DNA of 64,000 bases, taken from the NCBI GenBank assembly GCA_944322305.1, contig CALUOP010000002.1, positions 186,001 to 250,000 on the forward strand. The letters are read 5' to 3'. A program made the translations under genes and the position numbers. This stretch comes from an uncultured Coriobacteriaceae bacterium (GTDB lineage: Bacteria > Actinomycetota > Coriobacteriia > Coriobacteriales > Coriobacteriaceae). This document shows positions 1 to 64,000 of the stretch, piece by piece. Within the stretch, counting starts at the first letter, position 1. Each line of letters opens with the position of its first letter. The notes beneath the pieces were generated by a model that was given only the letters and a program-made list of their open reading frames with translations, did no database searches and was not told where the DNA came from.

Positions 1-214
1 CGGTGCGGGCGTTGACTTTCACGACTACGACATCGTGGTGGTGAAGATGGGCTACCTGGACACCTACCTCATCCCCGAGACCGCCTACCACACCATGGCA
101 CTCACCGGCGGGCCGACGATCCAGCGCTCCGAGCACATTCCGTTCAAGCGCATCTTCCGCCCGATGTGGCCCGTGGACGAGATGGACGAGCTTATGTATA
201 TAGAGCGCTGCTAG
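1..214 (+). CDS. M81 family (MlrC-like) metallopeptidase, C-terminal fragment
   Basis: Only the last 70 codons are in the window; the reading frame enters at base 2 and ends at TAG 212-214. The visible protein contains DIVVVKMGYL and ends with FKRIFRPMWPVDEMDEL. This resembles the C-terminal domain of MlrC-type zinc peptidases, where a buried VVVK strand is followed by an RPxxPxD motif. These proteins were named for microcystin-linear peptide degradation, but most homologues have unknown substrates. The metal-binding half lies upstream of the window, so catalytic residues cannot be checked. The family call rests on a short tail. The gene is followed by the repeat array at 223-431. Confidence 0.55.
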   Translation, partial: GAGVDFHDYDIVVVKMGYLDTYLIPETAYHTMALTGGPTIQRSEHIPFKRIFRPMWPVDEMDELMYIERC

Positions 215-440
215 GACGCGCCGCATGCAGGTTGCTCCACACGCAGCGTTGCGCATGCGGCCGAGAAGCACCCGAAGTTCCGCATGCACCTCGTCTCACG
301 AAGTGCGTTGCGCATGCAAATTGCTCCATACGCGGGGTTGCGCATGCACGTTGTTTCTCTAAAACGCCGTTTTCGGGTTGTAGCTGATACGGTTTGCATG
401 CGCAGCGTTGGAGGGTAAACGGTTTGCATGCGGAACACGC
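215..440. repeat. 30-bp-phased GCATGC array (array A)
   Basis: The 364-bp gap before pcrA (215-578) carries seven GCATGC palindromes at 223, 253, 282, 312, 342, 396 and 426, so the spacing is 30, 29, 30, 30, 54 and 30. The left five mostly read GTTGCGCATGC; the right two read GCATGCG with the flank inverted. The pairs 342/396 and 312/426 are equidistant from a centre near 371, next to an AAAAC-GCC-GTTTT stem. The DNA between the cores is not conserved. No ORF with a ribosome-binding site is present. The rest of the gap holds the pcrA promoter. Confidence 0.8.
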
Positions 441-517
441 ACGGGGGCGGGGCGCGTCCGGGCGCTGTCCTCCGTGTGTTCTCTCCCGGAGGGTTTGTGG
501 CTCCGGGGGCGCGCGAG

Positions 518-544
518 TTTTGTGTCCGCACGGGCGGCTATACT
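518..544 (+). promoter_or_regulatory. Putative pcrA promoter
   Basis: A TATACT -10 hexamer lies at 539-544, 35 bp before the pcrA start. The -35 region is poor (TTTTGT at 518-523, 15-bp spacer). The same TATACT box precedes ppaC, the 11818 aminotransferase, topA and rplC. Confidence 0.45.
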
Positions 545-578
545 GGTTCCCGTTGAAAGCGAGGACCGGGAGACGCAC

Positions 579-3446
579 ATGCACGACATGCCTTGGGAGA
601 ACAACGCACACGCGGCCGCCGCTGCCGCAGGACAGGCGCCGCAGCCTCAGATGCCGCAGCAACCTGCGATGCCGCTGGCGTGGGACACCCCGGCGTCCGC
701 GTCTGCGCCGGCACCTGCACCCGCGGCGCGCCCGGAGGCCGCCGCGCCCCGTCCCGCCTGGCAGCCGCCGACGTTTCCTCCGCTTGACCTGGAGGGTCTG
801 AACCCGGCTCAGCGCGAGGCCGTCGAGACCACCGAGGGCCCGCTTTTGGTGCTTGCCGGCGCGGGCTCGGGCAAAACGCGCGTGCTGACCTACCGCATCG
901 CCCACATCGTGCGCGACCTCGACGTGCGCTCGTGGCGCATCTTGGCCATCACCTTCACCAACAAGGCCGCAGCCGAGATGCGCGAGCGCCTGCAGGCGCT
1001 GCTGCCCGGCGGCACGCGCGGCATGTGGGTGTGCACCTTCCATGCCATGTGCGTGCGCATCCTGCGCGAGGACGCCGACCTTCTCGGCTACACCGGCCAG
1101 TTCACCATCTACGATGACGACGATTCCCGCCGCATGGTGCGCGACATCATGAGCGCGCTCGGCATCGAGCAGAAGCAGTTCCCCGTGAACATGATCCGCA
1201 GTCGCATCAGCTCGGCCAAAAACGCCATGATCGGCCCGGACGAGTTCCAGCGCATGGCTTCCACGCCGCCCGAGCAGAAGGCCGCCCAGGTCTACCAGGA
1301 GCTCGAGCGCCGCCTGCGCGCCGCCAACGCCATGGACTTCGACGACCTGCTCGTGCGCGCGCTGGAGCTTCTGCGCACCCGCCCCGAGGTTCTCGAAAAG
1401 TACCAGGACCGCTTCCGCTACATCAGCGTGGACGAGTACCAGGACACCAACCACGTGCAGTACGAGATCGCCAACCTGCTCGCCGCCAAGCACCAGAATC
1501 TCATGGTGGTGGGCGACGACGACCAGTCCATTTACAGCTGGCGCGGCGCTGACATCTCCAACATCCTCGACTTCGAGAAGGACTTCCCCGCCGCACGCGT
1601 GGTCAAGCTCGAGCAGAACTACCGCTCGACCGGCCACATCCTGGCGGCGGCCAACGCCGTGGTGGCCAACAACAGCCGGCGCAAGGAGAAGCGCCTGTTC
1701 ACCGCGGCCGGCGACGGCGAGAAGATCCAGGCCTACCAGGCAAGCGACGAGCGGGACGAGGGCCGCTGGATCGCCGCCGAGATCGAGAAGCTCGTGCGCG
1801 CCAAGCGCTGTACCTACGACGACGTGGCCGTGTTCTACCGCACCAACGCGCAGTCGCGCATCCTGGAAGACATGTTCCTGCGCGCGGGCGTGCCGTACAA
1901 GATCGTGGGCGGCACGCGCTTCTTCGACCGTGCCGAGATCCGCGACGTCATGGCCTACCTCAAGATGGTGGTGAACCCCGCCGACGAGATGAGCGTCAAG
2001 CGCGTGGTCAACACGCCGCGCCGCGGCATCGGCTCCACCTCCATCGCCAAGATCGAGGGGCTGGCTGCCCAGTACCGCGTGAGCTTCTTCCAAGCCTGCG
2101 AGATGGCAACGGCCGAGACGGGGCTCTTCTCGGCCAAGGTGCGCAACGCCCTGGCCGACTTCACGCAGATCGTGCGCGAGGGGCGCCGGCTCGACGGTGA
2201 GCTCAAGGACGTGGTGGACCGCATCGTCGAGATGAGCGGCCTCATCCGCTCGCTCAAGGCCGAGGGCACGCCCGAGGCCGAGGGCCGCGTGGAGAACATT
2301 CAGGAATTCCTGGGCGTGGCGGCCGAGTTCGAGGAGAGCCACGAGGACATAGAGGGCACGCTGGAGAGCCTGGAGGAGCTGCGAGAGGCCGGCATCGCCG
2401 ATCTGCCTGCCCCGCCATTGGGGACGGGTACCAATGGCGGGTCGGAGAACGCCGGTGAGGGGGCGGAGGCAGGCGATCTGCCATTGGTGCCCGTCCCCAA
2501 TGACAGCGTGGGCGGGTCCGATCCGGTGGAGGCCGCCTACGGCCCGCTGGCCTGCGCCGCGCTCCCGGCGCTGATGGAGTGGCTCGCCCTGCGCTCGGAC
2601 CTAGACGCGCTGGCCGGCCAGACGCAGGCCATCACGATGATGACCGTGCACTCGGCCAAGGGCCTGGAGTTTCCCGTGGTGTTCGTGGCCGGCCTTGAGG
2701 AGGGCATCTTCCCGCACATCGCCGGCTTCGCCGACGACCCCGAGAAGCTGGAGGAGGAGCGGCGCCTGGCGTACGTGGCCATCACGCGCGCCCGCAAGCG
2801 GCTGTTCCTCACCTACGCCGCCACGCGCCGCACCTACGGCTCCACGCAGGCCAACCCGCGCAGCCGCTTTGTGAACGAGATCCCCGAGGAGCACATCGAG
2901 TTCTCGGGCATAGGCTCGGCGGGTTTCGAGGGCACCGGCTGGGAGAAGCGCGGCGACCGCCGCGGCACCTTCGGCAGCGGCCTGGGGTCTGACATGTACG
3001 GCGGGCACGTGTTCGGCTCGCACACGCGCTCTACCGGCGGGTCCGCCTCGGGTTCGACCTTTGGCAGCTCGGGCGGCGTGCGGCGCCACGGCGGCCCGGT
3101 GTCGGCCGAGGCTGGCGGCGGGGCCGTGCGCGGGCGCGGGGCTGCGTCCTCCGAGGGCGTGCGCACCTTCGGCGCGGGCAGCGCGCGCCGGGCTACGGGC
3201 GGCCGCATGAGCGCGGCCGAGGCGCTCGGCATGGCGGGCGGCGGCCACGCGGTCGAGCGGCGCCGCGCCGATCCCGCGCGCGCGGCCGAGACCTTCTCGG
3301 CCGGCGATGCCGTGCGCCACAAGACCTTCGGGCTGGGCGAGGTGCTCTCGGTCTCGGGCGACATGATCGAGGTGCGCTTCGAGAAGAGTGGCCAGACCAA
3401 GAAGCTCATGAAGGGCTTCGCACCTATCGTGAAGATCACGGGATAG
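579..3446 (+). CDS. pcrA: ATP-dependent DNA helicase UvrD/PcrA (SF1A)
   Basis: This is a 955-residue 3'-5' helicase for repair and displacement of protein-DNA roadblocks. The start ATG 579 follows GGGAGA. An Ala/Pro-rich N-terminal tail of about 65 residues precedes the Q motif. Walker A GAGSGKT is at residues 94-100, DEYQD (motif II) near 285, and the motif around VHSAKGLEFPVVF is intact. The C-terminus has a Gly/Ser/Arg-rich linker and a Tudor-like end domain (GDAVRHKTFGLGEV) that in PcrA contacts RNA polymerase. At about residues 612-642, in domain 2B, the frame runs through a palindromic repeat (2412-2504) encoding PLGTGT and PLVPVP. That segment is absent from typical PcrA, so it looks like an in-frame insertion. 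Family call is firm. Confidence 0.95.
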   Translation: MHDMPWENNAHAAAAAAGQAPQPQMPQQPAMPLAWDTPASASAPAPAPAARPEAAAPRPAWQPPTFPPLDLEGLNPAQREAVETTEGPLLVLAGAGSGKTRVLTYRIAHIVRDLDVRSWRILAITFTNKAAAEMRERLQALLPGGTRGMWVCTFHAMCVRILREDADLLGYTGQFTIYDDDDSRRMVRDIMSALGIEQKQFPVNMIRSRISSAKNAMIGPDEFQRMASTPPEQKAAQVYQELERRLRAANAMDFDDLLVRALELLRTRPEVLEKYQDRFRYISVDEYQDTNHVQYEIANLLAAKHQNLMVVGDDDQSIYSWRGADISNILDFEKDFPAARVVKLEQNYRSTGHILAAANAVVANNSRRKEKRLFTAAGDGEKIQAYQASDERDEGRWIAAEIEKLVRAKRCTYDDVAVFYRTNAQSRILEDMFLRAGVPYKIVGGTRFFDRAEIRDVMAYLKMVVNPADEMSVKRVVNTPRRGIGSTSIAKIEGLAAQYRVSFFQACEMATAETGLFSAKVRNALADFTQIVREGRRLDGELKDVVDRIVEMSGLIRSLKAEGTPEAEGRVENIQEFLGVAAEFEESHEDIEGTLESLEELREAGIADLPAPPLGTGTNGGSENAGEGAEAGDLPLVPVPNDSVGGSDPVEAAYGPLACAALPALMEWLALRSDLDALAGQTQAITMMTVHSAKGLEFPVVFVAGLEEGIFPHIAGFADDPEKLEEERRLAYVAITRARKRLFLTYAATRRTYGSTQANPRSRFVNEIPEEHIEFSGIGSAGFEGTGWEKRGDRRGTFGSGLGSDMYGGHVFGSHTRSTGGSASGSTFGSSGGVRRHGGPVSAEAGGGAVRGRGAASSEGVRTFGAGSARRATGGRMSAAEALGMAGGGHAVERRRADPARAAETFSAGDAVRHKTFGLGEVLSVSGDMIEVRFEKSGQTKKLMKGFAPIVKITG
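2412..2504. repeat. Palindromic element family P, copy 1 (inside pcrA)
   Basis: Inverted arms 2414-2437 and 2479-2502 share the core CATTGGGGACGGG followed by ACCAATGGC, separated by about 40 bp. The same arms recur in intergenic copies at 13908-13979 and 31967-32034. This copy lies within a coding sequence and keeps the frame open. Confidence 0.85.
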
Positions 3447-3450
3447 GGGA

Positions 3451-3555
3451 GCGCGCGGGCAGACAAAAAGCACGCGGGCAGACGAAAGGCGCGGGTAGAC
3501 GAAGCGCCTGAGCAAGCAGCGGGCGGCTGCGGCAAAAGCTGCGCCGCCCGCTGTT
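3451..3555 (+). terminator. Short direct repeats and terminator-like hairpin after pcrA
   Basis: Three copies of CGCGGG(C/T)AGAC start at 3454, 3473 and 3490. They are followed by a stem AGCGGGCGGC / GCCGCCCGCT (3518-3527 with 3543-3552). There is no clean T-run, so termination is plausible but not certain. Confidence 0.45.
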
Positions 3556-3672
3556 CGCCTGCCGACACAAACAACGGTTGCACCGCAGCGTTCTCCTCTG
3601 GCGGCGGAGCGCTCTGGCCTAAAATAATGGCACAGTCGCAATGCAGTTTTCGGCATACGGGGAGGACGGCAT

Positions 3673-5007
3673 ATGGCAACACGGCATGCTCGCGCGCAGG
3701 GGGCGCAGGCTCCGCGAGGACTCCGCCTTGACTGGCGGCGCGAGACCCCGATCAGCCGGGCATCGTTTTCGGCGCTTGCCGCCGCGGCGCTCTGCGGCGT
3801 TTCCGCTGCGGCATTGGGCCTTACGGGCTGCAGCGGCGAGAACGGTTCGGCAACGCAGGCCGACCCGCGCCCCGGTTCCGCGCTGCCCCCGGTGAGCGAC
3901 CCGTCCCGCGAGCCCGAGGCCGAGCCCGAGCCCACGGCCGAGGAGCTTCTCGCCCGGCGGGTGGCAGAGAAGCTCGACGCCATGACCTTGGAGCAAAAGG
4001 TCGCGCAGCTGTTCATCGTGCGTCCCGAGGCGCTCACCGGCGTGGGGCTCGTTACCGCCGCGGGGGAGACCACGCGCAACGCGCTTGAGCAGATGCCGGT
4101 GGGCGGCCTGGTGTACTTTGCCGACAACCTCCGAAGCGAGGAGCAGACGCGCGCCATGCTGGCGAACACGCAGGCTTACGCCCGCGAGCTGAGCGGCCTG
4201 CCGGTGTTTCTGTGCGTGGACGAGGAGGGCGGCACGGTGAGCCGCGTGGGTGGGAACCCGGGCTTTGCCGTGGAGAACGTGGGCAACATGTGCGACGTCG
4301 GCGCAACCGGCGATGCCAGCGAGGCGTACCGCGTGGCGCAGCGCATCGGCACCTACCTTGTCGACCTGGGCTTCAACGTAGATTTCGCCCCGGACGCCGA
4401 CATCGCCAACAATCCCGAGAGCGCCACGATGGCGCTGCGCGCGTTCGGCTCTGCGGCCGATGTCGTGGCGCCCATGGTCGCGGCGCAGGTGCGCGGCTTT
4501 ACCGATGCGGGCGTCCTGTGCGCCGCCAAGCACTTCCCGGGCATCGGCGGGGCCGAGGGCGACAGCCACAACACGGCGATCTATTCGTACAAAACGGCCG
4601 ACGAGATGGCCTCCGAGGAGCTCAAGCCGTTTCAGGCGGCTATAGGCGAGGGCGTTCCCCTGGTGATGGTGGGGCACCTGTCCTGCCCGGCCGTCACCGG
4701 CGACGACGACCCGGCGAGCATCTCTGCCGAGGTGGTGACGGGGCTTCTGCGCGACCGGCTGGGCTACCAGGGGATCGTGGTGACTGACTCGATGGCTATG
4801 GGCGCGGCGACCTCGACGCTTTCCGCCGACCGCCTGGCGGTGGAGGCGGTGAAGGCCGGGGTCGACATCGTGCTCATGCCGGAGGACTTCCACGCGGCGT
4901 ACCGCGGCGTCCTCGACGCCGTGGCGTCGGGCGAGGTTGACGGCGAGCGCATCGACGAGTCGGTCGGGCGCATCTTGTCCGTGAAGCTCGGGCGCCTTGA
5001 GGGCTGA
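3673..5007 (+). CDS. nagZ: Glycoside hydrolase family 3 lipoprotein (NagZ-like beta-N-acetylhexosaminidase)
   Basis: The protein has 444 residues. ATG 3673 is preceded by GGAGGA. The N-terminus holds a basic stretch, a hydrophobic segment and a lipobox ending LTGC, so the enzyme is probably membrane-anchored outside the cell; classical NagZ of Gram-negatives is cytoplasmic. The family substrate-site loop KHFPG is at residue 286 and continues GIGGAEGDSHN. The catalytic Asp is D372 in TDSMAMG. NagZ enzymes release N-acetylglucosamine from muropeptides, so a role in peptidoglycan turnover or glycan scavenging is likely. The loop reads GIGG where GHG is usual. It is monocistronic, ends in TGA, and has a TACAAT box downstream that belongs to the next gene. 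Confidence 0.85.
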   Translation: MATRHARAQGAQAPRGLRLDWRRETPISRASFSALAAAALCGVSAAALGLTGCSGENGSATQADPRPGSALPPVSDPSREPEAEPEPTAEELLARRVAEKLDAMTLEQKVAQLFIVRPEALTGVGLVTAAGETTRNALEQMPVGGLVYFADNLRSEEQTRAMLANTQAYARELSGLPVFLCVDEEGGTVSRVGGNPGFAVENVGNMCDVGATGDASEAYRVAQRIGTYLVDLGFNVDFAPDADIANNPESATMALRAFGSAADVVAPMVAAQVRGFTDAGVLCAAKHFPGIGGAEGDSHNTAIYSYKTADEMASEELKPFQAAIGEGVPLVMVGHLSCPAVTGDDDPASISAEVVTGLLRDRLGYQGIVVTDSMAMGAATSTLSADRLAVEAVKAGVDIVLMPEDFHAAYRGVLDAVASGEVDGERIDESVGRILSVKLGRLEG

Positions 5008-5070
5008 GGTGGGGCTTACCGTCGCGGCGTGTTTGCCGTCCTTGTCGCGTTGGGGTCGGGCGTTCGACGG

Positions 5071-5076
5071 TACAAT
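5071..5076 (+). promoter_or_regulatory. Putative -10 box for the 5166 gene
   Basis: TACAAT 95 bp upstream of the start. The interval carries an inverted repeat, CGCCGC near 5109 with GCGGCG near 5138, giving a structured 5' leader. There is no convincing -35 hexamer. Confidence 0.3.
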
Positions 5077-5165
5077 AACGAGTATCTGAGCCAAGACTCA
5101 ACAGACCGCGCCGCTGCGGGCCGTTTTGCGGGCCGAGGCGGCGTGGTTGCGATAAGGACGTGCGT

Positions 5166-7319
5166 ATGAAATGTGAGAAGTGCGGCGCCGAGATCGAGTG
5201 GGGCGACCGGTTCTGCGGGAACTGCGGGGCTCCGACGCACCTGCCGCAGTTTTGCGCGGCGTGCGGCGCGCGCGTGCCCGACGGGCAAGACGTGTGCCCG
5301 GCCTGCGGCACGCCGCTTGAGGGCGCCCGCGTTGAGGCAGAGAAAGACGAGCAGGACTCCGCTCCCGCCGAGAGCGCGGGCACCGAGAGCTCGGATGCCG
5401 AGGGCGTTGCGGGTGCCGAGCCGGCAGAGCTTGCGCCTGCAGTTGAGGGCGAGGGGGGCGCTGACCAGGACGCTGCGGATGGCGCAGATGCCGGCCCGGG
5501 TGAGCCCGCGCCCGCGGCTGCCGGGCTGGCTTCGGCGGCGGACGCTCCCGAGGCCGACGACACGGCCGCCGCTGCCGCCGGCGAGGATCTGGTGGTTGAG
5601 GAGATCGCCGCGTCCGAGCCGGTCGCGGTGGTGGAACGCGGAGCCCGCGCGTTTTGGGACGAGCCCGCGCCCGACCTGCCGGACAGCGACCTCGCCGGGG
5701 ACGGCGCGGACGATGCGACGCGCCTGCTTCCCGTAGACGGGGACGCGTCGGCCGTCGACGCTGCGTCTCCGAAAACCGCCCAGCCCGAAAGCCTTGCGCC
5801 AGGCGACACGACCGCCGAGGGCACCGCTGCGGCAACGCCTGCCGCCGAGGACGCCGCAACGGCGGCCGACGCCGGCCAGCCCGCGTCCCCTGACGACGCG
5901 CCCGCAGGCAAGCGCGGCGCGCACGCGTGGGGCCGCACCGAGGACGACGCGCTCTTCTCGGGCTTCGACCCTTTGAGCGAGGACAGCACGCGCGCCTACA
6001 TAGACGCGATTATCGCTCAACACGAGCAGAAGAGCCTGGGCGAGAACATCGCGCTCGGCGAGGTGGCGGCGTTTGAGGGTCGCCACGCGGCGGACGAGGC
6101 CCCGGCGGCCGGCGCCGCCCACGCTGCGGAGCCAGCCGAAGGCGATTCCACGGCGGTGCTTCCGGTGCATGACGACGCCGCTAAGACCGCGGAGCTCTCC
6201 GTTGCCGACGGCGCGCCGTCGCGCACGATGCAGCTGCCCGTTGAGCCGCCCGCGCCAAAGCGCTCCCTGCGCGCGAGCCTGCCCGACCTGCCCAAGCCCG
6301 CGCTGCCCGATTTGCCCAAACCCACCTTGCCCGAGCTTCCCACCCTGCGTGAGCTGCGCAACCTTCCGCAGCTTGCCGCGCTGCCGCGCTTCGCCGTCCC
6401 TGCGGCGGCCGTCGCCGTGGTGCTGGTGGGCGTGGTTGCGGCCGCGGCCGTGACGGGCGGCTTCGGCGCGCTGACCCCGCAGGGCGACCCGGTTGCGGTG
6501 GTGGCGGGCTCGGAGGCCCCGGCGTCCGACGCCGATCAGGCCGCGCCGGAGGTGCGCGACACGGTCAACGACTACTCCTGGGAAGAGCTCTCCGCGATCT
6601 CGGCGCTTATCGCCCGGGCGTCAACAGACGACGAGGGCCGAGAGGTCGCCGCGCGCTACCACCTCTGCGCCGCCGACGGCACCCTCGACGGCACCCAGGT
6701 GAAGCAGGTCACGCTTGCCGACGGCACCGAGACCACGGTGCAGGTGGCGGGCTTTAGGCACGACGCGCGCGCCGACGGCCAGGGGGTGGCGGGCGTCAGC
6801 TTCTTGTTTAGCGAGGCGGTGGCGAGCCACGTGTACAACACCGACAACAGCAACGCCGGCGGCTGGGAGCAAAGCGAGCTGCGCACCTGGCTTAACACCT
6901 CGTTTTCCAACCAGCTCCCCAGCGATCTGCAGAACGTGATCGTGGCGGCGAACAAGGCAACCAACAACGCCGGGTACGCCTCCGACCCCACGGCTGTTTC
7001 CGACACCTCGGACAAGCTGTGGCTGCCGTCGCTGTGCGAGCTGGTGGGCACGCAGGAGTCCAGCAGCGGCGAGTCGGCGGTGGTGTACAACGCCGAGGGC
7101 ACGCGCTACCAGCTGTTCGCTGACGCCGAGGCCGCGGGCACCTCCGACGCGCTGATGGTGCGCGGCATGGCGGGGGAGGACGGCGCGGTCTCGTGGTGGG
7201 AGCGCTCGCCGTACCCGGCGGACAACTACTGCGCGCTGTCGGTCAACGACGACGGCGCGCCCGGCTACTACCGCGGCACCTACCGCGAACTGGGCGTGGT
7301 ACCGGGCTTCTGCCTGTAA
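5166..7319 (+). CDS. Zinc-ribbon membrane protein with extracytoplasmic DUF6273 domain
   Basis: The protein has 717 residues. ATG 5166 is chosen over GTG 5160 because AAGGA ends 7 bases before it. The N-terminus carries two C4 zinc ribbons (CEKCG...CGNCG and CAACG...CPACG). Next come about 330 residues rich in Ala, Asp, Glu and Pro, then a proline-rich PDLPKP repeat. One transmembrane segment lies at about 411-436 (PAAAVAVVLVGVV). The C-terminal 200 residues form a DUF6273 domain with NTSF, WLPSLCELVG and WWERSPYP. Zinc ribbons inside and DUF6273 outside suggest a surface protein with a cytosolic sensor or scaffold head. Function is unknown. It is a single gene, flanked by hairpins. Confidence 0.75.
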   Translation: MKCEKCGAEIEWGDRFCGNCGAPTHLPQFCAACGARVPDGQDVCPACGTPLEGARVEAEKDEQDSAPAESAGTESSDAEGVAGAEPAELAPAVEGEGGADQDAADGADAGPGEPAPAAAGLASAADAPEADDTAAAAAGEDLVVEEIAASEPVAVVERGARAFWDEPAPDLPDSDLAGDGADDATRLLPVDGDASAVDAASPKTAQPESLAPGDTTAEGTAAATPAAEDAATAADAGQPASPDDAPAGKRGAHAWGRTEDDALFSGFDPLSEDSTRAYIDAIIAQHEQKSLGENIALGEVAAFEGRHAADEAPAAGAAHAAEPAEGDSTAVLPVHDDAAKTAELSVADGAPSRTMQLPVEPPAPKRSLRASLPDLPKPALPDLPKPTLPELPTLRELRNLPQLAALPRFAVPAAAVAVVLVGVVAAAAVTGGFGALTPQGDPVAVVAGSEAPASDADQAAPEVRDTVNDYSWEELSAISALIARASTDDEGREVAARYHLCAADGTLDGTQVKQVTLADGTETTVQVAGFRHDARADGQGVAGVSFLFSEAVASHVYNTDNSNAGGWEQSELRTWLNTSFSNQLPSDLQNVIVAANKATNNAGYASDPTAVSDTSDKLWLPSLCELVGTQESSSGESAVVYNAEGTRYQLFADAEAAGTSDALMVRGMAGEDGAVSWWERSPYPADNYCALSVNDDGAPGYYRGTYRELGVVPGFCL

Positions 7320-7341
7320 CGCGCAAAAGATGATCTGGGCC

Positions 7342-7378
7342 GGCCGGCGCCTGGGGGCGAGAATCCCCGGCGCCGGCC
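7342..7378 (+). terminator. GC-rich stem-loop after the DUF6273 gene
   Basis: Perfect stem GGCCGGCGCC / GGCGCCGGCC (7342-7351 with 7369-7378), with an inner GGGG/CCCC pairing. No T-run follows. It is probably a transcript-end structure. Confidence 0.5.
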
Positions 7379-7442
7379 GCTTCACCGGGGTGCGCTTGGC
7401 CGCGCCGGGCGCCGCACGTGCGCGTCCGCACGCTGCCGCGCG

Positions 7443-7471
7443 TTCAAACCGCGTTCTTCTCGCGCTATACT
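7443..7471 (+). promoter_or_regulatory. ppaC promoter
   Basis: TTCAAA (7443-7448), a 17-bp spacer, then TATACT (7466-7471). The predicted start site leaves a leader of about 65 nt ending in an AGAGGAGAAGG ribosome-binding site. Confidence 0.6.
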
Positions 7472-7542
7472 GAACGGGAAAGGTGGCTGCCGGGATTGTC
7501 CGGCGCCGCCTCCCACCTTTGTGTAGAGGAGAAGGGAATTCC

Positions 7543-8475
7543 ATGAGCACGGTTTACGTATTCGGCCATCAGAACCCCGACAACGACGCCATCATGTCCG
7601 CCGTCGTGCTGGCGCAGCTGCTTAACCAGGTCAACTTCAACGGCGACACCTACGAGGCCCGCCGTCTGGGCCCGCTTCCCGCTGAGACCGAGAAGCTCCT
7701 GGCCGAGACCGACACGCCCAAGCCCCGCCTGCTGAGCGCCATCAAGGAGAAGGCCACCCCGCAGCAGGTTGTTCTGACCGACCACAACGAGCCCGGCCAG
7801 TCGGTCGAGGGCCTCGAGCACGCGCAGATCATCGGCGTGGTGGACCATCACCGCTTCGGCGACTTCTCCACTGCCGCGCCGCTGCACATCATGGCGCTGC
7901 CGTGGGGCTCCAGCTGCACGATCGTGACCTGGCTGTTCGGCATCCTGGGCCAGAAGCCCACCGACGCGCAGGCCAAGCTGCTGCTCGCGGCCATGATGAC
8001 CGACACCCTCATGCTCAAGAGCCCCACCACCACCGACTTCGACCGCCTGTTCGCCGCCCAGCTGGGCGAGCAGCTCGGCGTCGATCCGGTGAAGTTCGGC
8101 ATGGAGGTGTTCCTGTCCCGTCCGTCTGGCTCCTTCACACCCGAGCAGATGGTGGGCAACGACATCAAGATGTTCGAGGTCGGCGGCAAGAAGCTGCTCA
8201 TCGGCCAGTACGAGACCGTGGACAAGAGCCGCGCTCTCGGCATGATCCCCGAGATCCGCAAGGCTATGGCTGCTTACCAGAAGAAGCAGAAGGCCGACGG
8301 CATCGTGCTGTGCATCACCGACATCATGGAGGAGGGCTCCCAGGTGCTGCTGGAGGGCGACACCGCCGCGGCGCAGAAGGGCCTCAAGATCGAGGACGTG
8401 GCCGAGGGCGTGTGGATGCCCGGCGTGCTGTCGCGCAAGAAGCAGGTGGCGGCGCCCATTCTCGCAGCCAATTAA
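7543..8475 (+). CDS. ppaC: Manganese-dependent inorganic pyrophosphatase (family II)
   Basis: The protein has 310 residues, the normal length for PpaC. It hydrolyses pyrophosphate to two phosphates in the cytoplasm. The DHH fold is clear: HQNPDND at residues 9-15 (metal ligands H9, D13, D15), the DHH signature at 101-103, and a C-terminal DHHA2 domain with SRPSGS and the substrate-binding SRKKQ near the end. The start ATG 7543 follows a strong AGGAGAAGGG. It is a single-gene unit with its own promoter. The call is unambiguous. Confidence 0.95.
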   Translation: MSTVYVFGHQNPDNDAIMSAVVLAQLLNQVNFNGDTYEARRLGPLPAETEKLLAETDTPKPRLLSAIKEKATPQQVVLTDHNEPGQSVEGLEHAQIIGVVDHHRFGDFSTAAPLHIMALPWGSSCTIVTWLFGILGQKPTDAQAKLLLAAMMTDTLMLKSPTTTDFDRLFAAQLGEQLGVDPVKFGMEVFLSRPSGSFTPEQMVGNDIKMFEVGGKKLLIGQYETVDKSRALGMIPEIRKAMAAYQKKQKADGIVLCITDIMEEGSQVLLEGDTAAAQKGLKIEDVAEGVWMPGVLSRKKQVAAPILAAN

Positions 8476-8983
8476 GGGCAACTGATCCCGGCGGCCTTCC
8501 CAGACACCCGACCTTGGCCCTCTATCGTTGCGCATGACCATACGGTCTATGCGTTCCTCTTTCGGGCCAATCTCGGGCACCCGGAAAGGCCGTCTCCGTC
8601 GCTACGAGCATCGCTTCGCTCGCCTGTTGGCGCATCGGGTAACGCGTCCAGTTGATACGTGCTTGCCCTTGAGGCGGGCGGGCTTGCTTTGCTCGGCCGC
8701 TTGCGTTCTCCGGCAATGTGCTGTTCTCGGCTGCCTGATTTTGGGGGCTTTGTGGAACCGCTCGGCAGAAGGGCTACAGGATTTGTTGGCGGGGGATACT
8801 GATACACGCTAGGCGACTCGGCCGCCGTCGGGCTTTTCCGGCGGCGGCATTTTTGAGGGCCGCGCAGGGCTGCTGCAGGTGGCGCGGGCGCGGACGCGAC
8901 GCTCAGGGTAAGCGGCGCATCGGTTTGGGAATCGATGCGCGCGGCAAGCCGCTTCTCGCTCCCGCGCGCGGAAGGGGGTCGCC
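8476..8983. other. 508-bp gap between ppaC and nhaA with structured RNA potential
   Basis: No ORF with a ribosome-binding site was found. The first 110 bp can fold into a long imperfect hairpin: GGCCTTCC near 8493 faces GGAAAGGCC near 8582, with CGCATGACC/GGTCTATGCG at the tip. A terminator lies at 8821-8855, 345 bp beyond ppaC. The layout would fit a small RNA or a long 3' UTR. It does not match SRP RNA, RNase P RNA, tmRNA or 6S RNA by eye. Confidence 0.4.
8821..8855 (+). terminator. Rho-independent terminator
   Basis: Stem GCCGCCG / CGGCGGC (8821-8827 with 8842-8848) is followed by ATTTTTG. It reads on the plus strand, well downstream of ppaC and upstream of nhaA. Confidence 0.7.
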
Positions 8984-10330
8984 ATGACCAACGACCAGCT
9001 CCTCATCATCGACGAGGCGCATCGCCGCCGCTTGGGCGGCAAGCGCCTGATCGAGCGCATCACCTCAAACGGCACCATAGCTGCGGCCGTCATGGTGCTC
9101 GCCGCCGTTGCGGCGGTGATCTGCGCCAACACCGACCTGTATTACCCCATCCACGAGTTTCTCGCCGAGCCGGTGACGCTGGCCGCAGGGCCGATCTCGT
9201 TCAGCATGTCGGTCGAGCTCTTCGTGAACGACTTCCTCATGGCTATCTTCTTCCTGTTGGTGGGCATCGAGCTTAAGTACGAGATGACCGTGGGCGAGCT
9301 CACCCGTCCGCGCCAGGCGCTCCTGCCCATGCTGGCGGCGGTGGGCGGCGTGGTGGTGCCGGCCGCCATCTACGCGGTGGTGAACCGCGGCGGGGCGGTG
9401 TACGGCTGGGCCATCCCCATGGCAACCGACATCGCCTTCGCGCTCGGCGTGCTCTCGCTTCTGGGCAGGCGCGTGCCGGCGGGCATCAAGGTGTTCTTCA
9501 CCACGCTCGCCATCGCCGACGACCTGCTTGCGATCGTGGCCATCGCGCTGTTCTACGGCCACAGCCCCAGCATGGTGTGGCTGGCCGCTGCGGCCGCCGT
9601 TACCGTGGCCTTGGCGCTCATGAACCGCGCGCAGGTCTTCTCGCTCAAGCCCTACCTGCTGCTGGGTCTGGTGCTGTGGTTCTGCGTGTACCAGTCGGGT
9701 ATCCACGCCACGCTCGCCGGCGTGATCCTGGCGTTCTGCGTGCCCGCCCGCTCGGACATCCGTGCCGAGGCGCTGGTCGAGTGGCTGCGCGGCCGCCTGC
9801 CCGAGCTCGCCGACCGCTACGATGACGAGGCGCACATCCTCGGCCAGCACGACTTCACGCACGCCGCCACCGGGGTCGAGCGCGTGATGCACCGCGTGAC
9901 CCCGCCGCTCATGCGCCTTGAGCACGGCATCGACGTGTGGGTGAACTTCCTCATCCTGCCCATCTTCGCCTTCGTCAACGCGCAGGTGCGCCTGGTGGGC
10001 GTGGACCTCGCCACGCTCGTGTTCGACCCGGTGACCATCGGCACCTACTTGGGCATGCTTCTCGGCAAGCCTGTGGGCATCGCCGGCGTTACGTACCTGC
10101 TCGTGCGGTTTGGCTTTGCCGAGCTGCCGCGCGGCGTGCGCTTCCGTCACATCGTGGGCGTGGGCATTTTGGGCGGCATCGGCTTCACCATGTCCATCCT
10201 TATCGCCGGCCTGGCCTTTACCGAGATTCCCGCCGAGCTGCTCGCCGCCAAGACGGCCATTCTCGCCGCCTCGGTCTCAGCCGGCGTGCTGGGCATGCTT
10301 TACATGCGGTTCGTTGCCTGCCGTGATTGA
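8984..10330 (+). CDS. nhaA: Na+/H+ antiporter NhaA
   Basis: A 448-residue polytopic membrane protein that exchanges two H+ for one Na+ for sodium and alkali tolerance. ATG 8984 follows GAAGGGGG. Hallmarks are FLMAIFFLLVGIELK, PMATDIAFALGVLSLLG, and the ion-binding Asp pair D179-D180 in IADDLLAI (D163/D164 in E. coli). The C-terminal half keeps the helix series through GGIGFTMSI. A cytoplasmic loop of about 60 charged residues near 270-310 is longer than in E. coli. It stands alone and ends in TGA. The long repeat field follows. Confidence 0.95.
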   Translation: MTNDQLLIIDEAHRRRLGGKRLIERITSNGTIAAAVMVLAAVAAVICANTDLYYPIHEFLAEPVTLAAGPISFSMSVELFVNDFLMAIFFLLVGIELKYEMTVGELTRPRQALLPMLAAVGGVVVPAAIYAVVNRGGAVYGWAIPMATDIAFALGVLSLLGRRVPAGIKVFFTTLAIADDLLAIVAIALFYGHSPSMVWLAAAAAVTVALALMNRAQVFSLKPYLLLGLVLWFCVYQSGIHATLAGVILAFCVPARSDIRAEALVEWLRGRLPELADRYDDEAHILGQHDFTHAATGVERVMHRVTPPLMRLEHGIDVWVNFLILPIFAFVNAQVRLVGVDLATLVFDPVTIGTYLGMLLGKPVGIAGVTYLLVRFGFAELPRGVRFRHIVGVGILGGIGFTMSILIAGLAFTEIPAELLAAKTAILAASVSAGVLGMLYMRFVACRD

Positions 10331-11347
10331 TGCCGTCTTATGCAGCGGCGCGGCTGGCCTGCTTGGGGTGACGGAGTAAAAGCGGCGGAGTGGGTATGCG
10401 GCGGCGCGGCGGCGTGACGGACCTAAGCGGGCGGTGAGTTTCGCGCATCGCACGAAGAGGCCTCGCATAATAGCCTGACCGGCCAACTACGAGGGCTGCC
10501 AGCGCGTGCGTTGCAAAGGTCGCCGGCACGTTGGGCGCAACGAGCTTTGTGCGCCGGGGTTGATGAATTGCGCGCTTGCCAGACGCGCGCGTTCGCCAGC
10601 CCCGGTCGGTTTTTCTCGCCTGCCGCAAGGTTGCTAGGGAAGATAGGGCTGCTTGCGCGCAAAGTGCTTGTCAGGTGCAAAGCGCCTCGGCGGTGGGTTT
10701 TCTGGGGTGACAAGTTTTCTCGTCTGACGCAGGGTTGCCGGGGGAGACGGAGCTGTTCTCGCGTTGCTTGCGCATAAAGCACTCGTCAGGTGCAAGGTGG
10801 CCGAACGGCTGGTTGCGAGGGGCGCACGTTTTTCTCGGCAGATGCTCCGGAATCGGGTGAGATAGGGTACATCCTGCCTGTTTTACTCGACAGGTGCGGG
10901 AAGTTGCGTGCTGTGCGTCCGCTAACTTGTGTATCTGCCAAAAGAAACGCGCCAAGGATCCCCATAACTCTTGGCCGCTTGTGCACAAGACGAGTAATTT
11001 GCGCACTCCCTTTGCCAAATCCAGGGATGTTGCCGCGGCGCCGATGTACCTGCTGAGAAAAACCTGCAGGTGCTCTCGCGTTCGCGTGCCTGTCGAGAAA
11101 AACGTGCGCGCCTTCTCGCGTTCGCGCGTCTGTCAAGTAAAGCGTGCGCGCTTCCTCGCGTTCGTGTACGTGTCGAGAAAAACACACCTTGCATGCAGCG
11201 CGGCGCTCCCGTCATCCTCTCGCGTCGGACAAGCGCCTGCCAGCGTTGCGCGTTTTCTCGTCGTGCGTTCTTGCGGCGCTGGGAGGGCGCCCCTGTTGGC
11301 TTCCATTGCCCGCCCTTCGCCTGCCCGCCGGCAGCCCCCTTGGGCGC
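10331..11347. repeat. Gene-free repeat field (array B): 52-bp and 40-bp phased motifs
   Basis: This 1017-bp gap lies between convergent genes and contains no credible ORF. A motif near TTCTCGTCAGGTGCAAGG recurs with its CTCG/CTTG core at 10615, 10667, 10719, 10782, 10834 and 10886 (spacing 52, 52, 63, 52, 52). A central stem GCCAAG/CTTGGC lies at 10951-10975. The motif then appears inverted as TGTCGAGAAAAAC in units starting 11051, 11091, 11131 and 11171 (exactly 40 bp). A larger hairpin (10554-10605, CCGGGG arms, followed by a T-run) could terminate nhaA transcripts. Confidence 0.75.
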
Positions 11348-11617
11348 TTACTCCACCGTGCCGTAGACGCGGCCCCAGCCGTGGGCGGCCAGCGCCGAGT
11401 TGAGCTGGTCGCACAGGCGCGTGCGCGTGTAGGTGCCCGGCGGCAGCAGCTTGACGATCTCGATGAGGTCCTCGTGCAGATCGCGCGACTCGGCTTGGAT
11501 GATCAGGTCCAGGCGGTTCACGTAGCGCTGGCCGGCGTACATGGTGTCCACGAGTCGCTGCAGGTCGCCGAACTCGTCGGCTTGGATGTTGATGGGCCCG
11601 GCGTGCTTGGTAGCCAT
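11348..11617 (-). CDS. Small conserved-looking protein of unknown function (89 aa)
   Basis: The frame is open for 89 codons, with AAGGAGG placed 6 bases before ATG 11617, so it is very likely translated. The sequence (MATKHAGPINIQADEFGDLQ...) is acidic and soluble and has no membrane segment or cysteine motif. It predicts mostly helix with a GTYTRTRLCDQL stretch near residue 60. The family is not recognised. It is transcribed divergently from the aminotransferase at 11818 across 200 bp and faces the repeat field at its 3' end. Confidence 0.7.
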   Translation of the reverse strand: MATKHAGPINIQADEFGDLQRLVDTMYAGQRYVNRLDLIIQAESRDLHEDLIEIVKLLPPGTYTRTRLCDQLNSALAAHGWGRVYGTVE

Positions 11618-11768
11618 GCGCGCCTCCTTCTCGTCGCGCCTGCCGCGTCCGCCCGGAGCGCTGGACGGCCGATGCCAAACGGTTCAGCAAACGGCAGGAT
11701 AGTTGTACGTTCTGTTTCTATCTGGGGTATTCTCGCACATATCGCGCGCGGTCGCAGCGCTGCGTAGG

Positions 11769-11774
11769 TATACT
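11769..11774 (+). promoter_or_regulatory. -10 box for the aminotransferase-menG pair
   Basis: TATACT, 44 bp before ATG 11818, inside the 200-bp divergent gap. No clear -35 hexamer is visible. Confidence 0.45.
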
Positions 11775-11817
11775 TTCTGGTTGCTCATCGTGAAACGCAT
11801 ACGCAAGGGGGCCGCAT

Positions 11818-13101
11818 ATGGCAACGGTATACCAGCAGATGGCGACAGACGAGCTCCGCCAGGAGGTTGGGGAGCTGCGCGCGCAGGTGGAGGCGACGAA
11901 GGCTAAGAACCTCTCGCTCGACATGGCGCGCGGCAAGCCGAGCCCTGAGCAGGTGGACATCTCGCGCCCGCTGCTGTCCGTGCTGAACGAGGACTCCGAC
12001 CTCTTTGACGAGGGTGTGGACTGCTCCAACTACGGCTGCTTCGAAGGCATCCCCTCGGCGCGCAAGCTCGCGGGCGCGTTTCTCGGCGTGCCGGCCGAGC
12101 AGACCATCGTGCTGGGCTCCTCCAGCCTGAACATCATGCAGTCGGTGCTTATCCACTATTGGGAGAAGGGCGTGCCCGGCTACACCCCGTGGAGCAAGCT
12201 CGACCATGTGAAGTGGCTCTGCCCGAGCCCCGGCTACGACCGCCACTTCGGCCTCACCGAGGACCTGGGCATCGAGAACGTCCCTGTTCCCATGACAGAG
12301 ACCGGCCCGGACATGGACGTGGTCGAGAAGCTCTGCGCCGAGGACGATTCCATCAAGGGCATGTTCTGCGTGCCCAAGTACTCCAACCCCACCGGCGTCA
12401 CCTACTCCGACGACACGGTGATCCGCCTGGCAACCATGAAGGCCGCGCCGGACTTCCGCATCGTGTGGGACAACGCCTACTGCATGCACGACCTCACCGA
12501 GGACGGCGACAAGCTCCTGAACATCCACGGCATCGCCGCCACCGCCGGCAACGAGGACCGCATCTTGGAGGTCGCCTCCACCTCCAAGATCACCTTCCCG
12601 GGCGCGGGCGTGGCGTTTTTCGGCAGCTCGGAGGCTAACGTGCGCGAGGTGGCCCAGACGCTCAAGGTGGGCCTCATCAGCGCCAACAAGCTCAATCAGC
12701 TGGCCCACGTGCGGTTCTTCCCCACGATCGAGGCGCTGCACCAGCACATGATGAGGCACGCCGGCTTCCTGCGCCCGCGCTTCGCCCTGGTGCAGGAGAA
12801 GCTCGCCGCCGGGCTCGGCACCACCGGCTGCGCCACCTGGACCAACCCCCGCGGCGGCTACTTCGTGAGCTTTGACGCGCAGCCCGGCAGCGCCAAGCGC
12901 ATCGTGGCGCTGTGCCGCGAGATGGGCGTGACCCTCACGCCGGCGGGTGCCACCTGGCCCTACGGCAAGGATCCGGCCGACACCAACATCCGCATCGCGC
13001 CGACCTACCCCTCGCTTGACGAGCTGGGCGCCGCGCTCGACATCCTCGTGCTCGCCACCAAGACGGTCTGCGCCGAGCTCGCCCTCGAGGCCCGCGCGTA
13101 A
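11818..13101 (+). CDS. PLP-dependent aminotransferase, aspartate aminotransferase subgroup Ic-like
   Basis: The protein has 427 residues. ATG 11818 follows AAGGGGG. The fold-type I features are present: the Asn of VFCVPKYSNPTGV-type loops (here FCVPKYSNPTG), VWDNAY for the PLP-pyridine Asp, and Schiff-base lysine K257 in STSKITFPGAG. The overall pattern (NLSLDMARGKPS near the start, SPGYDRHF) matches the Asp_aminotransf family, which includes the Corynebacterium subgroup Ic aspartate transaminase. It would interconvert aspartate and oxaloacetate with 2-oxoglutarate/glutamate. It overlaps menG by one base (TAATG), so the two are translationally coupled. The exact amino donor is inferred. Confidence 0.85.
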   Translation: MATVYQQMATDELRQEVGELRAQVEATKAKNLSLDMARGKPSPEQVDISRPLLSVLNEDSDLFDEGVDCSNYGCFEGIPSARKLAGAFLGVPAEQTIVLGSSSLNIMQSVLIHYWEKGVPGYTPWSKLDHVKWLCPSPGYDRHFGLTEDLGIENVPVPMTETGPDMDVVEKLCAEDDSIKGMFCVPKYSNPTGVTYSDDTVIRLATMKAAPDFRIVWDNAYCMHDLTEDGDKLLNIHGIAATAGNEDRILEVASTSKITFPGAGVAFFGSSEANVREVAQTLKVGLISANKLNQLAHVRFFPTIEALHQHMMRHAGFLRPRFALVQEKLAAGLGTTGCATWTNPRGGYFVSFDAQPGSAKRIVALCREMGVTLTPAGATWPYGKDPADTNIRIAPTYPSLDELGAALDILVLATKTVCAELALEARA

Positions 13102-13898
13102 TGGCGGCCGCCTCCGCACGCGACAAGCCCGCCGCCCGGCCGGCAGCCTCCCTTGAGCCCGACGCGGGCGCAGGAGGTGCCGCCGGCGCGGCGGACCGCC
13201 ACGGCAGGCGCGTGCGCGCCATCTTCTCAGAGATCGCCGGGCGCTACGACCTGTTCAACGCGCTGGCGAGCTTCGGCATTTACCGTCGCTGGCTCGCGGC
13301 GGTGGCGCGCGCCTGCGCCTGCAGCCCGACCGACCGCGTGCTCGACGTCGCCGGTGGAACCGGCGACGTGGCGTTCGAGCTGTGCCGCGCGTGCCCGCCC
13401 GGCTCGATTGAGCTCACGGACTTCACGCCCGCCATGCTCGACGTGGCGCGCGAGCGCCAAGCGGCCGGCGCGGCGCGGGGCGTGCCCGTGTCCTACGCGA
13501 CGGTGGACGCGCATGACCTGCCGTACGAGGACGGCGCGTTTACGCTGGTGACCTGCGCCTACGGCCTGCGCAACTTCAGCCGGCGCACCCGCGCCATGGC
13601 CGAGGCCCACCGCGTGCTCGCCCCGGGCGGGCGCTACGTGGTGCTGGAGTTCGCCACACCGCCCAACCCCGTGTGGCGCGCGCTGTACCGCGTGTACCTC
13701 AACGTGGCCATTCCGCTTATCGGCGGCGCGGTCACCGGCGACCGCGCGGGCTTTGCCTACCTGCGCGACTCCATCAAGCGGTTCCCGCCGCAGGAGCGCA
13801 TTGCGCAGGAGCTGCGCGAGGCGGGGTTTGCGCAGGTGACGTACAAGAACCTTACCGGCGGCATCGTGGCCGTGTACACCGCGGTGCGCGGCGCGTAG
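13101..13898 (+). CDS. menG: Demethylmenaquinone methyltransferase (UbiE/MenG family)
   Basis: A 265-residue SAM-dependent C-methyltransferase for the last step of menaquinone synthesis. Family motifs are FSEIAGRYDLFN near residue 40, the SAM-binding LDVAGGTGDVAFEL, YGLRNF in the middle and FPPQERIAQELREAG near the end. The first 35 residues are Ala/Pro-rich and not family-like, so an internal start is possible, though the TAATG overlap with the upstream gene supports ATG 13101. It implies a quinone-based anaerobic respiratory chain. Family P palindrome copy 2 starts 10 bp after its stop. Confidence 0.9.
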   Translation: MAAASARDKPAARPAASLEPDAGAGGAAGAADRHGRRVRAIFSEIAGRYDLFNALASFGIYRRWLAAVARACACSPTDRVLDVAGGTGDVAFELCRACPPGSIELTDFTPAMLDVARERQAAGAARGVPVSYATVDAHDLPYEDGAFTLVTCAYGLRNFSRRTRAMAEAHRVLAPGGRYVVLEFATPPNPVWRALYRVYLNVAIPLIGGAVTGDRAGFAYLRDSIKRFPPQERIAQELREAGFAQVTYKNLTGGIVAVYTAVRGA

Positions 13899-13907
13899 CA
13901 GGACGCG

Positions 13908-13979
13908 CCTGCCATTGGGGATGGGTACGGATGGCAGAACGCGTAGCGCCTGCCATCCGTACCCGTCCCCAATGGCAGG
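13908..13979. repeat. Palindromic element family P, copy 2
   Basis: The 30-bp arms (13908-13937 and 13950-13979) begin CCTGCCATTGGGGA and differ at one position, with a 12-bp loop. It lies just downstream of menG, where it could also end the transcript. Related copies are at 2412 and 31967. Confidence 0.9.
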
Positions 13980-14086
13980 TGGGGGCGCCCCACAACATGG
14001 GGATGCGTTGATGATCGGCAGTGTGGCGCCGTGCGTTGGCGCGGCACAGTACAATATAGCCTTGCACATCGAGAAGGACGGAGCCC

Positions 14087-14551
14087 ATGAAAGACAAACA
14101 TACGGCCGCCGCGGCCGCAGATGATTTCTTTGACGACGAGCAGGAGCTTATCGCCGAGGAGAAGGCTGTCCTTGGGGCTAAGCCGGCGCATGCGGACAAG
14201 AAGGCCCCGAACGGGCCGAGCGGCAAGCCCGCCGAGGCAGCAGCTTCGCGCGGCACCGACGCGCCGCCGTTTTGGATGGTGGTGGCCATCGCTGTTATCG
14301 CCCTGCTTTTGGGCGTGGTGATCGGCTACCTCATCGGGGCCTCGACTGCCCTCACCACGGCAGAGGCCGCGCTGGACGAGAGCGCCGCGCAGGTTACCGA
14401 GAACATGAGTGCGTCGTCTTCGTCGGGCGAGGTGCCTGCTGACGAGCTGCCCGAGGGCCATCCCGGCGTGACCATCGACGAGGACGGCACGGCGCATGTG
14501 ACCGACGGCGCAACGGACGGCGCGACGGGGGCGGACGCCGCGACCGAGTAG
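14087..14551 (+). CDS. Single-pass membrane protein of unknown function
   Basis: The protein has 154 residues. ATG 14087 follows GAAGGACGGAG. A charged N-terminus of about 60 residues (DDFFDDEQELIAEE) precedes one transmembrane helix at about 64-87 (PFWMVVAIAVIALLLGVVIGY). An acidic Ser/Asp/Glu-rich outer tail with a DEDGTAHVTDG stretch follows. No enzyme motif is seen. It lies 30 bp upstream of the TPR membrane protein and probably shares its transcript; a TACAAT -10-like box is at 14050. Both could serve at the cell surface, but no function can be assigned. Confidence 0.75.
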   Translation: MKDKHTAAAAADDFFDDEQELIAEEKAVLGAKPAHADKKAPNGPSGKPAEAAASRGTDAPPFWMVVAIAVIALLLGVVIGYLIGASTALTTAEAALDESAAQVTENMSASSSSGEVPADELPEGHPGVTIDEDGTAHVTDGATDGATGADAATE

Positions 14552-14581
14552 CGCGGCGCCTTCGCAAGGATAGGAGTTTCC

Positions 14582-15370
14582 ATGGCATTCAATCAGGCGC
14601 AGACGCGGACGGTTCGCGTGGTGGTTGTCTCGCTGGCGTTGGCGGCGGTTATCGTGCTGGCGGTGGCCGTGGTGGGCGGCGGCATCTTCGGCGCCCAGTC
14701 GGCGGCCACGTCGGGCGGCTCCGACGCGCAGGCGTCATCGGACGGCAGCGGCTCGGACGGCTCGTCGGCGCCCACGAGCTCCTCCGACGAGGACGAGACC
14801 ACCATGGCCGACGTCGACGCCCAGTACCAGGACGCCACCGACACCCTCCAGGCCCAGTACGACGCCGATCCCGAGAACCCCTCTGCGCTGCTGAACCTCG
14901 CCAACGGCTACTTCGACTGGGGCGCCGCGGCGCGCGCCTACGTTGAGGACGACGATGACGACGCCCACGTGGTGGATCTCTTCTCGCAGGCCATCTCCCG
15001 TTACGACGACTACCTCGAGAAGTACGGCGCGGACAGCGGCTCCAACAAGAGCGTGCAGGTGGACCGCGCCATCGCGATCTTCTACACCGGCGACGTCGAC
15101 ACCGCGGTCGCAACGCTCGAGGACTTCGTGGCTAAGACCGACGACTTCGGTCCCGCCTGGGCCAACCTCGGCATGTTCTACGAGTCCGAGAACCGCACCG
15201 ACGACGCCCGCGCAGCCTATGAGAAGGCCATCACGGCCGACAGCGACAACTCCTACGGCGTGAAGGACTACGCCCAGGCGCGTCTGGACGCGCTGGACGA
15301 GCAGGCCTCCGGCCAGACGGACAACGCCGGCGCAAGCGATGCGGACGCCGGCGCCCAAACAACCAACTAA
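14582..15370 (+). CDS. Membrane-anchored TPR protein
   Basis: The protein has 262 residues. ATG 14582 follows GGATAGGAG. An N-terminal membrane segment (VVVVSLALAAVIVLAVAVVGG) is followed by a Ser/Gly/Asp linker. Tetratricopeptide-like helices lie from about 75 to 245: NPSALLNLANGYFDWG, DFGPAWANLGMFYES, and ARAAYEKAITADSDNSYG are typical TPR units. A DDDDDAHV acidic patch sits in the middle. TPRs bind partner proteins, so an assembly or scaffolding role outside the membrane is likely; the partner is unknown. It is paired with the 14087 gene. Confidence 0.8.
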   Translation: MAFNQAQTRTVRVVVVSLALAAVIVLAVAVVGGGIFGAQSAATSGGSDAQASSDGSGSDGSSAPTSSSDEDETTMADVDAQYQDATDTLQAQYDADPENPSALLNLANGYFDWGAAARAYVEDDDDDAHVVDLFSQAISRYDDYLEKYGADSGSNKSVQVDRAIAIFYTGDVDTAVATLEDFVAKTDDFGPAWANLGMFYESENRTDDARAAYEKAITADSDNSYGVKDYAQARLDALDEQASGQTDNAGASDADAGAQTTN

Positions 15371-15445
15371 CGACGGCGGGGCCCTTGCGGGGCTCCGCTG
15401 CCACAGTCAACCCGCTGCGAGCAAGCTAGACAGGAGAGCGAACTT

Positions 15446-15760
15446 ATGGACCTTACCGTTACGATGAAGCCCGCTGTAGAGAAGTACGTGATCGAGGTTG
15501 CCGGGGAGATCGACATCTCCAACGCCGACAAGATGCGCGACGCCATCAACATGGCGCTCGAGCAGCCCTGCGACGCCGTGGCCCTGGACTTCTCCCAGGT
15601 CGCCTACATCGACTCGACGGGCATCGGCGTGCTGGTTGGCGCCTCGCACCATGCCGAGGAGCACCACAAGGCCTTCTCGGTCGAGCATGCCCAGCCCAAC
15701 GTGCTGCGCGTGGTGCAGCTTCTGGGCGTGGACGAGGAGATCCACATCTCGGGCAACTAG
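15446..15760 (+). CDS. STAS-domain anti-sigma factor antagonist
   Basis: A 104-residue single STAS domain with ACAGGAGAG before ATG 15446. The motif DSTGIGVLVG has S57 as the predicted phosphorylation site. SpoIIAA/RsbV-type proteins bind an anti-sigma kinase when unphosphorylated and so release a sigma factor. No cognate kinase, phosphatase or sigma gene is in the window, so the partner switch is incomplete here. It has its own leader and is followed 154 bp later by tatA. Confidence 0.88.
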   Translation: MDLTVTMKPAVEKYVIEVAGEIDISNADKMRDAINMALEQPCDAVALDFSQVAYIDSTGIGVLVGASHHAEEHHKAFSVEHAQPNVLRVVQLLGVDEEIHISGN

Positions 15761-15914
15761 CGCCGTAGCGCTGCGCCCCGCCGGCTGACCTGCGGCTGGT
15801 GTTCATGTAAAGCAACGGTAACGCATGCCGGCAACGCTGGCCTCTGGGCGGCGCGGGCAGGCGTGCGTGGTATCCTGAACGACACTGCACGTTCGTACCC
15901 TGGAGGTGACTTCA

Positions 15915-16526
15915 GTGTTTGGCATTGGGCAAACCGAGCTGGTGCTCATCATCCTGTTCGCCTTTCTGCTGTTCGGCCCCGACAAGCTGCCGCAGATGGG
16001 CCGCACGATTGGCCGCGCGCTCAGGCAGTTCCGCGAAACGCAGGAGAAGATGACCGCCGTCGTCCAGACCGAGATCGTCGATCCGATGACGCAGGCGGCA
16101 AGCGCCCCCGGCTCGCAGGCTTCGAAGAAGGCCGCCGGCGACGACGCTGACGCCGACCGCGAGGACGCCGCCGAGGCAGCGCCCGCCCGCAAGGAGACCT
16201 TCGCCGAGCGTCGCGCGCGCCTGGCTGCCGAGAAGGCCGCTGCCGAGGCGCAGGCCGCAGGCGACGGTGCCGCCCCCGAGGCCGCGCCCGCCGCCGCTTC
16301 GGCCCCTGCGCCTGAGCCCGCCGCCGCCCCGGCTGCTGACGCCGCGCCCGCAGCCGCGTCGGAGCCCGAGGCCGAGCCTGAGGCCAAGCCGCTCACCACG
16401 GCCGACCTGTACGCGCGCCGCCCCAAGAAGCGCGCCGCCGAGCCCGCCGCCGCGGAGGCGGACAAGGGCCCTGCTGACGCTGGCGCCGCCAACGCCGCCA
16501 CGCAAGGAGAGGGGGGAGCGGAGTAG
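15915..16526 (+). CDS. tatA: Sec-independent translocase TatA/TatB subunit
   Basis: The protein has 203 residues. GTG 15915 is preferred over GTG 15906 because GGAGG ends 8 bases before it. The N-terminus is FGIGQTELVLIILFAFLLFGP with the Gly-Pro hinge, then an amphipathic helix (LPQMGRTIGRALRQFRET). The rest is a long low-complexity Ala/Pro/Glu tail, far longer than the usual 70-100 residues. Only one TatA/B-type gene is here, next to tatC, which fits a minimal TatAC system. A TATCCT box lies 40 bp upstream. The Tat lipoprotein at 33551 is a plausible client. Confidence 0.88.
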   Translation: MFGIGQTELVLIILFAFLLFGPDKLPQMGRTIGRALRQFRETQEKMTAVVQTEIVDPMTQAASAPGSQASKKAAGDDADADREDAAEAAPARKETFAERRARLAAEKAAAEAQAAGDGAAPEAAPAAASAPAPEPAAAPAADAAPAAASEPEAEPEAKPLTTADLYARRPKKRAAEPAAAEADKGPADAGAANAATQGEGGAE

Positions 16527-16552
16527 CGCGCCCTCGCGCCCCGCGTTTTACT

Positions 16553-17344
16553 ATGCCTATCGGACCTGCGCGCATGCCGCTGTTCGACCACCTGGGAGAG
16601 CTGCGCCGCCGCATCACCATCATCGTCGTGTCGCTTATCGCCTGCACCCTGGTGATGTACTTCGCCACGCCCACCATCATCTCGATTCTGCAGGACCCCA
16701 TCCGCGAGTTCCTGCCCGAGAGCGGCTTTATCGTCACGAGCCCCCTGAACGGCTTCACCACGCGCTTCAACGTGGCCTTCAAGGCGTCGTTCGTCATCTG
16801 CACGCCGCTCATCACCTGGCAGATCCTCGGGTTCTTCCTGCCGGCGCTCAAGCCCAACGAGCGCAAGTGGGTGGTGCCCACGGTGGTGCTTGCCGTGGCG
16901 CTGTTCTACTTCGGTGCGATCTTCGCCTACTTCGTGATCACGCCGGCCACCTTCGGCTTCCTCATCGAGGAGGGCTCCACCATCGGTAACATCATGCCCG
17001 AGGCCGCCGACTACATCAGCTTCGAGTTCCTGCTGCTGATCGCCTTCGGCGTGGCGTTCGAGCTGCCGCTCGTGGTGTTTTACCTATCGTATTTCCGCAT
17101 CGTGTCCTATGCGGGGTTCCGCAGCGCCTGGCGCTACGTGTACGTGGTGCTGCTCGTGGTCTCCGCGGTGGTCACGCCCGATCCCTCGCCGGTCACCATG
17201 ATGATCCTGTTCGCGGTGCTTATCGTCATGTACGAGGGGTCGCTTGCCGCTTCGCGCTTCGCCATCGTGCGCAAGTACGGCAAGGAGGCGCTCACCGCCA
17301 AGAGTCGCCTCGCGATCTTCAGCGACGACGAGGACGAGGAGTAG
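16553..17344 (+). CDS. tatC: Sec-independent translocase TatC
   Basis: A 263-residue inner-membrane receptor for twin-arginine signal peptides, with six predicted helices. The conserved start MPLFDHLGELRRRI begins at residue 8, so ATG 16574 is an alternative to ATG 16553; neither has a strong ribosome-binding site. The periplasmic/loop signature SPLNGF, the FFLPAL...ERK loop and FELPLVVFYLSYF are present. It starts 26 bp after tatA. The acidic end DDEDEE is followed 9 bp later by hypA. Confidence 0.95.
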   Translation: MPIGPARMPLFDHLGELRRRITIIVVSLIACTLVMYFATPTIISILQDPIREFLPESGFIVTSPLNGFTTRFNVAFKASFVICTPLITWQILGFFLPALKPNERKWVVPTVVLAVALFYFGAIFAYFVITPATFGFLIEEGSTIGNIMPEAADYISFEFLLLIAFGVAFELPLVVFYLSYFRIVSYAGFRSAWRYVYVVLLVVSAVVTPDPSPVTMMILFAVLIVMYEGSLAASRFAIVRKYGKEALTAKSRLAIFSDDEDEE

Positions 17345-17353
17345 CGAGCAGCC

Positions 17354-17719
17354 GTGCACGAGCTGGGGTTGATGTCGGGCGTCGCCGACACCGTGGTGGA
17401 GTCAGCGCGCCAAGCCGGCGCCGAGCGCGTGATCTCGGTGCACCTGCGCATCGGCGACATGGCCGAGGTCATGGACGAGGCCCTGCAGTTTGCGTGGGAG
17501 GTTCTGCGTGACGAGGACCCGCTCACCAAGGACGCCGAGCTCGAGGTTGACTATGTGCACCCGCGGAGCCTGTGCGTGTCGTGCGGTAACGAGTTCGAGC
17601 ACGACCGCTTCCACCTCCGCTGCCCGGCGTGCGGTAGCGCCGAGACCATGCTGCTCTCGGGCCGCGAGCTGGACATCGTGGGCATAGACATCGAAACCCC
17701 CGACGATGCGCCAAATTAG
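17354..17719 (+). CDS. hypA: Hydrogenase/urease nickel chaperone HypA
   Basis: The protein has 121 residues starting at GTG 17354, fixed by the obligatory MHE N-terminus whose His2 binds nickel. A zinc site is formed by CVSCG and CPACG in the second half. HypA delivers Ni to [NiFe]-hydrogenase precursors with HypB. It sits 9 bp after tatC and may share its transcript; some [NiFe]-hydrogenases are Tat substrates. No hydrogenase structural gene is visible in the window. Confidence 0.95.
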   Translation: MHELGLMSGVADTVVESARQAGAERVISVHLRIGDMAEVMDEALQFAWEVLRDEDPLTKDAELEVDYVHPRSLCVSCGNEFEHDRFHLRCPACGSAETMLLSGRELDIVGIDIETPDDAPN

Positions 17720-17779
17720 GCCGTGCTTAGTTTGGCGCATTTCATTTCGTAAGACAAAGCGCCAAAACGGGCCCGGCCT
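17718..17779. other. Stem-loop between hypA and hypB
   Basis: Nested inverted repeats: AGGCCG/CGGCCT (17718-17723 with 17774-17779) enclose TTTGGCGC/GCGCCAAA (17731-17738 with 17759-17766). It could be an attenuator, processing site or operator separating the two nickel-chaperone genes. Confidence 0.55.
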
Positions 17780-17805
17780 CATGTGGCGCAGCGAAAGGAA
17801 ACCCC

Positions 17806-18483
17806 ATGGCTGAGAAGACCGTCTCCATCGAAACCTCCATGCTTTCGCGCAACGAGCGCCTGGCTACCGAGCTGCGCGAGCGTTTCCGCGCGCACCAGGT
17901 GTACGTGGTGAACGTGCTCTCGAGCCCGGGCTCCGGCAAGACCTCCACGATCCTGGCCACCAACGAGCGCTTGCGCGACCGCTACCGCTGCGCCGTGATC
18001 GAGGGCGACATCGCCTCGGACGTGGACGCCGTCACCATGAAGGAGGCGGGGCTCCCGGCCGTGCAGATCAACACCGGCGGGCTGTGCCACCTCGAGGGCA
18101 ACATGATCAGCCAGGCGGTTGACGCGCTCGACGCCGGCGTGGGGCTCGACGCCATCGACGTGATTTTCATCGAGAACGTGGGCAACCTCGTATGCCCGGT
18201 GGACTTCGATCTGGGTGAGAACCTCGCCATCATGATCCTCTCCGTGCCCGAGGGCGACGACAAGCCGGTGAAGTACCCGGGCATCTTCCAGCACGCAGGC
18301 GCCCTTTTGCTCAACAAGGTGGACGTGGCGCCCGCCTTCGACTTCGACATGAGCGCCTACAACGCCGTGCTCGACGACCTCAACCCCACCGCGCCGCGCT
18401 TCTCGGTCAGCGCCACCAAGGGCGACGGGATGGACGCGTGGTGCGCCTGGCTCTCCGAGCAGATCGAAGCCGCTCGGGCGTAG
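17806..18483 (+). CDS. hypB: Hydrogenase nickel incorporation GTPase HypB
   Basis: The protein has 225 residues. ATG 17806 follows GAAAGGAAAC. It is a SIMIBI-class GTPase: P-loop SSPGSGKTS with K45, EGDIASD, the nickel-site CHL (GGLCHLEGNM), FIENVGNLVCP and NKVD for guanine specificity. It lacks the His-rich nickel-storage N-terminus seen in some species. It acts with HypA to insert nickel into hydrogenase. The gene is separated from hypA by the stem-loop at 17718-17779. Confidence 0.95.
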   Translation: MAEKTVSIETSMLSRNERLATELRERFRAHQVYVVNVLSSPGSGKTSTILATNERLRDRYRCAVIEGDIASDVDAVTMKEAGLPAVQINTGGLCHLEGNMISQAVDALDAGVGLDAIDVIFIENVGNLVCPVDFDLGENLAIMILSVPEGDDKPVKYPGIFQHAGALLLNKVDVAPAFDFDMSAYNAVLDDLNPTAPRFSVSATKGDGMDAWCAWLSEQIEAARA

Positions 18484-18528
18484 CCGCTGCGGCGCCCTGT
18501 GGGGACGCTGCGCCACCTTACAGGGTCG

Positions 18529-18694
18529 CTTGCGTTCCACTTGCGCATTTGTCTCCCGCTGAAGTTCCGCTTGCACATATTTCACGTACGGATGCTCTGC
18601 TTGCATTTCCTTCCTCTAACAGCCCCTTTTCGGGCCCTAGGGCAACAAGGAATACAAGCGGAGCGTTTTTATCAGCAAGATCTGCTAGCAGAAG
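18529..18694. repeat. 30-bp-phased CTTGC array (array E) in the hypB-topA gap
   Basis: The 353-bp gap 18484-18836 holds no ORF with translation signals. CTTGC cores lie at 18540, 18570 and 18600 (exactly 30 bp apart) with partly conserved flanks. A GCCCC...GGGC stem lies near 18622-18640, and inverted forms follow: ACAAGCGG ending at 18660 and GCTAG ending at 18688. The inner unit pairs well (CTTGCATTTCCTT with AAGGAATACAAG). The remainder holds TTTGCGCAAA and the topA promoter. Confidence 0.65.
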
Positions 18695-18785
18695 TGCCCG
18701 ACGCCGCACGCCCCGCGAGCGCGCGACTTAGCGTGCTGATCGGCGGCGTTTTTGCGCAAACTGCGCAAACCCGCGTCAACTCGCT

Positions 18786-18791
18786 TATACT
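18786..18791 (+). promoter_or_regulatory. topA -10 box
   Basis: TATACT, 46 bp before the GTG start, with no good -35. A TTTGCGCAAA palindrome at 18751-18760 lies just upstream and could bind a regulator. Confidence 0.5.
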
Positions 18792-18836
18792 GTCCGGCAA
18801 CAGACAGCGCAAGCATGACGCGAGAAGGAGCTTTCC

Positions 18837-21443
18837 GTGAAGCTCGTCATCACCGAGAAGAACGACGCCGCGCAGCAGATCGCGCGGCTCTTATCCACCG
18901 TCGGCAAGCCCAAGGCCGACAAGGTCTACAACACGCCGGTCTACCGCTTCACCCATGAGGGCGAGGACTGGGTCACCATCGGCCTGCGCGGCCACATCCT
19001 GGCGCCGGATTTCCCCACCGAGCTCAAGTTCGACAAGAACCAGGGCTGGTACGCGGTGAGCCAGGAGGGCGAGGTCATGCCAGCCGACGTGCCCGACGGC
19101 CTGCCCCGCCCGCCGTACGACACCAAGCGCAAGCCCTTCCTCAAAGACGGCATCGACATCAAGGGCTGGAAGGTCCCGAGCCTTCCGTACCTCGTGTGGG
19201 CGCCCATCGAGAAGCTGCCCGCCGAGAAGGAGATCATCCGCGCGCTCAAGAACCTTGCCAAGAAAGCCGACTCCGTGGTCATCGGCACGGACTTCGACCG
19301 CGAGGGCGAGCTTATCGGCTCGGACGCGTTGGCCATGGTGCGCGAGGTGGCGCCCGACGTGCCGGTGAGCCGCGCGCGCTACTCGGCCTTCACCAAAGGC
19401 GAGATCGACCACGCCTTCGCCAACCTGGTTGAGCTCGACCAAGACCTGGCCGACGCCGGCGAGAGCCGCCAGTACATCGACCTCATCTGGGGCGCGGCGC
19501 TCACGCGCTACCTCACCATGGCCAAGTTCGGCGGTTTCGGCAACGTGCGCTCGGCCGGTCGCGTGCAGACTCCCACGCTCGCCCTGGTGGTTGAGCGCGA
19601 GCGCGAGCGCCTGGCCTTCAAGCCCGAGGACTACTGGGTCATCGGCGGCGAGGCGGCCGAGAAGGGCGCCGACGCGGACGATGACGCCGCGTTCTTCAAG
19701 ATCGCCCACACCCAGGGGCGCTTCACTGAGCAGAAGGCCGCCGAGACGGCTTTCATGCACGTGGAGGGCGCCCGCACCGCCACGGTTGTGAGCGTGGTCA
19801 AGAAGAGCCGCACCCAGCGTCCGCCGGCCCCGTTCAACACCACCTCGCTGCAGGCCGCCGCGGCCGCCGAGGGCCTGAGCCCGGCGCGCACCATGCGCTT
19901 GGCCGAAAGCCTGTACATGGACGGCCTCATCAGCTACCCGCGCGTGGACAACACGGTGTACCCCCGCTCGCTCGACCTGCGCGAGACCCTGCGCGCGCTG
20001 GGCGCCTCGCCCATCTACCACGAAGCCTGCCAGCAGCTGCTGGGGCGCGACAAGCTCACGGCCACCCGCGGCAAAACCGAGACGACCGACCACCCGCCCA
20101 TCTACCCCACGGCGGCGGCCACGCCCGACCAGATGGAGCCCGCAAAGTGGAAGCTCTACAACCTGGTGGCGCGACGCTTCCTGGCAACGCTGTCCGACCC
20201 CGCCGTGATCGAGGGCACCAAGCTTGCGCTCGACGTGGCCGGCGAGCCCTTCCAGGCCTCGGGCGACGTGCTCAAGGTGCCGGGCTTCCGCGCGGTGTAC
20301 CCCTACGGCCTCAAGAGGGACGAGCAGCTCCCGGCCCTTGCCGAGGGCGACACCGTGGCCGTGCGCAACCTGACGCTCGAGGCCAAGCAGACCGAGCCGC
20401 CGGCGCGCTACTCCCAGGGGCGCCTGGTGCAGGAGATGGAGAAGCGCGGCTTGGGCACCAAGTCCACGCGCGCCAGCATCATCGAGCGCCTCTACCAGGT
20501 GAAGTACTTCAAGGGCGAGCAGAACGGCCCCATCGAGCCGAGCCAGCTGGGCATGGCTATCATCGACGCGTTGCACACCTACGCGCCGCGCATCACCACG
20601 CCCGAGATGACCAGCGAGCTCGAGCAGGACATGACCAAGGTCGCCGAGGGCAAGGACACCCAGGATCAGGTGGTCTACCACTCCCGCGCGCTGCTCGCCG
20701 GCATGATGGACGCGCTCATAGAGCACAAGGACGACTTGGGCGAGGCCATCTCGGACGCGGTGACGGCCGACGCCAAGGTGGGCGTATGCCCTAAGTGCGG
20801 CAAGGACCTGGTGATGAAGTCGAGCGCCAAGACGCGCGGCAGCTTCATCGGCTGCATGGGCTGGCCGGACTGCGACGTGACCTACCCGGTGCCCAGCGGC
20901 GTGCGCGTGAGCCCCATCGAGGGCGATGCGGGCGTGTGCCCGGAGTGCGGCGCGCCGCGCATCAAGTGCCAACCGTTCCGCCAGCGGGCCTACGAGATGT
21001 GCGTGAACCCCAAGTGCCCCACCAACTTCGAGCCCGATGTGGTGGTGGGCGAGTGCGCCGCCTGCGCCGCGGCGGGGCGCACCGGCAAGCTCATAGCCCA
21101 CAAGTCCGAGCGCACCGGCAAGCGCTTCATCCGCTGCGAGAACTACGACGAGTGCGGCACGAGCTACCCGCTGCCTCAGCGCGGCAAGCTTTCGGCCACG
21201 GGTGAGACGTGCCCCGACTGCGGCGCGCCGCTGGTGGTGGTTGAGACCGCGCGCGGCCCCTGGAAACTCTGCGTGAACATGGACTGCCCGGGCAAGGAGA
21301 AGAAGCCGGCCCGCGGGCGCGGGCGCGCGGGGGCGGCCAAGAAGGGCGGTGCGGCCAAGAAGGCTGCGGGCGCCAAGAAGGCACCCGCCAAAAAGAGCAC
21401 CTCCAACAAGACGACGACTAAAAAGGCCGTCGCAAAGAAGTAA
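18837..21443 (+). CDS. topA: Type IA DNA topoisomerase I, archaeal-style TopA
   Basis: The protein has 868 residues. GTG 18837 follows GAAGGAG. It relaxes negative supercoils by single-strand passage. The Toprim domain starts LVITEKND and carries DFDRE at residues 152-156. The catalytic tyrosine is Y367 in LISYPRVD. The C-terminus has four Cys4-type modules between about 650 and 820 (CPKCG, CPECG, CAAC, CPDCG), then a Lys/Ala-rich tail. The start and the DFP-containing GHILAPDFPTE segment resemble archaeal TopA rather than the bacterial VIVESPAKA form. A terminator follows directly. Confidence 0.9.
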   Translation: MKLVITEKNDAAQQIARLLSTVGKPKADKVYNTPVYRFTHEGEDWVTIGLRGHILAPDFPTELKFDKNQGWYAVSQEGEVMPADVPDGLPRPPYDTKRKPFLKDGIDIKGWKVPSLPYLVWAPIEKLPAEKEIIRALKNLAKKADSVVIGTDFDREGELIGSDALAMVREVAPDVPVSRARYSAFTKGEIDHAFANLVELDQDLADAGESRQYIDLIWGAALTRYLTMAKFGGFGNVRSAGRVQTPTLALVVERERERLAFKPEDYWVIGGEAAEKGADADDDAAFFKIAHTQGRFTEQKAAETAFMHVEGARTATVVSVVKKSRTQRPPAPFNTTSLQAAAAAEGLSPARTMRLAESLYMDGLISYPRVDNTVYPRSLDLRETLRALGASPIYHEACQQLLGRDKLTATRGKTETTDHPPIYPTAAATPDQMEPAKWKLYNLVARRFLATLSDPAVIEGTKLALDVAGEPFQASGDVLKVPGFRAVYPYGLKRDEQLPALAEGDTVAVRNLTLEAKQTEPPARYSQGRLVQEMEKRGLGTKSTRASIIERLYQVKYFKGEQNGPIEPSQLGMAIIDALHTYAPRITTPEMTSELEQDMTKVAEGKDTQDQVVYHSRALLAGMMDALIEHKDDLGEAISDAVTADAKVGVCPKCGKDLVMKSSAKTRGSFIGCMGWPDCDVTYPVPSGVRVSPIEGDAGVCPECGAPRIKCQPFRQRAYEMCVNPKCPTNFEPDVVVGECAACAAAGRTGKLIAHKSERTGKRFIRCENYDECGTSYPLPQRGKLSATGETCPDCGAPLVVVETARGPWKLCVNMDCPGKEKKPARGRGRAGAAKKGGAAKKAAGAKKAPAKKSTSNKTTTKKAVAKK

Positions 21444-21449
21444 AGCCCG

Positions 21450-21483
21450 CGGGCGAGAGGCGAGAGCTTCTCGCCCGTTTTTG
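21450..21483 (+). terminator. Rho-independent terminator of topA
   Basis: Stem CGGGCGAGA / TCTCGCCCG (21450-21458 with 21469-21477) followed by TTTTT. Confidence 0.85.
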
Positions 21484-21511
21484 AAGCCGGGGCCAAGATC
21501 GGAGGGGCGGT

Positions 21512-21853
21512 ATGAACGGCGGCTGGCATGCGGTGAGCGAGATGGCGCAGACGTTTGGCCTCGTGCGTCAGACGCTTGTTCGCTACGACAGAATCGGGCT
21601 GTTTCACCCCGCTGTTACCACCGATGCCGGCTGCCGCTGCTATGCGCCTACGCAGATGTGATTGCGAATGGCTGCATCCGGCGTTGAACGCGCTGCTCAG
21701 CAGCTCAAAACGGCGGGCGGCTCGGTGTCGGCAGCCGATTGGGGCACCATGGTGCGGTGCGAGGCGTTTGACGGGCCCAATGTGTTTGCGCGGGCGGGTT
21801 CGTTTGTGCCGGTGCCGGTGGCGCGCGTGTCGTGGGCTTCGAAGGTGTGGTGA
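21512..21853 (+). pseudogene. Broken MerR-family regulator with an in-frame TGA
   Basis: ATG 21512 follows GGAGGGG. The first 49 codons encode a MerR-type helix-turn-helix start (VSEMAQTFGLVRQTLVRYD, then RIGLFHPA and YAPTQM) and stop at TGA 21659-21661. The same frame stays open for another 63 codons (RAAQQLKTAGGS, then GPNVFARAGSF) to TGA 21853. The central dimerisation helix is missing. An internal deletion plus a stop is the simplest reading. Readthrough of UGA is a remote alternative. The following bases to 22095 contain no gene. Confidence 0.55.
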
Positions 21854-22095
21854 AGCTATTCCTGGGCGAATAGGTATGTCAGAGTCGCTGGGGCATGTCG
21901 CACGGTCCGTCGGGATTGCAGGCGCCGTTTGCCTAGCTGGACGAGCATCGCGTTTGATGTTGCTTGCTCGGCAGCACTTCGCACGACGAGGGACACGCCG
22001 AGGATTTCTGCTGCATACAGATTTTGACTGCATGCAGATTTTGCCGGCCTCGTAGGCGGGTCGTGCGCGGGTTACCGGACGAGCGGGATCCGTCC

Positions 22096-22276
22096 TGTGC
22101 AAAAAATCGAGTTATGAACGAATGGAGCGTTGCCCGCAGTTTGTTTTACGAAAGCGCTGCTTATTTTTTGGAGGTAATCTGCATGGATGCAATCTGTTTT
22201 GCATGAAACGAGCGGTTACCAACCTGAGGAAACGCACTGGACGCTTCGAATCGTTCACAACTCGATTTTTTGCACA
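22096..22276. mobile_element. MITE-like element with 35-bp terminal inverted repeats
   Basis: Arms 22096-22130 and 22242-22276 start TGTGCAAAAAATCGAGTT, with one mismatch in the first 26 bp. The 111-bp interior is AT-richer than its surroundings and holds TTTTTTGGAGG followed by an ATG opening a 7-codon frame. No transposase is present. Just upstream, GCATGCAGATTTTG-type repeats lie at 22013-22044. Non-autonomous element is the best guess; a plain long hairpin is the alternative. Confidence 0.55.
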
Positions 22277-22442
22277 CTAGGGAAATGCCGGCCAAGGCAT
22301 CCCGCACCCTGCGACCCTGCGGCGGGCGCCTGAGCCCTCAGGCTGCGTCGGCGCAGCTCCCCGGCGCTATCCTCGCGTTCGGTTCCACCCGCCTCGCCAT
22401 GGCGCCGCAGGGTGCGGGATGCCTTGGCAGGCGTCTCTCTAG
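22277..22442. repeat. Large palindromic element bounded by CTAG
   Basis: Perfect 22-bp arms (22292-22313 and 22406-22427, CCAAGGCATCCCGCACCCTG core) extend outward imperfectly to CTAG at both ends. The loop of about 90 bp contains its own small hairpin, CCTGAGccCTCAGG. It abuts the MITE-like element and precedes tmk. No ORF with signals lies inside. With its neighbour it fills the 734-bp space between the MerR remnant and tmk. Confidence 0.65.
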
Positions 22443-22587
22443 TACCCGCCTCCATGTCTCCTTTTTTGGGACGCGGCACGGCTGAGGAAGTTTCGTTACC
22501 TGCTTGTTCATGCCGTATTATTAAGTGCGTATGGCCATGCAGCCGGCGTCGTTCAGGTGCCGGGCATACGCGTCGAGAGGGACGGCA

Positions 22588-23334
22588 GTGGATAAGAGCG
22601 CAGATCAGCATCTGGGCGCCGCGGGGTGCCTCGTCACGCTCGAGGGCGTGGACGGCTGTGGCAAGAGCACACAGGCGCGCTTGTTGGCCCGCGCGCTCGA
22701 GCTGACAGGCTGCACCGTGCTGCTGCTGCGCGAACCCGGCGGTGTTGAGCTGTCTGAGAAGATCCGCGGCCTTTTGCTGGATCCCGCTAACGCGAACATG
22801 AGCGCCACCTGCGAGCTTTTGCTGTATGAAGCGGCTCGTGCCCAGCTGGTGCACGAGGTCATTGCGCCTGCGCTCGCCGCAGGGGTCACCGTGGTCTGCG
22901 ACCGCTTCTACGATTCCACCACAGCCTACCAGGGCTACGCCGCTGGCTTGGGCGCCGACACGGTGCGCGCCGCCAACGAGCTGGCGGTGGCTGGCTGCCA
23001 TCCCGACCTCACGCTGGTCTACGAGCTGCCGGTGGCCGAGGCGCACCGACGCGCTTACGCCCGCGCTGCGGCCGACCGCATGGAGGCCAAGGGCCTTGCC
23101 TACCAGGAGCGCGTGGCCGAGGGCTTCGCTGCGGTGGCGGCCGCCGAGCCGGTGCGCGTGCATACGGTCGACGCGCGGGGCAGCGTCGCGGCGGTGCTGG
23201 AGCGCACCTGCGCGGAGGTTGAGCGCGCGCTCGGCATGTCCGTTGACGCGGCGGCCCGCGCGCAGGCGCTCGCGGAGGCTGAAGGCGCGCCCGCAGCGGC
23301 CGATGACACCGTCAAGGTGCAGGGGGTGGCCTAG
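22588..23334 (+). CDS. tmk: Thymidylate kinase
   Basis: A 248-residue enzyme that phosphorylates dTMP to dTDP. GTG 22588, with GAGAGGGA upstream, is chosen over more distant starts because the family fold begins only 14 residues later. P-loop EGVDGCGKST (K26), REPGG for dTMP binding, and the DR motif in CDRFYDSTTAYQG are intact. The C-terminal 30 residues are an Ala-rich extension. It is directly abutted by holB (TAG then GTG), so the two are co-translated. The tmk-holB-ricT order is common in Gram-positive genomes. Confidence 0.93.
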   Translation: MDKSADQHLGAAGCLVTLEGVDGCGKSTQARLLARALELTGCTVLLLREPGGVELSEKIRGLLLDPANANMSATCELLLYEAARAQLVHEVIAPALAAGVTVVCDRFYDSTTAYQGYAAGLGADTVRAANELAVAGCHPDLTLVYELPVAEAHRRAYARAAADRMEAKGLAYQERVAEGFAAVAAAEPVRVHTVDARGSVAAVLERTCAEVERALGMSVDAAARAQALAEAEGAPAAADDTVKVQGVA

Positions 23335-24594
23335 GTGGAGCGCTTCGTGCCCTTCTCGCAAGACGTAACCGGCGCAGGCACGGCAGGCGCTCCTTGCCCG
23401 GCGGGGGCGGTGCCCGCTTCGAGCGCCGCCCCGGCCGCCGCGTCCGCTGCGCCTGTCCCGGCGCAGGCCCCGGCCCTCGCGTCCAACGGGCTGCTCAGCC
23501 AGCTTTCCGGCCAGCCGCGCGTGCGGGAGTTTCTCGCCCGCGCCGTGAGCTCGGGCCGCGTGGGGCAGGCGTACCTCTTCCTCGGCGCGCCCGGCTCGGG
23601 CAAGCTCGACGCCGCGTGGGCCTTCGCGCAGGCGGTCTTGTGCGACGAGGGCGGCTGCGGGGTCTGCGACACCTGCCGGCGCGTGGCGCACCGCACCCAC
23701 CCCGACGTGCACTGCCTGGCGCCCGAGAGCGCCACGGGCTACCTCGTGAGCCAGATCCGCGACCTGCTCGACGACGTGGCGCTGGCCCCGGTGCGCGCCC
23801 GCGGTAAGGTCTACCTCATCGAGAGCTGCGACCTTCTGCACGACAGCGCCGCCAACGCCCTGCTCAAAACGCTGGAAGAGCCGCCGGAGCACGTGGTGTT
23901 CGTGCTGCTGGGCACCTCGGCCGACGTGATCCTGCCCACTATCGTGTCGCGCTGCCAGCAGGTGCCGTTCCGCGTGGTGCCGCCCGAGGAGGCGGCGCGC
24001 GCGGTGATGCGCCGCACCGGCGTGGACGAGGCGTCGTGCCGCATGGCGGTGTCCGTGGCCGGCAGCCCCGAGCGCGCCGTGTCCTTTCTCAAATCGGCCG
24101 AGCGCCGCGAGGCGCGCCGCAGCGTGGTGCGCGCCCTCGACGCGCTGCCGCTTGCCGACGAGGCCGACATCCTCACCTTTGCCCGCGAGATCACCGAGGC
24201 CGTCAAGGCGCCGCTTGCCGAGGTGAAAGCCGCGCAGCAGGCCGAGCTCGAGCAAAGCGCCGACTACCTCAGCCGCGGGGCCGTCAAGCAGCTCGAGGAC
24301 CGCAACAAGCGCGAGCTTACGGCACGCGAGCGTTCGGGTATCATGGAAATACTGGCCGCGGCGCGCTCGCTTCTGCGCGACGTGCTGATGGAGCTGCAGG
24401 ATCCCGCGTACGCGCCCGTGAACGCCGACGTTGCCGAAGTGGTGGGGCGCCTGGCCGAGCGCGTGTCTGTGACGGGTGCCGCCTGCGCTTTGGACGCGGT
24501 GGCCGCGTGCGAGCAACGCGTGCGCAAAAACGTTACCCCCCAGCTGGCCTTGGAGGTCATGCTGTTCGATTTAAGGAAGGCGCTATGCCGATAG
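23335..24594 (+). CDS. holB: DNA polymerase III subunit delta'
   Basis: A 419-residue clamp-loader AAA+ subunit. GTG 23335 is immediately after the tmk stop. An Ala/Pro-rich N-terminal tail of about 50 residues precedes LSGQPRVREFL. The P-loop reads GAPGSGK. The zinc module is CDEGGCGVCDTC, followed by the arginine-bearing sensor segment NALLKTLEEPPEHVVF and the ILPTIVSRCQ SRC motif. It loads the sliding clamp together with DnaX and HolA. Its last 10 bases overlap the start of ricT. Confidence 0.9.
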   Translation: MERFVPFSQDVTGAGTAGAPCPAGAVPASSAAPAAASAAPVPAQAPALASNGLLSQLSGQPRVREFLARAVSSGRVGQAYLFLGAPGSGKLDAAWAFAQAVLCDEGGCGVCDTCRRVAHRTHPDVHCLAPESATGYLVSQIRDLLDDVALAPVRARGKVYLIESCDLLHDSAANALLKTLEEPPEHVVFVLLGTSADVILPTIVSRCQQVPFRVVPPEEAARAVMRRTGVDEASCRMAVSVAGSPERAVSFLKSAERREARRSVVRALDALPLADEADILTFAREITEAVKAPLAEVKAAQQAELEQSADYLSRGAVKQLEDRNKRELTARERSGIMEILAAARSLLRDVLMELQDPAYAPVNADVAEVVGRLAERVSVTGAACALDAVAACEQRVRKNVTPQLALEVMLFDLRKALCR

Positions 24595-26420
24595 TCATAC
24601 CCGTTAAGTTTGCCTATGCCTCGCGGGATCTGTGGTTCGATCCCGCGGGCGTTCCCGCCGAGGAGGGCGACCACGTCATCTGCACCACCGAGCGCGGCAC
24701 CGAGATCGGCCTGGCCACGGCCGACCCCTTCGAGGTTCCGCGCGAGGAGCTCTCCGCGCCCCTGAAGCCGCTCGTGCGCATTGCCACCGACGACGACATC
24801 GAGTTCGCCGAGGGCCTGGCCGAGCGCGGCGAGGCCTCCATGCACGACTTCCGCCGCTTGGTCGAGAAGAACCATCTGGACATGAAGCCCGTGGCCGTTG
24901 AGTACCTCTTCGGCGGCGAGAAGGCCGTGTTCTACTTCGCGGCCGAGGAGCGCGTGGACTTCCGCCAGCTGGTGAAGGATCTCTCGGCGTTTTTCCACAT
25001 CCGCGTGGACATGCGCCAGATCGGCGTGCGCGACGAGACGCGCCTGGTGGGCGGCTACGCCCACTGCGGCCAGGAGCTGTGCTGCGCGCGCTTCGGCGGG
25101 CAGTTCGAGCCGGTGTCCATCCGCATGGCCAAGGAGCAGGACCTGCCGCTCAACTCGTCCAAGATCTCGGGCGTGTGCGGGCGCCTCATGTGCTGCTTGC
25201 GCTACGAGTTCGAGGCGTACAAGGACTTCAAGGGCCGCGCGCCCAAGAAGAAGGCCGTGATTCAGACGCCGCTGGGCAAGGCCAAGATCCAAGAGTACGA
25301 CACCCCGCGCGAGCAGCTGGTGCTGCGCTTGGAGAACGGCAAGAGCTTCCGCGTCAACCTGGGTGACATGACGTGTTCGCCCGATGCCTGCAAGAAGGCC
25401 GAGGAGCAAGGCTGCACCTGCCGTCCCGACACCGTGCCGCGCGCGGTGCTCGACAAGATCGAGTCGCCCGACATCGCCCTGGCGCTTCTCGACCTCGACC
25501 GCGCCGAGGGGCGCGTGGCCCAGCCGGGCATGGACGCCTCGGACCGCATCGCCAGCTCGGGCCCGACGCCGCGCCGCCGTCGCCAGCGCGAGGAGGAAGC
25601 CGCGCGCGCAGCCGGGCGCGGGCGCGGGGGCCGCGGCCAGGCGCAGCAGGCGCGCACGCCGCGCCGCCGCAGCGCCGAGGGCGCCGCAGCCGCGGGTGCT
25701 GACGCGCGGACCGCAGAGACCCAGGGCGACAAGTCCTCGCGCCGTCGTCGCCGCCACGTGACAAGCGAGGACCTCAACCGCAGCTTTGCCGAGGCCGCGC
25801 AGAAAGACGCGCGTCGCGAGCGTACCCGCAAGGCCGAAGAGGGCACCGAGGGCCGCGAGCGCACCCGCAAGGGCGGCAAGCGCGGCAACGCCGCCGCTCA
25901 GGCCCCGGAGGCGTCGCGCGCCGCGCAGGATGGCGCCGCCAAGCCGTCGCGCCGCCGGCGTCACAAGTCCGCGCGCCCGGCCGAGGGCCAGCGCCAGGCG
26001 GGCGCCCCGGCCCAGGACAAGCGCGCGTCCAAGCCGCAGATCCCCTCGGTTGCCGAGGAGCTCGCCTCGTCGGAGGTGCGCGTGACGCGCCGCCGCCCGG
26101 GCGACAAGGGCGGCGAGAAGCGCGCCGATCGCGCCCCCGGCGACGCCCCGCGCGCCGACGAGAGCCGCTCCGAGCGCTCTGAGCGCACGGGCCGCCCGCG
26201 CCGCCAGCACACCCGCGCGAGCCAGGGACAGGCCCCGGGCCGCGAGGGAGGCGCCGCCGGTGAGCGTGCTTCCCGTCCGCCGCGGCAGGCGCCGGACGCC
26301 TCCGGTGCGCCCGAGGGCGACGGTTCCTCCTGCCCGCGTCGCCGTCGCAGGCGCCGCAGCGGCGGCCAAGGCGGCCAGAACGGCCAGGGCGGCGCGCCCT
26401 CCGCGCCCGCCAGCGAGTAG
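24585..26420 (+). CDS. ricT: PSP1-domain protein RicT (YaaT) with long basic tail
   Basis: The protein has 611 residues. ATG 24585 overlaps the holB end and follows TTAAGGAAGG. Residues 1-275 are the PSP1 core: the conserved Cys patches GQELCCARFGG and GVCGRLMCCLRYEF are complete. In Bacillus, RicT joins RicA/RicF to direct RNase Y and mRNA maturation. Residues from about 310 to the end are Arg/Ala/Gly/Ser/Pro-rich with repeated RRRRR-like clusters, more than doubling the usual length. This tail looks disordered and RNA-binding. A terminator follows. Confidence 0.88.
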   Translation: MPIVIPVKFAYASRDLWFDPAGVPAEEGDHVICTTERGTEIGLATADPFEVPREELSAPLKPLVRIATDDDIEFAEGLAERGEASMHDFRRLVEKNHLDMKPVAVEYLFGGEKAVFYFAAEERVDFRQLVKDLSAFFHIRVDMRQIGVRDETRLVGGYAHCGQELCCARFGGQFEPVSIRMAKEQDLPLNSSKISGVCGRLMCCLRYEFEAYKDFKGRAPKKKAVIQTPLGKAKIQEYDTPREQLVLRLENGKSFRVNLGDMTCSPDACKKAEEQGCTCRPDTVPRAVLDKIESPDIALALLDLDRAEGRVAQPGMDASDRIASSGPTPRRRRQREEEAARAAGRGRGGRGQAQQARTPRRRSAEGAAAAGADARTAETQGDKSSRRRRRHVTSEDLNRSFAEAAQKDARRERTRKAEEGTEGRERTRKGGKRGNAAAQAPEASRAAQDGAAKPSRRRRHKSARPAEGQRQAGAPAQDKRASKPQIPSVAEELASSEVRVTRRRPGDKGGEKRADRAPGDAPRADESRSERSERTGRPRRQHTRASQGQAPGREGGAAGERASRPPRQAPDASGAPEGDGSSCPRRRRRRRSGGQGGQNGQGGAPSAPASE

Positions 26421-26429
26421 GTTACAGAT

Positions 26430-26469
26430 AACGGGACGACTGGCTCCAAAAAGAGCCAAGCGTCCCGTT
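26430..26469 (+). terminator. Terminator after ricT
   Basis: Stem AACGGGACG / CGTCCCGTT (26430-26438 with 26461-26469), with an inner TGGCTC/GAGCCA pairing around AAAAA. It closes the tmk-holB-ricT operon. Confidence 0.8.
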
Positions 26470-26557
26470 TGTGCAAGCTACAGGGATCCGCAAGCTTTTC
26501 GGCAGAGGCATCCCTTGCGTACGAAAACGACCCAGTGACATGCGCCCCGTAAGGTCA

Positions 26558-26661
26558 GGGGCCCGCGGGTGTTTCGGTGCGCGAGTTCTGAGCGCGCCTT
26601 TACGCGAAGCGCAAAAAGGAAGCGGGCTCAGCCGAGCGCGGCGAAACACCCGCGGGTCCCG
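26558..26661. repeat. Large hairpin element, GCGAAGC apex (family Q, copy 1)
   Basis: Outer arms CCCGCGGGTGTTTCG / CGAAACACCCGCGGG enclose a core with CTGAG...CTCAG pairing and a CCTTTACGCGAAGCGC apex. The core closely matches 57357-57410, while the outer arms differ yet remain self-complementary. It lies between the ricT terminator and the NYN gene. Confidence 0.7.
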
Positions 26662-26693
26662 GCGGGATCAAGGGGGCGCAAGAAAGGAACCCC

Positions 26694-27494
26694 TTGGAGA
26701 ACGACCTTCGGTTCGCGATCCTCATCGACGCGGACAACATCTCGGAACGCTACATCAAGATCATCCTGGACGAGGCCTCCAACGCCGGGCTGGCCACGTA
26801 CAAGCGCATCTACGGCGACTGGACGAGCCCGCGCCTGGCCAGCTGGAAAAACGTGCTGCTGGAGAACTCCATCATCCCCATGCAGCAGTACAGCTACACC
26901 TACGGCAAGAACTCCACCGACTCGGCCATGATCATCGACGCCATGGACATCCTCTACTCCGGCACGGTGGACGGCTTCTGCATCGTGAGCTCCGACTCCG
27001 ACTTCACGCGGCTAGCTGCGCGCCTGCGCGAAAGCGGCATGCAGGTCATCGGCATGGGGGAGGAGAAGACCCCCGAGCCGTTCATCAGCGCCTGCAACCA
27101 GTTCAAGTACCTGGACCTGCTCTACGCCCAGCAGCAGGCCGAGGAGCGCGAGGAGCGCCGCCGCGAGGAAGCCGAGCGCGCCGCCGCGGCCCGCGAGCGC
27201 GCCAGCCAGGGCGGTCGCGGCGCCCAGGCGCCGGCACCCGAGAGCCCCAAGAGCGACCGCCGGCGCGACCTGAAGCGCGTGCGCCGTGCCATCGACGCGA
27301 TTCTCGACCAGTTCTCCGACGAGGACGGCTGGGTGTCCTCCGGCGTGCTGGGCGACCAGCTGGGCCGCCGCCTGCCCGACTTCGACGTGCGCAACTTCGG
27401 CTTCAAGAAGCTCACGAGCTTCGTGAAGTCACTCGGCAGCTACGAGTACGACGCTCAGGACAAGCAGATCTACTTCCGCGCGCGGGAGGAGTAG
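26694..27494 (+). CDS. NYN/PIN-like nuclease with C-terminal OST-HTH (LOTUS) domain
   Basis: The protein has 266 residues. TTG 26694 follows AGAAAGGAAC; no ATG fits the domain start. The N-terminal NYN domain keeps the acidic metal-site residues in LIDADN, TDSAMIIDAMD and SSDSDFT, expected for a single-strand RNase. A charged Arg/Glu linker (about 145-190) leads to a LOTUS domain (LKRVRRAIDAILDQF, GFKKLTSFVKSLG), which binds G-rich RNA or other proteins. With ricT upstream this suggests an RNA-processing neighbourhood, but the actual target is unknown. Confidence 0.88.
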   Translation: MENDLRFAILIDADNISERYIKIILDEASNAGLATYKRIYGDWTSPRLASWKNVLLENSIIPMQQYSYTYGKNSTDSAMIIDAMDILYSGTVDGFCIVSSDSDFTRLAARLRESGMQVIGMGEEKTPEPFISACNQFKYLDLLYAQQQAEEREERRREEAERAAAARERASQGGRGAQAPAPESPKSDRRRDLKRVRRAIDAILDQFSDEDGWVSSGVLGDQLGRRLPDFDVRNFGFKKLTSFVKSLGSYEYDAQDKQIYFRAREE

Positions 27495-27693
27495 GCGGGC
27501 GCGCCTTGTCTTTGCGACAAGGCCTGCCAGCGCGGCTTGTCGGGCCGCCTGCGGGCGCGCGTTCAGCGCCGCGGCCGGCTTCGGGCAACAACGGTCCCGT
27601 CCCCGAAGGGGATCAGGTAGAATAGAGAAGTTTCTATGCAGTCAAGCACCGCCCGTCCGAGGCGAGGGTGCTAGCGACCGTCAGGAGGACGAA

Positions 27694-28908
27694 GTGCTTT
27701 CTGTAGACGAACAGATGCGCGTCATCAAAAGCGGCGTGGCGCAGATCGTGCCCGAGGCTGACCTGCGCCGAAAGCTCGAGCGCGGCGTGCCGCTGAACAT
27801 CAAGCTGGGCGTGGACCCCACGAGCCCCGACCTGCACCTGGGCCACGCGGTGCCGCTGCGCAAGATGCGCCAGTTCCAGGACCTGGGCCACAAGGTCACC
27901 CTCATCATCGGCAACGGCACGGCGCTTATCGGCGACCCGTCCGGCAAGAACACCACGCGCCCGCAGCTCACCTCCGAGCAGGTTGAGGCCAACGCCGAGA
28001 CCTATGTGAGCCAGGCCATGAAGATCCTCGACCCCGAGAAGACCACCATCGTGCACAACGCCGACTGGATCCTCTCGCTCGACCTGAAGGGCCTCTTGGA
28101 GCTTTGCAGCAAGTTCACCGTGGCCCGCATCCTGGAGCGCGACGACTTCACCAAGCGCTACCAGTCCCAGACCCCCATTGCCCTGCACGAATTTCTCTAC
28201 CCGGTGATGCAGGCCTTCGACTCTGTCAAGATCAAGGCCGACGTCGAGATGGGCGGCACCGACCAGCTCTTCAACCTGCTGGCCGGCCGCGAGCTCATGG
28301 AGAAGATGGGCATGGAGCCGCAGGTTGCGCTCACGATGCCGCTGCTCGAGGGCACCGACGGCGTGCGCAAGATGTCCAAGTCCTACGGCAACTACGTGGG
28401 CCTCACCGACGCGCCTGCCGACGCCTTCGGCAAGATCATGTCCATCCCGGACAACATGATCGGCAAGTACTATCGCCTGGCCTCCACGCTCACCGTTGAC
28501 GAGGTCGACAAGATCGACGCCGCGCTGGCCGACGGCTCGGCCGACCCCTACGAGCTCAAGCGCGCTCTGGCCGTGAACATCGTGGACGCCTACCACGGCG
28601 CGGGCGCCGGCGAGGAGGCCAAGGCCGCCTTCGACCGCGTGTTCAAGCAGAGCCAGCTGCCCGAGGACATCGCCGACGTACACGTTGAGCTCACGGTGAA
28701 CGACGAGGGCACGGTCTACCTGGCCGGCGTGCTGAAGGACGCCGGGCTGGCGCCGTCTGCCGGCGAGGCGCGCCGTCTCATCGACGGCGGCGGCGTCAGG
28801 ATCAACCAGGAGCCGGTGGCGCCCAAGAGCTACAACGTGGACCCGGCGCTTCTCGCCCCGGGCACGGTGCTGCAGGTGGGCAAGCGCAAGTACGCGCGTC
28901 TGGCGTAA
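27694..28908 (+). CDS. tyrS: Tyrosyl-tRNA synthetase
   Basis: A 404-residue class I synthetase. GTG 27694 follows TCAGGAGGA. The HIGH motif reads HLGH at 48-51 and KMSKS is at 226-230. The catalytic core has LGVDPTSPDLHL, and the C-terminal S4-like domain (SAGEARRLIDGGGVRIN) binds the tRNA. The sequence type is closer to TyrZ-like enzymes. A TAGAAT -10 box lies at 27618-27623. The leader of about 65 nt is too short for a T-box, so regulation by tRNA charging is not evident. A strong terminator follows. Confidence 0.95.
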   Translation: MLSVDEQMRVIKSGVAQIVPEADLRRKLERGVPLNIKLGVDPTSPDLHLGHAVPLRKMRQFQDLGHKVTLIIGNGTALIGDPSGKNTTRPQLTSEQVEANAETYVSQAMKILDPEKTTIVHNADWILSLDLKGLLELCSKFTVARILERDDFTKRYQSQTPIALHEFLYPVMQAFDSVKIKADVEMGGTDQLFNLLAGRELMEKMGMEPQVALTMPLLEGTDGVRKMSKSYGNYVGLTDAPADAFGKIMSIPDNMIGKYYRLASTLTVDEVDKIDAALADGSADPYELKRALAVNIVDAYHGAGAGEEAKAAFDRVFKQSQLPEDIADVHVELTVNDEGTVYLAGVLKDAGLAPSAGEARRLIDGGGVRINQEPVAPKSYNVDPALLAPGTVLQVGKRKYARLA

Positions 28909-28938
28909 GGGCTGGCCGTCTCTTCGATCCGTATGGGG

Positions 28939-29007
28939 GAGGGCCGGCTTCCGATCTTGGATTTCGCCCGTTATCAAAATCCAAGATCGGAGGCCGGCCC
29001 TCTTTTT
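28939..29007 (+). terminator. Strong terminator after tyrS
   Basis: A very long near-perfect stem pairs GAGGGCCGGC and CCGATCTTGGATTT with their complements across a 12-nt loop, and ends in TTTTT (29003-29007). With about 25 paired bases it is longer than needed for termination. Confidence 0.9.
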
Positions 29008-29171
29008 GTAGCGTGAACCGATCGCGCGTTCGCCGGCTCTTGCCAAGCGTGCAGGAGAATCATAGATGGCTGGAGTGCGACGTCTCGGTGCTTGTCCGCG
29101 CGGCGGGGTATGATGAGGCGTAGTGCAAACAGCCGGTGCGGGCTTGCCGTGCCGGTGGGTGAGGAGGGCGT

Positions 29172-30998
29172 ATGTCGGTAGAGAAGCTTGCGGCGCGCAT
29201 CGACGCGGCCATGGGGCGCGCGGATGTGGACACGGTGTTTGCCAACGCCAAGATCGTGGACGTGTACGGGCACCGCGTGGTGACGGGATCGGTTGCCGTG
29301 AAGGACGGCGAGATCGTGGCCACGCTGTTTGAGGGGCGCGACGAGGGTGCGGCGGCTGGCGGCATCTACGCGGCGCGCGCGGCGCAGGTGATCGACTGCG
29401 CCGGCCGCTACCTGGCGCCCGGCCTCATAGACGGGCATCTGCACATGGAGAGCTCCAACGTGCGTCCGGCCGAGTACGCCAAGATGGCGCTGGCGCGCGG
29501 CACCACCACCGCCATCGCCGACAGCCACGAGATCGCCAACGTGTGCGGGCTCGACGGGCTGCGCTTCATGATCGAGGACGCGCGCCGCGCGCCGCTGAAC
29601 GCGCGCTTCATGATGCCGTCCTGCGTGCCGGCCCTGCCCGACGAGCAGGCGGGCGCCTCCATCACCGCCGCCGACATGCGGGCGTTCTTCTCGCAGTATC
29701 CCGGCGACATCTTCGGCCTGGGCGAGATGATGAACATGCCCGGCGTCACCGGCGCCGACCCCGAGACGCTGGCGCGCATCGACGCGGCGGCGCAGACCGC
29801 CAGCGGCATGACCGACGGGCACGCCCCGCTGGTTGCCGGCCCCGAGCTCAACGCGTACACGGCGGCCGGCGTCATGGCCGACCACGAGTGCACCAACCCC
29901 GACGAGGCGCTCGACAAGCTGTCCCGCGGCATGTACGTCATGCTGCGCGAGGGCACCTGCAGCCACGACCTGGAGAACCTCGCCTCGCTGGTGACCGACG
30001 ACCCGGCCCGCGCGCGCCGCTGCTGCCTGGCCACCGACGACCGCGCGCCGTCTGACGCGCTCAACACCGGCATGATCGACAACGCCGTGCGCCTGGCGGT
30101 TGAGAAGGGCGTCGACCCGCTGGACGCGGTGACCATGGGCACCCTTTCCACGGCGGAGGCCTTCGGGCTCGATCACGGCTGCGGGCGCGCAGGCGCGCTG
30201 GTGGGCTCCGTTGCCCCGGGCAAGCGCGCCGACTTGCTCGTGCTCGACGACCTGACGTTTGCCTCCGCGCCCGCCCAGGTGTACGCGGCCGGCGTTTTGG
30301 TGGCCGAGGACGGCGTCTTTGTCGGGGAGATCGCGCCGGCGTCGCCCGAGGTTGCGCGCTTGGAGAAGAAGCTGCGCGGCAGCGTGCGGCTTCCCGCGCT
30401 TACCGAGGAGACCTTCAGCTACGCCTTCGATCCGGCCCTGCCGGTTATCGGCGTGACGCCGGCCAACGCCATCACCGCCGAGGTGCGCGCCGAAAGCGCC
30501 GAGGGCCTGCGCCGCCTGGTGCTGGTGGAGCGCCATGGGCGCGGCGTGGCTGCGCAGGCGGCGGGCGCTGCGGAAGCCGACCTGTGGGGCAAGCACGTCG
30601 GCCGCGGCTGGGTGAGCGGCTACAACATCCGCAACGGCGCCGTGGCGGCTACCATCGGCCACGACTCCCACAACGTGTGCGTGGTGGGCGACAACCCCGC
30701 CGACATGCTGGCCGCGCTTGAGGCCGTGGGGCAGGGCGGCGCGGTCGCCGTGAGCGGCGGCGAGGTTGCGGCGCGGTTGGATCTGCCGCTCGGCGGGCTC
30801 ATGAGCGACAAGGACGCCGCCACGGTGGCCTCCGAGCACGATGCGTTTGTGCAGACGGTGCGCGCCATGGGGGTCGAGCCGCCGGTTGACCCGCTCATGG
30901 GTCTCATCTTCCTGCCGCTGCCGGTGATACCTACGCTGCGCATCCGCCCCGAGGGCGTGTTCGACGTGCGGACCTTCCAGTATGCGGGGTGCTGCTAG
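29172..30998 (+). CDS. ade: Adenine deaminase
   Basis: A 608-residue amidohydrolase converting adenine to hypoxanthine and ammonia. ATG 29172 follows GAGGAGGGC. Metal-site HxH is at H89/H91 in DGHLHMESS; GTTTAIADSHEIANV and ATDDRAPSD complete the active site. The C-terminal Ade domain (GVTPANAITAEVR, GRGWVSGYNIRNG, TIGHDSHN) is present, so the enzyme is full length. It is a stand-alone gene for purine salvage. The ADE-type deaminase is distinct from the eukaryotic adenosine deaminase fold. Confidence 0.95.
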   Translation: MSVEKLAARIDAAMGRADVDTVFANAKIVDVYGHRVVTGSVAVKDGEIVATLFEGRDEGAAAGGIYAARAAQVIDCAGRYLAPGLIDGHLHMESSNVRPAEYAKMALARGTTTAIADSHEIANVCGLDGLRFMIEDARRAPLNARFMMPSCVPALPDEQAGASITAADMRAFFSQYPGDIFGLGEMMNMPGVTGADPETLARIDAAAQTASGMTDGHAPLVAGPELNAYTAAGVMADHECTNPDEALDKLSRGMYVMLREGTCSHDLENLASLVTDDPARARRCCLATDDRAPSDALNTGMIDNAVRLAVEKGVDPLDAVTMGTLSTAEAFGLDHGCGRAGALVGSVAPGKRADLLVLDDLTFASAPAQVYAAGVLVAEDGVFVGEIAPASPEVARLEKKLRGSVRLPALTEETFSYAFDPALPVIGVTPANAITAEVRAESAEGLRRLVLVERHGRGVAAQAAGAAEADLWGKHVGRGWVSGYNIRNGAVAATIGHDSHNVCVVGDNPADMLAALEAVGQGGAVAVSGGEVAARLDLPLGGLMSDKDAATVASEHDAFVQTVRAMGVEPPVDPLMGLIFLPLPVIPTLRIRPEGVFDVRTFQYAGCC

Positions 30999-31041
30999 AG
31001 AGCGCTTGGCCCTGTGGGTTCCAAGCTGAGTGCGGCCTATG

Positions 31042-31079
31042 AAAAACACGGCGGTCCCGTTTCGGCGGGCCGCCGCGTT
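31042..31079 (-). terminator. Terminator between ade and the HAD gene
   Basis: Stem ACGGCGG..CCCG / CGGG..CCGCCG with a T-run on the minus strand, serving the minus-strand HAD gene and possibly ade on the other side. Confidence 0.7.
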
Positions 31080-31116
31080 GTCTAGACGCGGTTGTGTTTC
31101 TGACGCGCGCTGCGCG

Positions 31117-31944
31117 CTACTTTCCGAGCGCGCGCAGGATGAACCGCCCCACGCCGTTTTTGTCGCACGAGTCCGCTACAGCGTTGGCAACCGCCTTCAC
31201 CTCGGGCAGCGCGTTCGCCATGGCAACGCCCGTGCCCGCCGCCTCGATCATCGAGAGGTCGTTGATGTTGTCGCCAAAGGCAACGCTTTCGGCGCGGTCT
31301 GCGCCCAGGTGCTCGCAGAGCCACGCGAGCGCGATGCCCTTGGCGCCGGCGACGTCGGAGATCTCCAGGTTAAACGGGGTGGAGCTCACGCAGGAGAGGC
31401 TGGCGTCGCACGCGATCTCCGCGCGCAGGCTGCCTGCGTCCTGCGGGTTCTTCCAGCTCATGGAAACACGCTCCACGTGGGTCGGCCGGGCGAGGAACTC
31501 TGCCAGCGGCTCGTCCACCGGCGTGCGGTTGGAGAGCATGAGCTGGCGCGTGGGCAGGTCGTCCACGAACTCGGGGATGCGCTCGTAGTCGGCGCGGGCG
31601 GTGTAGATGACGCCGTCGGCAAAGACGTCGAAAAGCACGTCGCGCCCGCGCGAGAGCTCGTAGAGCGCAAGCGCGCGCTCGCGACCCAGGTCGACGCGGC
31701 GCAGCGCCGGCTCGACGGGCTTGCCGTTGCGCACGGAGGCGACCACCGCGCCGTTGACGGCCACCACGTGCCGCACGGCGGGGTGGGCGAGAAGCTCCGC
31801 CGGAACGCCGGTGGCGCACCGGCCGGTGCACGGAACGAACTCGAGCCCGCGCGCGGCGATTTCGTCAAGCGCGCGCCAGTTCTCGTCGGTGATGCGCTTG
31901 TCAGACGTTACGAACGTTCCGTCAAGGTCGGAGAAAAAGATCAT
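31117..31944 (-). CDS. Cof-type HAD-IIB phosphatase
   Basis: A 275-residue cytosolic hydrolase. ATG 31944 follows GAGGGGCTGCG. HAD motif I is FSDLDGTFVTSD (nucleophile and acid Asp), motif II is PCTGR, and motif IV appears as AFGDNINDLSMIEAAG. The large C2 cap lies between motifs II and III. Members dephosphorylate sugar phosphates, flavin precursors or phospho-cofactors; the substrate cannot be told from sequence. Family P copy 3 separates it from the fused transporter behind it. Confidence 0.85.
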   Translation of the reverse strand: MIFFSDLDGTFVTSDKRITDENWRALDEIAARGLEFVPCTGRCATGVPAELLAHPAVRHVVAVNGAVVASVRNGKPVEPALRRVDLGRERALALYELSRGRDVLFDVFADGVIYTARADYERIPEFVDDLPTRQLMLSNRTPVDEPLAEFLARPTHVERVSMSWKNPQDAGSLRAEIACDASLSCVSSTPFNLEISDVAGAKGIALAWLCEHLGADRAESVAFGDNINDLSMIEAAGTGVAMANALPEVKAVANAVADSCDKNGVGRFILRALGK

Positions 31945-31966
31945 CGCAGCCCCTCAATGCAGATTG

Positions 31967-32034
31967 TGCCATTGGGGACGGGTACAGATGGCACACGCCG
32001 CACGTTCTGCCATCTGTACCCGTCCCCAATGGCA
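31967..32034. repeat. Palindromic element family P, copy 3
   Basis: Perfect 27-bp arms (31967-31993 and 32008-32034) starting TGCCATTGGGGACGGG, with a 14-bp loop. It lies between two minus-strand genes. It is the cleanest of the three copies. Confidence 0.92.
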
Positions 32035-32052
32035 TAGTCTACCACCGCTGCG

Positions 32053-33549
32053 CTACGCGCCCAGGCGGACCGTGCGGGCGCCCAGCAGCTCGGCGTCGCG
32101 GGGGTCGTGCGTCGCCACCACCACGGTGCGTCCGCACTCGCGAAGGCAGATGAGCTGCGCCACCGCCTCTTTCGTTGCGGGGTCGAGGCCGGTAAACGGT
32201 TCGTCCAGCAGCAGCACGTCGTAGGGGACGAGAAGCGCCCGGGCAAGCGCGATGCGCCTGCGCTGCCCGCCCGAGCAGGTGCCGGCGGCTTGGTGCGCCA
32301 CCGCCTCCAGCCCCAGCGCGGCGAGAAGCTCGGGCGCCGCGTTCCAAGCGGCGCTGGCGCGCGGCGCGGCGAGGCGCGCGTTGGCAAGCGCGCTCGCCTG
32401 GTCGGCCAAGCGGTCGTCCTGAAACACCATCGACACGCAAGGGGTCCGCGGCGTTTCTTCCGCTTGCCCCGCGACCTTGGCGTCTTCGTTTTCCCCGCAG
32501 GTAACCGTGCCCGTGCTGGGCTGCTCCAGCCCTGCGGCCATGCGCAGCAGCGTGGTCTTGCCAAAGCCCGAGGGCGCCATGAGACACACGGTCTCGCCCG
32601 CCGCCACCGCAAACGTCTGCGGCGGCACTGCCGCGCACCGGCCGAACGTCTTTCCCGCCTGCGAGAAGCGCAGCCATGCGCCGGAGGCGGTCGCCTCGCG
32701 GGTGTCGGGCGCATCCGGCGCGCCGCTCCCGGGGTCACGCGTCTCGCTGAGTCGCTGCGCTGCCGGATCGCGGCGCCGTGCGCGCGCCGCCCCGGTAAGC
32801 GCGGGCGCCGCGGCATCCAGCAACGCCAAGAGCAGCCGCTCGCTGAGCACGCTCAGCGCCACCACTGCGAGCGTCCAGGCAAACAGGTCGCCCGTCTCGA
32901 AGTACACCTTGGCGTCGTAGATCGCCTCGCCCACCGATCCTGCGGGGATGCCGATAACCTCGGCCGCCACGCCGGCCTTCCACGCCATGCCGCACGAAAG
33001 CGCTACCGCCGCGCGCAGGTGGCCGAGAAGCGCCGGCATCCGCAGGTAGCGCAGGCGCCGCGCCGGGCTCACGCGCAGCACGCGCGCCATCTCGGCCAGC
33101 GCGGGCGGCTCTGCGCGCAGCCCTGCCAGGGTGTTCTCGTAAGCGATCGGCGCCGCTACGAGTGCCACCACGAAAACGGCGAGGTTCTCGGCCCGCAGCC
33201 ATACGAGCGCAAGCACGGTGAGGGAGGCGACCGGCACGCTTTTGGCAAGCGCCACCGCCGGCGCGGCGAACTCCTCCGCGCGGCGCCACCGCGCGCCCGC
33301 CGCAGCGGCGACGCCCCCAACCGCTGCGCCGAGCGCAAGTCCGGCGGCGATGCGCAAAAGCGAGAAGCCCACCCGGCTCCAAAACGCCGCCGTGGGGATC
33401 AGCTGCGCCAAGCGGAGGGCAACGTCAACGGGGCCGGGCAGCAGCAGGGAGCTGCGCAGCGCCCAAGCGGCAAGCTGCCACAGCGCGAGCCACGCCGCAA
33501 CGGCCCACCAGGCAAACGGGCTGCGGTGCCTGTCAGGGGCTGCCGGCAC
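32053..33549 (-). CDS. Fused ABC transporter permease-ATPase (SsuC-SsuB/ThiX-like)
   Basis: The protein has 498 residues. GTG 33549 lies one base after the stop of the binding-protein gene. Residues 1-250 are a BPD-type permease with about six helices and an EAA-like loop (ARVLRVSPARRLRYLRMPAL). After an Arg/Ser/Ala linker comes an ATPase: Walker A APSGFGKTT, signature CSGGQ (LSGGQ is usual), Walker B LLLDEP and the H-loop ATHDPRD. Permease and ATPase are normally separate genes in this family. Substrate could be an organosulfonate, thiamine precursor or similar small anion or heterocycle. Confidence 0.85.
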   Translation of the reverse strand: MPAAPDRHRSPFAWWAVAAWLALWQLAAWALRSSLLLPGPVDVALRLAQLIPTAAFWSRVGFSLLRIAAGLALGAAVGGVAAAAGARWRRAEEFAAPAVALAKSVPVASLTVLALVWLRAENLAVFVVALVAAPIAYENTLAGLRAEPPALAEMARVLRVSPARRLRYLRMPALLGHLRAAVALSCGMAWKAGVAAEVIGIPAGSVGEAIYDAKVYFETGDLFAWTLAVVALSVLSERLLLALLDAAAPALTGAARARRRDPAAQRLSETRDPGSGAPDAPDTREATASGAWLRFSQAGKTFGRCAAVPPQTFAVAAGETVCLMAPSGFGKTTLLRMAAGLEQPSTGTVTCGENEDAKVAGQAEETPRTPCVSMVFQDDRLADQASALANARLAAPRASAAWNAAPELLAALGLEAVAHQAAGTCSGGQRRRIALARALLVPYDVLLLDEPFTGLDPATKEAVAQLICLRECGRTVVVATHDPRDAELLGARTVRLGA

Positions 33550-33550
33550 G

Positions 33551-34705
33551 TTAGCCCTCGTAGTAGAACATATCGTCCGGCAGCGTGCCGCCCACGGAGG
33601 CCGGGTCGGCGTCGTAGAGCGTCTCCAGGTAGCCGGCCAGCTCGTTGTGCATGGCCGCGCCGGTGTCCCACACGATGTGACAGAAGGGGATGGCCTTCTC
33701 GGCCACGGCGGCGTCGATGATGCCCGCCGCCTCGATGAGCTGCGCCGCGCCGGCCGCGTTCTCGTTCACGTAGTCAACCGAGCGGGTGTAGGCGCCCATG
33801 AGCTCGTCCACCGCCTCGGGATGCTCCTCCACAAACGCGGTGCGCGCCACGGCCACGCCGGTGACGAGCTGCGAGTCGCCGCCTGCGCGCTGCACGGTCT
33901 CATCCCACACGTCGGTGAGGTCGAGCGCCAGCGTGGCGCCCTCGAGCTTTGCCAGGGCGCTCGTGGCGAAAGGCTGGGGCAGCATGGCCACCAGCGTGGG
34001 GTCGGCCTGCAGCGCGGCCAGGCACTCGGCGTGCTCGCTTTTCCACTCGATGGTGAGGTCGGTTGCGGGGTCGACGCCGTTGGCGCGCAGCAGGTACTCC
34101 AGCGCGTACTGCGGGGTGGACCCGCGCCCCGCCGAGACCAGGTGGCATCCGGTCAGGTCGGCGATGGAGTTAACCAGCGTGTCAACCGTTACGATGTCAA
34201 GAACGCCCAGCGTGTTGACGCCGAGCACCTGCACGGCGCCCTCGGTTTTTTGGTAGAGCACCGCCGCCAAGTTGGCCGGCACGCACAGCACGTCCAGCTC
34301 GCCCTGGATAAGCGCGGGCGTGAGCTCGTCAGCCGAGCCGGCGAGCGTGAACTCGTAGGTGTTGGCAAGCTGGCCGATGTGCGCGGGGTCCTTGGCGAAG
34401 GCGTCGTCGGCCTGGTCGGCGACCGCCGACCCGTCGATGAAGCCAGCCGCCGCCATGAGGCCCGCAAGCCCCATGCCCGTGGGGCCCTTGAGCGCGCCGA
34501 TGCGCAGGGTTGCGCCGGCGGCGCCGGCGGACAGCGCTGCGGAGCCGGCGGAGGTGCTGCCGGCGGCTCCGCTCTTCTCGCCTTGGCCGGCGCATCCGGC
34601 GCCAAACGCCGCAAGAGAGGCGCTGCCCAAGGCGGCGGCGCCGAGCGCAAGCGCCCGCCGGCGGCTTATCGGGGTCTGCATGGGGGTGGTGCGGTTGCAA
34701 GGCAT
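33551..34705 (-). CDS. ABC transporter substrate-binding lipoprotein with Tat-like signal
   Basis: The protein has 384 residues. ATG 34705 is used; ATG 34681 (MQTPISRRR) is an alternative. The signal has SRRRALALG and a lipobox ending GAGC, so export by Tat and lipid anchoring are likely. The mature part is a type 2 periplasmic binding protein of the SsuA/ThiY/NMT1 kind: LRIGALKGPTGMGLAGL at its start, GELDVLCVPANLAAVLYQK, and SAGRGSTPQYALEYLLR. It feeds the fused transporter one base downstream. The ligand is unknown; a two-gene ABC importer is the notable feature. Confidence 0.85.
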   Translation of the reverse strand: MPCNRTTPMQTPISRRRALALGAAALGSASLAAFGAGCAGQGEKSGAAGSTSAGSAALSAGAAGATLRIGALKGPTGMGLAGLMAAAGFIDGSAVADQADDAFAKDPAHIGQLANTYEFTLAGSADELTPALIQGELDVLCVPANLAAVLYQKTEGAVQVLGVNTLGVLDIVTVDTLVNSIADLTGCHLVSAGRGSTPQYALEYLLRANGVDPATDLTIEWKSEHAECLAALQADPTLVAMLPQPFATSALAKLEGATLALDLTDVWDETVQRAGGDSQLVTGVAVARTAFVEEHPEAVDELMGAYTRSVDYVNENAAGAAQLIEAAGIIDAAVAEKAIPFCHIVWDTGAAMHNELAGYLETLYDADPASVGGTLPDDMFYYEG

Positions 34706-34785
34706 GGTGCTCAGAGCTCCTCAGGTGGGGCGACGCGGCGCGCCGAGGTGTATCAGATGAGCATCATTTTACCGCGCCTGCCTTG

Positions 34786-36207
34786 CTACGCCTCCGAGCG
34801 CTCGGCTATGGGCACGTAAGGCTTGTTGTCCATCACGGTTACGTATGCCGGGCGGATGATGCGGTTCACGCCGTAGAGCTCCTCCATGCGGTGCGCGGCC
34901 CAGCCGGCCATGCGCGACACCGCGAACAGCGGGGTGTACAGGTCCTGAGGGACGCCCAGCATGTGGTAGACCAGGCCGGTGTACATGTCGATGTTGGCGC
35001 AGATGGGCTTCTTGGTGCCGCGCACGTTGGCGATGATCTCGGGCGCCAGGCGCTCGATCGAGGCGATGAGGTTGTACTCGGGCTCAAGGTCCTTCACCGC
35101 GGCCAGGTGCGCCGCGTAGCGCTTGCAGATCTGCGCGCGCGGGTCCGAGAGCGTGTAGACCGCGTGGCCCATGCCGTAGATGAGGCCCGTCTCGTCAAAG
35201 GCCTTCTTGCGCGCGATCTTCTCCAGATAGCAGGCGAGCTCGTCGTCGTTGTCCCAGCGCGCAACGTGGGTCATGATGTCCTTCTGCATGGCGGTGACCT
35301 TGGCGTTGGCGCCGCCGTGGCGCGGGCCCTTGAGCGAGCCGATGGCCGCCGCGTACGCCGAGTAGGCGTCGGTGGCCGAGGAGGACAGCACGCGGCAGGC
35401 GAAGGTGGAGTTGTTGCCGCCGCCGTGCTCGGCGTGGAGCATGAGCATGACGTCGAGCATCATGGCCTCGTCGCGGGTGAAGTCGTCCCCGCCGCGCAGC
35501 ACCTGCAGGACCGTCTCGGCCACGGAGTAGGAGGGGACGGGCGAGGGCACGTGGGCGTCGCGGCCCTCCATCTCGGCGAGGCGCGCCACGTGCGCGATAG
35601 CCGCCATGCGCGGCAGGCGGGCGATAAGCGAGGCCGCCACGTCGATCTCGTGCTCGGGGTCGGTGGTGTCGGGGTTGGCGTCGAAGGCGTACAGCATCAG
35701 CACGGCGCGCTGGAGCACGTTCATGATGCTCGACGACCGAGTGGGCATCGGGAACTCGTAGACGTACTCGCGGTCGAGGAAGCGGAAGTCGGCGATGCGC
35801 TGGCGGAAGTCGTACAGCTCGCCCTTGGTGGGTAGGAATCCCGTTATGAGCAGGTAGGCCACTTCCTCGTAGCCGAAGCGATCCTCCGCCTGGGCGTTGC
35901 GCACCAGGTCCTTAACGTCGTAGCCGCGGTAGGTGAGCCTGCCCTCGTCGGGCACGGCCACGCCGTCGACCTTCTTGTAGCCGTGAACGTCGCAGATGCG
36001 GGTGAGTCCGGCTACCACGCCGCTGCCGTCGGCGTTGCGCAGGCCGCGCTTCACGTCGTGCTCGGCAAAGAGCTTCTCCTCGTACGGCTCGAAGTTCGTG
36101 AGGCTGTGGTAGAGCCGTTCGCCGTCGGAGCCGATGTGGCGCTTCGCTGCAAAGTCCTCCAGGTGGCGGTTCTTCATCGGCCCGTAGGCGAATTTCATGT
36201 GCTCCAT
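34786..36207 (-). CDS. gltA: Citrate synthase family protein
   Basis: The protein has 473 residues. ATG 36207 follows AAGGAGG. It condenses acetyl-CoA with oxaloacetate. Family residues are visible: HAEHGGGNNSTF (substrate His), GPRHGGAN, GMGHAVYTLSDPR (second catalytic His and the conserved Asp/Arg), and a late VDMYTG-like ANIDMYTGLVYHMLG. The N-terminal 70 residues are longer than in the short Gram-positive enzymes. 2-Methylcitrate synthase cannot be excluded. No other TCA gene is in the window, so a biosynthetic role toward 2-oxoglutarate/glutamate is probable. Confidence 0.9.
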   Translation of the reverse strand: MEHMKFAYGPMKNRHLEDFAAKRHIGSDGERLYHSLTNFEPYEEKLFAEHDVKRGLRNADGSGVVAGLTRICDVHGYKKVDGVAVPDEGRLTYRGYDVKDLVRNAQAEDRFGYEEVAYLLITGFLPTKGELYDFRQRIADFRFLDREYVYEFPMPTRSSSIMNVLQRAVLMLYAFDANPDTTDPEHEIDVAASLIARLPRMAAIAHVARLAEMEGRDAHVPSPVPSYSVAETVLQVLRGGDDFTRDEAMMLDVMLMLHAEHGGGNNSTFACRVLSSSATDAYSAYAAAIGSLKGPRHGGANAKVTAMQKDIMTHVARWDNDDELACYLEKIARKKAFDETGLIYGMGHAVYTLSDPRAQICKRYAAHLAAVKDLEPEYNLIASIERLAPEIIANVRGTKKPICANIDMYTGLVYHMLGVPQDLYTPLFAVSRMAGWAAHRMEELYGVNRIIRPAYVTVMDNKPYVPIAERSEA

Positions 36208-36346
36208 GATGCCTCCTTAGCAGTCGCGCGAAAGGGTAGGGGAAATCGCGGCCGGAGCGGGCCGTGAGATACGCGGTATGCGGCGGTAGCTCAAGGGCGT
36301 CAGCGTCGGCCGACCGGGTGGCGCAGCAGGCGTCGAGCGCTTCGGC

Positions 36347-36634
36347 TTAGAGCCGGTGCATGAAGTTGAAAACGTCCTCGCGCTGCACGGAGATGGTGAG
36401 GCCGGTGTTCTCGCCCAAGTCGGAGAGGCTGGCCTGCAGGGAGGAGAAGTCGCAGGTGGCGGGTGCCAGGTCGGCGAGCATCGTCATCGTGAAGGTGTCC
36501 TCGACGATGCTCTGCGTGATGTCGCGGATGTCGACGTTACCCTCGGCGAGGATGCCGGCAACGCGGGCAACGATGCCGGGGCGGTTCTTGCCCAGCACGG
36601 TGACAACGATACGGTCGGCAGAGGTTGCTGCCAT
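36347..36634 (-). CDS. ACT-domain protein, UPF0237 type
   Basis: The protein has 95 residues. ATG 36634 is chosen because GAAGGAGG lies 5 bases before it; a longer frame exists upstream without such a site. It is a single ACT domain starting RIVVTVLGKNRPGIVARVAG with ILAEGNVDIRDITQSI. ACT domains bind amino acids or related small ligands. This stand-alone type is widespread and of unknown function. It lies 139 bp upstream of citrate synthase on the same strand. Confidence 0.88.
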   Translation of the reverse strand: MAATSADRIVVTVLGKNRPGIVARVAGILAEGNVDIRDITQSIVEDTFTMTMLADLAPATCDFSSLQASLSDLGENTGLTISVQREDVFNFMHRL

Positions 36635-36851
36635 GGTACCTCCTTCAGGGCGGCGGCCAGCACCGCCGACGAAACGCGTCTGTACAGATTCAACCTTTAT
36701 ACCCAAAACGCCCCGCAGAAGCGAGCGGCGTCGTATGAAACCAACCGTTCACAATGCTGCGGCTCCGCTGAGGGGCGGGTCCGGCGGGCTGCGTTGTCGC
36801 CTGCGCTGCGTGGTGACTTTATGGCGGCGGACGCGCGCGAGGCCAACGTGG

Positions 36852-36857
36852 TACACT
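36852..36857 (+). promoter_or_regulatory. rpmE -10 box
   Basis: TACACT 87 bp upstream of the rpmE start, placing the transcript start near 36864, directly before the two leader hairpins. No good -35. Confidence 0.4.
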
Positions 36858-36863
36858 AGCCAA

Positions 36864-36943
36864 GTTGTCTCGCCTTGGTCGGAAACCAAGGCAACCCCTT
36901 ACGCCCTGATTGGAAACCAGGGCACGAGCTAAGGAGTCATCCC
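36864..36943 (+). ncRNA. Structured leader of rpmE (candidate L31 autoregulatory RNA)
   Basis: Two hairpins 31 nt apart share a loop sequence: GCCTTGGT/ACCAAGGC (36872-36892) and GCCCTG/CAGGGC (36903-36923), both presenting GGAAACCA. The second ends about 8 nt before TAAGGAG. L31 leaders that bind excess L31 have been described computationally in several bacterial groups; this pair fits that kind of control. Confidence 0.6.
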
Positions 36944-37381
36944 ATGAAGCAAGGCATCCATCCCGAGTACATGGAGTGCACCGTCCGCTGCTCCTGCGGC
37001 AACACCTTCGTGACCCATTCCACGGTTCCGGAGATCCGCGTCGAGCTCTGCAACGAGTGCCACCCGTTCTACACCGGCCAGCAGAAGTTCGTGGACACCG
37101 GTGGACGCGTCCAGCGCTTCGCCGACAAGTTCGGTGGCGCCGCCAAGGCCGCCCTGGAGCGCGAGGCTGCCAAGAAGGCCGAGCGCGCCAAGAAGGCCGC
37201 CGAGGCCGAGGCCGCCAAGAAGGCCGAGCGCGACGCCAAGGCCGCCGAGAAGGCCAAGCGCGCCGAGAAGTTCGCCGCCGAGGCTGCCAAGAAGGCTGAG
37301 GAGGCCGAGGCTGTCGAGGTCAAGGCCGAGGTCGAGGCTGCTGCCGACGAGACCATCGCCGAGGAGCAGGCTGCCGAGTAG
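36944..37381 (+). CDS. rpmE: Ribosomal protein bL31 with Lys/Ala/Glu tail
   Basis: The protein has 145 residues. ATG 36944 follows TAAGGAG. Residues 1-70 are a normal zinc-type L31: MKQGIHPEY, the cysteines in CSCGNTF and [10 protein letters not shown], and a [11 protein letters not shown] end. The remaining 75 residues are a charged coiled-coil-like tail of [14 protein letters not shown] repeats ending acidic. L31 bridges the subunits, so an exposed tail of this size is unusual. The zinc form suggests replacement by a zinc-free paralogue is not in play here. A terminator follows. Confidence 0.92.
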
Positions 37382-37424
37382 GCGCTTCTCGCCTGACGCT
37401 GCGCCGCACCCGAGCGCATAGCGT

Positions 37425-37463
37425 AACGCCCGCCGTTGGAGCTCCCAGCGGCGGGCGTTTTTT
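37425..37463. terminator. Bidirectional terminator between rpmE and the HAD gene
   Basis: Stem AACGCCCGCCG / CGGCGGGCGTT with a TTTTTT run on the plus strand, between convergent genes. Confidence 0.85.
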
Positions 37464-37490
37464 GTGGCCCAATGGCTGGCCTGTGGCGCG

Positions 37491-38339
37491 TCACTCGGTT
37501 GCGGCGCGCTGGGTGCGCAGCGTGCGCATGATGTGCTTGGGCACGGCGTGCAGCGCGCACGGGCCGATCACGGTGCCGGCGGCCCGCTTGGCGGCGTCGC
37601 TGCCGTTGCTGGTGGCGTAGGCGTGGGCAAAGCGCTCGAGCATCTCTATGTCGTTGCCGCCGTCGCCGTACACCGCCACCTCGTCTTCCGAGAACCCCAG
37701 GTAGCGGGCGAGGTAGGCCACCGCCGTGCCCTTGTTCACGTCCTTGTCGGTGATCTCGAACATCGACGGGTCGAAGGGGGCGTTCACCACCGAGTCGGCG
37801 TGCTCGGCGATGAACGACTTCAGCTCGTGTTCGCGGACGGCGTCGCGCACGTGGCAGTTGATCTTCAGGATGTCGCGCGAGAGGATGTCGGCCGGCGTCT
37901 GGTCAAAGCGGCAGTCGGCGAGGAACTTGGCGCGCATCGGCCGCATCACTAGGCCGAGAAGCCCCCGGCGCCCGCCGTAGGCTGCGTGGCGCTCGCGCGA
38001 CTCGGTGACGAAGACGTGGTCGTAGCCGATGCAGTCGAAGCCGAGGTCGGGGAAGGCGCGCAGAAGCCCCTCGATGAACGCCTTGTCGATGGGCTTGGCG
38101 TAGATGAGCTCGCCTTCGGTGTTGAAGACCATGGCGCCGTTCATGCCCACGGCGTGCATGCGCACCTTGTCGAACCCGAAGTCGACGCGCTGCTGCGCGC
38201 GCATGTTGCGGCCTGTGGCCACGGTGAACTCGAGGCCGGCCTCCTCAACGGCGCGTATCGCCTTGAGCACGGTCTTGTCCACTTGGTGGAAGTAGTTGAG
38301 AAGCGTTCCGTCCAAATCGCATGCGAACAGCTTGATCAC
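37491..38339 (-). CDS. Cof-type HAD-IIB phosphatase
   Basis: The protein has 282 residues. GTG 38339 follows GAGGAAGGAGAG. Motif I is FACDLDGTLLNYF, motif II ATGR, and motif IV YGDGGNDIEML. The C2B cap carries a basic RRGLLGLVMRPMRAKF stretch. It is likely a sugar- or cofactor-phosphate phosphatase; substrate unknown. It is only distantly similar to the HAD at 31117. It ends in TGA and is divergent from the first toxin gene. Confidence 0.87.
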   Translation of the reverse strand: MIKLFACDLDGTLLNYFHQVDKTVLKAIRAVEEAGLEFTVATGRNMRAQQRVDFGFDKVRMHAVGMNGAMVFNTEGELIYAKPIDKAFIEGLLRAFPDLGFDCIGYDHVFVTESRERHAAYGGRRGLLGLVMRPMRAKFLADCRFDQTPADILSRDILKINCHVRDAVREHELKSFIAEHADSVVNAPFDPSMFEITDKDVNKGTAVAYLARYLGFSEDEVAVYGDGGNDIEMLERFAHAYATSNGSDAAKRAAGTVIGPCALHAVPKHIMRTLRTQRAATE

Positions 38340-38713
38340 GCGCGGCTCTCCTTCCTCGTTTTGCCGCGCAAAAGTCTAGCACGCACCCGCTGGGCGCACC
38401 CGCGCTGCACACAACCTGCGCCAACCCTTGACGTCGCCCTTACGCGGACGAGATCTTTCGCTGCTACCGTGGGGCTTTTGTGGCGTTTCTCGCCGGTTCG
38501 CAGCACAACATGTTGCTTTGTGGGTTTTCTCGCACCTGGTACCAGGGGCAAGCAAGAACCGTGCCAGACGCTGCCCGCTTCGCGCCAAGAATCCGATCGG
38601 GTTTCTGATAGAACGCGGTTAGACGCTCGCGTGACCATGGGCGTGCACATGGAGGCGCCGGGCGGTTGGCATACTTGTCAAGCGTCTCCGATCGGATACA
38701 GTTTGGAGGTGCA
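38340..38713. other. 374-bp divergent gap with a 40-bp-spaced direct repeat
   Basis: Two copies of a block ending TTTGTGGgttttctcg-like sequence (TTTCT at 38486 and 38526) lie 40 bp apart. The rest is unpatterned. Near the right end, TTGTCA (38675-38680), a 16-bp spacer and TACAGT (38697-38702) could be the toxin promoter, overlapping an extended -10 (TGGCATACT at 38667-38675). No ORF with a ribosome-binding site. Confidence 0.4.
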
Positions 38714-39034
38714 ATGCTTGCTGTTTGGAGGTCAGAGCGCGTTGACCGCTGGCTGCGCACGTTACGTGACACGACGGCTCGCACCCGCATTCTGCTTGCG
38801 ATCGACGCCATGACGTTGCGTGGCGAGCCGGTCGGCGATTGGAAGAGTGTTGCCGGGATTTCCGGCCTGTTTGAGCCGCGTGTGCATGTTGGGCCGGGGT
38901 ACCGGTTGTATTTTGCTTTTGAGGGCACAAGCGTTTTGCTTTTGCTGGTGGGCGGAGACAAGTCGACCCAGCTGCGGGACATCAAGCAGGCTAAAGCAAT
39001 CTTGCGTGATTGGAGGGAACACCATGGGCGATGA
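38714..39034 (+). CDS. RelE/HigB-like toxin of a type II toxin-antitoxin system (module 1)
   Basis: The protein has 106 residues. ATG 38714 follows TTTGGAGG. It belongs to the addiction-module killer (Gp49/HigB-like) family: ERVDRWLRTLRDTTART near the start, GEPVGDWKSVAG, the GYRLYFAFEG strand, and VGGDKSTQLRDIKQAKAI at the end. Such proteins cleave mRNA on the ribosome. The toxin gene comes first and its stop overlaps the antitoxin start by 11 bases, the order typical of this subfamily. Confidence 0.85.
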   Translation: MLAVWRSERVDRWLRTLRDTTARTRILLAIDAMTLRGEPVGDWKSVAGISGLFEPRVHVGPGYRLYFAFEGTSVLLLLVGGDKSTQLRDIKQAKAILRDWREHHGR

Positions 39035-39362
39035 GTTCCTACCGTATGACACGAGCGAATATCTGGATGACGAGGCTGCGGTCGAGGCGTACCTGCGCGA
39101 GGCGTTCTCAACAGGGGACGCCGAGCTCATCCAGCTGGCGCTGGGCAATGTGGCCAAAGCTCGGGGCATGACGTTTGTTGCCGAGAAAACAGGTATGAGC
39201 CGCACGAGCTTGTACCGTGCGTTTCAGCGCGGGTCGCAGCCTTCGTTCAAAACCGTGCTCAACGTGATGCAGTCCCTGGGGTTTTCGCTGCAGACTCGGC
39301 GGATTGACGGGAACCCTGAGGAAGATGACGCCGCCAAGCGGTCTGTACATCTCGGTGCATAA
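39024..39362 (+). CDS. Addiction-module antitoxin with HTH (module 1)
   Basis: The protein has 112 residues. ATG 39024 lies inside the toxin end after TTGGAGGGAAC. The N-terminal half (YDTSEYLDDEAAVEAYLREAF) should wrap the toxin. The C-terminal half is a Cro-like helix-turn-helix (MTFVAEKTGMSRTSLYRAF, then FKTVLNVMQSLGFSL), which would repress the operon. It is the HI1420-type partner of the upstream toxin. An AT-rich stretch (39363-39504) separates it from module 2. Confidence 0.87.
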   Translation: MGDEFLPYDTSEYLDDEAAVEAYLREAFSTGDAELIQLALGNVAKARGMTFVAEKTGMSRTSLYRAFQRGSQPSFKTVLNVMQSLGFSLQTRRIDGNPEEDDAAKRSVHLGA

Positions 39363-39504
39363 GGTGGCGCACAAGCAACATCCTCGGCACGACATTTCAT
39401 TGGTTAAGGCGTAACTGGTGGACACCAGATGCCAATCTATGCTGCAAATAAATACTCTATTTCTATAGTACGCTAAAAATATGATATTATCGAGAAGGCG
39501 GATC

Positions 39505-39864
39505 ATGTGGGAGATACGCGTTGAGTGGATAGCGGATTGGCTCGATCAACAAGACGAGGCGACGCTTGCGTGCGTATACGCTGCTTTTGACGTGCTGCAG
39601 AGGGAGGGTTCGGCGCTGGGAAGACCGCTGGTGGATTCGTTGGACCATGCGGGCCGCTTTCACCTGAAGGAGCTGCGCCCCGCTTCGCCGGGTCGCACCG
39701 AGATCCGTATCATCTTTGCGTTCGACCCTCGCCGCCGCGCGGTCATGCTGCTGGCGGGAGACAAGGCGGCCGGAAAGCGGTCCGAGCGCTGGGCTCGCTG
39801 GTATCGTCGGGCAATCCCCGAGACAGAGCGCCGCCTTGCCGTGCATTTGAGTGAAACGGAGTGA
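39505..39864 (+). CDS. RelE/ParE-family toxin (module 2)
   Basis: The protein has 119 residues. ATG 39505 is chosen for GAGAAGGCGG upstream; ATG 39481 is an alternative. Gp49/HigB-like features: RFHLKELRPASPGRTEIRI, then IFAFDPRRRAVMLLAGDKA and a Trp/Arg-rich end. It is not a close copy of module 1. Its upstream 140 bp are markedly AT-richer than the chromosome (TATGATATTATC with overlapping -10-like boxes), suggesting acquisition by transfer. It ends TGA 3 bases before the antitoxin start. Confidence 0.83.
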   Translation: MWEIRVEWIADWLDQQDEATLACVYAAFDVLQREGSALGRPLVDSLDHAGRFHLKELRPASPGRTEIRIIFAFDPRRRAVMLLAGDKAAGKRSERWARWYRRAIPETERRLAVHLSETE

Positions 39865-39866
39865 GC

Positions 39867-40175
39867 ATGGAGCCGTTGTCGTACCGCGCTTACCGCGCAG
39901 AGCACCCGGTTAGCGAGATCAGCATGGAGATTGCGCGAGCCGCCACCGACAAGAAGATTCGCGCTTACGAGCTCCGTCAGGCGAGAAAAGCGTGCCACCT
40001 GACCCAAGAGCAGCTTTCGGCGCGGATGGGCGTGGGGCAGAAGCGTATCTCGGCGTTGGAAAACGGCAAGCTCGACAGCCTGAAGATCGACACCCTGCGG
40101 CGTTACGTGGCCGGGCTGGGCGGAACGCTCGAGATCGCCGCCAAGCTTCCCGGGGGAACGGTCCGTCTCGTCTAA
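39867..40175 (+). CDS. HigA-like XRE antitoxin (module 2)
   Basis: The protein has 102 residues. ATG 39867 follows AACGGAGTG. A short N-terminal arm precedes an XRE helix-turn-helix: ELRQARKACHLTQEQLSARM, GVGQKRISALENG, then LDTLRRYVAGLGGTLEIAAK. It should neutralise the preceding toxin and repress the operon. The 180 bp before secA hold no other gene. Confidence 0.88.
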   Translation: MEPLSYRAYRAEHPVSEISMEIARAATDKKIRAYELRQARKACHLTQEQLSARMGVGQKRISALENGKLDSLKIDTLRRYVAGLGGTLEIAAKLPGGTVRLV

Positions 40176-40355
40176 GGCCCCTGCGCCATACGCCTCCTTG
40201 CGCGCTCCTTACATGGTTTCTTTGTTCGCGTCGGCGCTTGCGTGCGCAACTCGCGGGGCATGTTGCTAGAGTAGGGCCCGACTGATTACACGCTGCACGC
40301 AGCGGGCGCCCGCAGGGAAGCGCCGGTGCGTGCGCCGCACGACCGAAGGATTCGC

Positions 40356-43357
<3,002 letters not shown>

Positions 43358-43358
<1 letters not shown>

Positions 43359-44494
43359 TGGAGGCGGTTTCGCGGGCAGAGCTCGAGGCGCTGGGCGCGC
43401 GTCTTTCCGAGGTGGAGCAGTACCTGCACCTGGACGAGAAGCGCACGCGCATCGTGGCGCTCGAGCAGCAGAGCGCCGCGCCCGGCTTCTGGGACGACGC
43501 CGAGGCGGCGCGCTCTCTCATGAGCGAGCTTGCGCAGATGAAAGACGACGTGGAGGCCGTGGAGCGTGCGCGCGCCATGCTGTCCGACGCCGGTGCGGCG
43601 CTCGACCTGGCCGACGAGATGGACGGCGACGAGGAGCTTCTCGCCGAGGCGCAGAAGCTGGCCTGCGAGCTTGAGCGCAACGTGGACGAGCTGGAACTGG
43701 CGAGCTGGTTTACCGGCGAGTTCGACCACGGCGACGCCATTCTCACCATTAAGCCGGGGCAGGGCGGCCTGGAGGCCCAGGACTGGACCTTCATGCTGTT
43801 CAAGATGTACATGAAGTACTGCGAGCGCCGCGGCTGGAAGGTCACGGTGAACGACTGCCCCGCTGCCGAGGTCATCGGCATCGACCGCGCCACCATCACG
43901 GTGGAGGGCAAGAACGCCTTCGGGATGCTGCGCGCCGAGGCCGGCGTGCACCGCTTGGTGCGCATCAGCCCCACCGACGCCAAGAAGCGCCGCCAGACCA
44001 CCTTCGCCGGCGTGGAGGTCATCCCGGTGCTGCCCGACAACATCGACATCGAGATCGCCCCGGATGACATCCGCGTGGACGTGTACCACGCCAGCGGCCC
44101 GGGCGGCCAGGGCGTCAACACCACCGACTCGGCCGTGCGCGTGACGCACCTGCCCACCGGCATCGTGGTGACCTGCCAAAACGAGCGCTCCCAGATCCAG
44201 AACAAGGCGGCGTGCATGCAGATCCTCAAGGCGCGCCTGTACGAGCTGGAGCTCAAGAAGCGCGCCGAGCAGCTCGACGAGATCCGCGGCCCCAAGACCG
44301 AGATCGGCTTCGGCAACCAGATCCGCAGCTACGTGCTCTATCCCTACCAGATGGTGAAGGATCTGCGCACGGGTGTGGAGACGGGCAACGTGGAGAGCGT
44401 GCTGGAGGACGGCGACCTGGATCCGTTCATCATCGGCTACCACCGCTGGGCCACTGGCAACGCCGACGGTGCCGAGGCGGCCGATCCAGCGTAG
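43358..44494 (+). CDS. prfB: Peptide chain release factor 2 with SPT in place of SPF
   Basis: The protein has 378 residues. ATG 43358 overlaps secA and follows GGGAGGA. It is a class I release factor with the catalytic GGQ at 249-251 (SGPGGQGVNTTDSAVR). The surrounding HRLVRIS...RRQTTFAGVEVIPV is RF2-specific and rules out RF1. At the codon-reading tripeptide, residues 204-206, the gene reads Ser-Pro-Thr (AGC CCC ACC, 43967-43975) followed by DAKKRR, where other RF2 have Ser-Pro-Phe then Asp-x-x-Gly-Arg-Arg. The usual in-frame UGA frameshift site near codon 25 is absent, so self-regulation by UGA is lost. Confidence 0.95.
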
Positions 44495-44551
44495 AATCGA
44501 GCGTGCGGCAGCGCGTGGCGGGAGGCGTTTGTGCGGTTTTGCCTGCCGGCG

Positions 44552-44593
44552 TTAGCAAATGCTAATGCGCGCGCAGACCGCTTGCGCTATAAC
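44552..44593 (+). promoter_or_regulatory. Fnr-like box and promoter of the Crp/Fnr gene
   Basis: Inverted repeat TTAGC-AAAT-GCTAA (44552-44565) has the 5-4-5 layout of Fnr sites. TATAAC (44588-44593) is a good -10. With a start site about 7 bases later, the repeat is centred near -41.5, the class II activator position. Confidence 0.55.
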
Positions 44594-44609
44594 GATAGGT
44601 GGGTCGGGC

Positions 44610-44660
44610 AGCTCGCTTGCACCGGAGTTATCGCGTAATCGATACCGGGGCAAGCGAGCT
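44610..44660 (+). terminator. Stem-loop in the prfB-crp gap
   Basis: AGCTCGCTTGC-ACCGG (44610-44625) pairs with CCGGG-CAAGCGAGCT (44645-44660), followed by TTTCTC. It lies downstream of the predicted crp promoter, so it could terminate secA-prfB and attenuate the regulator gene. Confidence 0.6.
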
Positions 44661-44684
44661 TTCTCGTCAGGGGGGGTCTTTTCC

Positions 44685-45257
44685 ATGACGATCGAATCTC
44701 TCGTTTCCCGTATGATCGCAGGGTCTGACGAGGAGCTGGTTGATAAGCTGGTGGCCATCGCGCGGGTGCGCACGGTTGCCAAAAGTGAGCGGATCATCAC
44801 GGCGGGTGACGTGCAGACGCAGGCGAACCTGTTGGTTTCAGGGGGCATGCGCTCGTTTTTCATCGATCACGAGGACCGCGAGGTCACCGATTGCCTGATG
44901 CTCGACGTAGGCTCACCGGCGATGCCTTCGGCGCGCTTCGACGTGCCGTCGCCCACCACGGTGGAGGCGCTGTTCGACAGCGTGTTGCTCTCCTTTGACC
45001 TTGCGCGGTTCTTGGCCATTCTCAACACAAGCCTACCGCTTGCGCTTGCCTGCATCAGGATGCTGCAAGACGCGTGGACCATGCACTGGGAGGTCAAGGA
45101 GGTGGTCTCGCAGATGCGTGCCGACGAGCGCTACCGCTGGTTCTGCGAGAAGTACCCCGGGCGGATCAGTCAGATTCCCAACCGCTATATTGCCTCGTAC
45201 CTGGGGATGTCGCCGATCACGCTGTCGCGCATCCGCTCGGCCGAGCGGCAGGGGTAA
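44685..45257 (+). CDS. Crp/Fnr-family transcription regulator
   Basis: The protein has 190 residues. ATG 44685 follows GGGGGG by about 9 bases; an upstream frame lacks a ribosome-binding site. Residues 1-110 form a cyclic-nucleotide-binding-like barrel (ERIITAGDVQTQANLLVSGG, FIDHEDREVTD). A coupling helix and a C-terminal winged HTH (SQIPNRYIASYLGMSPITLSRIR) follow. No Fnr-type cysteine cluster is seen, so the signal is unlikely to be an iron-sulfur centre; the ligand is unknown. It precedes the transglutaminase-like gene by 162 bp. Confidence 0.87.
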   Translation: MTIESLVSRMIAGSDEELVDKLVAIARVRTVAKSERIITAGDVQTQANLLVSGGMRSFFIDHEDREVTDCLMLDVGSPAMPSARFDVPSPTTVEALFDSVLLSFDLARFLAILNTSLPLALACIRMLQDAWTMHWEVKEVVSQMRADERYRWFCEKYPGRISQIPNRYIASYLGMSPITLSRIRSAERQG

Positions 45258-45419
45258 CGCGGGGGCTGCGGCCTCTTACCGCTGCGTGCCGGCGCCGCTT
45301 CCGTTGAGCGTGCTACGTTGTAGAGCGTCCAGCCCTGAGGTGTCCACCCTGTTTGAACATATATAGTAGTGGGCAGGGAAAACGCGCGATGCCGGGCGGA
45401 CCGGCGCAGGGGAGGCAGC

Positions 45420-46895
45420 ATGGCACGGGTGATGTTTCGCTATCCGGAAGACGGCCAGGTAACGTGCACGGCGCCGGTGGGCTGGGACGCAGACGTCTCC
45501 AACGCCGACCTGCGGATGATCGGTTTAGGGCTGCCTGCCGAGGTTGAGCGCCTGCGTGCGGCCGGCCGGCTCTCCGAGGCGGTTGCGACCATCGACGCGT
45601 TGCTTACCGCAGGTATGGAGCCGGCGGGCGTGCAGCCCGAGCTGGTAGGGTGCCTTCGGGCGGAGCGGCACCGCATCGAGCTTACGCGCCGCGCCTTCAC
45701 GGTGACCCGCGCCGAGGCGCTTGCGACGCTGCGCGCCGAGATCCCCGGCTTTTCCGAAGCGGACCTGAACGCGCTTATCGCCCGGCGCCGGATCGAATGG
45801 CGCTTCATCGAGGGCGAGCAGCATTTCTTGGAGAACTTCATGGACTCCCTGCGCGTGTACGTCCACGAGATCCCCGGCCTGGCGCCGGCGTCCGCAGGCG
45901 ACGTTGAGGCGCGCGACGCGCTTATCGAGCGCACGCGCGCCGAAGGCGGGGCGGCCCGGCGGATCACGCTGCGGGCGCGGCTGGAGGTGCCCGGGGCGGC
46001 TGCCGGCGAGACGGTGCGCGCGTGGCTCCCGGTGCCTGCCGCCTGCGCTCAGCAGAGCGCAATCGAGATCCTTGCCGCCACCGAGGGCGCGGTCGTGGCC
46101 GAGCCGGATGCGCCTGCGCGGACCGTGTACTGGGAGTCGGATACCGTGCGCGCCTTCGAGGTGACATACCGGTACGTGGCGCGGACGCCGTACGTGGATG
46201 CGTACGCGCTGGCGGAGGGGGACGCGGATGATGCCGCGACGGTGCCGGCTGCGCTGGGGGAGGGTGACGTTGCGCCCGAGGACCTGGCCGAGCTTGAGCC
46301 GCACATCGTGTTCACGCCGTACGTGCGTGCCCTGGCCGCACGCGTGACTGCCGGCGCGCGCACGCCGCTGGCGCAGGCCCGGGCGCTGTACGACTATGTG
46401 ACCGCGAACGTTGACTACCGTTACCAGCCGCCGTATGCGCTGCTCGACAACATCGCCGACACCTGCGCCAAGTCGCTGCGCGGCGACTGCGGCGTGATGG
46501 CGGCGACCTTCATCGCGCTGTGTCGCGCGGCGGGTGTGCCGGCGCGGTGGCAAAGCGGCCTGTACGTGACTCCGGACAGCGTGAGCCCGCACGACTGGGC
46601 GCAGTTCTACGCGCCGGGCATGGGGTGGCTGTGGGCCGACTGCTCGTTCGGCTCGTCGGCACGGCGCGCGGGCGCCGAGAAGCGCCGGCGCCACTACTTC
46701 GGCAACCTCGACCCGTGGCGCATGGTGGCCAACCGCGCCTTCATGGCAGAGCTGGCTCCGGCGTGCGACGGCGTCCGGTGGGATCCGTGCGATAACCAGA
46801 TGGGCGAGGCCAGCGTGGACGGCCGCGGCCTAGACAGCGCCGAGATGCTGCGCGAGGTCGAGCTGCTGAGCATGGAGGAGCTGCCGTACGCGTAG
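45420..46895 (+). CDS. Transglutaminase-like cysteine protease-fold protein
   Basis: The protein has 491 residues. ATG 45420 follows GGGGAGGC. No signal peptide or membrane segment, so it is cytoplasmic. The C-terminal half has the transglutaminase core with the triad C357 (RGDCGVMAATFIALCRAAGV), H391 (HDWAQFYA) and D407 (WLWADCSFG). The N-terminal 170 residues are helical and not assignable. Bacterial members are often peptidases or amidases rather than cross-linkers. A TATATA/TATAGT stretch at 45359-45368 may be its promoter. Partners are unknown. Confidence 0.8.
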   Translation: MARVMFRYPEDGQVTCTAPVGWDADVSNADLRMIGLGLPAEVERLRAAGRLSEAVATIDALLTAGMEPAGVQPELVGCLRAERHRIELTRRAFTVTRAEALATLRAEIPGFSEADLNALIARRRIEWRFIEGEQHFLENFMDSLRVYVHEIPGLAPASAGDVEARDALIERTRAEGGAARRITLRARLEVPGAAAGETVRAWLPVPAACAQQSAIEILAATEGAVVAEPDAPARTVYWESDTVRAFEVTYRYVARTPYVDAYALAEGDADDAATVPAALGEGDVAPEDLAELEPHIVFTPYVRALAARVTAGARTPLAQARALYDYVTANVDYRYQPPYALLDNIADTCAKSLRGDCGVMAATFIALCRAAGVPARWQSGLYVTPDSVSPHDWAQFYAPGMGWLWADCSFGSSARRAGAEKRRRHYFGNLDPWRMVANRAFMAELAPACDGVRWDPCDNQMGEASVDGRGLDSAEMLREVELLSMEELPYA

Positions 46896-47641
46896 CGAGG
46901 CGCAGGCGTAGCAGGTCGCGTGCCGCGGGGTAGCGTGCCCGGTGCGGCATGCCCGGTGCGGCCGGTCGCATTTCCGCGCGCAAACGCCGAAGGGCTGGCG
47001 CGGTTGGTCGCCGTCATGTCATCTAGCAGCCGGTTGGTCGCCCTTATCGCATCCAGCGGAGAAGACGGCCGCGCAGTTGGTCGCGCAAGCCGCATCTAGC
47101 GTCCGGTTGCCCGCCGATACCGCGTGCGGCGACGAGAGCGCGCAGCTAGTTGGTCGCGAGAAAGACGGCTAAGTCCACGTTGGTTGCCCTTATTGCATAC
47201 AACAGCAAAGGTGTCCGCGCGGTTGGTCGCTGGTCCGACGTGCAAGGTTCGGTTGTCCGCGAGAGGCGCATCTAAGGCCCAGCTTGAACGCCCTTTCGAC
47301 ATCTAACGAGCAGTTAGCCGCTTCGGCCGCACGTAATTCTCGGAATCCAGCCCGCTGCGCGCGATAAAAGCGACCAACCAGGTTCGCCGTGTCGAAAAAG
47401 CGACCAACTGGACCCACGATGACGAAATGGCGGTCAACTGCCGCTCTGTTGGCGCTTGGGTGCAGTTTCCGCGACCAACCGACAACCGCTCGACGCTTAG
47501 GTGACGCTTCCGCGGGCAAACGTCCGCCACGGCCCTGTCCTGCGTCGCCCGCTAGGGTCACACGCCCGCTCGCGTCAGTTGCCGCCCCCAAGCTCCGCCC
47601 ACCTGTCCACCCCTCCCTCCCGCCTGCGCGGGCTCTTCACA
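46896..47641. repeat. Gene-free repeat field (array C): 73-bp units, GTTGGTCGC motif
   Basis: The 881-bp gap 46896-47776 has no credible ORF. GTTGGTCGC-like motifs have their first G at 47003, 47033, 47076, 47106, 47149, 47179, 47222 and 47252, strictly alternating 30 and 43 bp, so four degenerate 73-bp units. A GCCG-CTT-CGGC stem follows at 47317-47327. Inverted motifs GCGACCAAC end at 47378, 47408, 47438 and 47479 (30, 30, 41). Pairs 47252/47378 and 47222/47408 are exactly equidistant from the centre. Confidence 0.8.
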
Positions 47642-47656
47642 GATAAACGTTTTATC
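47642..47656. promoter_or_regulatory. Putative operator upstream of transketolase
   Basis: Perfect inverted repeat GATAAA-CGT-TTTATC, 34 bp upstream of the -35 hexamer. The AT-rich site stands out from GC-rich flanks. The regulator is not known. Confidence 0.35.
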
Positions 47657-47689
47657 ATGCAGGTCAAGGGCCCTGTTTTTACGTGAGGG

Positions 47690-47718
47690 TTACGTTTTGG
47701 ACCGTGCATCCCTATAAT
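47690..47718 (+). promoter_or_regulatory. Transketolase promoter
   Basis: TTACGT (47690-47695), 17-bp spacer, TATAAT (47713-47718): the best consensus promoter in the window. The leader is about 50 nt. Confidence 0.7.
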
Positions 47719-47776
47719 GGCACCCGCCGTGGTATGCTCCACGCACCGTTCGCGTACGCAACAAGAGGGGAGTTGC

Positions 47777-48679
47777 ATGAGCAACACGCTTGGCGCGCAA
47801 CAAGCGCGCACCGACGTCGAGGTCGCCCTCGTCGCCAACCGTCTGCGCCATGACATCATCAGCATGCTCGCTGAGGCGGGTTCCGGACACCCGGGCGGCT
47901 CGCTTTCCGCAGCTGACATCATGGCCACGCTCTTCTTCGCAAACGTTCTAAGCTACAACCCCGACGATCCCAACGATCCCGACCGCGACCGCTTCATCCT
48001 GTGCAAGGGCCACGCCGCCCCTGCGCTGTACGCGGTTCTCGCCGAGATCGGCTACATCCCGCGCGAGGAGCTCGCCACCCTGCGTAAGCTCGGCTCGCGC
48101 CTCCAGGGCCACCCCGACTGCCACTGCGCCCCGGGCATCGAGGTGTCCACCGGCTCGCTGGGCCAGGGTCTCTCCATCGCCTCGGGCCTGGCGCTCGCGT
48201 TCAAGCAAGACGCCGCCCACGCGGGCGAGGATGCGCCGGCAAAGCGTGTCTACGCCCTCACCGGCGACGGCGAGCTGCAGGAGGGCCAGAACTGGGAGGC
48301 CTTCATGTTCGCCGCGCACCGCGGGCTCGACAACCTGTGCGCGGTTATCGACCTCAACAACCTGCAGATCGACGGCCACGTAACCGACGTGTGCAGCTTG
48401 GGCGACCTCTGCGGCAAGCTCAAGGCCTTCGGCTGGCACGTGGTCGAGGTGAACGGCCACAGCATCCCCGAGCTGCGCGCCGCCTTTGCCGAGGCCGCCG
48501 AAACCACCGGCGCGCCCACGGCCGTCGTGGCCCACACGGTCAAGGGCAAGGGCGTCTCCTTCATGGAGGACGCCTGCAACTGGCACGGCAACGCCCCGAG
48601 CGCCGAGCAGGCCGCCCAGGCGTTAGCGGAGCTCGACGAGGCCCAGGCCGCTTTGGCCGCCGCCTGCAAGGAGGCTTAA
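47777..48679 (+). CDS. Transketolase, N-terminal subunit
   Basis: The protein has 300 residues. ATG 47777 follows GAGGGGAG. It is the thiamine-diphosphate-binding half of a split transketolase: GSGHPGGSLSAADIMATLFF, KGHAAPALYAVLAEIG, and the ThDP motif GDGELQEGQNWEAF...NLQIDG. It transfers two-carbon units between sugar phosphates in the pentose phosphate pathway, with the C-terminal subunit 3 bases downstream. Two-gene transketolases are common in anaerobic Gram-positives and archaea. Confidence 0.95.
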   Translation: MSNTLGAQQARTDVEVALVANRLRHDIISMLAEAGSGHPGGSLSAADIMATLFFANVLSYNPDDPNDPDRDRFILCKGHAAPALYAVLAEIGYIPREELATLRKLGSRLQGHPDCHCAPGIEVSTGSLGQGLSIASGLALAFKQDAAHAGEDAPAKRVYALTGDGELQEGQNWEAFMFAAHRGLDNLCAVIDLNNLQIDGHVTDVCSLGDLCGKLKAFGWHVVEVNGHSIPELRAAFAEAAETTGAPTAVVAHTVKGKGVSFMEDACNWHGNAPSAEQAAQALAELDEAQAALAAACKEA

Positions 48680-48682
48680 CCC

Positions 48683-49609
48683 ATGGCAAAGGCAACTCGC
48701 GCCGCGTTCGGCGAAACCCTGACCAAGCTCGTCGAGGAGGGCGTCGACGTCGTAGCCGTTGACGCGGACCTCGCAGGCTCCACCACCACCGGCAAGTTCG
48801 CCGAAGCCTACCCCGACCGCATGGTGGACGTGGGCATCGCCGAGCAGAACATGATCGGCGTGGCCGCGGGCCTCTCGCTCGCCGGCCGCACGGCCTTCAC
48901 CGGCTCGTTCGCGGTGTTCGGCACCGGCCGCTGCTGGGAGCAGATCCGCAACACCGTGTGCGACTCCAACCTCAACGTGAAGGTGTGCCCCACCCACTCC
49001 GGCATCACCGTGGGCCCCGACGGAGCCACGCACCAGATGCTCGAGGACATCGCGCTCATGCGCGTGCTGCCCAACATGCGCGTGCTCGTGCCGGCCGACT
49101 ACGCCGCCGCCTGCGCGGCCATCCGCCTGGCCGCCGCCACGCCCGGCCCCTTCTACGTGCGCCTGGGCCGCGCCGTGGTGCCCGAGGTCTACGACGAGGG
49201 CTTCACCTGCGAGCTGGCCTTCGCCAACGTGCTGCGCGAGGGCGCTGACGTGGCGATCATGGCCTGCGGCGTCGAGGTGGCCGAGGCCCTCAAGGCGGCC
49301 GACCTTCTCGCCCAAGACGGCATCTCCGCCGAGGTTGTGGACGTCATGAGCGTAAAGCCGCTGGACGAGAAGACCATCGTGGCCTCCGCCGTCAAGTGCG
49401 GGCGCGTGGTGACGGTGGAGGAGCACTCCGTCTACGGCGGCATGGGCTCGGCCGTGGCCGAGCTGCTCTCCGAGAAGCACCCCGTGCCGGTGACGCGCAT
49501 CGGCATGACCACCTTCGGCACGTCCGGCGAGCCCGACGAGCTCCTGGCCTACTTCGGGCTGGACGCCGCGGGCATCGCGCGCCGCGTGCGCGAGACGCTG
49601 GGCAAATAG
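48683..49609 (+). CDS. Transketolase, C-terminal subunit
   Basis: The protein has 308 residues. ATG 48683 is preceded by AAGGAGG at the end of the N-subunit gene. It holds the pyrimidine-binding domain (VDVGIAEQNMIGVAAGLSLAG) with the conserved Glu, then THSGITVGPDGATHQ and a C-terminal domain with VEEHSVYGGMGSAVAEL. It pairs with the upstream subunit to form the complete enzyme. The sequence also recalls DXS-type domains, but the pairing with the N-terminal subunit settles the call. A GC-rich terminator-like hairpin follows. Confidence 0.95.
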   Translation: MAKATRAAFGETLTKLVEEGVDVVAVDADLAGSTTTGKFAEAYPDRMVDVGIAEQNMIGVAAGLSLAGRTAFTGSFAVFGTGRCWEQIRNTVCDSNLNVKVCPTHSGITVGPDGATHQMLEDIALMRVLPNMRVLVPADYAAACAAIRLAAATPGPFYVRLGRAVVPEVYDEGFTCELAFANVLREGADVAIMACGVEVAEALKAADLLAQDGISAEVVDVMSVKPLDEKTIVASAVKCGRVVTVEEHSVYGGMGSAVAELLSEKHPVPVTRIGMTTFGTSGEPDELLAYFGLDAAGIARRVRETLGK

Positions 49610-49624
49610 ATACGGCATGGCAGG

Positions 49625-49648
49625 CGCCCGGGGCTTCCCGGGCGTTTG
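49625..49648 (+). terminator. Hairpin after transketolase
   Basis: CGCCCGGG / CCCGGGCG (49625-49632 with 49637-49644) followed by TTTGCT. A TAGAAT -10-like box for ftsE lies at 49719-49724. Confidence 0.55.
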
Positions 49649-49768
49649 CTGTTGGTTGAGGCGGGTGCGGGCGCTGTGCGCGTCCTGTGCCCGTTTAATG
49701 TATCCAGATGCCCTTTGGTAGAATGAGACTGCTCAGGCAGTTTAAACGTACGACATGAAGGAGCTCTA

Positions 49769-50926
49769 GTGGGTAACCACTTCCGTAAACCCGACGCTGA
49801 GCAGGCGGCGCAGGCTCCGCAGTCAAGCGAGCAGCGCACCGACGCTCTGCAGGGTGCCCCGCAAGGGGACTCAGCTGCGCCTGTGGGCGCGCACAGTCAG
49901 AACACCGCATCTCAACCTCAGGCTGACGCCCTGTGGGCAACGGCCGAAACCGCGCCGGCACCGCAGCACACGGCGCCCGCCGCACCGGCCGCGCCCGCCG
50001 CGCAGACCCCTGCGCGCGGTATTGCCGACATTCCGGACCCGCTGGCGCCCGCCGCGCCGCAGGGCCAGGGCGTCTACCGCAACCCCGAGGTCACGAGCGA
50101 CCAGGCCCAGGAGGTTCAGGCGGTCAACCAGGTGCTGAACGACCCGAGCTTCACCACGGTCTTCTCGCCCCTTCCGGCCGACCAGCCCACGCCGGGCGAG
50201 CAGGCGCGCGAGGCCGGCGTGCAGCCGGTCATCTCGCTGCGCAACCTTACCAAGGTGTACCAGGCGCAGCCCAACAAGCCGGCGCTCGACAACATCACGC
50301 TCGACATCTATCCCGGCGAGTTCGTGTTTCTGGTGGGCCACTCCGGCTCGGGCAAGACCACCCTTCTGCGCTCGATCATGCGCGAGGTCAAGCCCACGTC
50401 CGGCTCCATCATGGTGGCCGGCCAGGACCTCATGAAGATCCGGAACCGCAAGGTGCCGTACCTGCGTCGTCAGATGGGTATCGTGTTCCAGGACTTCAAG
50501 CTCCTGCCCAACAAGACGGTGTACGAGAACGTCGCCTTCGCGCTCGAGTGCATCGGCAAGCCGCGCGGCGTCATCCGCGCGCAGGTGCCCGAGGTGCTGC
50601 GCCTCGTGGGCCTGTCCGAGAAGCTCAACGCCATGCCCGACCAGCTCTCCGGCGGCGAGCAGCAGCGCGTGAGCGTTGCCCGCGCCATGGTGAACCGCCC
50701 GCCGCTGCTCATCTGCGACGAGCCCACCGGCAACCTCGACCCGGCGATCTCGCTGGGCATCATGAAGCTTCTCGAGCGCATCAACCACACCGGCACCACC
50801 GTGGTGGTTGCCACGCACGACCGCGAGATGGTCGACTCCATGCAGCGCCGCGTTATCGCGCTGGAGGCCGGCCATGTTGTCCGCGACCAGGAGAGGGGAG
50901 GCTACGGTTTCTATGGTGCCCTCTAA
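49769..50926 (+). CDS. ftsE: Cell division ATP-binding protein FtsE with long N-terminal extension
   Basis: The protein has 385 residues. GTG 49769 follows GAAGGAGC. The ABC ATPase core spans about 154-385: ISLRNLTKVY, Walker A GHSGSGKTT with K196, LSGGEQQR, Walker B LLICDEPTGNLD and a H-loop ATHDRE. The first 153 residues are Gln/Ala/Pro-rich and absent from typical 225-230 residue FtsE. A start near residue 150 is possible, but the ribosome-binding site and open frame support the long form. FtsE with FtsX controls peptidoglycan hydrolases at the septum. Confidence 0.9.
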   Translation: MGNHFRKPDAEQAAQAPQSSEQRTDALQGAPQGDSAAPVGAHSQNTASQPQADALWATAETAPAPQHTAPAAPAAPAAQTPARGIADIPDPLAPAAPQGQGVYRNPEVTSDQAQEVQAVNQVLNDPSFTTVFSPLPADQPTPGEQAREAGVQPVISLRNLTKVYQAQPNKPALDNITLDIYPGEFVFLVGHSGSGKTTLLRSIMREVKPTSGSIMVAGQDLMKIRNRKVPYLRRQMGIVFQDFKLLPNKTVYENVAFALECIGKPRGVIRAQVPEVLRLVGLSEKLNAMPDQLSGGEQQRVSVARAMVNRPPLLICDEPTGNLDPAISLGIMKLLERINHTGTTVVVATHDREMVDSMQRRVIALEAGHVVRDQERGGYGFYGAL

Positions 50927-51833
50927 TATCGGTTACTCCCTGCGCGAGGCAGGCAAGCACTTCCGCCGCAACTGGTCCACCAGCTTCGGCGGCATCATCA
51001 CGATCTTCCTTTCGCTGTTCATCATCGGACTGTTCGCCATCGGATCCATCATGGTCAACAACATCCTCGGCACCGTCGAGGACTCGGTGACCATCCAGGT
51101 TTACATCGATGACGCTGTTTCCGACGAGGACTTCCAGGCCTTCGCCGACAAGATCGCCGGCTGGGACAACGTCCGCAACGTGGACACGGTGTCCAAGGAC
51201 GAGGCATGGGCCGACTACAGCTCGCGCCTCACCGACGCGCAGGACGTGATGGACGGGCTCGACAACGAGAACCCCCTGCCGCGCTCCATCCTCGTTGAGA
51301 TGGACGACTCCTCGCAGGTGGCCGACATGGCTCAGGAGATCCGCGACGACGCCGACTACCAGGCGTACGCCGACGGCGGTGACGTGGCCGGCAGCGTGGC
51401 CTACGGCAGCGAGGAGGTCGAGCACCTCTTCGCCTTCACGAGCTACGTGCGCATTGCGGCGGTGGTTCTGGTGGCGCTGCTCACCTTCGTGGCGTTCATC
51501 TTCATCAACAACACCATCCGCCTCTCCATCACGGCGCGCCGCCGCGAGATCGCCATCATGCGTCTCGTGGGCGCCTCCAACGGCTTCATCCGCGGGCCGT
51601 TCGTGACCGAGGGCGTGCTGCAGGCGGTCATCGGCGCGATTCTCGCCATCGGCGTGCTCGAGGTCATCCGCAACGTGGTGCTGCCGCGCCTCGCCACCAG
51701 CTCGCTGTCGTTTTTGAACTTCAACGTGCCGGCCGACCAGTTCCTCATGACCTATGGCGTCATGATCGCCATCGGTCTGGTGATCGGCCTGTTTGGCTCG
51801 GCCATCGCCATGCGGCGCTACCTCAAGGTGTAG
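50913..51833 (+). CDS. ftsX: Cell division permease-like protein FtsX
   Basis: The protein has 306 residues. ATG 50913 lies inside the end of ftsE (14-base overlap) with GGGGAGG 11 bases upstream. Four membrane segments: one near residue 25-50 (GGIITIFLSLFIIGLFAIG) and three in the C-terminal half (VAALLTFVAFIFINN-like region, then AVIGAILAIGVLEVI and MIAIGLVIGLFGSAIAM). The extracellular loop is acidic. FtsX couples ATP use by FtsE to cell-wall amidase activation. The pair forms one operon, closed by a GC-rich hairpin. Confidence 0.93.
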   Translation: MVPSNIGYSLREAGKHFRRNWSTSFGGIITIFLSLFIIGLFAIGSIMVNNILGTVEDSVTIQVYIDDAVSDEDFQAFADKIAGWDNVRNVDTVSKDEAWADYSSRLTDAQDVMDGLDNENPLPRSILVEMDDSSQVADMAQEIRDDADYQAYADGGDVAGSVAYGSEEVEHLFAFTSYVRIAAVVLVALLTFVAFIFINNTIRLSITARRREIAIMRLVGASNGFIRGPFVTEGVLQAVIGAILAIGVLEVIRNVVLPRLATSSLSFLNFNVPADQFLMTYGVMIAIGLVIGLFGSAIAMRRYLKV

Positions 51834-51906
51834 GCGGGCGATAACCGCGCTCCTCTCTGGGGCGCTGGCCGGGCATCATCCCGTGCTCAAACAGATTCGA
51901 CGCGAC

Positions 51907-51930
51907 GGAGGCCCCGGAAACGGGGCCTCC
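51907..51930 (+). terminator. Hairpin after ftsEX
   Basis: GGAGGCCCCG-GAAA-CGGGGCCTCC perfect 10-bp stem with a GAAA loop. Only TGCTC follows, so the T-run is weak. Confidence 0.6.
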
Positions 51931-52053
51931 TGCTCATGCGGAATCTGCGCGCGGGACATAGGCCCCGTGGCGCCTTCGCGCGGTTATCAAGGCCCGGTGG
52001 GGCATTATCGTTTTGGGGTAAGAGGTCCATGGCAGATGAGAAGGAGGACGCCG

Positions 52054-54132
52054 ATGGGGCGGGGAAATAGGAAGCACAGCCGGCGGGCGGGGCGGCGGCA
52101 CGGGCGGCGCGCCCAGCGGCCCACGCTTACCGGCGTGCTCCATGTGCCGGGTGGTGGCCCGGCGCGCGTTGAGACGCCCGAGGGCACGTTTCGGGTCGCG
52201 CGCCACGGCATGCGCGAGGCCATGCACGGCGACACCGTGGGCGTCACCGTGCATCACGTGCGCGGCGGCGAGATGCAGGCGGTGGTGCAGGCGGTGGTGG
52301 AGCGCGCCACCACCTCGTTTGTGGGAACCTTCCATGTGGCGGGGCCGCTGGGGGTGGTGCGCCCGCTCGATGCGCGCATCCGCCACGACTTCTTCGTGCT
52401 GCCCGAGGACCGCTCTCCGCGCGCGCACGGCATCAAGCCCGGCGACGTGGTGGTGGCGCGCATCACCGCGTACCCCACGCGCGTCGAGGCGGGCGCCGTC
52501 ACGGTGGAGCGCCGCATCGGCGCCGAGGACGCGGTTGACCTCGGCATCCAGAGCGTCATGGCCGAGTACGACCTCACGGACGTCTACCCTGCGCCGGCGC
52601 TTGCCGAGGCGGAGGCCCTGCGGCTTGACGTTGCCGAGGCGCTTGCCGACCCGCTGCGCCGCGACATCCGCGACCGCTTCCTCGTGACGATCGACCCCGC
52701 CGACGCGCGCGACTTCGACGACGCCATCTCGGTTGCCCGCACCGACGAGGGCGGTTATCGCTTGGGCGTGCACATCGCCGACGTGTCGCACTACGTGGCG
52801 TGGGGCAGCTCGGTCGACCTTGCCGCGCGCGACCGCGGCACCTCCGTGTACCTGGCCGACCGCGTGCTGCCGATGCTGCCCGAGCGCCTGTCGTGCGACC
52901 TGTGCTCGCTCAATCCCCACGAGGATCGCCTTGCCGTGACGGTTGACGTCGAGCTCGACCGCAAGGGCCGCGTGCGCGCCTACGAGGCCTACCCCAGCGT
53001 TATCCGCTCCAAGCTCCGGCTCGCGTACGGCCAGGTGGACGCGGTGCTGGCGGGCGAGAAGGACGCGCGCGAGCTCGAGCGCGGCGCCGAGGCGCTGCCG
53101 CCCGAGGGGCTGGCGGCGTTTCTCGCCTGCGCCGACGAGCTTGCGGGCTTGCGGCAGCGCCTGCGCCACGCCCGCGGCGCCATCGACTTCGACACGGTGG
53201 AGGTCCGCCCGCAGGTGGGCGCGGACGGTGTGCCGACCGGCATCGCCGTACGGCGCCGCACGCGCGCAACGGGCTTGGTGGAAGAGGCTATGCTCGTTGC
53301 CAACGAGTGCGTGGCCGAGAAGCTCGCCGACCTGGGCGCGCCGGCCGCCTACCGCGTGCACGAGCCGCCGGCGCCCGAGAGCCTGAGCGCCGCGGCGGCA
53401 ACGCTGGCCGAGATCGGCGCCCTTGCGCGTCCCGACGCCCTGGCCGTGCGCGGGGGAGACCCGCGCGCCATCGAGCGCGCCATCGAGAAGACCGCCGGCT
53501 TGCCAACGGCGCCGCTGGTAAACGCCCTGCTCTTGCGCGCGATGCAGCGCGCGCTCTACAAGCCCGCCAACGAGGGCCACTACGCCCTCGGCGCGCCGGC
53601 GTACTGCCATTTCACCAGCCCCATCCGCCGCTATCCCGACCTGGTGGTTCACCGCGTGCTCAAGCTCGCGCTCGCGCGCGAGCGCCTGGGCCGCCAAGCG
53701 GTGCGCGAGCGCACCGAGCATCTCGTCGGTCGCGGGCCGCAGGCGCTCGAGTACGTGCTGCCGCAGGTTTGCCGCCACTCCTCCGACCAGGAGCGCGCCG
53801 CCGACGCTGCCCAGCGCGCCTCCGAGAAGGTCAAGATCGCCCAGTTCTATGCCGACCGCATAGGCGAGCGCGGCACCGGCGTCGTGTCGTGGGTGTCGGA
53901 GTCCGGCGTGTTCGTGCGCCTGGAGGACACGCAGGCCGAGGGCATGGTGCGCCTGCGCGACTTGGGCGACGAGTACTGGGAGGTCGACCCTGCGCGCCTC
54001 GCCGTGACCGGCTCGGCGACGGGCACGGTCGTCACCATCGGCCAGCGCGTGGTGGTCGAGGTGAAGGCGGTTGACACGCTGCGCGGCCACCTCGATTTCT
54101 CGCTGGTCCACGCCTCGGGTGCGCTACACTGA
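52054..54132 (+). CDS. rnr: Ribonuclease R (RNase II/R family exoribonuclease)
   Basis: The protein has 692 residues. ATG 52054 follows AAGGAGGA. A basic N-terminus (RKHSRRAGRRHGRR) precedes cold-shock domains, the RNB catalytic domain with DPADARDFDDA (D214 and neighbours bind Mg) and GHYALGAPAYCHFTSPIRRYPD, and a C-terminal S1 domain (GTGVVSWVSESGVFVRLED). It degrades structured RNA 3' to 5', and in tmRNA-mediated trans-translation it works with SmpB. The neighbouring smpB supports that role. It ends TGA. Confidence 0.94.
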   Translation: MGRGNRKHSRRAGRRHGRRAQRPTLTGVLHVPGGGPARVETPEGTFRVARHGMREAMHGDTVGVTVHHVRGGEMQAVVQAVVERATTSFVGTFHVAGPLGVVRPLDARIRHDFFVLPEDRSPRAHGIKPGDVVVARITAYPTRVEAGAVTVERRIGAEDAVDLGIQSVMAEYDLTDVYPAPALAEAEALRLDVAEALADPLRRDIRDRFLVTIDPADARDFDDAISVARTDEGGYRLGVHIADVSHYVAWGSSVDLAARDRGTSVYLADRVLPMLPERLSCDLCSLNPHEDRLAVTVDVELDRKGRVRAYEAYPSVIRSKLRLAYGQVDAVLAGEKDARELERGAEALPPEGLAAFLACADELAGLRQRLRHARGAIDFDTVEVRPQVGADGVPTGIAVRRRTRATGLVEEAMLVANECVAEKLADLGAPAAYRVHEPPAPESLSAAAATLAEIGALARPDALAVRGGDPRAIERAIEKTAGLPTAPLVNALLLRAMQRALYKPANEGHYALGAPAYCHFTSPIRRYPDLVVHRVLKLALARERLGRQAVRERTEHLVGRGPQALEYVLPQVCRHSSDQERAADAAQRASEKVKIAQFYADRIGERGTGVVSWVSESGVFVRLEDTQAEGMVRLRDLGDEYWEVDPARLAVTGSATGTVVTIGQRVVVEVKAVDTLRGHLDFSLVHASGALH

Positions 54133-54159
54133 GACGCGAACGAAAACGAAGGGACGCTT

Positions 54160-55071
54160 ATGGACATGCCCGTTACCTCGGCCGACATCGCGCAGGCCGA
54201 GCGTTTCTTGGCTGCCGGCGAGATCGGCCAGGCCGAGCCCATGCTCGAGCGCCTGGTCGAGCGGATCGAGGATTTCGCTGCAACCGAGCTCGCAACCACC
54301 CAGGACACCCAGTACTTCTCGTTTGAGGAGCCGTTCGAGCGCATCGCCTACCGTCGCGTTGAAGAGGATCCGCGCACGCTGGTGAACGTGGACGTGCCCT
54401 TTGACCGCGTCTATGCTGACCTGGCCTTTGCGCTTATCCGCCAGGAGCGATACGAGGAGGCGACCCGGGCGCTGGCCCAAGCCGTGCGCTGGAACCCCAT
54501 GAAGTGCTCCTACCGGCTCGACCTGGCCGCGCTCAAGCGTCAGGCGGGCGACGTGCGCGAGTGGCTGGCGCTGTCGCACTCGGTGATGGAGCGGGCCAGC
54601 GACGCCCGCGAGCTCGCGCGCGCCTACGTCAACTTTGGCATGTGGTTTGTGGACGAGGGCAAGCCCGAGGCCGCGGTGGGCTGCTCGCGCGTGGCGCGGA
54701 GCCTAGCGTCGGCCGACCAGGCAGTGCAGGCGCTTGTCGCCCGCGTGGAGGACGAGGCGCCCGAGGCCGCGCAGATCACCGACGACACCGCGCTGGGCGC
54801 CATCGCCGCCGAGGGGCTGCCGGCCGGCGCGAACGCCGAGGTGTGCATCTGCCTGCTCATGTGCGCCTCCGACGCGATCGAGTCCGGGGACACCGGCGAG
54901 GCCGCCCGCCTTACGGTGCGGGCGCGCAACCTTATCGGCGAGGACGCGTGCCGCGCGCTGATCCAGCTCATCCGCGCCTCCGACGCTGAGCTCGCCGCCG
55001 AGAAGGGCCAGGTGGCCGGCGGTGCCGCGCCGCGTGACGCTCAGGAAGGGGGACAGCCCCATGGCGCGTGA
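54160..55071 (+). CDS. TPR-like protein of unknown function in the rnr-smpB operon
   Basis: The protein has 303 residues. ATG 54160 follows GAAGGGA. No signal or membrane segment, so cytosolic. Tetratricopeptide-like helices: IAQAERFLAAGEIGQAEPML, VYADLAFALIRQERYEEATR, and LARAYVNFGMWFVDEGKPEA. Two CxC-like pairs (CICLLMC) lie near residue 228-234. It sits 27 bp after rnr and its stop overlaps the smpB start by 11 bases. The tight placement suggests a link to RNA decay or trans-translation, but no function is known. Confidence 0.75.
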   Translation: MDMPVTSADIAQAERFLAAGEIGQAEPMLERLVERIEDFAATELATTQDTQYFSFEEPFERIAYRRVEEDPRTLVNVDVPFDRVYADLAFALIRQERYEEATRALAQAVRWNPMKCSYRLDLAALKRQAGDVREWLALSHSVMERASDARELARAYVNFGMWFVDEGKPEAAVGCSRVARSLASADQAVQALVARVEDEAPEAAQITDDTALGAIAAEGLPAGANAEVCICLLMCASDAIESGDTGEAARLTVRARNLIGEDACRALIQLIRASDAELAAEKGQVAGGAAPRDAQEGGQPHGA

Positions 55072-55528
55072 GGGACGCAAGACCATCGCCAAGAACCGCA
55101 CGGCGCACCACGAGTACTTCATCGACGAGACCTACGAGGCGGGCCTGGTGCTTTCAGGCACCGAGGTGCGGAGCCTGCGCGAGCGCGCCTGCCAGATCAC
55201 CGACACGTTCTGCCTGGTGCGCAACGGCGAGGCGTGGATTGTCGGCATGCACATCCACCCCTACAGCCACGGCGGCGTGTGGAACCCCGATCCCGACCGG
55301 CGGCGCAAGCTGCTTTTGCACAAGCGCGAGATCCAGCACCTGGACGTGAAGCTGCGCCAGCGCGGCGTGGCCCTGGTGCCCTTGGAGCTGTACTTTGACG
55401 AGAACAACCGCGTGAAGCTGCGCGTAGGCCTGGGCCGCGGCAAGAAGCTCTACGACAAGCGCGCCGACATGGCCAAGCGCGAGGTGCAGCGCGACATCGA
55501 GCGCGCCCTGAAGGATCGCTACCGCTAA
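55061..55528 (+). CDS. smpB: SsrA-binding protein SmpB
   Basis: The protein has 155 residues. ATG 55061 follows CAGGAAGGGGG. Family motifs are KTIAKNRTAHHEYFI, GLVLSGTEVRSLR and the oligonucleotide-binding barrel through NPDPDRRRKLLLHK. The C-terminus ends KREVQRDIERALKDRYR, a basic tail that enters the empty mRNA channel. It rescues stalled ribosomes with tmRNA. No ssrA gene is adjacent: the 142 bp downstream are too short and lack its ends. Confidence 0.96.
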   Translation: MAREGRKTIAKNRTAHHEYFIDETYEAGLVLSGTEVRSLRERACQITDTFCLVRNGEAWIVGMHIHPYSHGGVWNPDPDRRRKLLLHKREIQHLDVKLRQRGVALVPLELYFDENNRVKLRVGLGRGKKLYDKRADMAKREVQRDIERALKDRYR

Positions 55529-55670
55529 GGAACGCGCTCGCTTTTGGGTCGGGGCCGCTTTGCCCCGGTTGCTTTTCCTGCCTACGGGGTAGAAGCTCCT
55601 AAAAGCGCCCGCGCCGGGCGCGGGGCGTCGGCGTCTGCCGGCTGTTCGCGCACAAGAAAGGGGAGTCCCC

Positions 55671-56183
55671 ATGCTCGATCCTACCGCCATGTTCACGATG
55701 AGCTACGGCCTGTACGTGGTGAGCGCCGCTGACAGCGAAGACAAAGCTGCCTGCCTCATCAACACCGCCACGCAGGTCACCGCCGAGCCCATTCAGGTTT
55801 CGGTTGCGGTGAACAAGGAAAACTACACCGCCGAGGTCATCAGGCGCGCCGGCGCCTTCACCGTGACCGTGGTGGACGAGACGGCCGACATGCCCTACCT
55901 GGGCAACTTCGGCTTCCGCACGAGCGCCAACTTTGACAAGTTCGAGAAGTACGGCTGCGAGACCTCCGCGGTGGGCAGCCCCTACAGCCCTGAGCACATC
56001 TGCGCCGTGGTGGCCTGCAACCTCGTGCAGACGGTGGACGTGGGCACGCACTACATCTTCGTCGGCGAGGCCGTTGACGCAGAGAAGGTGGAGGGCGCCG
56101 CTGCCCCGATGACCTACAGCTACTACCACACCACGCTGAAGGGCAAAACCCCGCCCAAAGCCAGCTCCTACGTGGCCTCCTAA
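55671..56183 (+). CDS. Flavin reductase-like domain protein
   Basis: The protein has 170 residues. ATG 55671 follows GAAAGGGGAG. The flavin-reductase/FMN-binding split-barrel pattern is visible: AMFTMSYGLYVVSA, CLINTATQVTAEPIQVSVAVN, and a HYIFVGEAVDAEKVEG segment. The sequence is close to the flavin reductase domain in high-molecular-weight rubredoxins of anaerobes, where it passes electrons in oxygen or nitric oxide detoxification. It may act alone. No rubredoxin-like CxxC pair is present. Confidence 0.82.
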   Translation: MLDPTAMFTMSYGLYVVSAADSEDKAACLINTATQVTAEPIQVSVAVNKENYTAEVIRRAGAFTVTVVDETADMPYLGNFGFRTSANFDKFEKYGCETSAVGSPYSPEHICAVVACNLVQTVDVGTHYIFVGEAVDAEKVEGAAAPMTYSYYHTTLKGKTPPKASSYVAS

Positions 56184-56639
56184 GGGGAGGGCGCCGGGCG
56201 GCGTTTCGCAGCGCCTGGCTTTATCGGTTTGCGCTTTCAAGTTGCGCTTATGGAGGCGCCCGCCGCGTATCTGCGGCGGGCGCCTTTCTTGTTTGTGTTC
56301 GTAAAGACGCCCGCAAGGCTGCGCGGACGCATGCGAGGGAGGGGCCGGGCGCGTGCAAAGGGGAGGGCAACCGCCTGAGCTCCGGTTCCGCAACGACGTT
56401 TGCGAGGCCGGGCGCGTGCGAGGGGGGCTCACCGCCCAACTTTCCTTTGGGTTGCGGCGCCCCCGTGCAAACCTCCCCGAAAAAGTGCACAACAAGCCGG
56501 GTTGGCGGAGTATCCTGATATACCGCACCGCAAATACGAGGGAAAACGCGCTTCGCGATTTCACGTGTACTCAGCGCTCAGCGTCCGATGTGCACGTTAA
56601 TTGCGAGCTTTGCATCAGCTACGAGAAAGGACGCCCTCC
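56184..56639. other. 456-bp gap with terminator and 63-bp direct repeat
   Basis: A strong terminator stem GGCGCCCGCCGC / GCGGCGGGCGCC lies at 56255-56284, followed by TTTCTTGTTT. Then GCCGGGCGCGTGC recurs at 56344 and 56407 (63 bp apart), each followed by a G-rich run and CACCGCC/AACCGCC. A weak promoter-like TATCCT...GATATACC lies near 56510-56525. No gene. Confidence 0.6.
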
Positions 56640-57107
56640 ATGGCACTGACCGCCGACCAAATCCAGATGATCTGCAACCTCGATGCCGACGAGCTCGCCG
56701 CCTATGCGGTGGATCTGCGTGCCAGCCGTGGGTACAACTGCGCGCAGGGTGTGGTTTGCGCCTTTGCGCCGTACCTCGGCGTGAGCGAGGAGCTGCTGTT
56801 CCAGGCAACCGAAGCCTTCGGCTCAGGAATGGGCGGCACCACCGAAACCTGCGGTGCCATCACCGGCGCATTCGTGGTACTCGGCCTGGTAAACAGCGAG
56901 GGCCCCGCTACTCCCACCACCAAGGGCGTCACCTATGCGCTCGACCGAGCCTTCCTCGACTGCTGGCGCGAGCAAAACGAAACCACCGTCTGCCGAGAGC
57001 TCAAAGGCCTCGGCGGCGGCCAGGTAATCCGCACCTGCCCCGGTTGCATAGAAGACGCCGTCCACTTCACCCTCCAGGTCCTGCAAGAGCTCCTGCGAGT
57101 CAAGTAG
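56640..57107 (+). CDS. C_GCAxxG_C_C family protein
   Basis: The protein has 155 residues. ATG 56640 follows GAGAAAGGA. The signature is complete: a Cys in YNCAQGVVCAF, then FGSGMGGTTETCGAITGAFVVLGL, and later single cysteines at CWREQ, CRELKG and CPGCIEDA. These proteins are common in anaerobes, probably bind a metal or cluster through the cysteines, and are thought redox-related, but the reaction is unknown. It stands alone upstream of the ribosomal cluster. Confidence 0.9.
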   Translation: MALTADQIQMICNLDADELAAYAVDLRASRGYNCAQGVVCAFAPYLGVSEELLFQATEAFGSGMGGTTETCGAITGAFVVLGLVNSEGPATPTTKGVTYALDRAFLDCWREQNETTVCRELKGLGGGQVIRTCPGCIEDAVHFTLQVLQELLRVK

Positions 57108-57126
57108 CCCAAACGGTAAGAAGCAC

Positions 57127-57255
57127 CTTGCCCGCTGCGAAGCAGCCGGGCCCCACCGCAGGAAGCAAAGCAACAAGCCGGCCCGGGAGCGAAGCGACCG
57201 GGCCCGCCGCGGGCGGCGCAACAACGTAAGCGCCCGGAGCGAAGCGACCGGGCGC
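57127..57255. repeat. Three consecutive hairpins with GCGAAGC-type loops
   Basis: Stems at 57130-57147 (GCCCG..CCGGGC), 57180-57205 (GGCCCGGG..CCGGGCCC) and 57230-57255 (GCGCCCGG..CCGGGCGC) all cap with CTGCGAAGCAG or AGCGAAGCG. They lie between the C_GCAxxG gene and the ribosomal promoter. Confidence 0.75.
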
Positions 57256-57320
57256 CATTGCGCTAAAGCGGCCGTCCCAACAACATCCCCCCAGCGCCCG
57301 CAGCAGCAGGGTGCAGGCAA

Positions 57321-57441
57321 GGCCCGGGGGAGCGCTGGGGACGGGTGCAAGCGCGATCTCTGAGGCCGCCTTCAAGCGAAGCGCAGAAGGCCGCGGCCTC
57401 AGCGAGCGCTGCACCCACCCCAGCGCTCCCCCGTCCAGGCC
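57321..57441. repeat. Large hairpin element, GCGAAGC apex (family Q, copy 2)
   Basis: Outer arms GGGGGAGCGCTGGGG / CCCCAGCGCTCCCCC (57326-57340 with 57418-57432) lead to CTGAGG/CCTCAG and a CTTCAAGCGAAGCGCAGAAG apex. Core matches the element at 26558. The 571-bp gap 57108-57678 also holds the promoter and leader of the ribosomal operon. Confidence 0.75.
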
Positions 57442-57468
57442 CAAAGGGCCGAACCCAACTGCGAAGAG

Positions 57469-57498
57469 TTTATGAACACGCCCGGCGCCGTGTATACT
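57469..57498 (+). promoter_or_regulatory. Promoter of the rplC-rplX operon
   Basis: TTTATG (57469-57474), 18-bp spacer, TATACT (57493-57498). It is 180 bp before rplC, leaving a long leader. Confidence 0.6.
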
Positions 57499-57504
57499 AA
57501 TCAA

Positions 57505-57678
57505 CGCTGCTTTTATGGGACGAGTATGTCTCTCGGGTAAAAACGCGCGGCTTACCTGCGCTTTTACCTTCACCCATGCAGATCTCACAAAGGCGGCGCA
57601 TCTGTTGGAGGAGGTCCTCTGGGAGCAGGCACAAGGGGTGCCTGCAAGGCCCCATGACCCCGAGAGTTAGGACCCGGA
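57505..57678 (+). ncRNA. Structured leader of the ribosomal protein operon
   Basis: Two hairpins: GGTAAAA-GCGC / GCGC-TTTTACC (57536-57568), and GCAGGCAC / GTGCCTGC (57625-57645) enclosed by GGTCCT / AGGACC (57613-57618 with 57669-57674). The outer arm runs into the rplC ribosome-binding region, so folding could mask initiation. A ribosomal protein of the operon is the likely ligand. Confidence 0.55.
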
Positions 57679-58299
57679 ATGGTCAACATGATTCTCGGCC
57701 GTAAGATCGGGATGACCCAGGTTTGGGACGAGGACGACAACGTCGTGCCCGTCACGGTCATCCAGGCTGGCCCCTGCCCGGTCTCGCAGGTTAAAACCGA
57801 GGCCACGGACGGCTACAACGCCGTTCAGATCGGCTTCGGCGAGATCAAAGAGAAGAACGTCAACAAGCCCATGGCTGGTCACTTCGCCAAGGCGGGCATC
57901 AAGCCCGTCCGTCACCTGCGCGAGGTCCGCGTTGACGCCGACGACACCACCAAGGTGGGCGACATGATCACCGTCGCCAACTTCGAGGGTGTTGAGAAGG
58001 TCGACGTCATCGGCACCTCCAAGGGTAAGGGCTTCCAGGGTCGCATCAAGCGCTGGAACCAGCGTCGCGGTCCGATGACTCACGGCTCCCACTTCCACCG
58101 TCACCCCGGTTCGATCGGCCAGTGCGCCTATCCGTCTCGTGTGCTCAAGGGCCTCAAGATGGCCGGCCACATGGGTAACGAGCGCGTGACCGTCAAGAAC
58201 CTCAAAGTTGTCCGCATCGATGCCGAGCAGAACCTCATGCTGGTCAAGGGCGCTGTCCCCGGTGGCCGCAACGGTCTGGTCGCCATCCGTATGGCCTAA
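57679..58299 (+). CDS. rplC: Ribosomal protein uL3
   Basis: The protein has 206 residues. ATG 57679 follows GGACCCGGA. It starts [12 protein letters not shown], and contains [12 protein letters not shown] and [21 protein letters not shown], the loop that reaches the peptidyl-transferase region. It is a primary 23S-binding protein that starts large-subunit assembly. It is the first gene of this cluster: rpsJ, which normally precedes it, is missing. Confidence 0.97.
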
Positions 58300-58340
58300 G
58301 GGCCCTCACGAGATCCCTCAGGCATACCAAGGAGAACACC

Positions 58341-58967
58341 ATGACCAAGTATGAAATCAAAAACGCGCAGGGCGCGACGGTCGCCGAGGCGGAGCTCTCC
58401 GACGCGGTGTACGGCGTTGAGCCCAACGTCAACCTGATGCACCACATCGTCAAGTGCCAGCTCGCCAACTGGCGTCAGGGCACCCGCGCCGCCAAGGGCC
58501 GCAGCCAGGTTTCCGGCGGCGGCAAGAAGCCGTGGCGTCAGAAGGGCACCGGCCGTGCCCGCCAGGGCTCCATCCGCGCTCCGCAGTGGCGCGGCGGCGG
58601 CACCTGGAACGCCATCCAGCCTAAGGTGTACAACAAGCGCACCAACAACAAAGAGGTCAAGGCCGCTATGCGCTCCGCCCTCTCCGCCAAGGTGCGCGAC
58701 AACGAGCTCATCCTCGTTGACGACTACGCCTTCACCGCTCCCCGCACCAAGGATGCCGTGGCCATGTTCAAGGCGCTCGGCGCCGAGGGCAAGCGCGTCA
58801 CCATCGTGGTGAACGACGAGGACATCAACGCGTTCCTCTCGCTGCGCAACATCCCCAAGACGCTCGTGCTGACCCCCGGCGAGGTCACCTGCTACGACCT
58901 CATCAACAACGGCGCGCTCGTCATGACCGCTGACATCGCGAACCACTTCGGGGAGGTGCTTGCATAA
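58341..58967 (+). CDS. rplD: Ribosomal protein uL4
   Basis: The protein has 208 residues. ATG 58341 follows AAGGAG. Typical features are MHHIVKCQLANWRQGTRAAK, GGGKKPWRQKGTGRARQGS and the globular NKEVKAAMRSALSAK domain. The extended loop lines the exit tunnel. In E. coli L4 also represses its own operon by binding the leader, so it is the prime candidate ligand for the structured leader at 57505. Confidence 0.97.
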   Translation: MTKYEIKNAQGATVAEAELSDAVYGVEPNVNLMHHIVKCQLANWRQGTRAAKGRSQVSGGGKKPWRQKGTGRARQGSIRAPQWRGGGTWNAIQPKVYNKRTNNKEVKAAMRSALSAKVRDNELILVDDYAFTAPRTKDAVAMFKALGAEGKRVTIVVNDEDINAFLSLRNIPKTLVLTPGEVTCYDLINNGALVMTADIANHFGEVLA

Positions 58968-59255
58968 ATGACCGCCCACGAGATCATCATCCGCCCTGTC
59001 GTGACCGAGCGTTCCTTCGACCTCATGAACGACAACAAGTACACGTTCGAGGTCGCTAAGAACTCCAACAAGATCGAGATCGCCAAGGCCATCGAGGAGC
59101 TCTTCGAGGTTCACGTCGTCAAGGTCAACACCCTGAACGTGAAGCCCAAGCCCAAGCGCGTGCGCTATCACAAGGGTTACACCCGCACCTGGAAGAAGGC
59201 TATCGTCACCCTCGCCGAGGGCGAGACGATCGAGATCTTCGGCAACCAGGCCTAA
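58968..59255 (+). CDS. rplW: Ribosomal protein uL23
   Basis: The protein has 95 residues. ATG 58968 directly follows the rplD stop (TAAATG). It opens with [16 protein letters not shown] and has [20 protein letters not shown]. It sits at the tunnel exit and docks signal recognition particle and trigger factor. A 172-bp structured gap follows, which is unusual inside this operon. Confidence 0.97.
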
Positions 59256-59427
59256 GTTCGCGTATCCCGCGCCCCTCGGCAACGAGGGGCGGGATAGTAA
59301 GTTGTTCGGGCGTCAATAAAGGAACCGCCCGGCACCGTGGTAATTCCGGCGTCATCGCAGTCCGAGGTCTGGCACCTCAATCCCTGAACCGCGATGGCTA
59401 ACGGAAAGATTCGAAAGGGATTCATCA
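59256..59427 (+). other. Structured intercistronic region between rplW and rplB
   Basis: A strong stem TATCCCG-CGCCCCTC / GAGGGGC-GGGATA lies just after rplW, with no T-run, then a second weaker pairing around CATCGC/GCGATG (59353-59396). It is longer than any other gap in the operon. It may be a processing site, attenuator or r-protein binding site controlling rplB. Confidence 0.5.
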
Positions 59428-60258
59428 ATGGCTGTCAAGCATCTCAAGCCGACCAGCGCGGGTCGCCGTTGGCAGACGGTCTCGGACTTCGCCGAGATCA
59501 CCGCCACCAAGCCCGAGAAGTCGCTTCTCGAGCCCCTGCCCAAGAAGGCTGGCCGCAACCACAGCGGTAAGATCACCGTCCGTCACCAGGGCGGCGGCAA
59601 CAAGCGCATGTATCGTCGCATCGACTTCAAGCGCAACAAGGACGGCGTGCCGGCCAAGGTTGCCACGATCGAGTACGATCCGAACCGCACCTCCCGCATC
59701 GCGCTGCTCCACTACGTGGACGGCGAGAAGCGCTACATCCTCGCTCCCAAGGGCCTGAAGGTCGGCGACATCGTCGAGTCCGGCCTGGGCGTGGACATCA
59801 AGCCCGGCAACGCCATGCCGCTGTCCGAGATCCCGGTTGGTACCCTCATCCACGCGATCGAGTTCCAGCCTGGCAAGGGCGCTGCCATCGCGCGTTCCGC
59901 CGGCACCTCCGTGCAGCTCATGGGCAAGGAGGGCAAGTACGCCATCCTCCGCATGCCCTCCTCCGAGATGCGCCGCGTGCTGCTCACCTGCCGCGCCACC
60001 ATCGGCGAGGTCGGTAACGCCGAGCACGCCAACATCGTGGTGGGCAAGGCTGGCCGCAACCGCTACAAGGGCATCCGCCCGACGGTCCGCGGTACGGTCA
60101 TGAACCCGGTCGACCACCCGCACGGCGGTGGCGAGGGCCGTAGCCACACCTCCGGCCGCCTGTCGCTGTCCCCGTGGGGCTGGAACTCCAAGGGTCACCG
60201 CACGCGGAGCAAGAAGAAGGCTTCCAACCGCCTCATCATCCGTCGTCGCAAGAAGTAG
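59428..60258 (+). CDS. rplB: Ribosomal protein uL2
   Basis: The protein has 276 residues. ATG 59428 follows GAAAGGGA. Contains [38 protein letters not shown] and the conserved [13 protein letters not shown] loop near the peptidyl-transferase centre. Needed for subunit association and tRNA positioning. Length is standard. Confidence 0.97.
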
Positions 60259-60287
60259 TTCGATACCGAGTTTAGGAGTATCTCACT

Positions 60288-60548
60288 ATGAGCAGAAGTC
60301 TCAAGAAGGGGCCGTACGTAGAAACCCGCCTCCTCTCGCGTATCACCGCGATGAACGAGGCCGGCGAGAAGAACGTTGTGAAGACCTGGTCGCGCGCTTC
60401 CACCATCTTCCCGGAGATGGTCGGCCACACCATCGCCGTCCACGACGGCCGCAAGCACGTCCCGGTGTACGTTACCGAGTCCATGGTCGGTCACAAGCTC
60501 GGCGAGTTCGCGCCGACGCGCACGTTCCGCGGCCACAAGGCCAAATAG
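60288..60548 (+). CDS. rpsS: Ribosomal protein uS19
   Basis: The protein has 86 residues. ATG 60288 follows TTTAGGAG. Starts [15 protein letters not shown] and has [20 protein letters not shown] and [12 protein letters not shown]. It lies in the small-subunit head with S13, near the A-site tRNA. Ends in TAG followed immediately by another TAG. Confidence 0.97.
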
Positions 60549-60565
60549 TAGGGGGTTCAACGTAA

Positions 60566-60934
60566 ATGGCTAACAACACTACCGAGGCCACCCGCGAGGT
60601 GCGCGCTACGGCCAAGTACGTGCGCGTGACTCCCCGCAAGGCCCGCGCCGTCATCGACCTCATCCGCGGCAAGTCCGTCGCGGCTGCTTTCGACATCCTC
60701 CACTTCTGCGACCGCGCCGTCGCGGTGGACATCGAGAAGGTTCTGCGCTCCGCAGTCGCCAACGCCGAGAACAACAACGGCATGCGTGCTTCCGACCTGG
60801 TGGTCGTGCGCTGCTACGCTGACGAGGGCCCGACGCTCAAGCGCATCCGTCCTCGCGCCAAGGGCTCTGCCTCCCGCATCCTGAAGCGCACCAGCCACAT
60901 CACCGTTGTCGTTGCTCCTGGAAAGGAGGCTTAA
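60566..60934 (+). CDS. rplV: Ribosomal protein uL22
   Basis: The protein has 122 residues. ATG 60566 follows AGGGGGTTC. Features are [20 protein letters not shown] and [20 protein letters not shown], the beta-hairpin that lines the exit tunnel near the macrolide site. Normal length and no insertion. Confidence 0.97.
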
Positions 60935-60940
60935 ACCGCC

Positions 60941-61654
60941 ATGGGTCAGAAAGTCATCCCTACCGGTTTCCGTCTCGGCATCACCGAGAACTGGCGCTCC
61001 CGTTGGTTCGCCGACGATAAGAACTACGCCAAGACGCTCGGCAACGATCTCGAGATCCGCACCTACCTCAAGAAGCGCCTCTCCCGTGCTGCCGTCTCCC
61101 GCGTGGAGATCGAGCGTGCCGGCGACCGCGTGAAGATTATCATCCTCACCGCCCGCCCCGGCATCGTCATCGGCAAGAAGGGCTCCGAGATCGACGCCCT
61201 GCGCGCCGAGCTCGAGAAGGTTGCTGGCGTGGAGAAGGGCCAGCTCTCCGTGGACGTCATCGAGGTCAAGCGCCCCGAGCTCGACGCCACCCTGGTTGCC
61301 CAGTCCATCGCCGAGCAGCTCGAGGGCCGCGTGGCCTTCCGCCGCGCGATCCGCAAGGCCGTCCAGTCCGCCCGCAAGTCCGGCGCCAAGGGCATCCGCA
61401 TCCAGTGCTCCGGCCGTCTGGGCGGCGCTGAGATGAGCCGCACCGAGTGGAGCCGCGAGGGCCGCGTGCCGCTGCACACCCTCCGCGCCAAGATCGACTA
61501 CGGCACCGCCACCGCCCACACCACCATGGGCTCCTGCGGTGTGAAGGTTTGGATCTACCTGGGCGAGAAGCTCCCCGGCCAGCCTGTTCCGAATCCGGCG
61601 CTCGAGGGTTCCTCCCGTCCGCGTCGTCGTCGCAATGAGAGGAGTGATCGCTAG
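60941..61654 (+). CDS. rpsC: Ribosomal protein uS3
   Basis: The protein has 237 residues. ATG 60941 follows GGAAAGGAGG. KH domain motif [19 protein letters not shown] is present and the C-terminal domain carries [20 protein letters not shown]. Part of the mRNA entry channel with S4 and S5. The tail ends [10 protein letters not shown]. Its stop overlaps the rplP GTG start by one base. Confidence 0.97.
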
Positions 61655-62082
61655 TGCTCGCCCCTAAGCGTGTTCTCCACCGCAAGGTGCAGCGCGGCTC
61701 GATGAAGGGTAAGGCCAAGGGCAATACCCAGCTGCATTTCGGCGATTTCGGCATCAAGTCCCTTGAGGCCCACTGGATCACCAACCGCCAGATCGAGGCC
61801 GCCCGTATCGCCATGACCCGTTACATGAAGCGTGGCGGCAAGGTCTGGATCACCATCTTCCCGGACAAGCCCATCACCAAGAAGCCGGCTGAGACCCGCA
61901 TGGGCTCCGGCAAGGGCAACCCCGAGGAGTGGGTGGCCGTCGTCAAGCCCGGCCGCGTCATGTTCGAGATCGCCGGCGTGTCCGAGGAGGTTGCGCGCGA
62001 GGCCCTGCGTCTCGCCTCGCACAAGCTGCCGGTGAAGACCAAGATCGTGTCCCGCGCCGATCAGGACGGGGAGGTTAAGTAA
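61654..62082 (+). CDS. rplP: Ribosomal protein uL16
   Basis: The protein has 142 residues. GTG 61654 overlaps the rpsC stop (TAGTG), with GAGAGGAG upstream. [27 protein letters not shown] and [20 protein letters not shown] are typical. L16 helps to form the A-site of the large subunit. Normal size. Confidence 0.97.
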
Positions 62083-62084
62083 CT

Positions 62085-62300
62085 ATGAAGCCCGCAGAGA
62101 TCCGTGAGCTTTCCTCCGAGGAGCTTGAGGCCAAGCTCAAGGAGTGCCGTGCCGAGCTCTTCAACCTTCGTTTCCAGATGGCTACGAGCCAGCTCGACAA
62201 CACCGCCCGCGTCAAGACCGTGAAGAAGGACATCGCCCGTGTCCTTACGGAGATGCGTGCCCGTGAGATCGCGGCGGAGAAGTCCGCTGCGGCGAAGTAG
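62085..62300 (+). CDS. rpmC: Ribosomal protein uL29
   Basis: The protein has 71 residues. ATG 62085 follows GGGGAGG at the end of rplP. Helical protein: [20 protein letters not shown], then [15 protein letters not shown]. Neighbour of L23 at the tunnel exit. Ends in a short Ala/Lys tail. Confidence 0.96.
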
Positions 62301-62316
62301 ATCGCGAGGAGTAAGA

Positions 62317-62577
62317 ATGACCGAGACGCGTAACCATCGCAAGGTCCGTACGGGCGTCGTCGTTTCCAACGCCAACGATAAGACGATCGTGGTTATGACC
62401 ACCGAGCGCAAGCGCCACCCCAAGTACGGCAAGATGATGACCACCACCAAGAAGTTCCACGCGCATGACGAGGAGAACACCTGTAACGTGGGCGACACCG
62501 TCCGCATCATGGAGACCCGTCCTCTGTCCAAGATGAAGCGCTGGCGCCTGGTCGAGATCATCGAGCGCGCCAAGTAA
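62317..62577 (+). CDS. rpsQ: Ribosomal protein uS17
   Basis: The protein has 86 residues. ATG 62317 follows GCGAGGAG. OB-fold with [38 protein letters not shown] and [20 protein letters not shown]. Binds 16S rRNA early in assembly. An 85-bp gap to rplN carries no obvious structure. Confidence 0.97.
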
Positions 62578-62662
62578 GACCTTTTTCTGGTAACGCTCCC
62601 GGTGTATGTGCGCTGCGTGTGTGGGCGCACCTCTCACCGGAAACGAGTTCGGAGGAACGTTC

Positions 62663-63031
62663 ATGATTCAGATGCAAACCATGCTTACCGTCGCCGACAA
62701 CTCCGGCGCGCGTAAGGTTCGCTGCTTCAAGGTTCTGGGCGGCTCCAAGCGCCGTTACGCCGGCGTGGGCGACGTGGTTATCGCCGCCGTGCAGGAGGCC
62801 ACCCCGGGCGCCAACGTCAAGAAGGGCGACGTTGTGCGCTGCGTCATCGTGCGCACCAAGAAGGAGATCCGCCGCAAGGACGGCTCCTACATCAGGTTCG
62901 ATCAGAACGCCTGCGCTCTGATCAACAAGGACGGCTCGCCGGTGGGCACCCGTATCTTCGGGCCCGTCGCGCGCGAGCTGCGTGACCGCAAGTACATGAA
63001 GATCGTCTCGCTTGCTCCCGAGACCCTGTAA
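62663..63031 (+). CDS. rplN: Ribosomal protein uL14
   Basis: The protein has 122 residues. ATG 62663 follows [28 protein letters not shown] and [18 protein letters not shown]-like stretches plus [20 protein letters not shown] are diagnostic. Forms an intersubunit bridge and is also the docking site of the silencing factor RsfS. Confidence 0.97.
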
Positions 63032-63050
63032 CAGAGAGGAGAGTATACGC

Positions 63051-63374
63051 ATGGGCATGTCCATCAAGAAGGGCGACACCGTCAAGATTCTCTCCGGCAA
63101 GGATCGCGGCAAGCAGGGCACCGTTCTGCGCGCGTTCCCGGCTGAGCGCAAGATCATCGTCGAGGGCGTTGCCGTGGTGAAGAAGCACGTGCGCCCCAAC
63201 CAGCAGAACCAGCAGGGCGGCATCGTCTCCCAGGAGGCCAAGATTCACGCTTGCACCGCCCAGCTCGTCTGCCCCAAGTGCGGCCAGGCTACCCGCGTTG
63301 GCCACAAGCAGGGCGAGATCGACGGCAAGAAGACCGCCGTCCGCATCTGCAAGAAGTGCGGCGCCGAGTTCTAA
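63051..63374 (+). CDS. rplX: Ribosomal protein uL24
   Basis: The protein has 107 residues. ATG 63051 follows GAGAGGAGAG. KOW motif [19 protein letters not shown] is at the start; the C-terminus has CPKCG and CKKCG pairs that look like a zinc ribbon. One of the two assembly initiators. It is followed by a terminator, not by rplE as in most spc operons. Confidence 0.96.
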
Positions 63375-63406
63375 ACCAAGCGTCAGCCTTTGCACTTGCC
63401 TGAAAA

Positions 63407-63434
63407 AGGCCCTCGGGAAACCGGGGGCCTTTTT
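63407..63434. terminator. Terminator ending the ribosomal operon
   Basis: AAAAAGGCCCTCGG-GAAA-CCGGGGGCCTTTTT, stem 63407-63416 with 63421-63430, T-runs on both strands. It closes the operon after rplX and can also serve the convergent pseudouridine synthase gene. Confidence 0.9.
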
Positions 63435-63451
63435 GCGTGCGGAGGTATTGC

Positions 63452-63572
63452 GCTAGTGCTTCTTGTCAATCAACAGCGCGTGCTAGCACTTCTTGTTGTC
63501 GCAGCGGGAAATAGCGGCTCTACGACGACAAGAACTGCTAGCAAGGCGTTTTTGTCGGAAGAACGTGCAAGC
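63452..63572. repeat. 30-bp-phased imperfect palindrome (array D)
   Basis: Motif GCTAGCACTTCTTGT begins at 63452 (variant) and 63482; the inverted form ends at 63542 and 63572 (variant). All spacings are 30 bp and both pairs share one centre at 63512. The inner units pair over about 20 bp, the outer ones less well. No gene lies in the gap 63375-63616. Confidence 0.8.
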
Positions 63573-63616
63573 AGAAGTGAAGGCGACGGCGCAGGTGCGC
63601 GGAGGGCCGGGCGGTG

Positions 63617-64000
63617 TTACGCGATAGTCCAGGCGGGCGTAGGGGCGGTTATCGCGACGTGCTCACCGGTGACAGGGTGAGTAAAGGTCAGGCGGTGGGC
63701 CTGTAGCATGAGCGGCTCGTTCCGGCGGACGGTGGGGTTGTAGAGCACGTCGCCCACCAGCGGGAAGCCGGCGTGGCTTAGGTGCACGCGGATCTGGTGC
63801 TTGCGCCCGGTTTCGATCACCACGGAAAGCAGCGTGCACGTACGTCCGTCCACCTGCTTCTCGGCCAAGGGGCGCACACGGGTTGCGGCTGGCTTGCCCG
63901 AGGGGCTCACGCGCATCTTGCGCGCATCGTGGCGGTCGCGTCCCAGGGGCTGGGTGAAGGTGCGCTCTGTCCAGGGCACGCGCCCCTCAACCACGGCCAG
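63617..64000 (-). CDS. RluA-family 23S rRNA pseudouridine synthase, C-terminal part
   Basis: The gene runs off the right edge: the frame is open from the TAA at 63617 to the end of the window (about 127 codons visible). The fold is clear from SVVIETGRKHQIRVHLSHAG and FPLVGDVLYNP near the centre, and MLQAHRLTFTHPVTGE at the end. It isomerises uridine in ribosomal RNA. The catalytic Asp motif (GRLD) lies beyond the window. RluA, RluC and RluD types cannot be told apart here. Confidence 0.9.
   Translation of the reverse strand: MAVVEGRVPWTERTFTQPLGRDRHDARKMRVSPSGKPAATRVRPLAEKQVDGRTCTLLSVVIETGRKHQIRVHLSHAGFPLVGDVLYNPTVRRNEPLMLQAHRLTFTHPVTGEHVAITAPTPAWTIA

What the first reader, a model, noticed from the sequence alone, without database searches (positions are those of the whole stretch)
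223..431. Array A: seven GCATGC palindromes at 30-bp spacing upstream of pcrA
Starts at 223, 253, 282, 312, 342, 396 and 426. The left five have GTTG/GTTC before the core, the right two have the inverted flank. Pairs 342/396 and 312/426 share the centre at 371.5. The array ends about 90 bp before the predicted pcrA promoter.
Basis: seen in the sequence. Interest (0 to 1): 0.7.

Follow-up and report, generated by a model that had tools for sequence, protein, structure and literature searches.

The report
Scattered palindromic arrays of iterated words
The seven evenly spaced GCATGC sites are one copy of a family of about 14 scattered, hairpin-forming DNA elements in this gut bacterium (about 33 in its nearest relative), usually lying just after genes and apparently multiplying and being rewritten together without the transposase known to spread similar repeats.

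Summary
In detail: seven GCATGC cores at the stated positions, far beyond chance. The array is not a pcrA feature. It is one copy of a dispersed family: about 14 intergenic copies in this genome and about 33 in congener G003. Each copy is built from 27-30-nt words, forward on the left and inverted on the right. The inner cores are always 54 bp apart; the inner pitch is 30 bp here and 29 bp in G003. The pcrA site is empty in G003. Four GCATGC-type copies at orthologous sites carry lineage-specific words and pitch, so the family evolves in concert. Two other congeners (G001, G002) carry a 104-bp version with different words, 19-bp pitch and the same 54-bp centre. Words co-vary between arms; in G001/G002 the spacers pair less than chance, which points to an imperfect hairpin. 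Elements sit mostly downstream of genes. The likely behaviour is a REPIN/MITE-like non-autonomous hairpin element. It is not a RAYT REP: single words do not fold, there is no GTAG tag, RAYT loci carry other repeats, and G001/G002 lack any Y1 transposase. The mobilising protein is unknown and no target-site duplication could be read. Function is unproven.

The parts
218..436 (.). Array A: quasi-palindromic array of seven words, five forward and two inverted, between an M81 metallopeptidase gene and pcrA
337..406 (+). Inner 70-nt quasi-palindrome, cores 54 bp apart; model R1 69.6 bits (+) and 50.8 bits (-)
307..336 (+). Second left word (core 312), pitch 30
277..306 (+). Third left word (core 282)
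248..276 (+). Fourth left word (core 253), pitch 29
218..247 (+). Fifth, outermost left word (core 223), degenerate flank GCGCC
407..436 (-). Outer right word (core 426), ends GCATGCGGAAC
18534..18720 (.). Second member in the window: GCTTGC/GCAAGC subtype (inner hairpin 18594-18664, inner cores 55 bp apart, outer words at pitch 30-31), followed by GTTTTTATC, between a HypB/CobW-type GTPase gene and a topoisomerase gene
1..213 (+). 3' end of the upstream M81-family metallopeptidase gene (context)
579..3446 (+). pcrA/uvrD helicase gene (context)

Best explanation
Array A is one copy of a dispersed, non-autonomous, hairpin-forming element that behaves like a REPIN or MITE. SHOWN: many copies in two genomes; rigid inner geometry (word, 29-30 bp, word, 54-bp centre, inverted word, 29-30 bp, inverted word); different copy numbers and several sites occupied in one congener and empty in the other; words matching within an element and between its arms; clade-specific words and pitch even at orthologous sites; position mostly downstream of genes. 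INFERRED: copies arise and are homogenised by a copying process; an unidentified trans-acting protein recognises the words in the folded single-stranded form (helices separated by internal loops); outer words are added by local tandem amplification; the downstream position reflects tolerance there and removal from promoters. UNKNOWN: the mobilising or converting protein, target-site duplications, and any benefit to the host.
For: Family in own genome and G003. Centre exactly 54 bp in 42 of 42 GCATGC-type elements; inner pitch 30 in 17/17 (G000) and 29 in 46/50 (G003), while outer pitches wander 28-32. Empty pcrA site in G003; further sites occupied in one genome only. Five sites shared by G000 and G003, four of them with lineage-specific words and pitch. 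Covariation 0.298 against 0.206 +/- 0.010 shuffled, 0/500 shuffles; G003 inner arms match within an element, p 0.0002. G001/G002 104-bp version with the same 54-bp centre. Four words per element of one subtype, p 0.0002. In G002 two copies in unrelated flanks are 103/104 identical, while the first differs from its G001 orthologue at 7 positions and the G001 orthologue of the second also differs clearly. Words pair above chance (P 0.0023) and spacers below chance (P 0.0003) in G001/G002. About 16 of 47 elements between convergent genes, 27 tandem, 3 divergent. Flanking genes are diverse, with no recurring transposase among the families listed.
Against: No mobilising enzyme was found, and no target-site duplication could be read: intergenic flanks of G000 and G003 are too diverged, and the G001 sites that could be placed in G002 look occupied. 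In G000 alone the arms do not co-vary element by element. The near-identical G002 copies could be an assembly error (G001 contigs break at these repeats). The conservation of the GCTTGC subtype at one orthologous site suggests a host function for at least some copies.
Confidence: 0.55

Rival explanations
1. Arrays are double-stranded binding sites for a host protein (nucleoid, insulator or regulatory factor) placed at phased positions; the palindrome is a by-product of inverted sites, and the lineage-specific word reflects changed specificity of the protein.
For: Strict inner spacing with less conserved spacers; words in the same arm, which cannot pair with each other, also match within an element; arrays with an unequal number of words per arm; lineage-wide shift of word and pitch at orthologous sites.
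Against: Spacers in G001/G002 pair significantly less than chance, which double-stranded binding does not predict; copy number and sites differ between congeners; placement is largely downstream of genes and not in promoters.
Confidence: 0.2
2. Elements are transcribed as 3'-UTR hairpins acting as terminators, RNase barriers or processing sites for the upstream gene.
For: Downstream placement and enrichment between convergent genes; low folding energy of array A, z -3.2; the GCTTGC subtype is followed by GTTTTTATC and is about as conserved between G000 and G003 as the neighbouring coding DNA, while its left flank drops to 0.42-0.65 identity.
Against: No T run after GCATGC-type hairpins and no terminator-like hit at array A. 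G-U versus A-C mismatches on the sense strand are 85:70 in tandem contexts, no better than the arbitrary-strand 49:34 at convergent sites, so there is no sign of RNA-sense selection. No Rfam match up to E 1.
Confidence: 0.18
3. Conventional RAYT-driven REPIN family with an unusual REP.
For: Inverted hairpin-forming words, downstream location and persistence as a population, as described for REPs and REPINs (PMC3116915, PMC3733652, PMC8049555); G000 and G003 each have one Y1_Tnp gene.
Against: Both RAYT genes are flanked by different GGGGACG-type repeats and have no R1 match near them; G001 and G002 have no Y1_Tnp match yet carry the related 104-bp family; single words do not fold and have no GTAG tag.
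Confidence: 0.07

Closest known systems
REPINs / REP-BIMEs with RAYT (TnpA-REP)
   Same: Dispersed intergenic palindromes, inverted pairs forming hairpins, often tandem, mostly between convergent or unidirectional genes (PMC3733652, PMC3116915); unpaired bulges in the stem matter in E. coli REPs (PMC8266576).
   Different: Single word has no stem of its own, no GTAG tetranucleotide, RAYT loci in G000 and G003 carry other repeats, and G001/G002 lack any Y1 transposase; inner geometry is fixed (54 bp centre, 29-30 bp pitch).
MITEs / long palindromic intergenic repeats such as ERIC (from general knowledge)
   Same: ~105-130-bp quasi-palindromic dispersed element without coding capacity.
   Different: Arms are made of iterated words with variable outer copy number; no target-site duplication or parent transposon found.
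CRISPR arrays (from general knowledge)
   Same: About 30-bp periodic repeats.
   Different: Repeats reverse orientation at a centre, most of each repeat unit is itself conserved, and copies are scattered over many loci.

Membership tests
RAYT-associated REP/REPIN | Each REP is itself a 20-50-nt palindrome | tested here: not met
   Four representative words do not fold better than shuffled sequence
RAYT-associated REP/REPIN | Conserved tetranucleotide (most often GTAG) next to the palindrome | tested here: not met
   Words start GTTC/GTTG; no conserved GTAG tag in the aligned elements
RAYT-associated REP/REPIN | Cognate RAYT gene flanked by the same repeat | tested here: not met
   RAYT loci of G000 and G003 carry GGGGACG-type repeats, no R1 match; no Y1_Tnp match in G001/G002
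RAYT-associated REP/REPIN | Two words in inverted orientation forming a hairpin, dispersed between genes | tested here: met
MITE | Terminal inverted repeats | tested here: met
   GTTCTACGCA...TGCGTAGAAC in the 104-bp version; GTTCC-GCATGC...GCATGC-GGAAC in the GCATGC type
MITE | Target-site duplication | tested here: inconclusive
   No clean empty site with alignable flanks
MITE | Ends shared with an autonomous transposon | tested here: inconclusive
   The GTTCCGCATGCA sites listed for G000 lie in or beside the arrays and the listed flanking-gene families include no transposase; the whole gene content was not searched
Intrinsic terminator | GC-rich hairpin followed by a T run | tested here: not met
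   No terminator-like hit at array A; only the GCTTGC subtype is followed by GTTTTTATC
CRISPR | Same-direction repeats with unique spacers and linked cas genes | tested here: not met
   Orientation reverses at the centre and copies are scattered; no cas family among the flanking-gene families listed

The most novel reading that the evidence does not exclude
A long-lived intragenomic population of hairpin elements that replicates and is homogenised without any RAYT/Y1 transposase, with a conserved 54-bp centre but clade-specific words and pitch (19, 29, 30 bp) that change in concert at orthologous sites, implying an unknown word-recognising copying or conversion enzyme in Coriobacteriaceae. PMC8049555 states that REPINs were, to its authors' knowledge, the only stably maintained intragenomic sequence population in prokaryotes.
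Probability: 0.3. Interest if true: 0.7.

Novelty: new variant of a known kind. Interest (0 to 1): 0.45.

Why it matters
If right, it is a hairpin-element population like REPINs but with no Y1 transposase in two of the four congeneric genomes examined, so it would point to a different copying or conversion machinery. It also gives a clear natural experiment: words and pitch change in concert while some sites and the 54-bp centre stay. Practically, it means these arrays should not be annotated as pcrA regulatory sites.

Tried and rejected
pcrA operator: array absent in the same gap of G003 and copies lie beside unrelated genes. Known RNA family: no Rfam hit up to E 1. RAYT as mobiliser: see membership test. 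Target-site duplication: not readable. RNA-sense selection through G-U versus A-C bias: none. Covariation on the 12 G000 seeds alone: not above shuffles; it appears with G003 added. Model R2 hits in other genera: some show extra words pointing to the centre (L062, L206, L208, L211, L205, L077), others (G079, G013) are plain palindromes, so family-wide homology of the centre is not claimed, because the search itself selects for that centre. Literature search found nothing on such repeats in Collinsella or Coriobacteria in the open library.

Full report
OBSERVATION. Four, not five, of the left cores carry GTTG/GTTC. The sites are the most conserved part of a ~27-30-nt word.

A DISPERSED FAMILY. 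Two GCATGC about 30 bp apart occur at many other places in the genome, and reading them shows the same anatomy: words forward on the left, inverted on the right, with a GC-rich AAAA-type loop at the centre. A covariance model of the inner 70 nt (R1) finds about 14 elements in G000 and about 33 in congener G003 (both strands score, so match counts are about double). The exact GCATGC pattern is found in only 2 of 396 genomes of the class. The window holds a second member at about 18534-18720, of a GCTTGC/GCAAGC subtype.

GEOMETRY. In GCATGC-type elements the inner cores are 54 bp apart in 42 of 42. The first outward pitch is 30 in 17/17 in G000 and 29 in 46/50 in G003, whereas outer pitches scatter from 28 to 32. 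A central set of four words is therefore the rigid part; outer words are looser. The detector for outer cores is permissive, so some outer words may be chance.

GAIN, LOSS AND CONCERTED CHANGE. The M81-pcrA gap of G003 has no array. Flank comparison places five elements at orthologous sites and several others at sites occupied in one genome only. At the four shared GCATGC-type sites the G000 copy carries the G000 type of word (TATCAG and its degenerate forms) and 30-bp pitch, the G003 copy mostly the G003 type (TATCG or AACG) and 29-bp pitch. Copies therefore turn over or are converted within each lineage. The GCTTGC copy behaves differently: it is about 85% identical across the two genomes, like the neighbouring coding DNA, while its left flank drops to 42-65%.

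THE OTHER CONGENERS. G001 and G002 carry a gapless 104-bp version with other words (GTTCTACGCA / CGAACGCTTGACGCA), 19-bp pitch and again 54 bp between inner words. Three word subtypes exist (CGATCGCTT, CGAACGCTT, CTAACGCTT), and the four words of an element almost always share one (p 0.0002). In G002 two copies 1064 bp apart in unrelated flanks are 103/104 identical, although the first differs from its G001 orthologue at 7 positions and the G001 copy at the second site also differs clearly. This is what conversion within G002 would give, with the caveat of short-read assembly. The G001 sites that could be placed in G002 look occupied, so no insertion boundary could be read.

STRUCTURE. On 47 elements the proposed helix shows covariation 0.298 against 0.206 +/- 0.010 in shuffles (0/500) and loses it when slid; on the 12 G000-based seeds alone it does not exceed shuffles. 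By region, words pair above chance in G003 and in G001/G002. The spacers of the 104-bp elements pair below chance (11 of 78 against 24.9 expected, P 0.0003), and so does the gap in G000 (P 0.015); in G003 the gap pairs above chance. An imperfect hairpin with internal loops therefore seems to matter, either because the folded strand is recognised or because long perfect palindromes are not tolerated. Words of the same arm also match within an element, so copying of whole elements contributes to the apparent covariation.

PLACEMENT. With a simple codon-usage gene caller, 16 of 47 elements lie between convergent genes, 27 between tandem genes (usually nearer the upstream gene's 3' end), 3 between divergent genes and 1 overlaps a probably false call. 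Subtracting these, other gaps in the same loci have roughly 3 convergent and 12 divergent out of 48. The caller missed a few genes, which moves a handful of cases. This is the placement described for REPs (PMC3733652). Flanking genes are unrelated to each other and the commonest families among them include no transposase.

NOT RAYT REPs. G000 and G003 each hold one Y1 transposase gene, but its flanks carry GGGGACG-type repeats and no R1 match. G001 and G002 have none. Single words do not fold and lack the GTAG tag that marks most REPs (PMC8266576).

VERDICT. The array is a real member of an apparently undescribed, lineage-specific family of quasi-palindromic dispersed elements. It works most like a REPIN or MITE but fails the defining RAYT features and has no demonstrated transposase or target-site duplication. 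Host function is open; the conserved GCTTGC copy is the best candidate for one.

Noticed in passing
window 18534-18720: GCTTGC-subtype element between a HypB/CobW-type GTPase gene and a topoisomerase gene, conserved between G000 and G003 about as well as coding DNA and followed by GTTTTTATC.
   Followed up: partly
window about 31968-32034: Near-perfect palindrome GCCATTGGGGACGGGTACAGATGGCA...TGCCATCTGTACCCGTCCCCAATGGC, resembling the repeat beside the RAYT gene of G003 (L187).
   Followed up: no
window about 28938-29010: Long hairpin (AGGGCCGGC..GATCTTGGATTT...AAATCCAAGATCGG..GCCGGCCCTCT) followed by TTTTTG, terminator-like.
   Followed up: no
L036 (G000:C4:263591-266920): Single Y1 transposase (RAYT-like, 264 aa) flanked by GTTGGGGACGTGTTCC-type repeats unrelated to the GCATGC words.
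   Followed up: partly
L197, L209, L213, L220-L224 (G079): About 12 copies of a ~100-bp near-perfect palindrome (GGGGGTCGGTCATTTCTACTTGCCGTTTCGTTCG...) in one genome of the same family, without iterated words.
   Followed up: no
L055, L059, L062 (G029): Repeats of TTGGGGACGTACCTTCCGCATGCACTTTTGCA, in L062 tandem then inverted, combining the GGGGACG motif seen beside RAYT genes with the GCATGC word.
   Followed up: partly
L072 about 2281-2346, L077 about 2284-2349: In Collinsella tanakaei ET30 and an uncultured Collinsella, a different palindrome (ACCCTAGGGATTATTTTACATGGCGCATG...) lies about 200 bp before the matched pcrA start; in L077 one word copy is repeated 28 bp upstream.
   Followed up: no

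Follow-up and report, generated by a model that had tools for sequence, protein, structure and literature searches.

Interspersed repeats in bacteria (REP, BIME, ERIC) are usually read as hairpins. Transposon ends of the Tn7 and Mu type carry polar arrays of 20-30 bp protein sites, mutually inverted, and in plasmid iterons and partition-site arrays, direct repeats in helical phase serve cooperative binding. REPINs, which occur between genes as mirrored doublets, form hairpins whose spacers commonly show compensatory changes, and they are linked to RAYT transposases (PMC3116915). The Lrp/AsnC-type protein Ah-BarR uses several semi-palindromic sites two or three helical turns apart, with the DNA wrapped on the oligomer (PMC10201364).

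Here we describe an array in a 64-kb window (the whole stretch of DNA analysed, G000:C2:186001-250000) of G000, an array-bearing Coriobacteria genome available as a 2.35-Mb draft. No described repeat matching these arrays was found in the literature for the Coriobacteria group. Like REP, REPIN and BIME elements, they form high-copy, intergenic, lineage-specific populations of dyad-arranged short motifs, 72 of 72 dyads lying between genes, but they show no covariation, have no associated RAYT and carry helically phased units in long polar arms. Lrp/AsnC-type operators are single and have few sites, whereas the sites here are polar, 26 bp long and grouped around a dyad centre, about 3 to 20 of them per array at 72 loci. 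The arrays also differ from Tn7- and Mu-like ends in their conserved middle, undefined outer ends and lack of cargo, and from iteron and partition arrays in their 72 chromosomal intergenic loci, their dyad layout and a basic spacing of three rather than two turns.

Anatomy of the window array

The window array comprises 15 units with the formula GTTGGTCGC(N5)CGaCAtgtAA between 47003 and 47520, ten direct and five inverted, flanking a 66-bp dyad. The array and its neighbours are laid out as follows.

45369-46895, + strand: transglutaminase-like gene (PF01841), upstream of the array; absent from G003 together with the array
47003-47011, + strand: direct unit, exact GTTGGTCGC, tenth from the dyad
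47033-47041, + strand: direct unit, exact GTTGGTCGC, ninth from the dyad
47076-47084, + strand: direct unit, exact GTTGGTCGC, eighth from the dyad
47106-47114, + strand: direct unit, degenerate GTTGCCCGC, seventh from the dyad
47149-47157, + strand: direct unit, exact GTTGGTCGC, sixth from the dyad
47179-47187, + strand: direct unit, GTTGGTTGC, fifth from the dyad
47222-47230, + strand: direct unit, exact GTTGGTCGC, fourth from the dyad
47252-47260, + strand: direct unit, degenerate GTTGTCCGC, third from the dyad
47283-47291, + strand: direct unit, CTTGAACGC, second from the dyad, overlooked in the preliminary description
47313-47378: 66-bp dyad centre, left half starting with GTTAGCCGC, right half ending with GCGACCAAC (model R1 match, G000:C2:233313-233378)
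47370-47378, - strand: inverted unit, exact GTTGGTCGC, first from the dyad
47400-47408, - strand: inverted unit, exact GTTGGTCGC, second from the dyad
47430-47438, - strand: inverted unit, degenerate GTTGACCGC (2 mismatches), third from the dyad
47471-47479, - strand: inverted unit, exact GTTGGTCGC, fourth from the dyad, after a 41 bp step
47512-47520, - strand: inverted unit, degenerate TTTGCCCGC, fifth from the dyad, after a 41 bp step, overlooked in the preliminary description
47636-47700, + strand: transketolase promoter-proximal stretch (CACAGATAAACGTTTTATC), which G001-G003 also retain and which lies downstream of the array's end
47777-48679, + strand: transketolase N-terminal subunit gene (PF00456), downstream neighbour

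Exact GTTGGTCGC occurs eight times in the 64-kb window against 1.1 expected, a count reached by 0 of 100 shuffles, and all eight copies fall inside 47003-47479. No convincing gene overlaps the array, nor does any tRNA or Rfam family; the sole Rfam match is the L31-Coriobacteria leader at 36903, on which the assignment of the genome to Coriobacteria is based, with none above the gathering threshold in the array region.

The preliminary description had proposed eight direct motifs alternating by 30 and 43 bp, then four inverted motifs at 30 bp, the whole forming a giant imperfect palindrome. The alternation is exact (30/43/30/43/30/43/30) across the direct starts 47003, 47033, 47076, 47106, 47149, 47179, 47222 and 47252, three of the eight being degenerate with 1-2 mismatches, and the left arm then reaches the dyad in steps of 31 and 30 bp. 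The inverted arm is real, but the last of its proposed steps, to 47471, measures 41 bp and not 30. The mirror pairs put forward imply a centre at 47315, one unit off because the innermost direct units at 47283 and 47313 (GTTAGCCGC) had been missed; the actual dyad at 47313-47378 matches the 66-bp model with 43 bits (E 8.5e-11) and has its symmetry axis at 47345.5. What survives of the palindrome is the dyad symmetry of motif order: the two arms mirror each other in that order only, their spacers mismatch and pairing finds no support. Identity among the four 73-bp units of the left arm is 54% overall and 43% outside the motifs, where shuffles give 26%, which suggests old tandem duplication. A CRISPR-like or tandem direct array was also rejected, since there are two opposed arms with helical-step spacing rather than one orientation with constant spacers.

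Helical phasing and dyad symmetry

Successive exact same-strand copies lie 30 (20 cases), 31 (4), 41-43 (8), 60-62 (9) or 71-73 bp (6) apart, with longer spacings of 82-83 (4), 92-93 (4), 104 and 114 bp. Each of these 57 spacings is at most 1-2 bp off a multiple of about 10.4 bp (vector length 0.92). With the 30/31 class removed (spacings >33 bp, n=33), R is 0.88 at 10.35 bp, which 0 of 5000 random sets reach. Some of the longer steps merely add up two or more short ones around an intervening degenerate unit, but 41-43 and 51-52 bp are classes in their own right. Scanning with a matrix recovered 733 units pointing to a dyad, against about 65 expected from background, in the same spacing classes. 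Of 142 arms, 140 leave the dyad with a first step of 30-31 bp, and later steps vary more. Across the 72 arrays of this one genome, spacing is far from random, the reverse of the random spacing among strains that the preliminary description had named as counter-evidence, and the 30/43 rule of the window array is the local form of this genome-wide spacing rule.

Steps from A/T to A/T peak at unit positions 1, 11-12 and 22, a recurrence every 10-11 bp that suggests bent or wrapped DNA and is consistent with bending toward one face. Site separation by whole helical turns is a trait of Lrp/AsnC-type wrapped operators that the arrays share, and an array could work in the same manner.

Base pairing leaves no such signature. 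RNA folding of both strands of the window array, raised in the preliminary description, is not better than in shuffles (z -1.1 and -1.4). Across 31 aligned centres, 70.9% of cells pair from arm to arm against 72.7% with partners shuffled, and there is no excess of two-sided changes across the dyad in these 31 centres. At variable positions, mirrored outer units agree at 0.335 versus 0.325 for units of different arrays, and the centre halves at 0.403 versus 0.448; adjacent same-arm units agree at 0.389, a trace of tandem duplication. Mutual information within 583 units peaks between neighbouring bases. Because there is neither folding excess nor covariation, we read the dyad symmetry as both halves obeying one consensus, as in a duplex site. 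An RNA or single-stranded DNA hairpin was rejected on the evidence of folding, pair counts, the mirror test and mutual information.

A genome-wide family and its spread

G000 contains about 72 dyads, found by a sequence-only 66-bp model, and about 700 units. Exact GTTGGTCGC occurs 175 times against 62 for the reversed control, with 32 tandem pairs against 0, and convergent copies in the first 50 loci are mostly 57, 87, 118 and 148-150 bp apart, or about 57+30k. The 31 aligned centres yield an ungapped 66-bp consensus with both strands pooled, GTTGGTCGCTCAAACGGCACGTAACTCCCGGAATTCCGGGAGTTACGTGCCGTTTGAGCGACCAAC. Arrays hold about 3 to 20 sites across the 72 loci. All 72 dyads are intergenic by simple codon-usage gene calls, and the 69 classifiable arrays lie between tandem (46), convergent (13) or divergent (10) genes. 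They are not evenly placed along the G000 chromosome, their spacing along it being random-like (CV 1.04).

The motifs are constrained: in six duplicated array pairs, which are not fully independent, motif positions differ by 8.4% against 19.2% for spacers (p 2e-7). Gene conversion among arrays could be a partial source of this constraint between duplicates. The arrays have spread recently within the species. Those at unrelated loci are 85-95% alike over 250-430 bp, the similarity fading inside the array and not at its border; in the duplicate pair L231/L293, the 95.6% identity is confined to the part running outward from about the dyad. In a separate case, the array at L249:2157-2364 contains a 96% identical tandem duplication of >110 bp, offset by 93 bp and with several units inside, and this is arm growth through tandem duplication.

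In G003, the sister species, of which about 400 kb and individual loci were read, seven orthologous intergenic loci and the window site have no array. At the latter, G003 keeps the transketolase promoter stretch and lacks both the array and the transglutaminase-like gene upstream of it; relative to G003, the window and L290 sites each carry gene plus array as a joint insertion. Seven G000/G003 comparisons of empty sites, in which the flanks have diverged, showed no target duplication. Three dyads are present in G003, two of them in recently shared DNA, as their stretches are 98-99.7% identical to G000. L239 versus L297 and L291 versus L296 each carry an array and show 98-99.7% identity between species that are otherwise about 85% identical, which points to recent exchange. 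At L239, identity to G003 rises abruptly from 87% to 99.7% at a point about 120 bp beyond the array; at L291 the two sides are equally identical (98.6/98.4%).

Two further species of the genus had no convincing dyad arrays, and among 397 genomes of the order, scanned under strict filters, arrays appeared in the G000 and G003 species only. The family is thus almost species-specific. Phage and plasmid DNA held no similar sequence; in viral contigs there were 17 single matches to the exact tandem pattern and none to the 66-bp dyad pattern. A pattern scan of genome contigs, a collection outside which the array's own species lies, gave no recognised dyad array among the matches listed, where most multi-copy loci repeat the motif on one strand, several of them within coding-like sequence. 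In a Pirellulales MAG (JAUWHT010000068, L098:1715-1803), a single GTTGGTCGC precedes three inverted copies at intervals of 28-29 bp; in this unrelated phylum they may be chance or a coding repeat.

Two genes were considered as movers. The sole serine recombinase gene of G000 (G000:C10:61194-61820; L290:2995-3624) adjoins a large array in a segment absent from G003. By our estimate, chance would place one such gene next to any of the roughly 72 arrays with a probability of about 7%, which is not improbable, and as a driver of the arrays it was rejected, its 29 relatives in other genomes having no arrays beside them. The single Y1/REP-associated-type transposase gene (PF01797, RAYT-like) at G000:C4:265091 has no GTTGGTCGC within 1.5 kb. 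This gene (L319:360-2070, G000:C4 about 265 kb) is flanked by GGTTGGGGACGTGTTCCATCTGACCC inverted repeats, and its sister-species relative has a different flanking repeat (L320). A RAYT/REP origin was rejected, as the only PF01797 gene of G000 is flanked by other repeats.

A putative protein platform and rival readings

On balance, we think it likely that the window array belongs to a lineage-specific family of duplex-DNA assembly platforms for one sequence-specific DNA-binding protein. Its sites, about 26 bp long (CGGTTGGTCGC-N5-CGaCAtgtAA) and all oriented toward the 66-bp dyad, would be bound by protomers that lie on one face of the DNA and touch, because whole helical turns separate the sites. 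The most regular part is the dyad together with its two to three flanking units per side, spaced 30-31 bp; assembly would begin there and extend outward over as many units as the array has, a number that varies. The protein would be cooperative and probably DNA-bending. Binding, cooperativity and a start at the dyad are what we infer from the arrangement of the sites.

A more tentative extension, to which we give rather less than even weight, is a chromosome-wide nucleoprotein platform of about 72 arrays and 700 sites, in which a dedicated protein would form filaments or wrap DNA outward from a nucleation point, and which would have spread in one species by copying. As to role, our guess falls on either chromosome architecture or a mobile or selfish element exploiting such a protein, with neither preferred to the other, and regulation is a further conceivable role; near absence from the sister species is odd for a core architectural function, and the random-like placement of arrays along the chromosome also counts against the platform reading.

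The units might instead be transposase or recombinase sites, as in Tn7- or Mu-like ends, within a non-autonomous, MITE-like element spread by transposition or recombination. The array-less G003 counterparts at seven loci and the window site, the 85-95% likeness of arrays at unrelated loci and the recombinase gene adjoining an array in a G003-absent segment all fit. We nevertheless consider this unlikely: there are no fixed ends or terminal inverted repeats, and a variable unit number around a conserved middle is a transposon in reverse; similarity between duplicates fades inside the array rather than at its border, and 29 recombinase relatives elsewhere lack neighbouring arrays. Still less probable is a site-specific recombination site with accessory arm sites, with the dyad core (AACTCCCGGAATTCCGGGAGTT) as crossover and the arrays as borders of exchanged segments. 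L231/L293 identity running only from about the dyad outward, the L239 identity jump about 120 bp beyond the array and the joint insertion of gene plus array at the window and L290 would suit it; at most sites, however, the array stands alone with no gene swapped, the L291 flanks are equally identical, and ordinary homologous recombination between repeats accounts for the cases.

It is very doubtful that the arrays act single-stranded, as REP/REPIN/BIME-type palindromes or as RNA hairpins (terminator or mRNA stabiliser). Intergenic position, high copy number, dyad symmetry and the presence of one PF01797 gene recall such elements, but neither folding excess nor covariation was found, 10 of the 69 classifiable loci lie between divergent genes, helical phasing is meaningless for RNA, and what borders the PF01797 gene is another repeat, with no GTTGGTCGC. 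Hardly credible, finally, is an operator of the neighbouring transketolase gene, even with about 116 bp separating the end of the array, upstream, from the conserved promoter-proximal stretch: the same arrays adjoin unrelated genes at 71 other loci, and G001-G003 retain the promoter stretch without an array.

Under the protein-platform reading, the family displays a duplex-DNA logic recognisable from sequence alone, in phased spacing and dyad symmetry without pairing. Its about 700 natural site variants and 72 arrays offer material for working out the binding rules of the protein, and they raise the question of how such a load of putative protein sites spread in one species when its sister has nearly none.

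Other repeats were seen alongside. A second intergenic palindromic repeat, (GTAAGACGAA)ATGCGCCAAATTAGGCACGGCCTAATTTGGCGCAT, often lies near phased arrays and is possibly a REP-like element (copies at L238:500-550, L238:2669-2715, L251:2695 and 2939, L281:1855, L289:517, L291:4199 and L293:2898). Within the window, copies of GAGAAAAAC lie on either strand in 10609-11183 together with a tandem repeat of 40 bp (TCTCGCGTTCGCGTGCCTGTCGAGAAAAACGTGCGCGCCT), which may be a further array family, and 250-404 carries four copies of GCATGCGCA within 155 bp, in both orientations.
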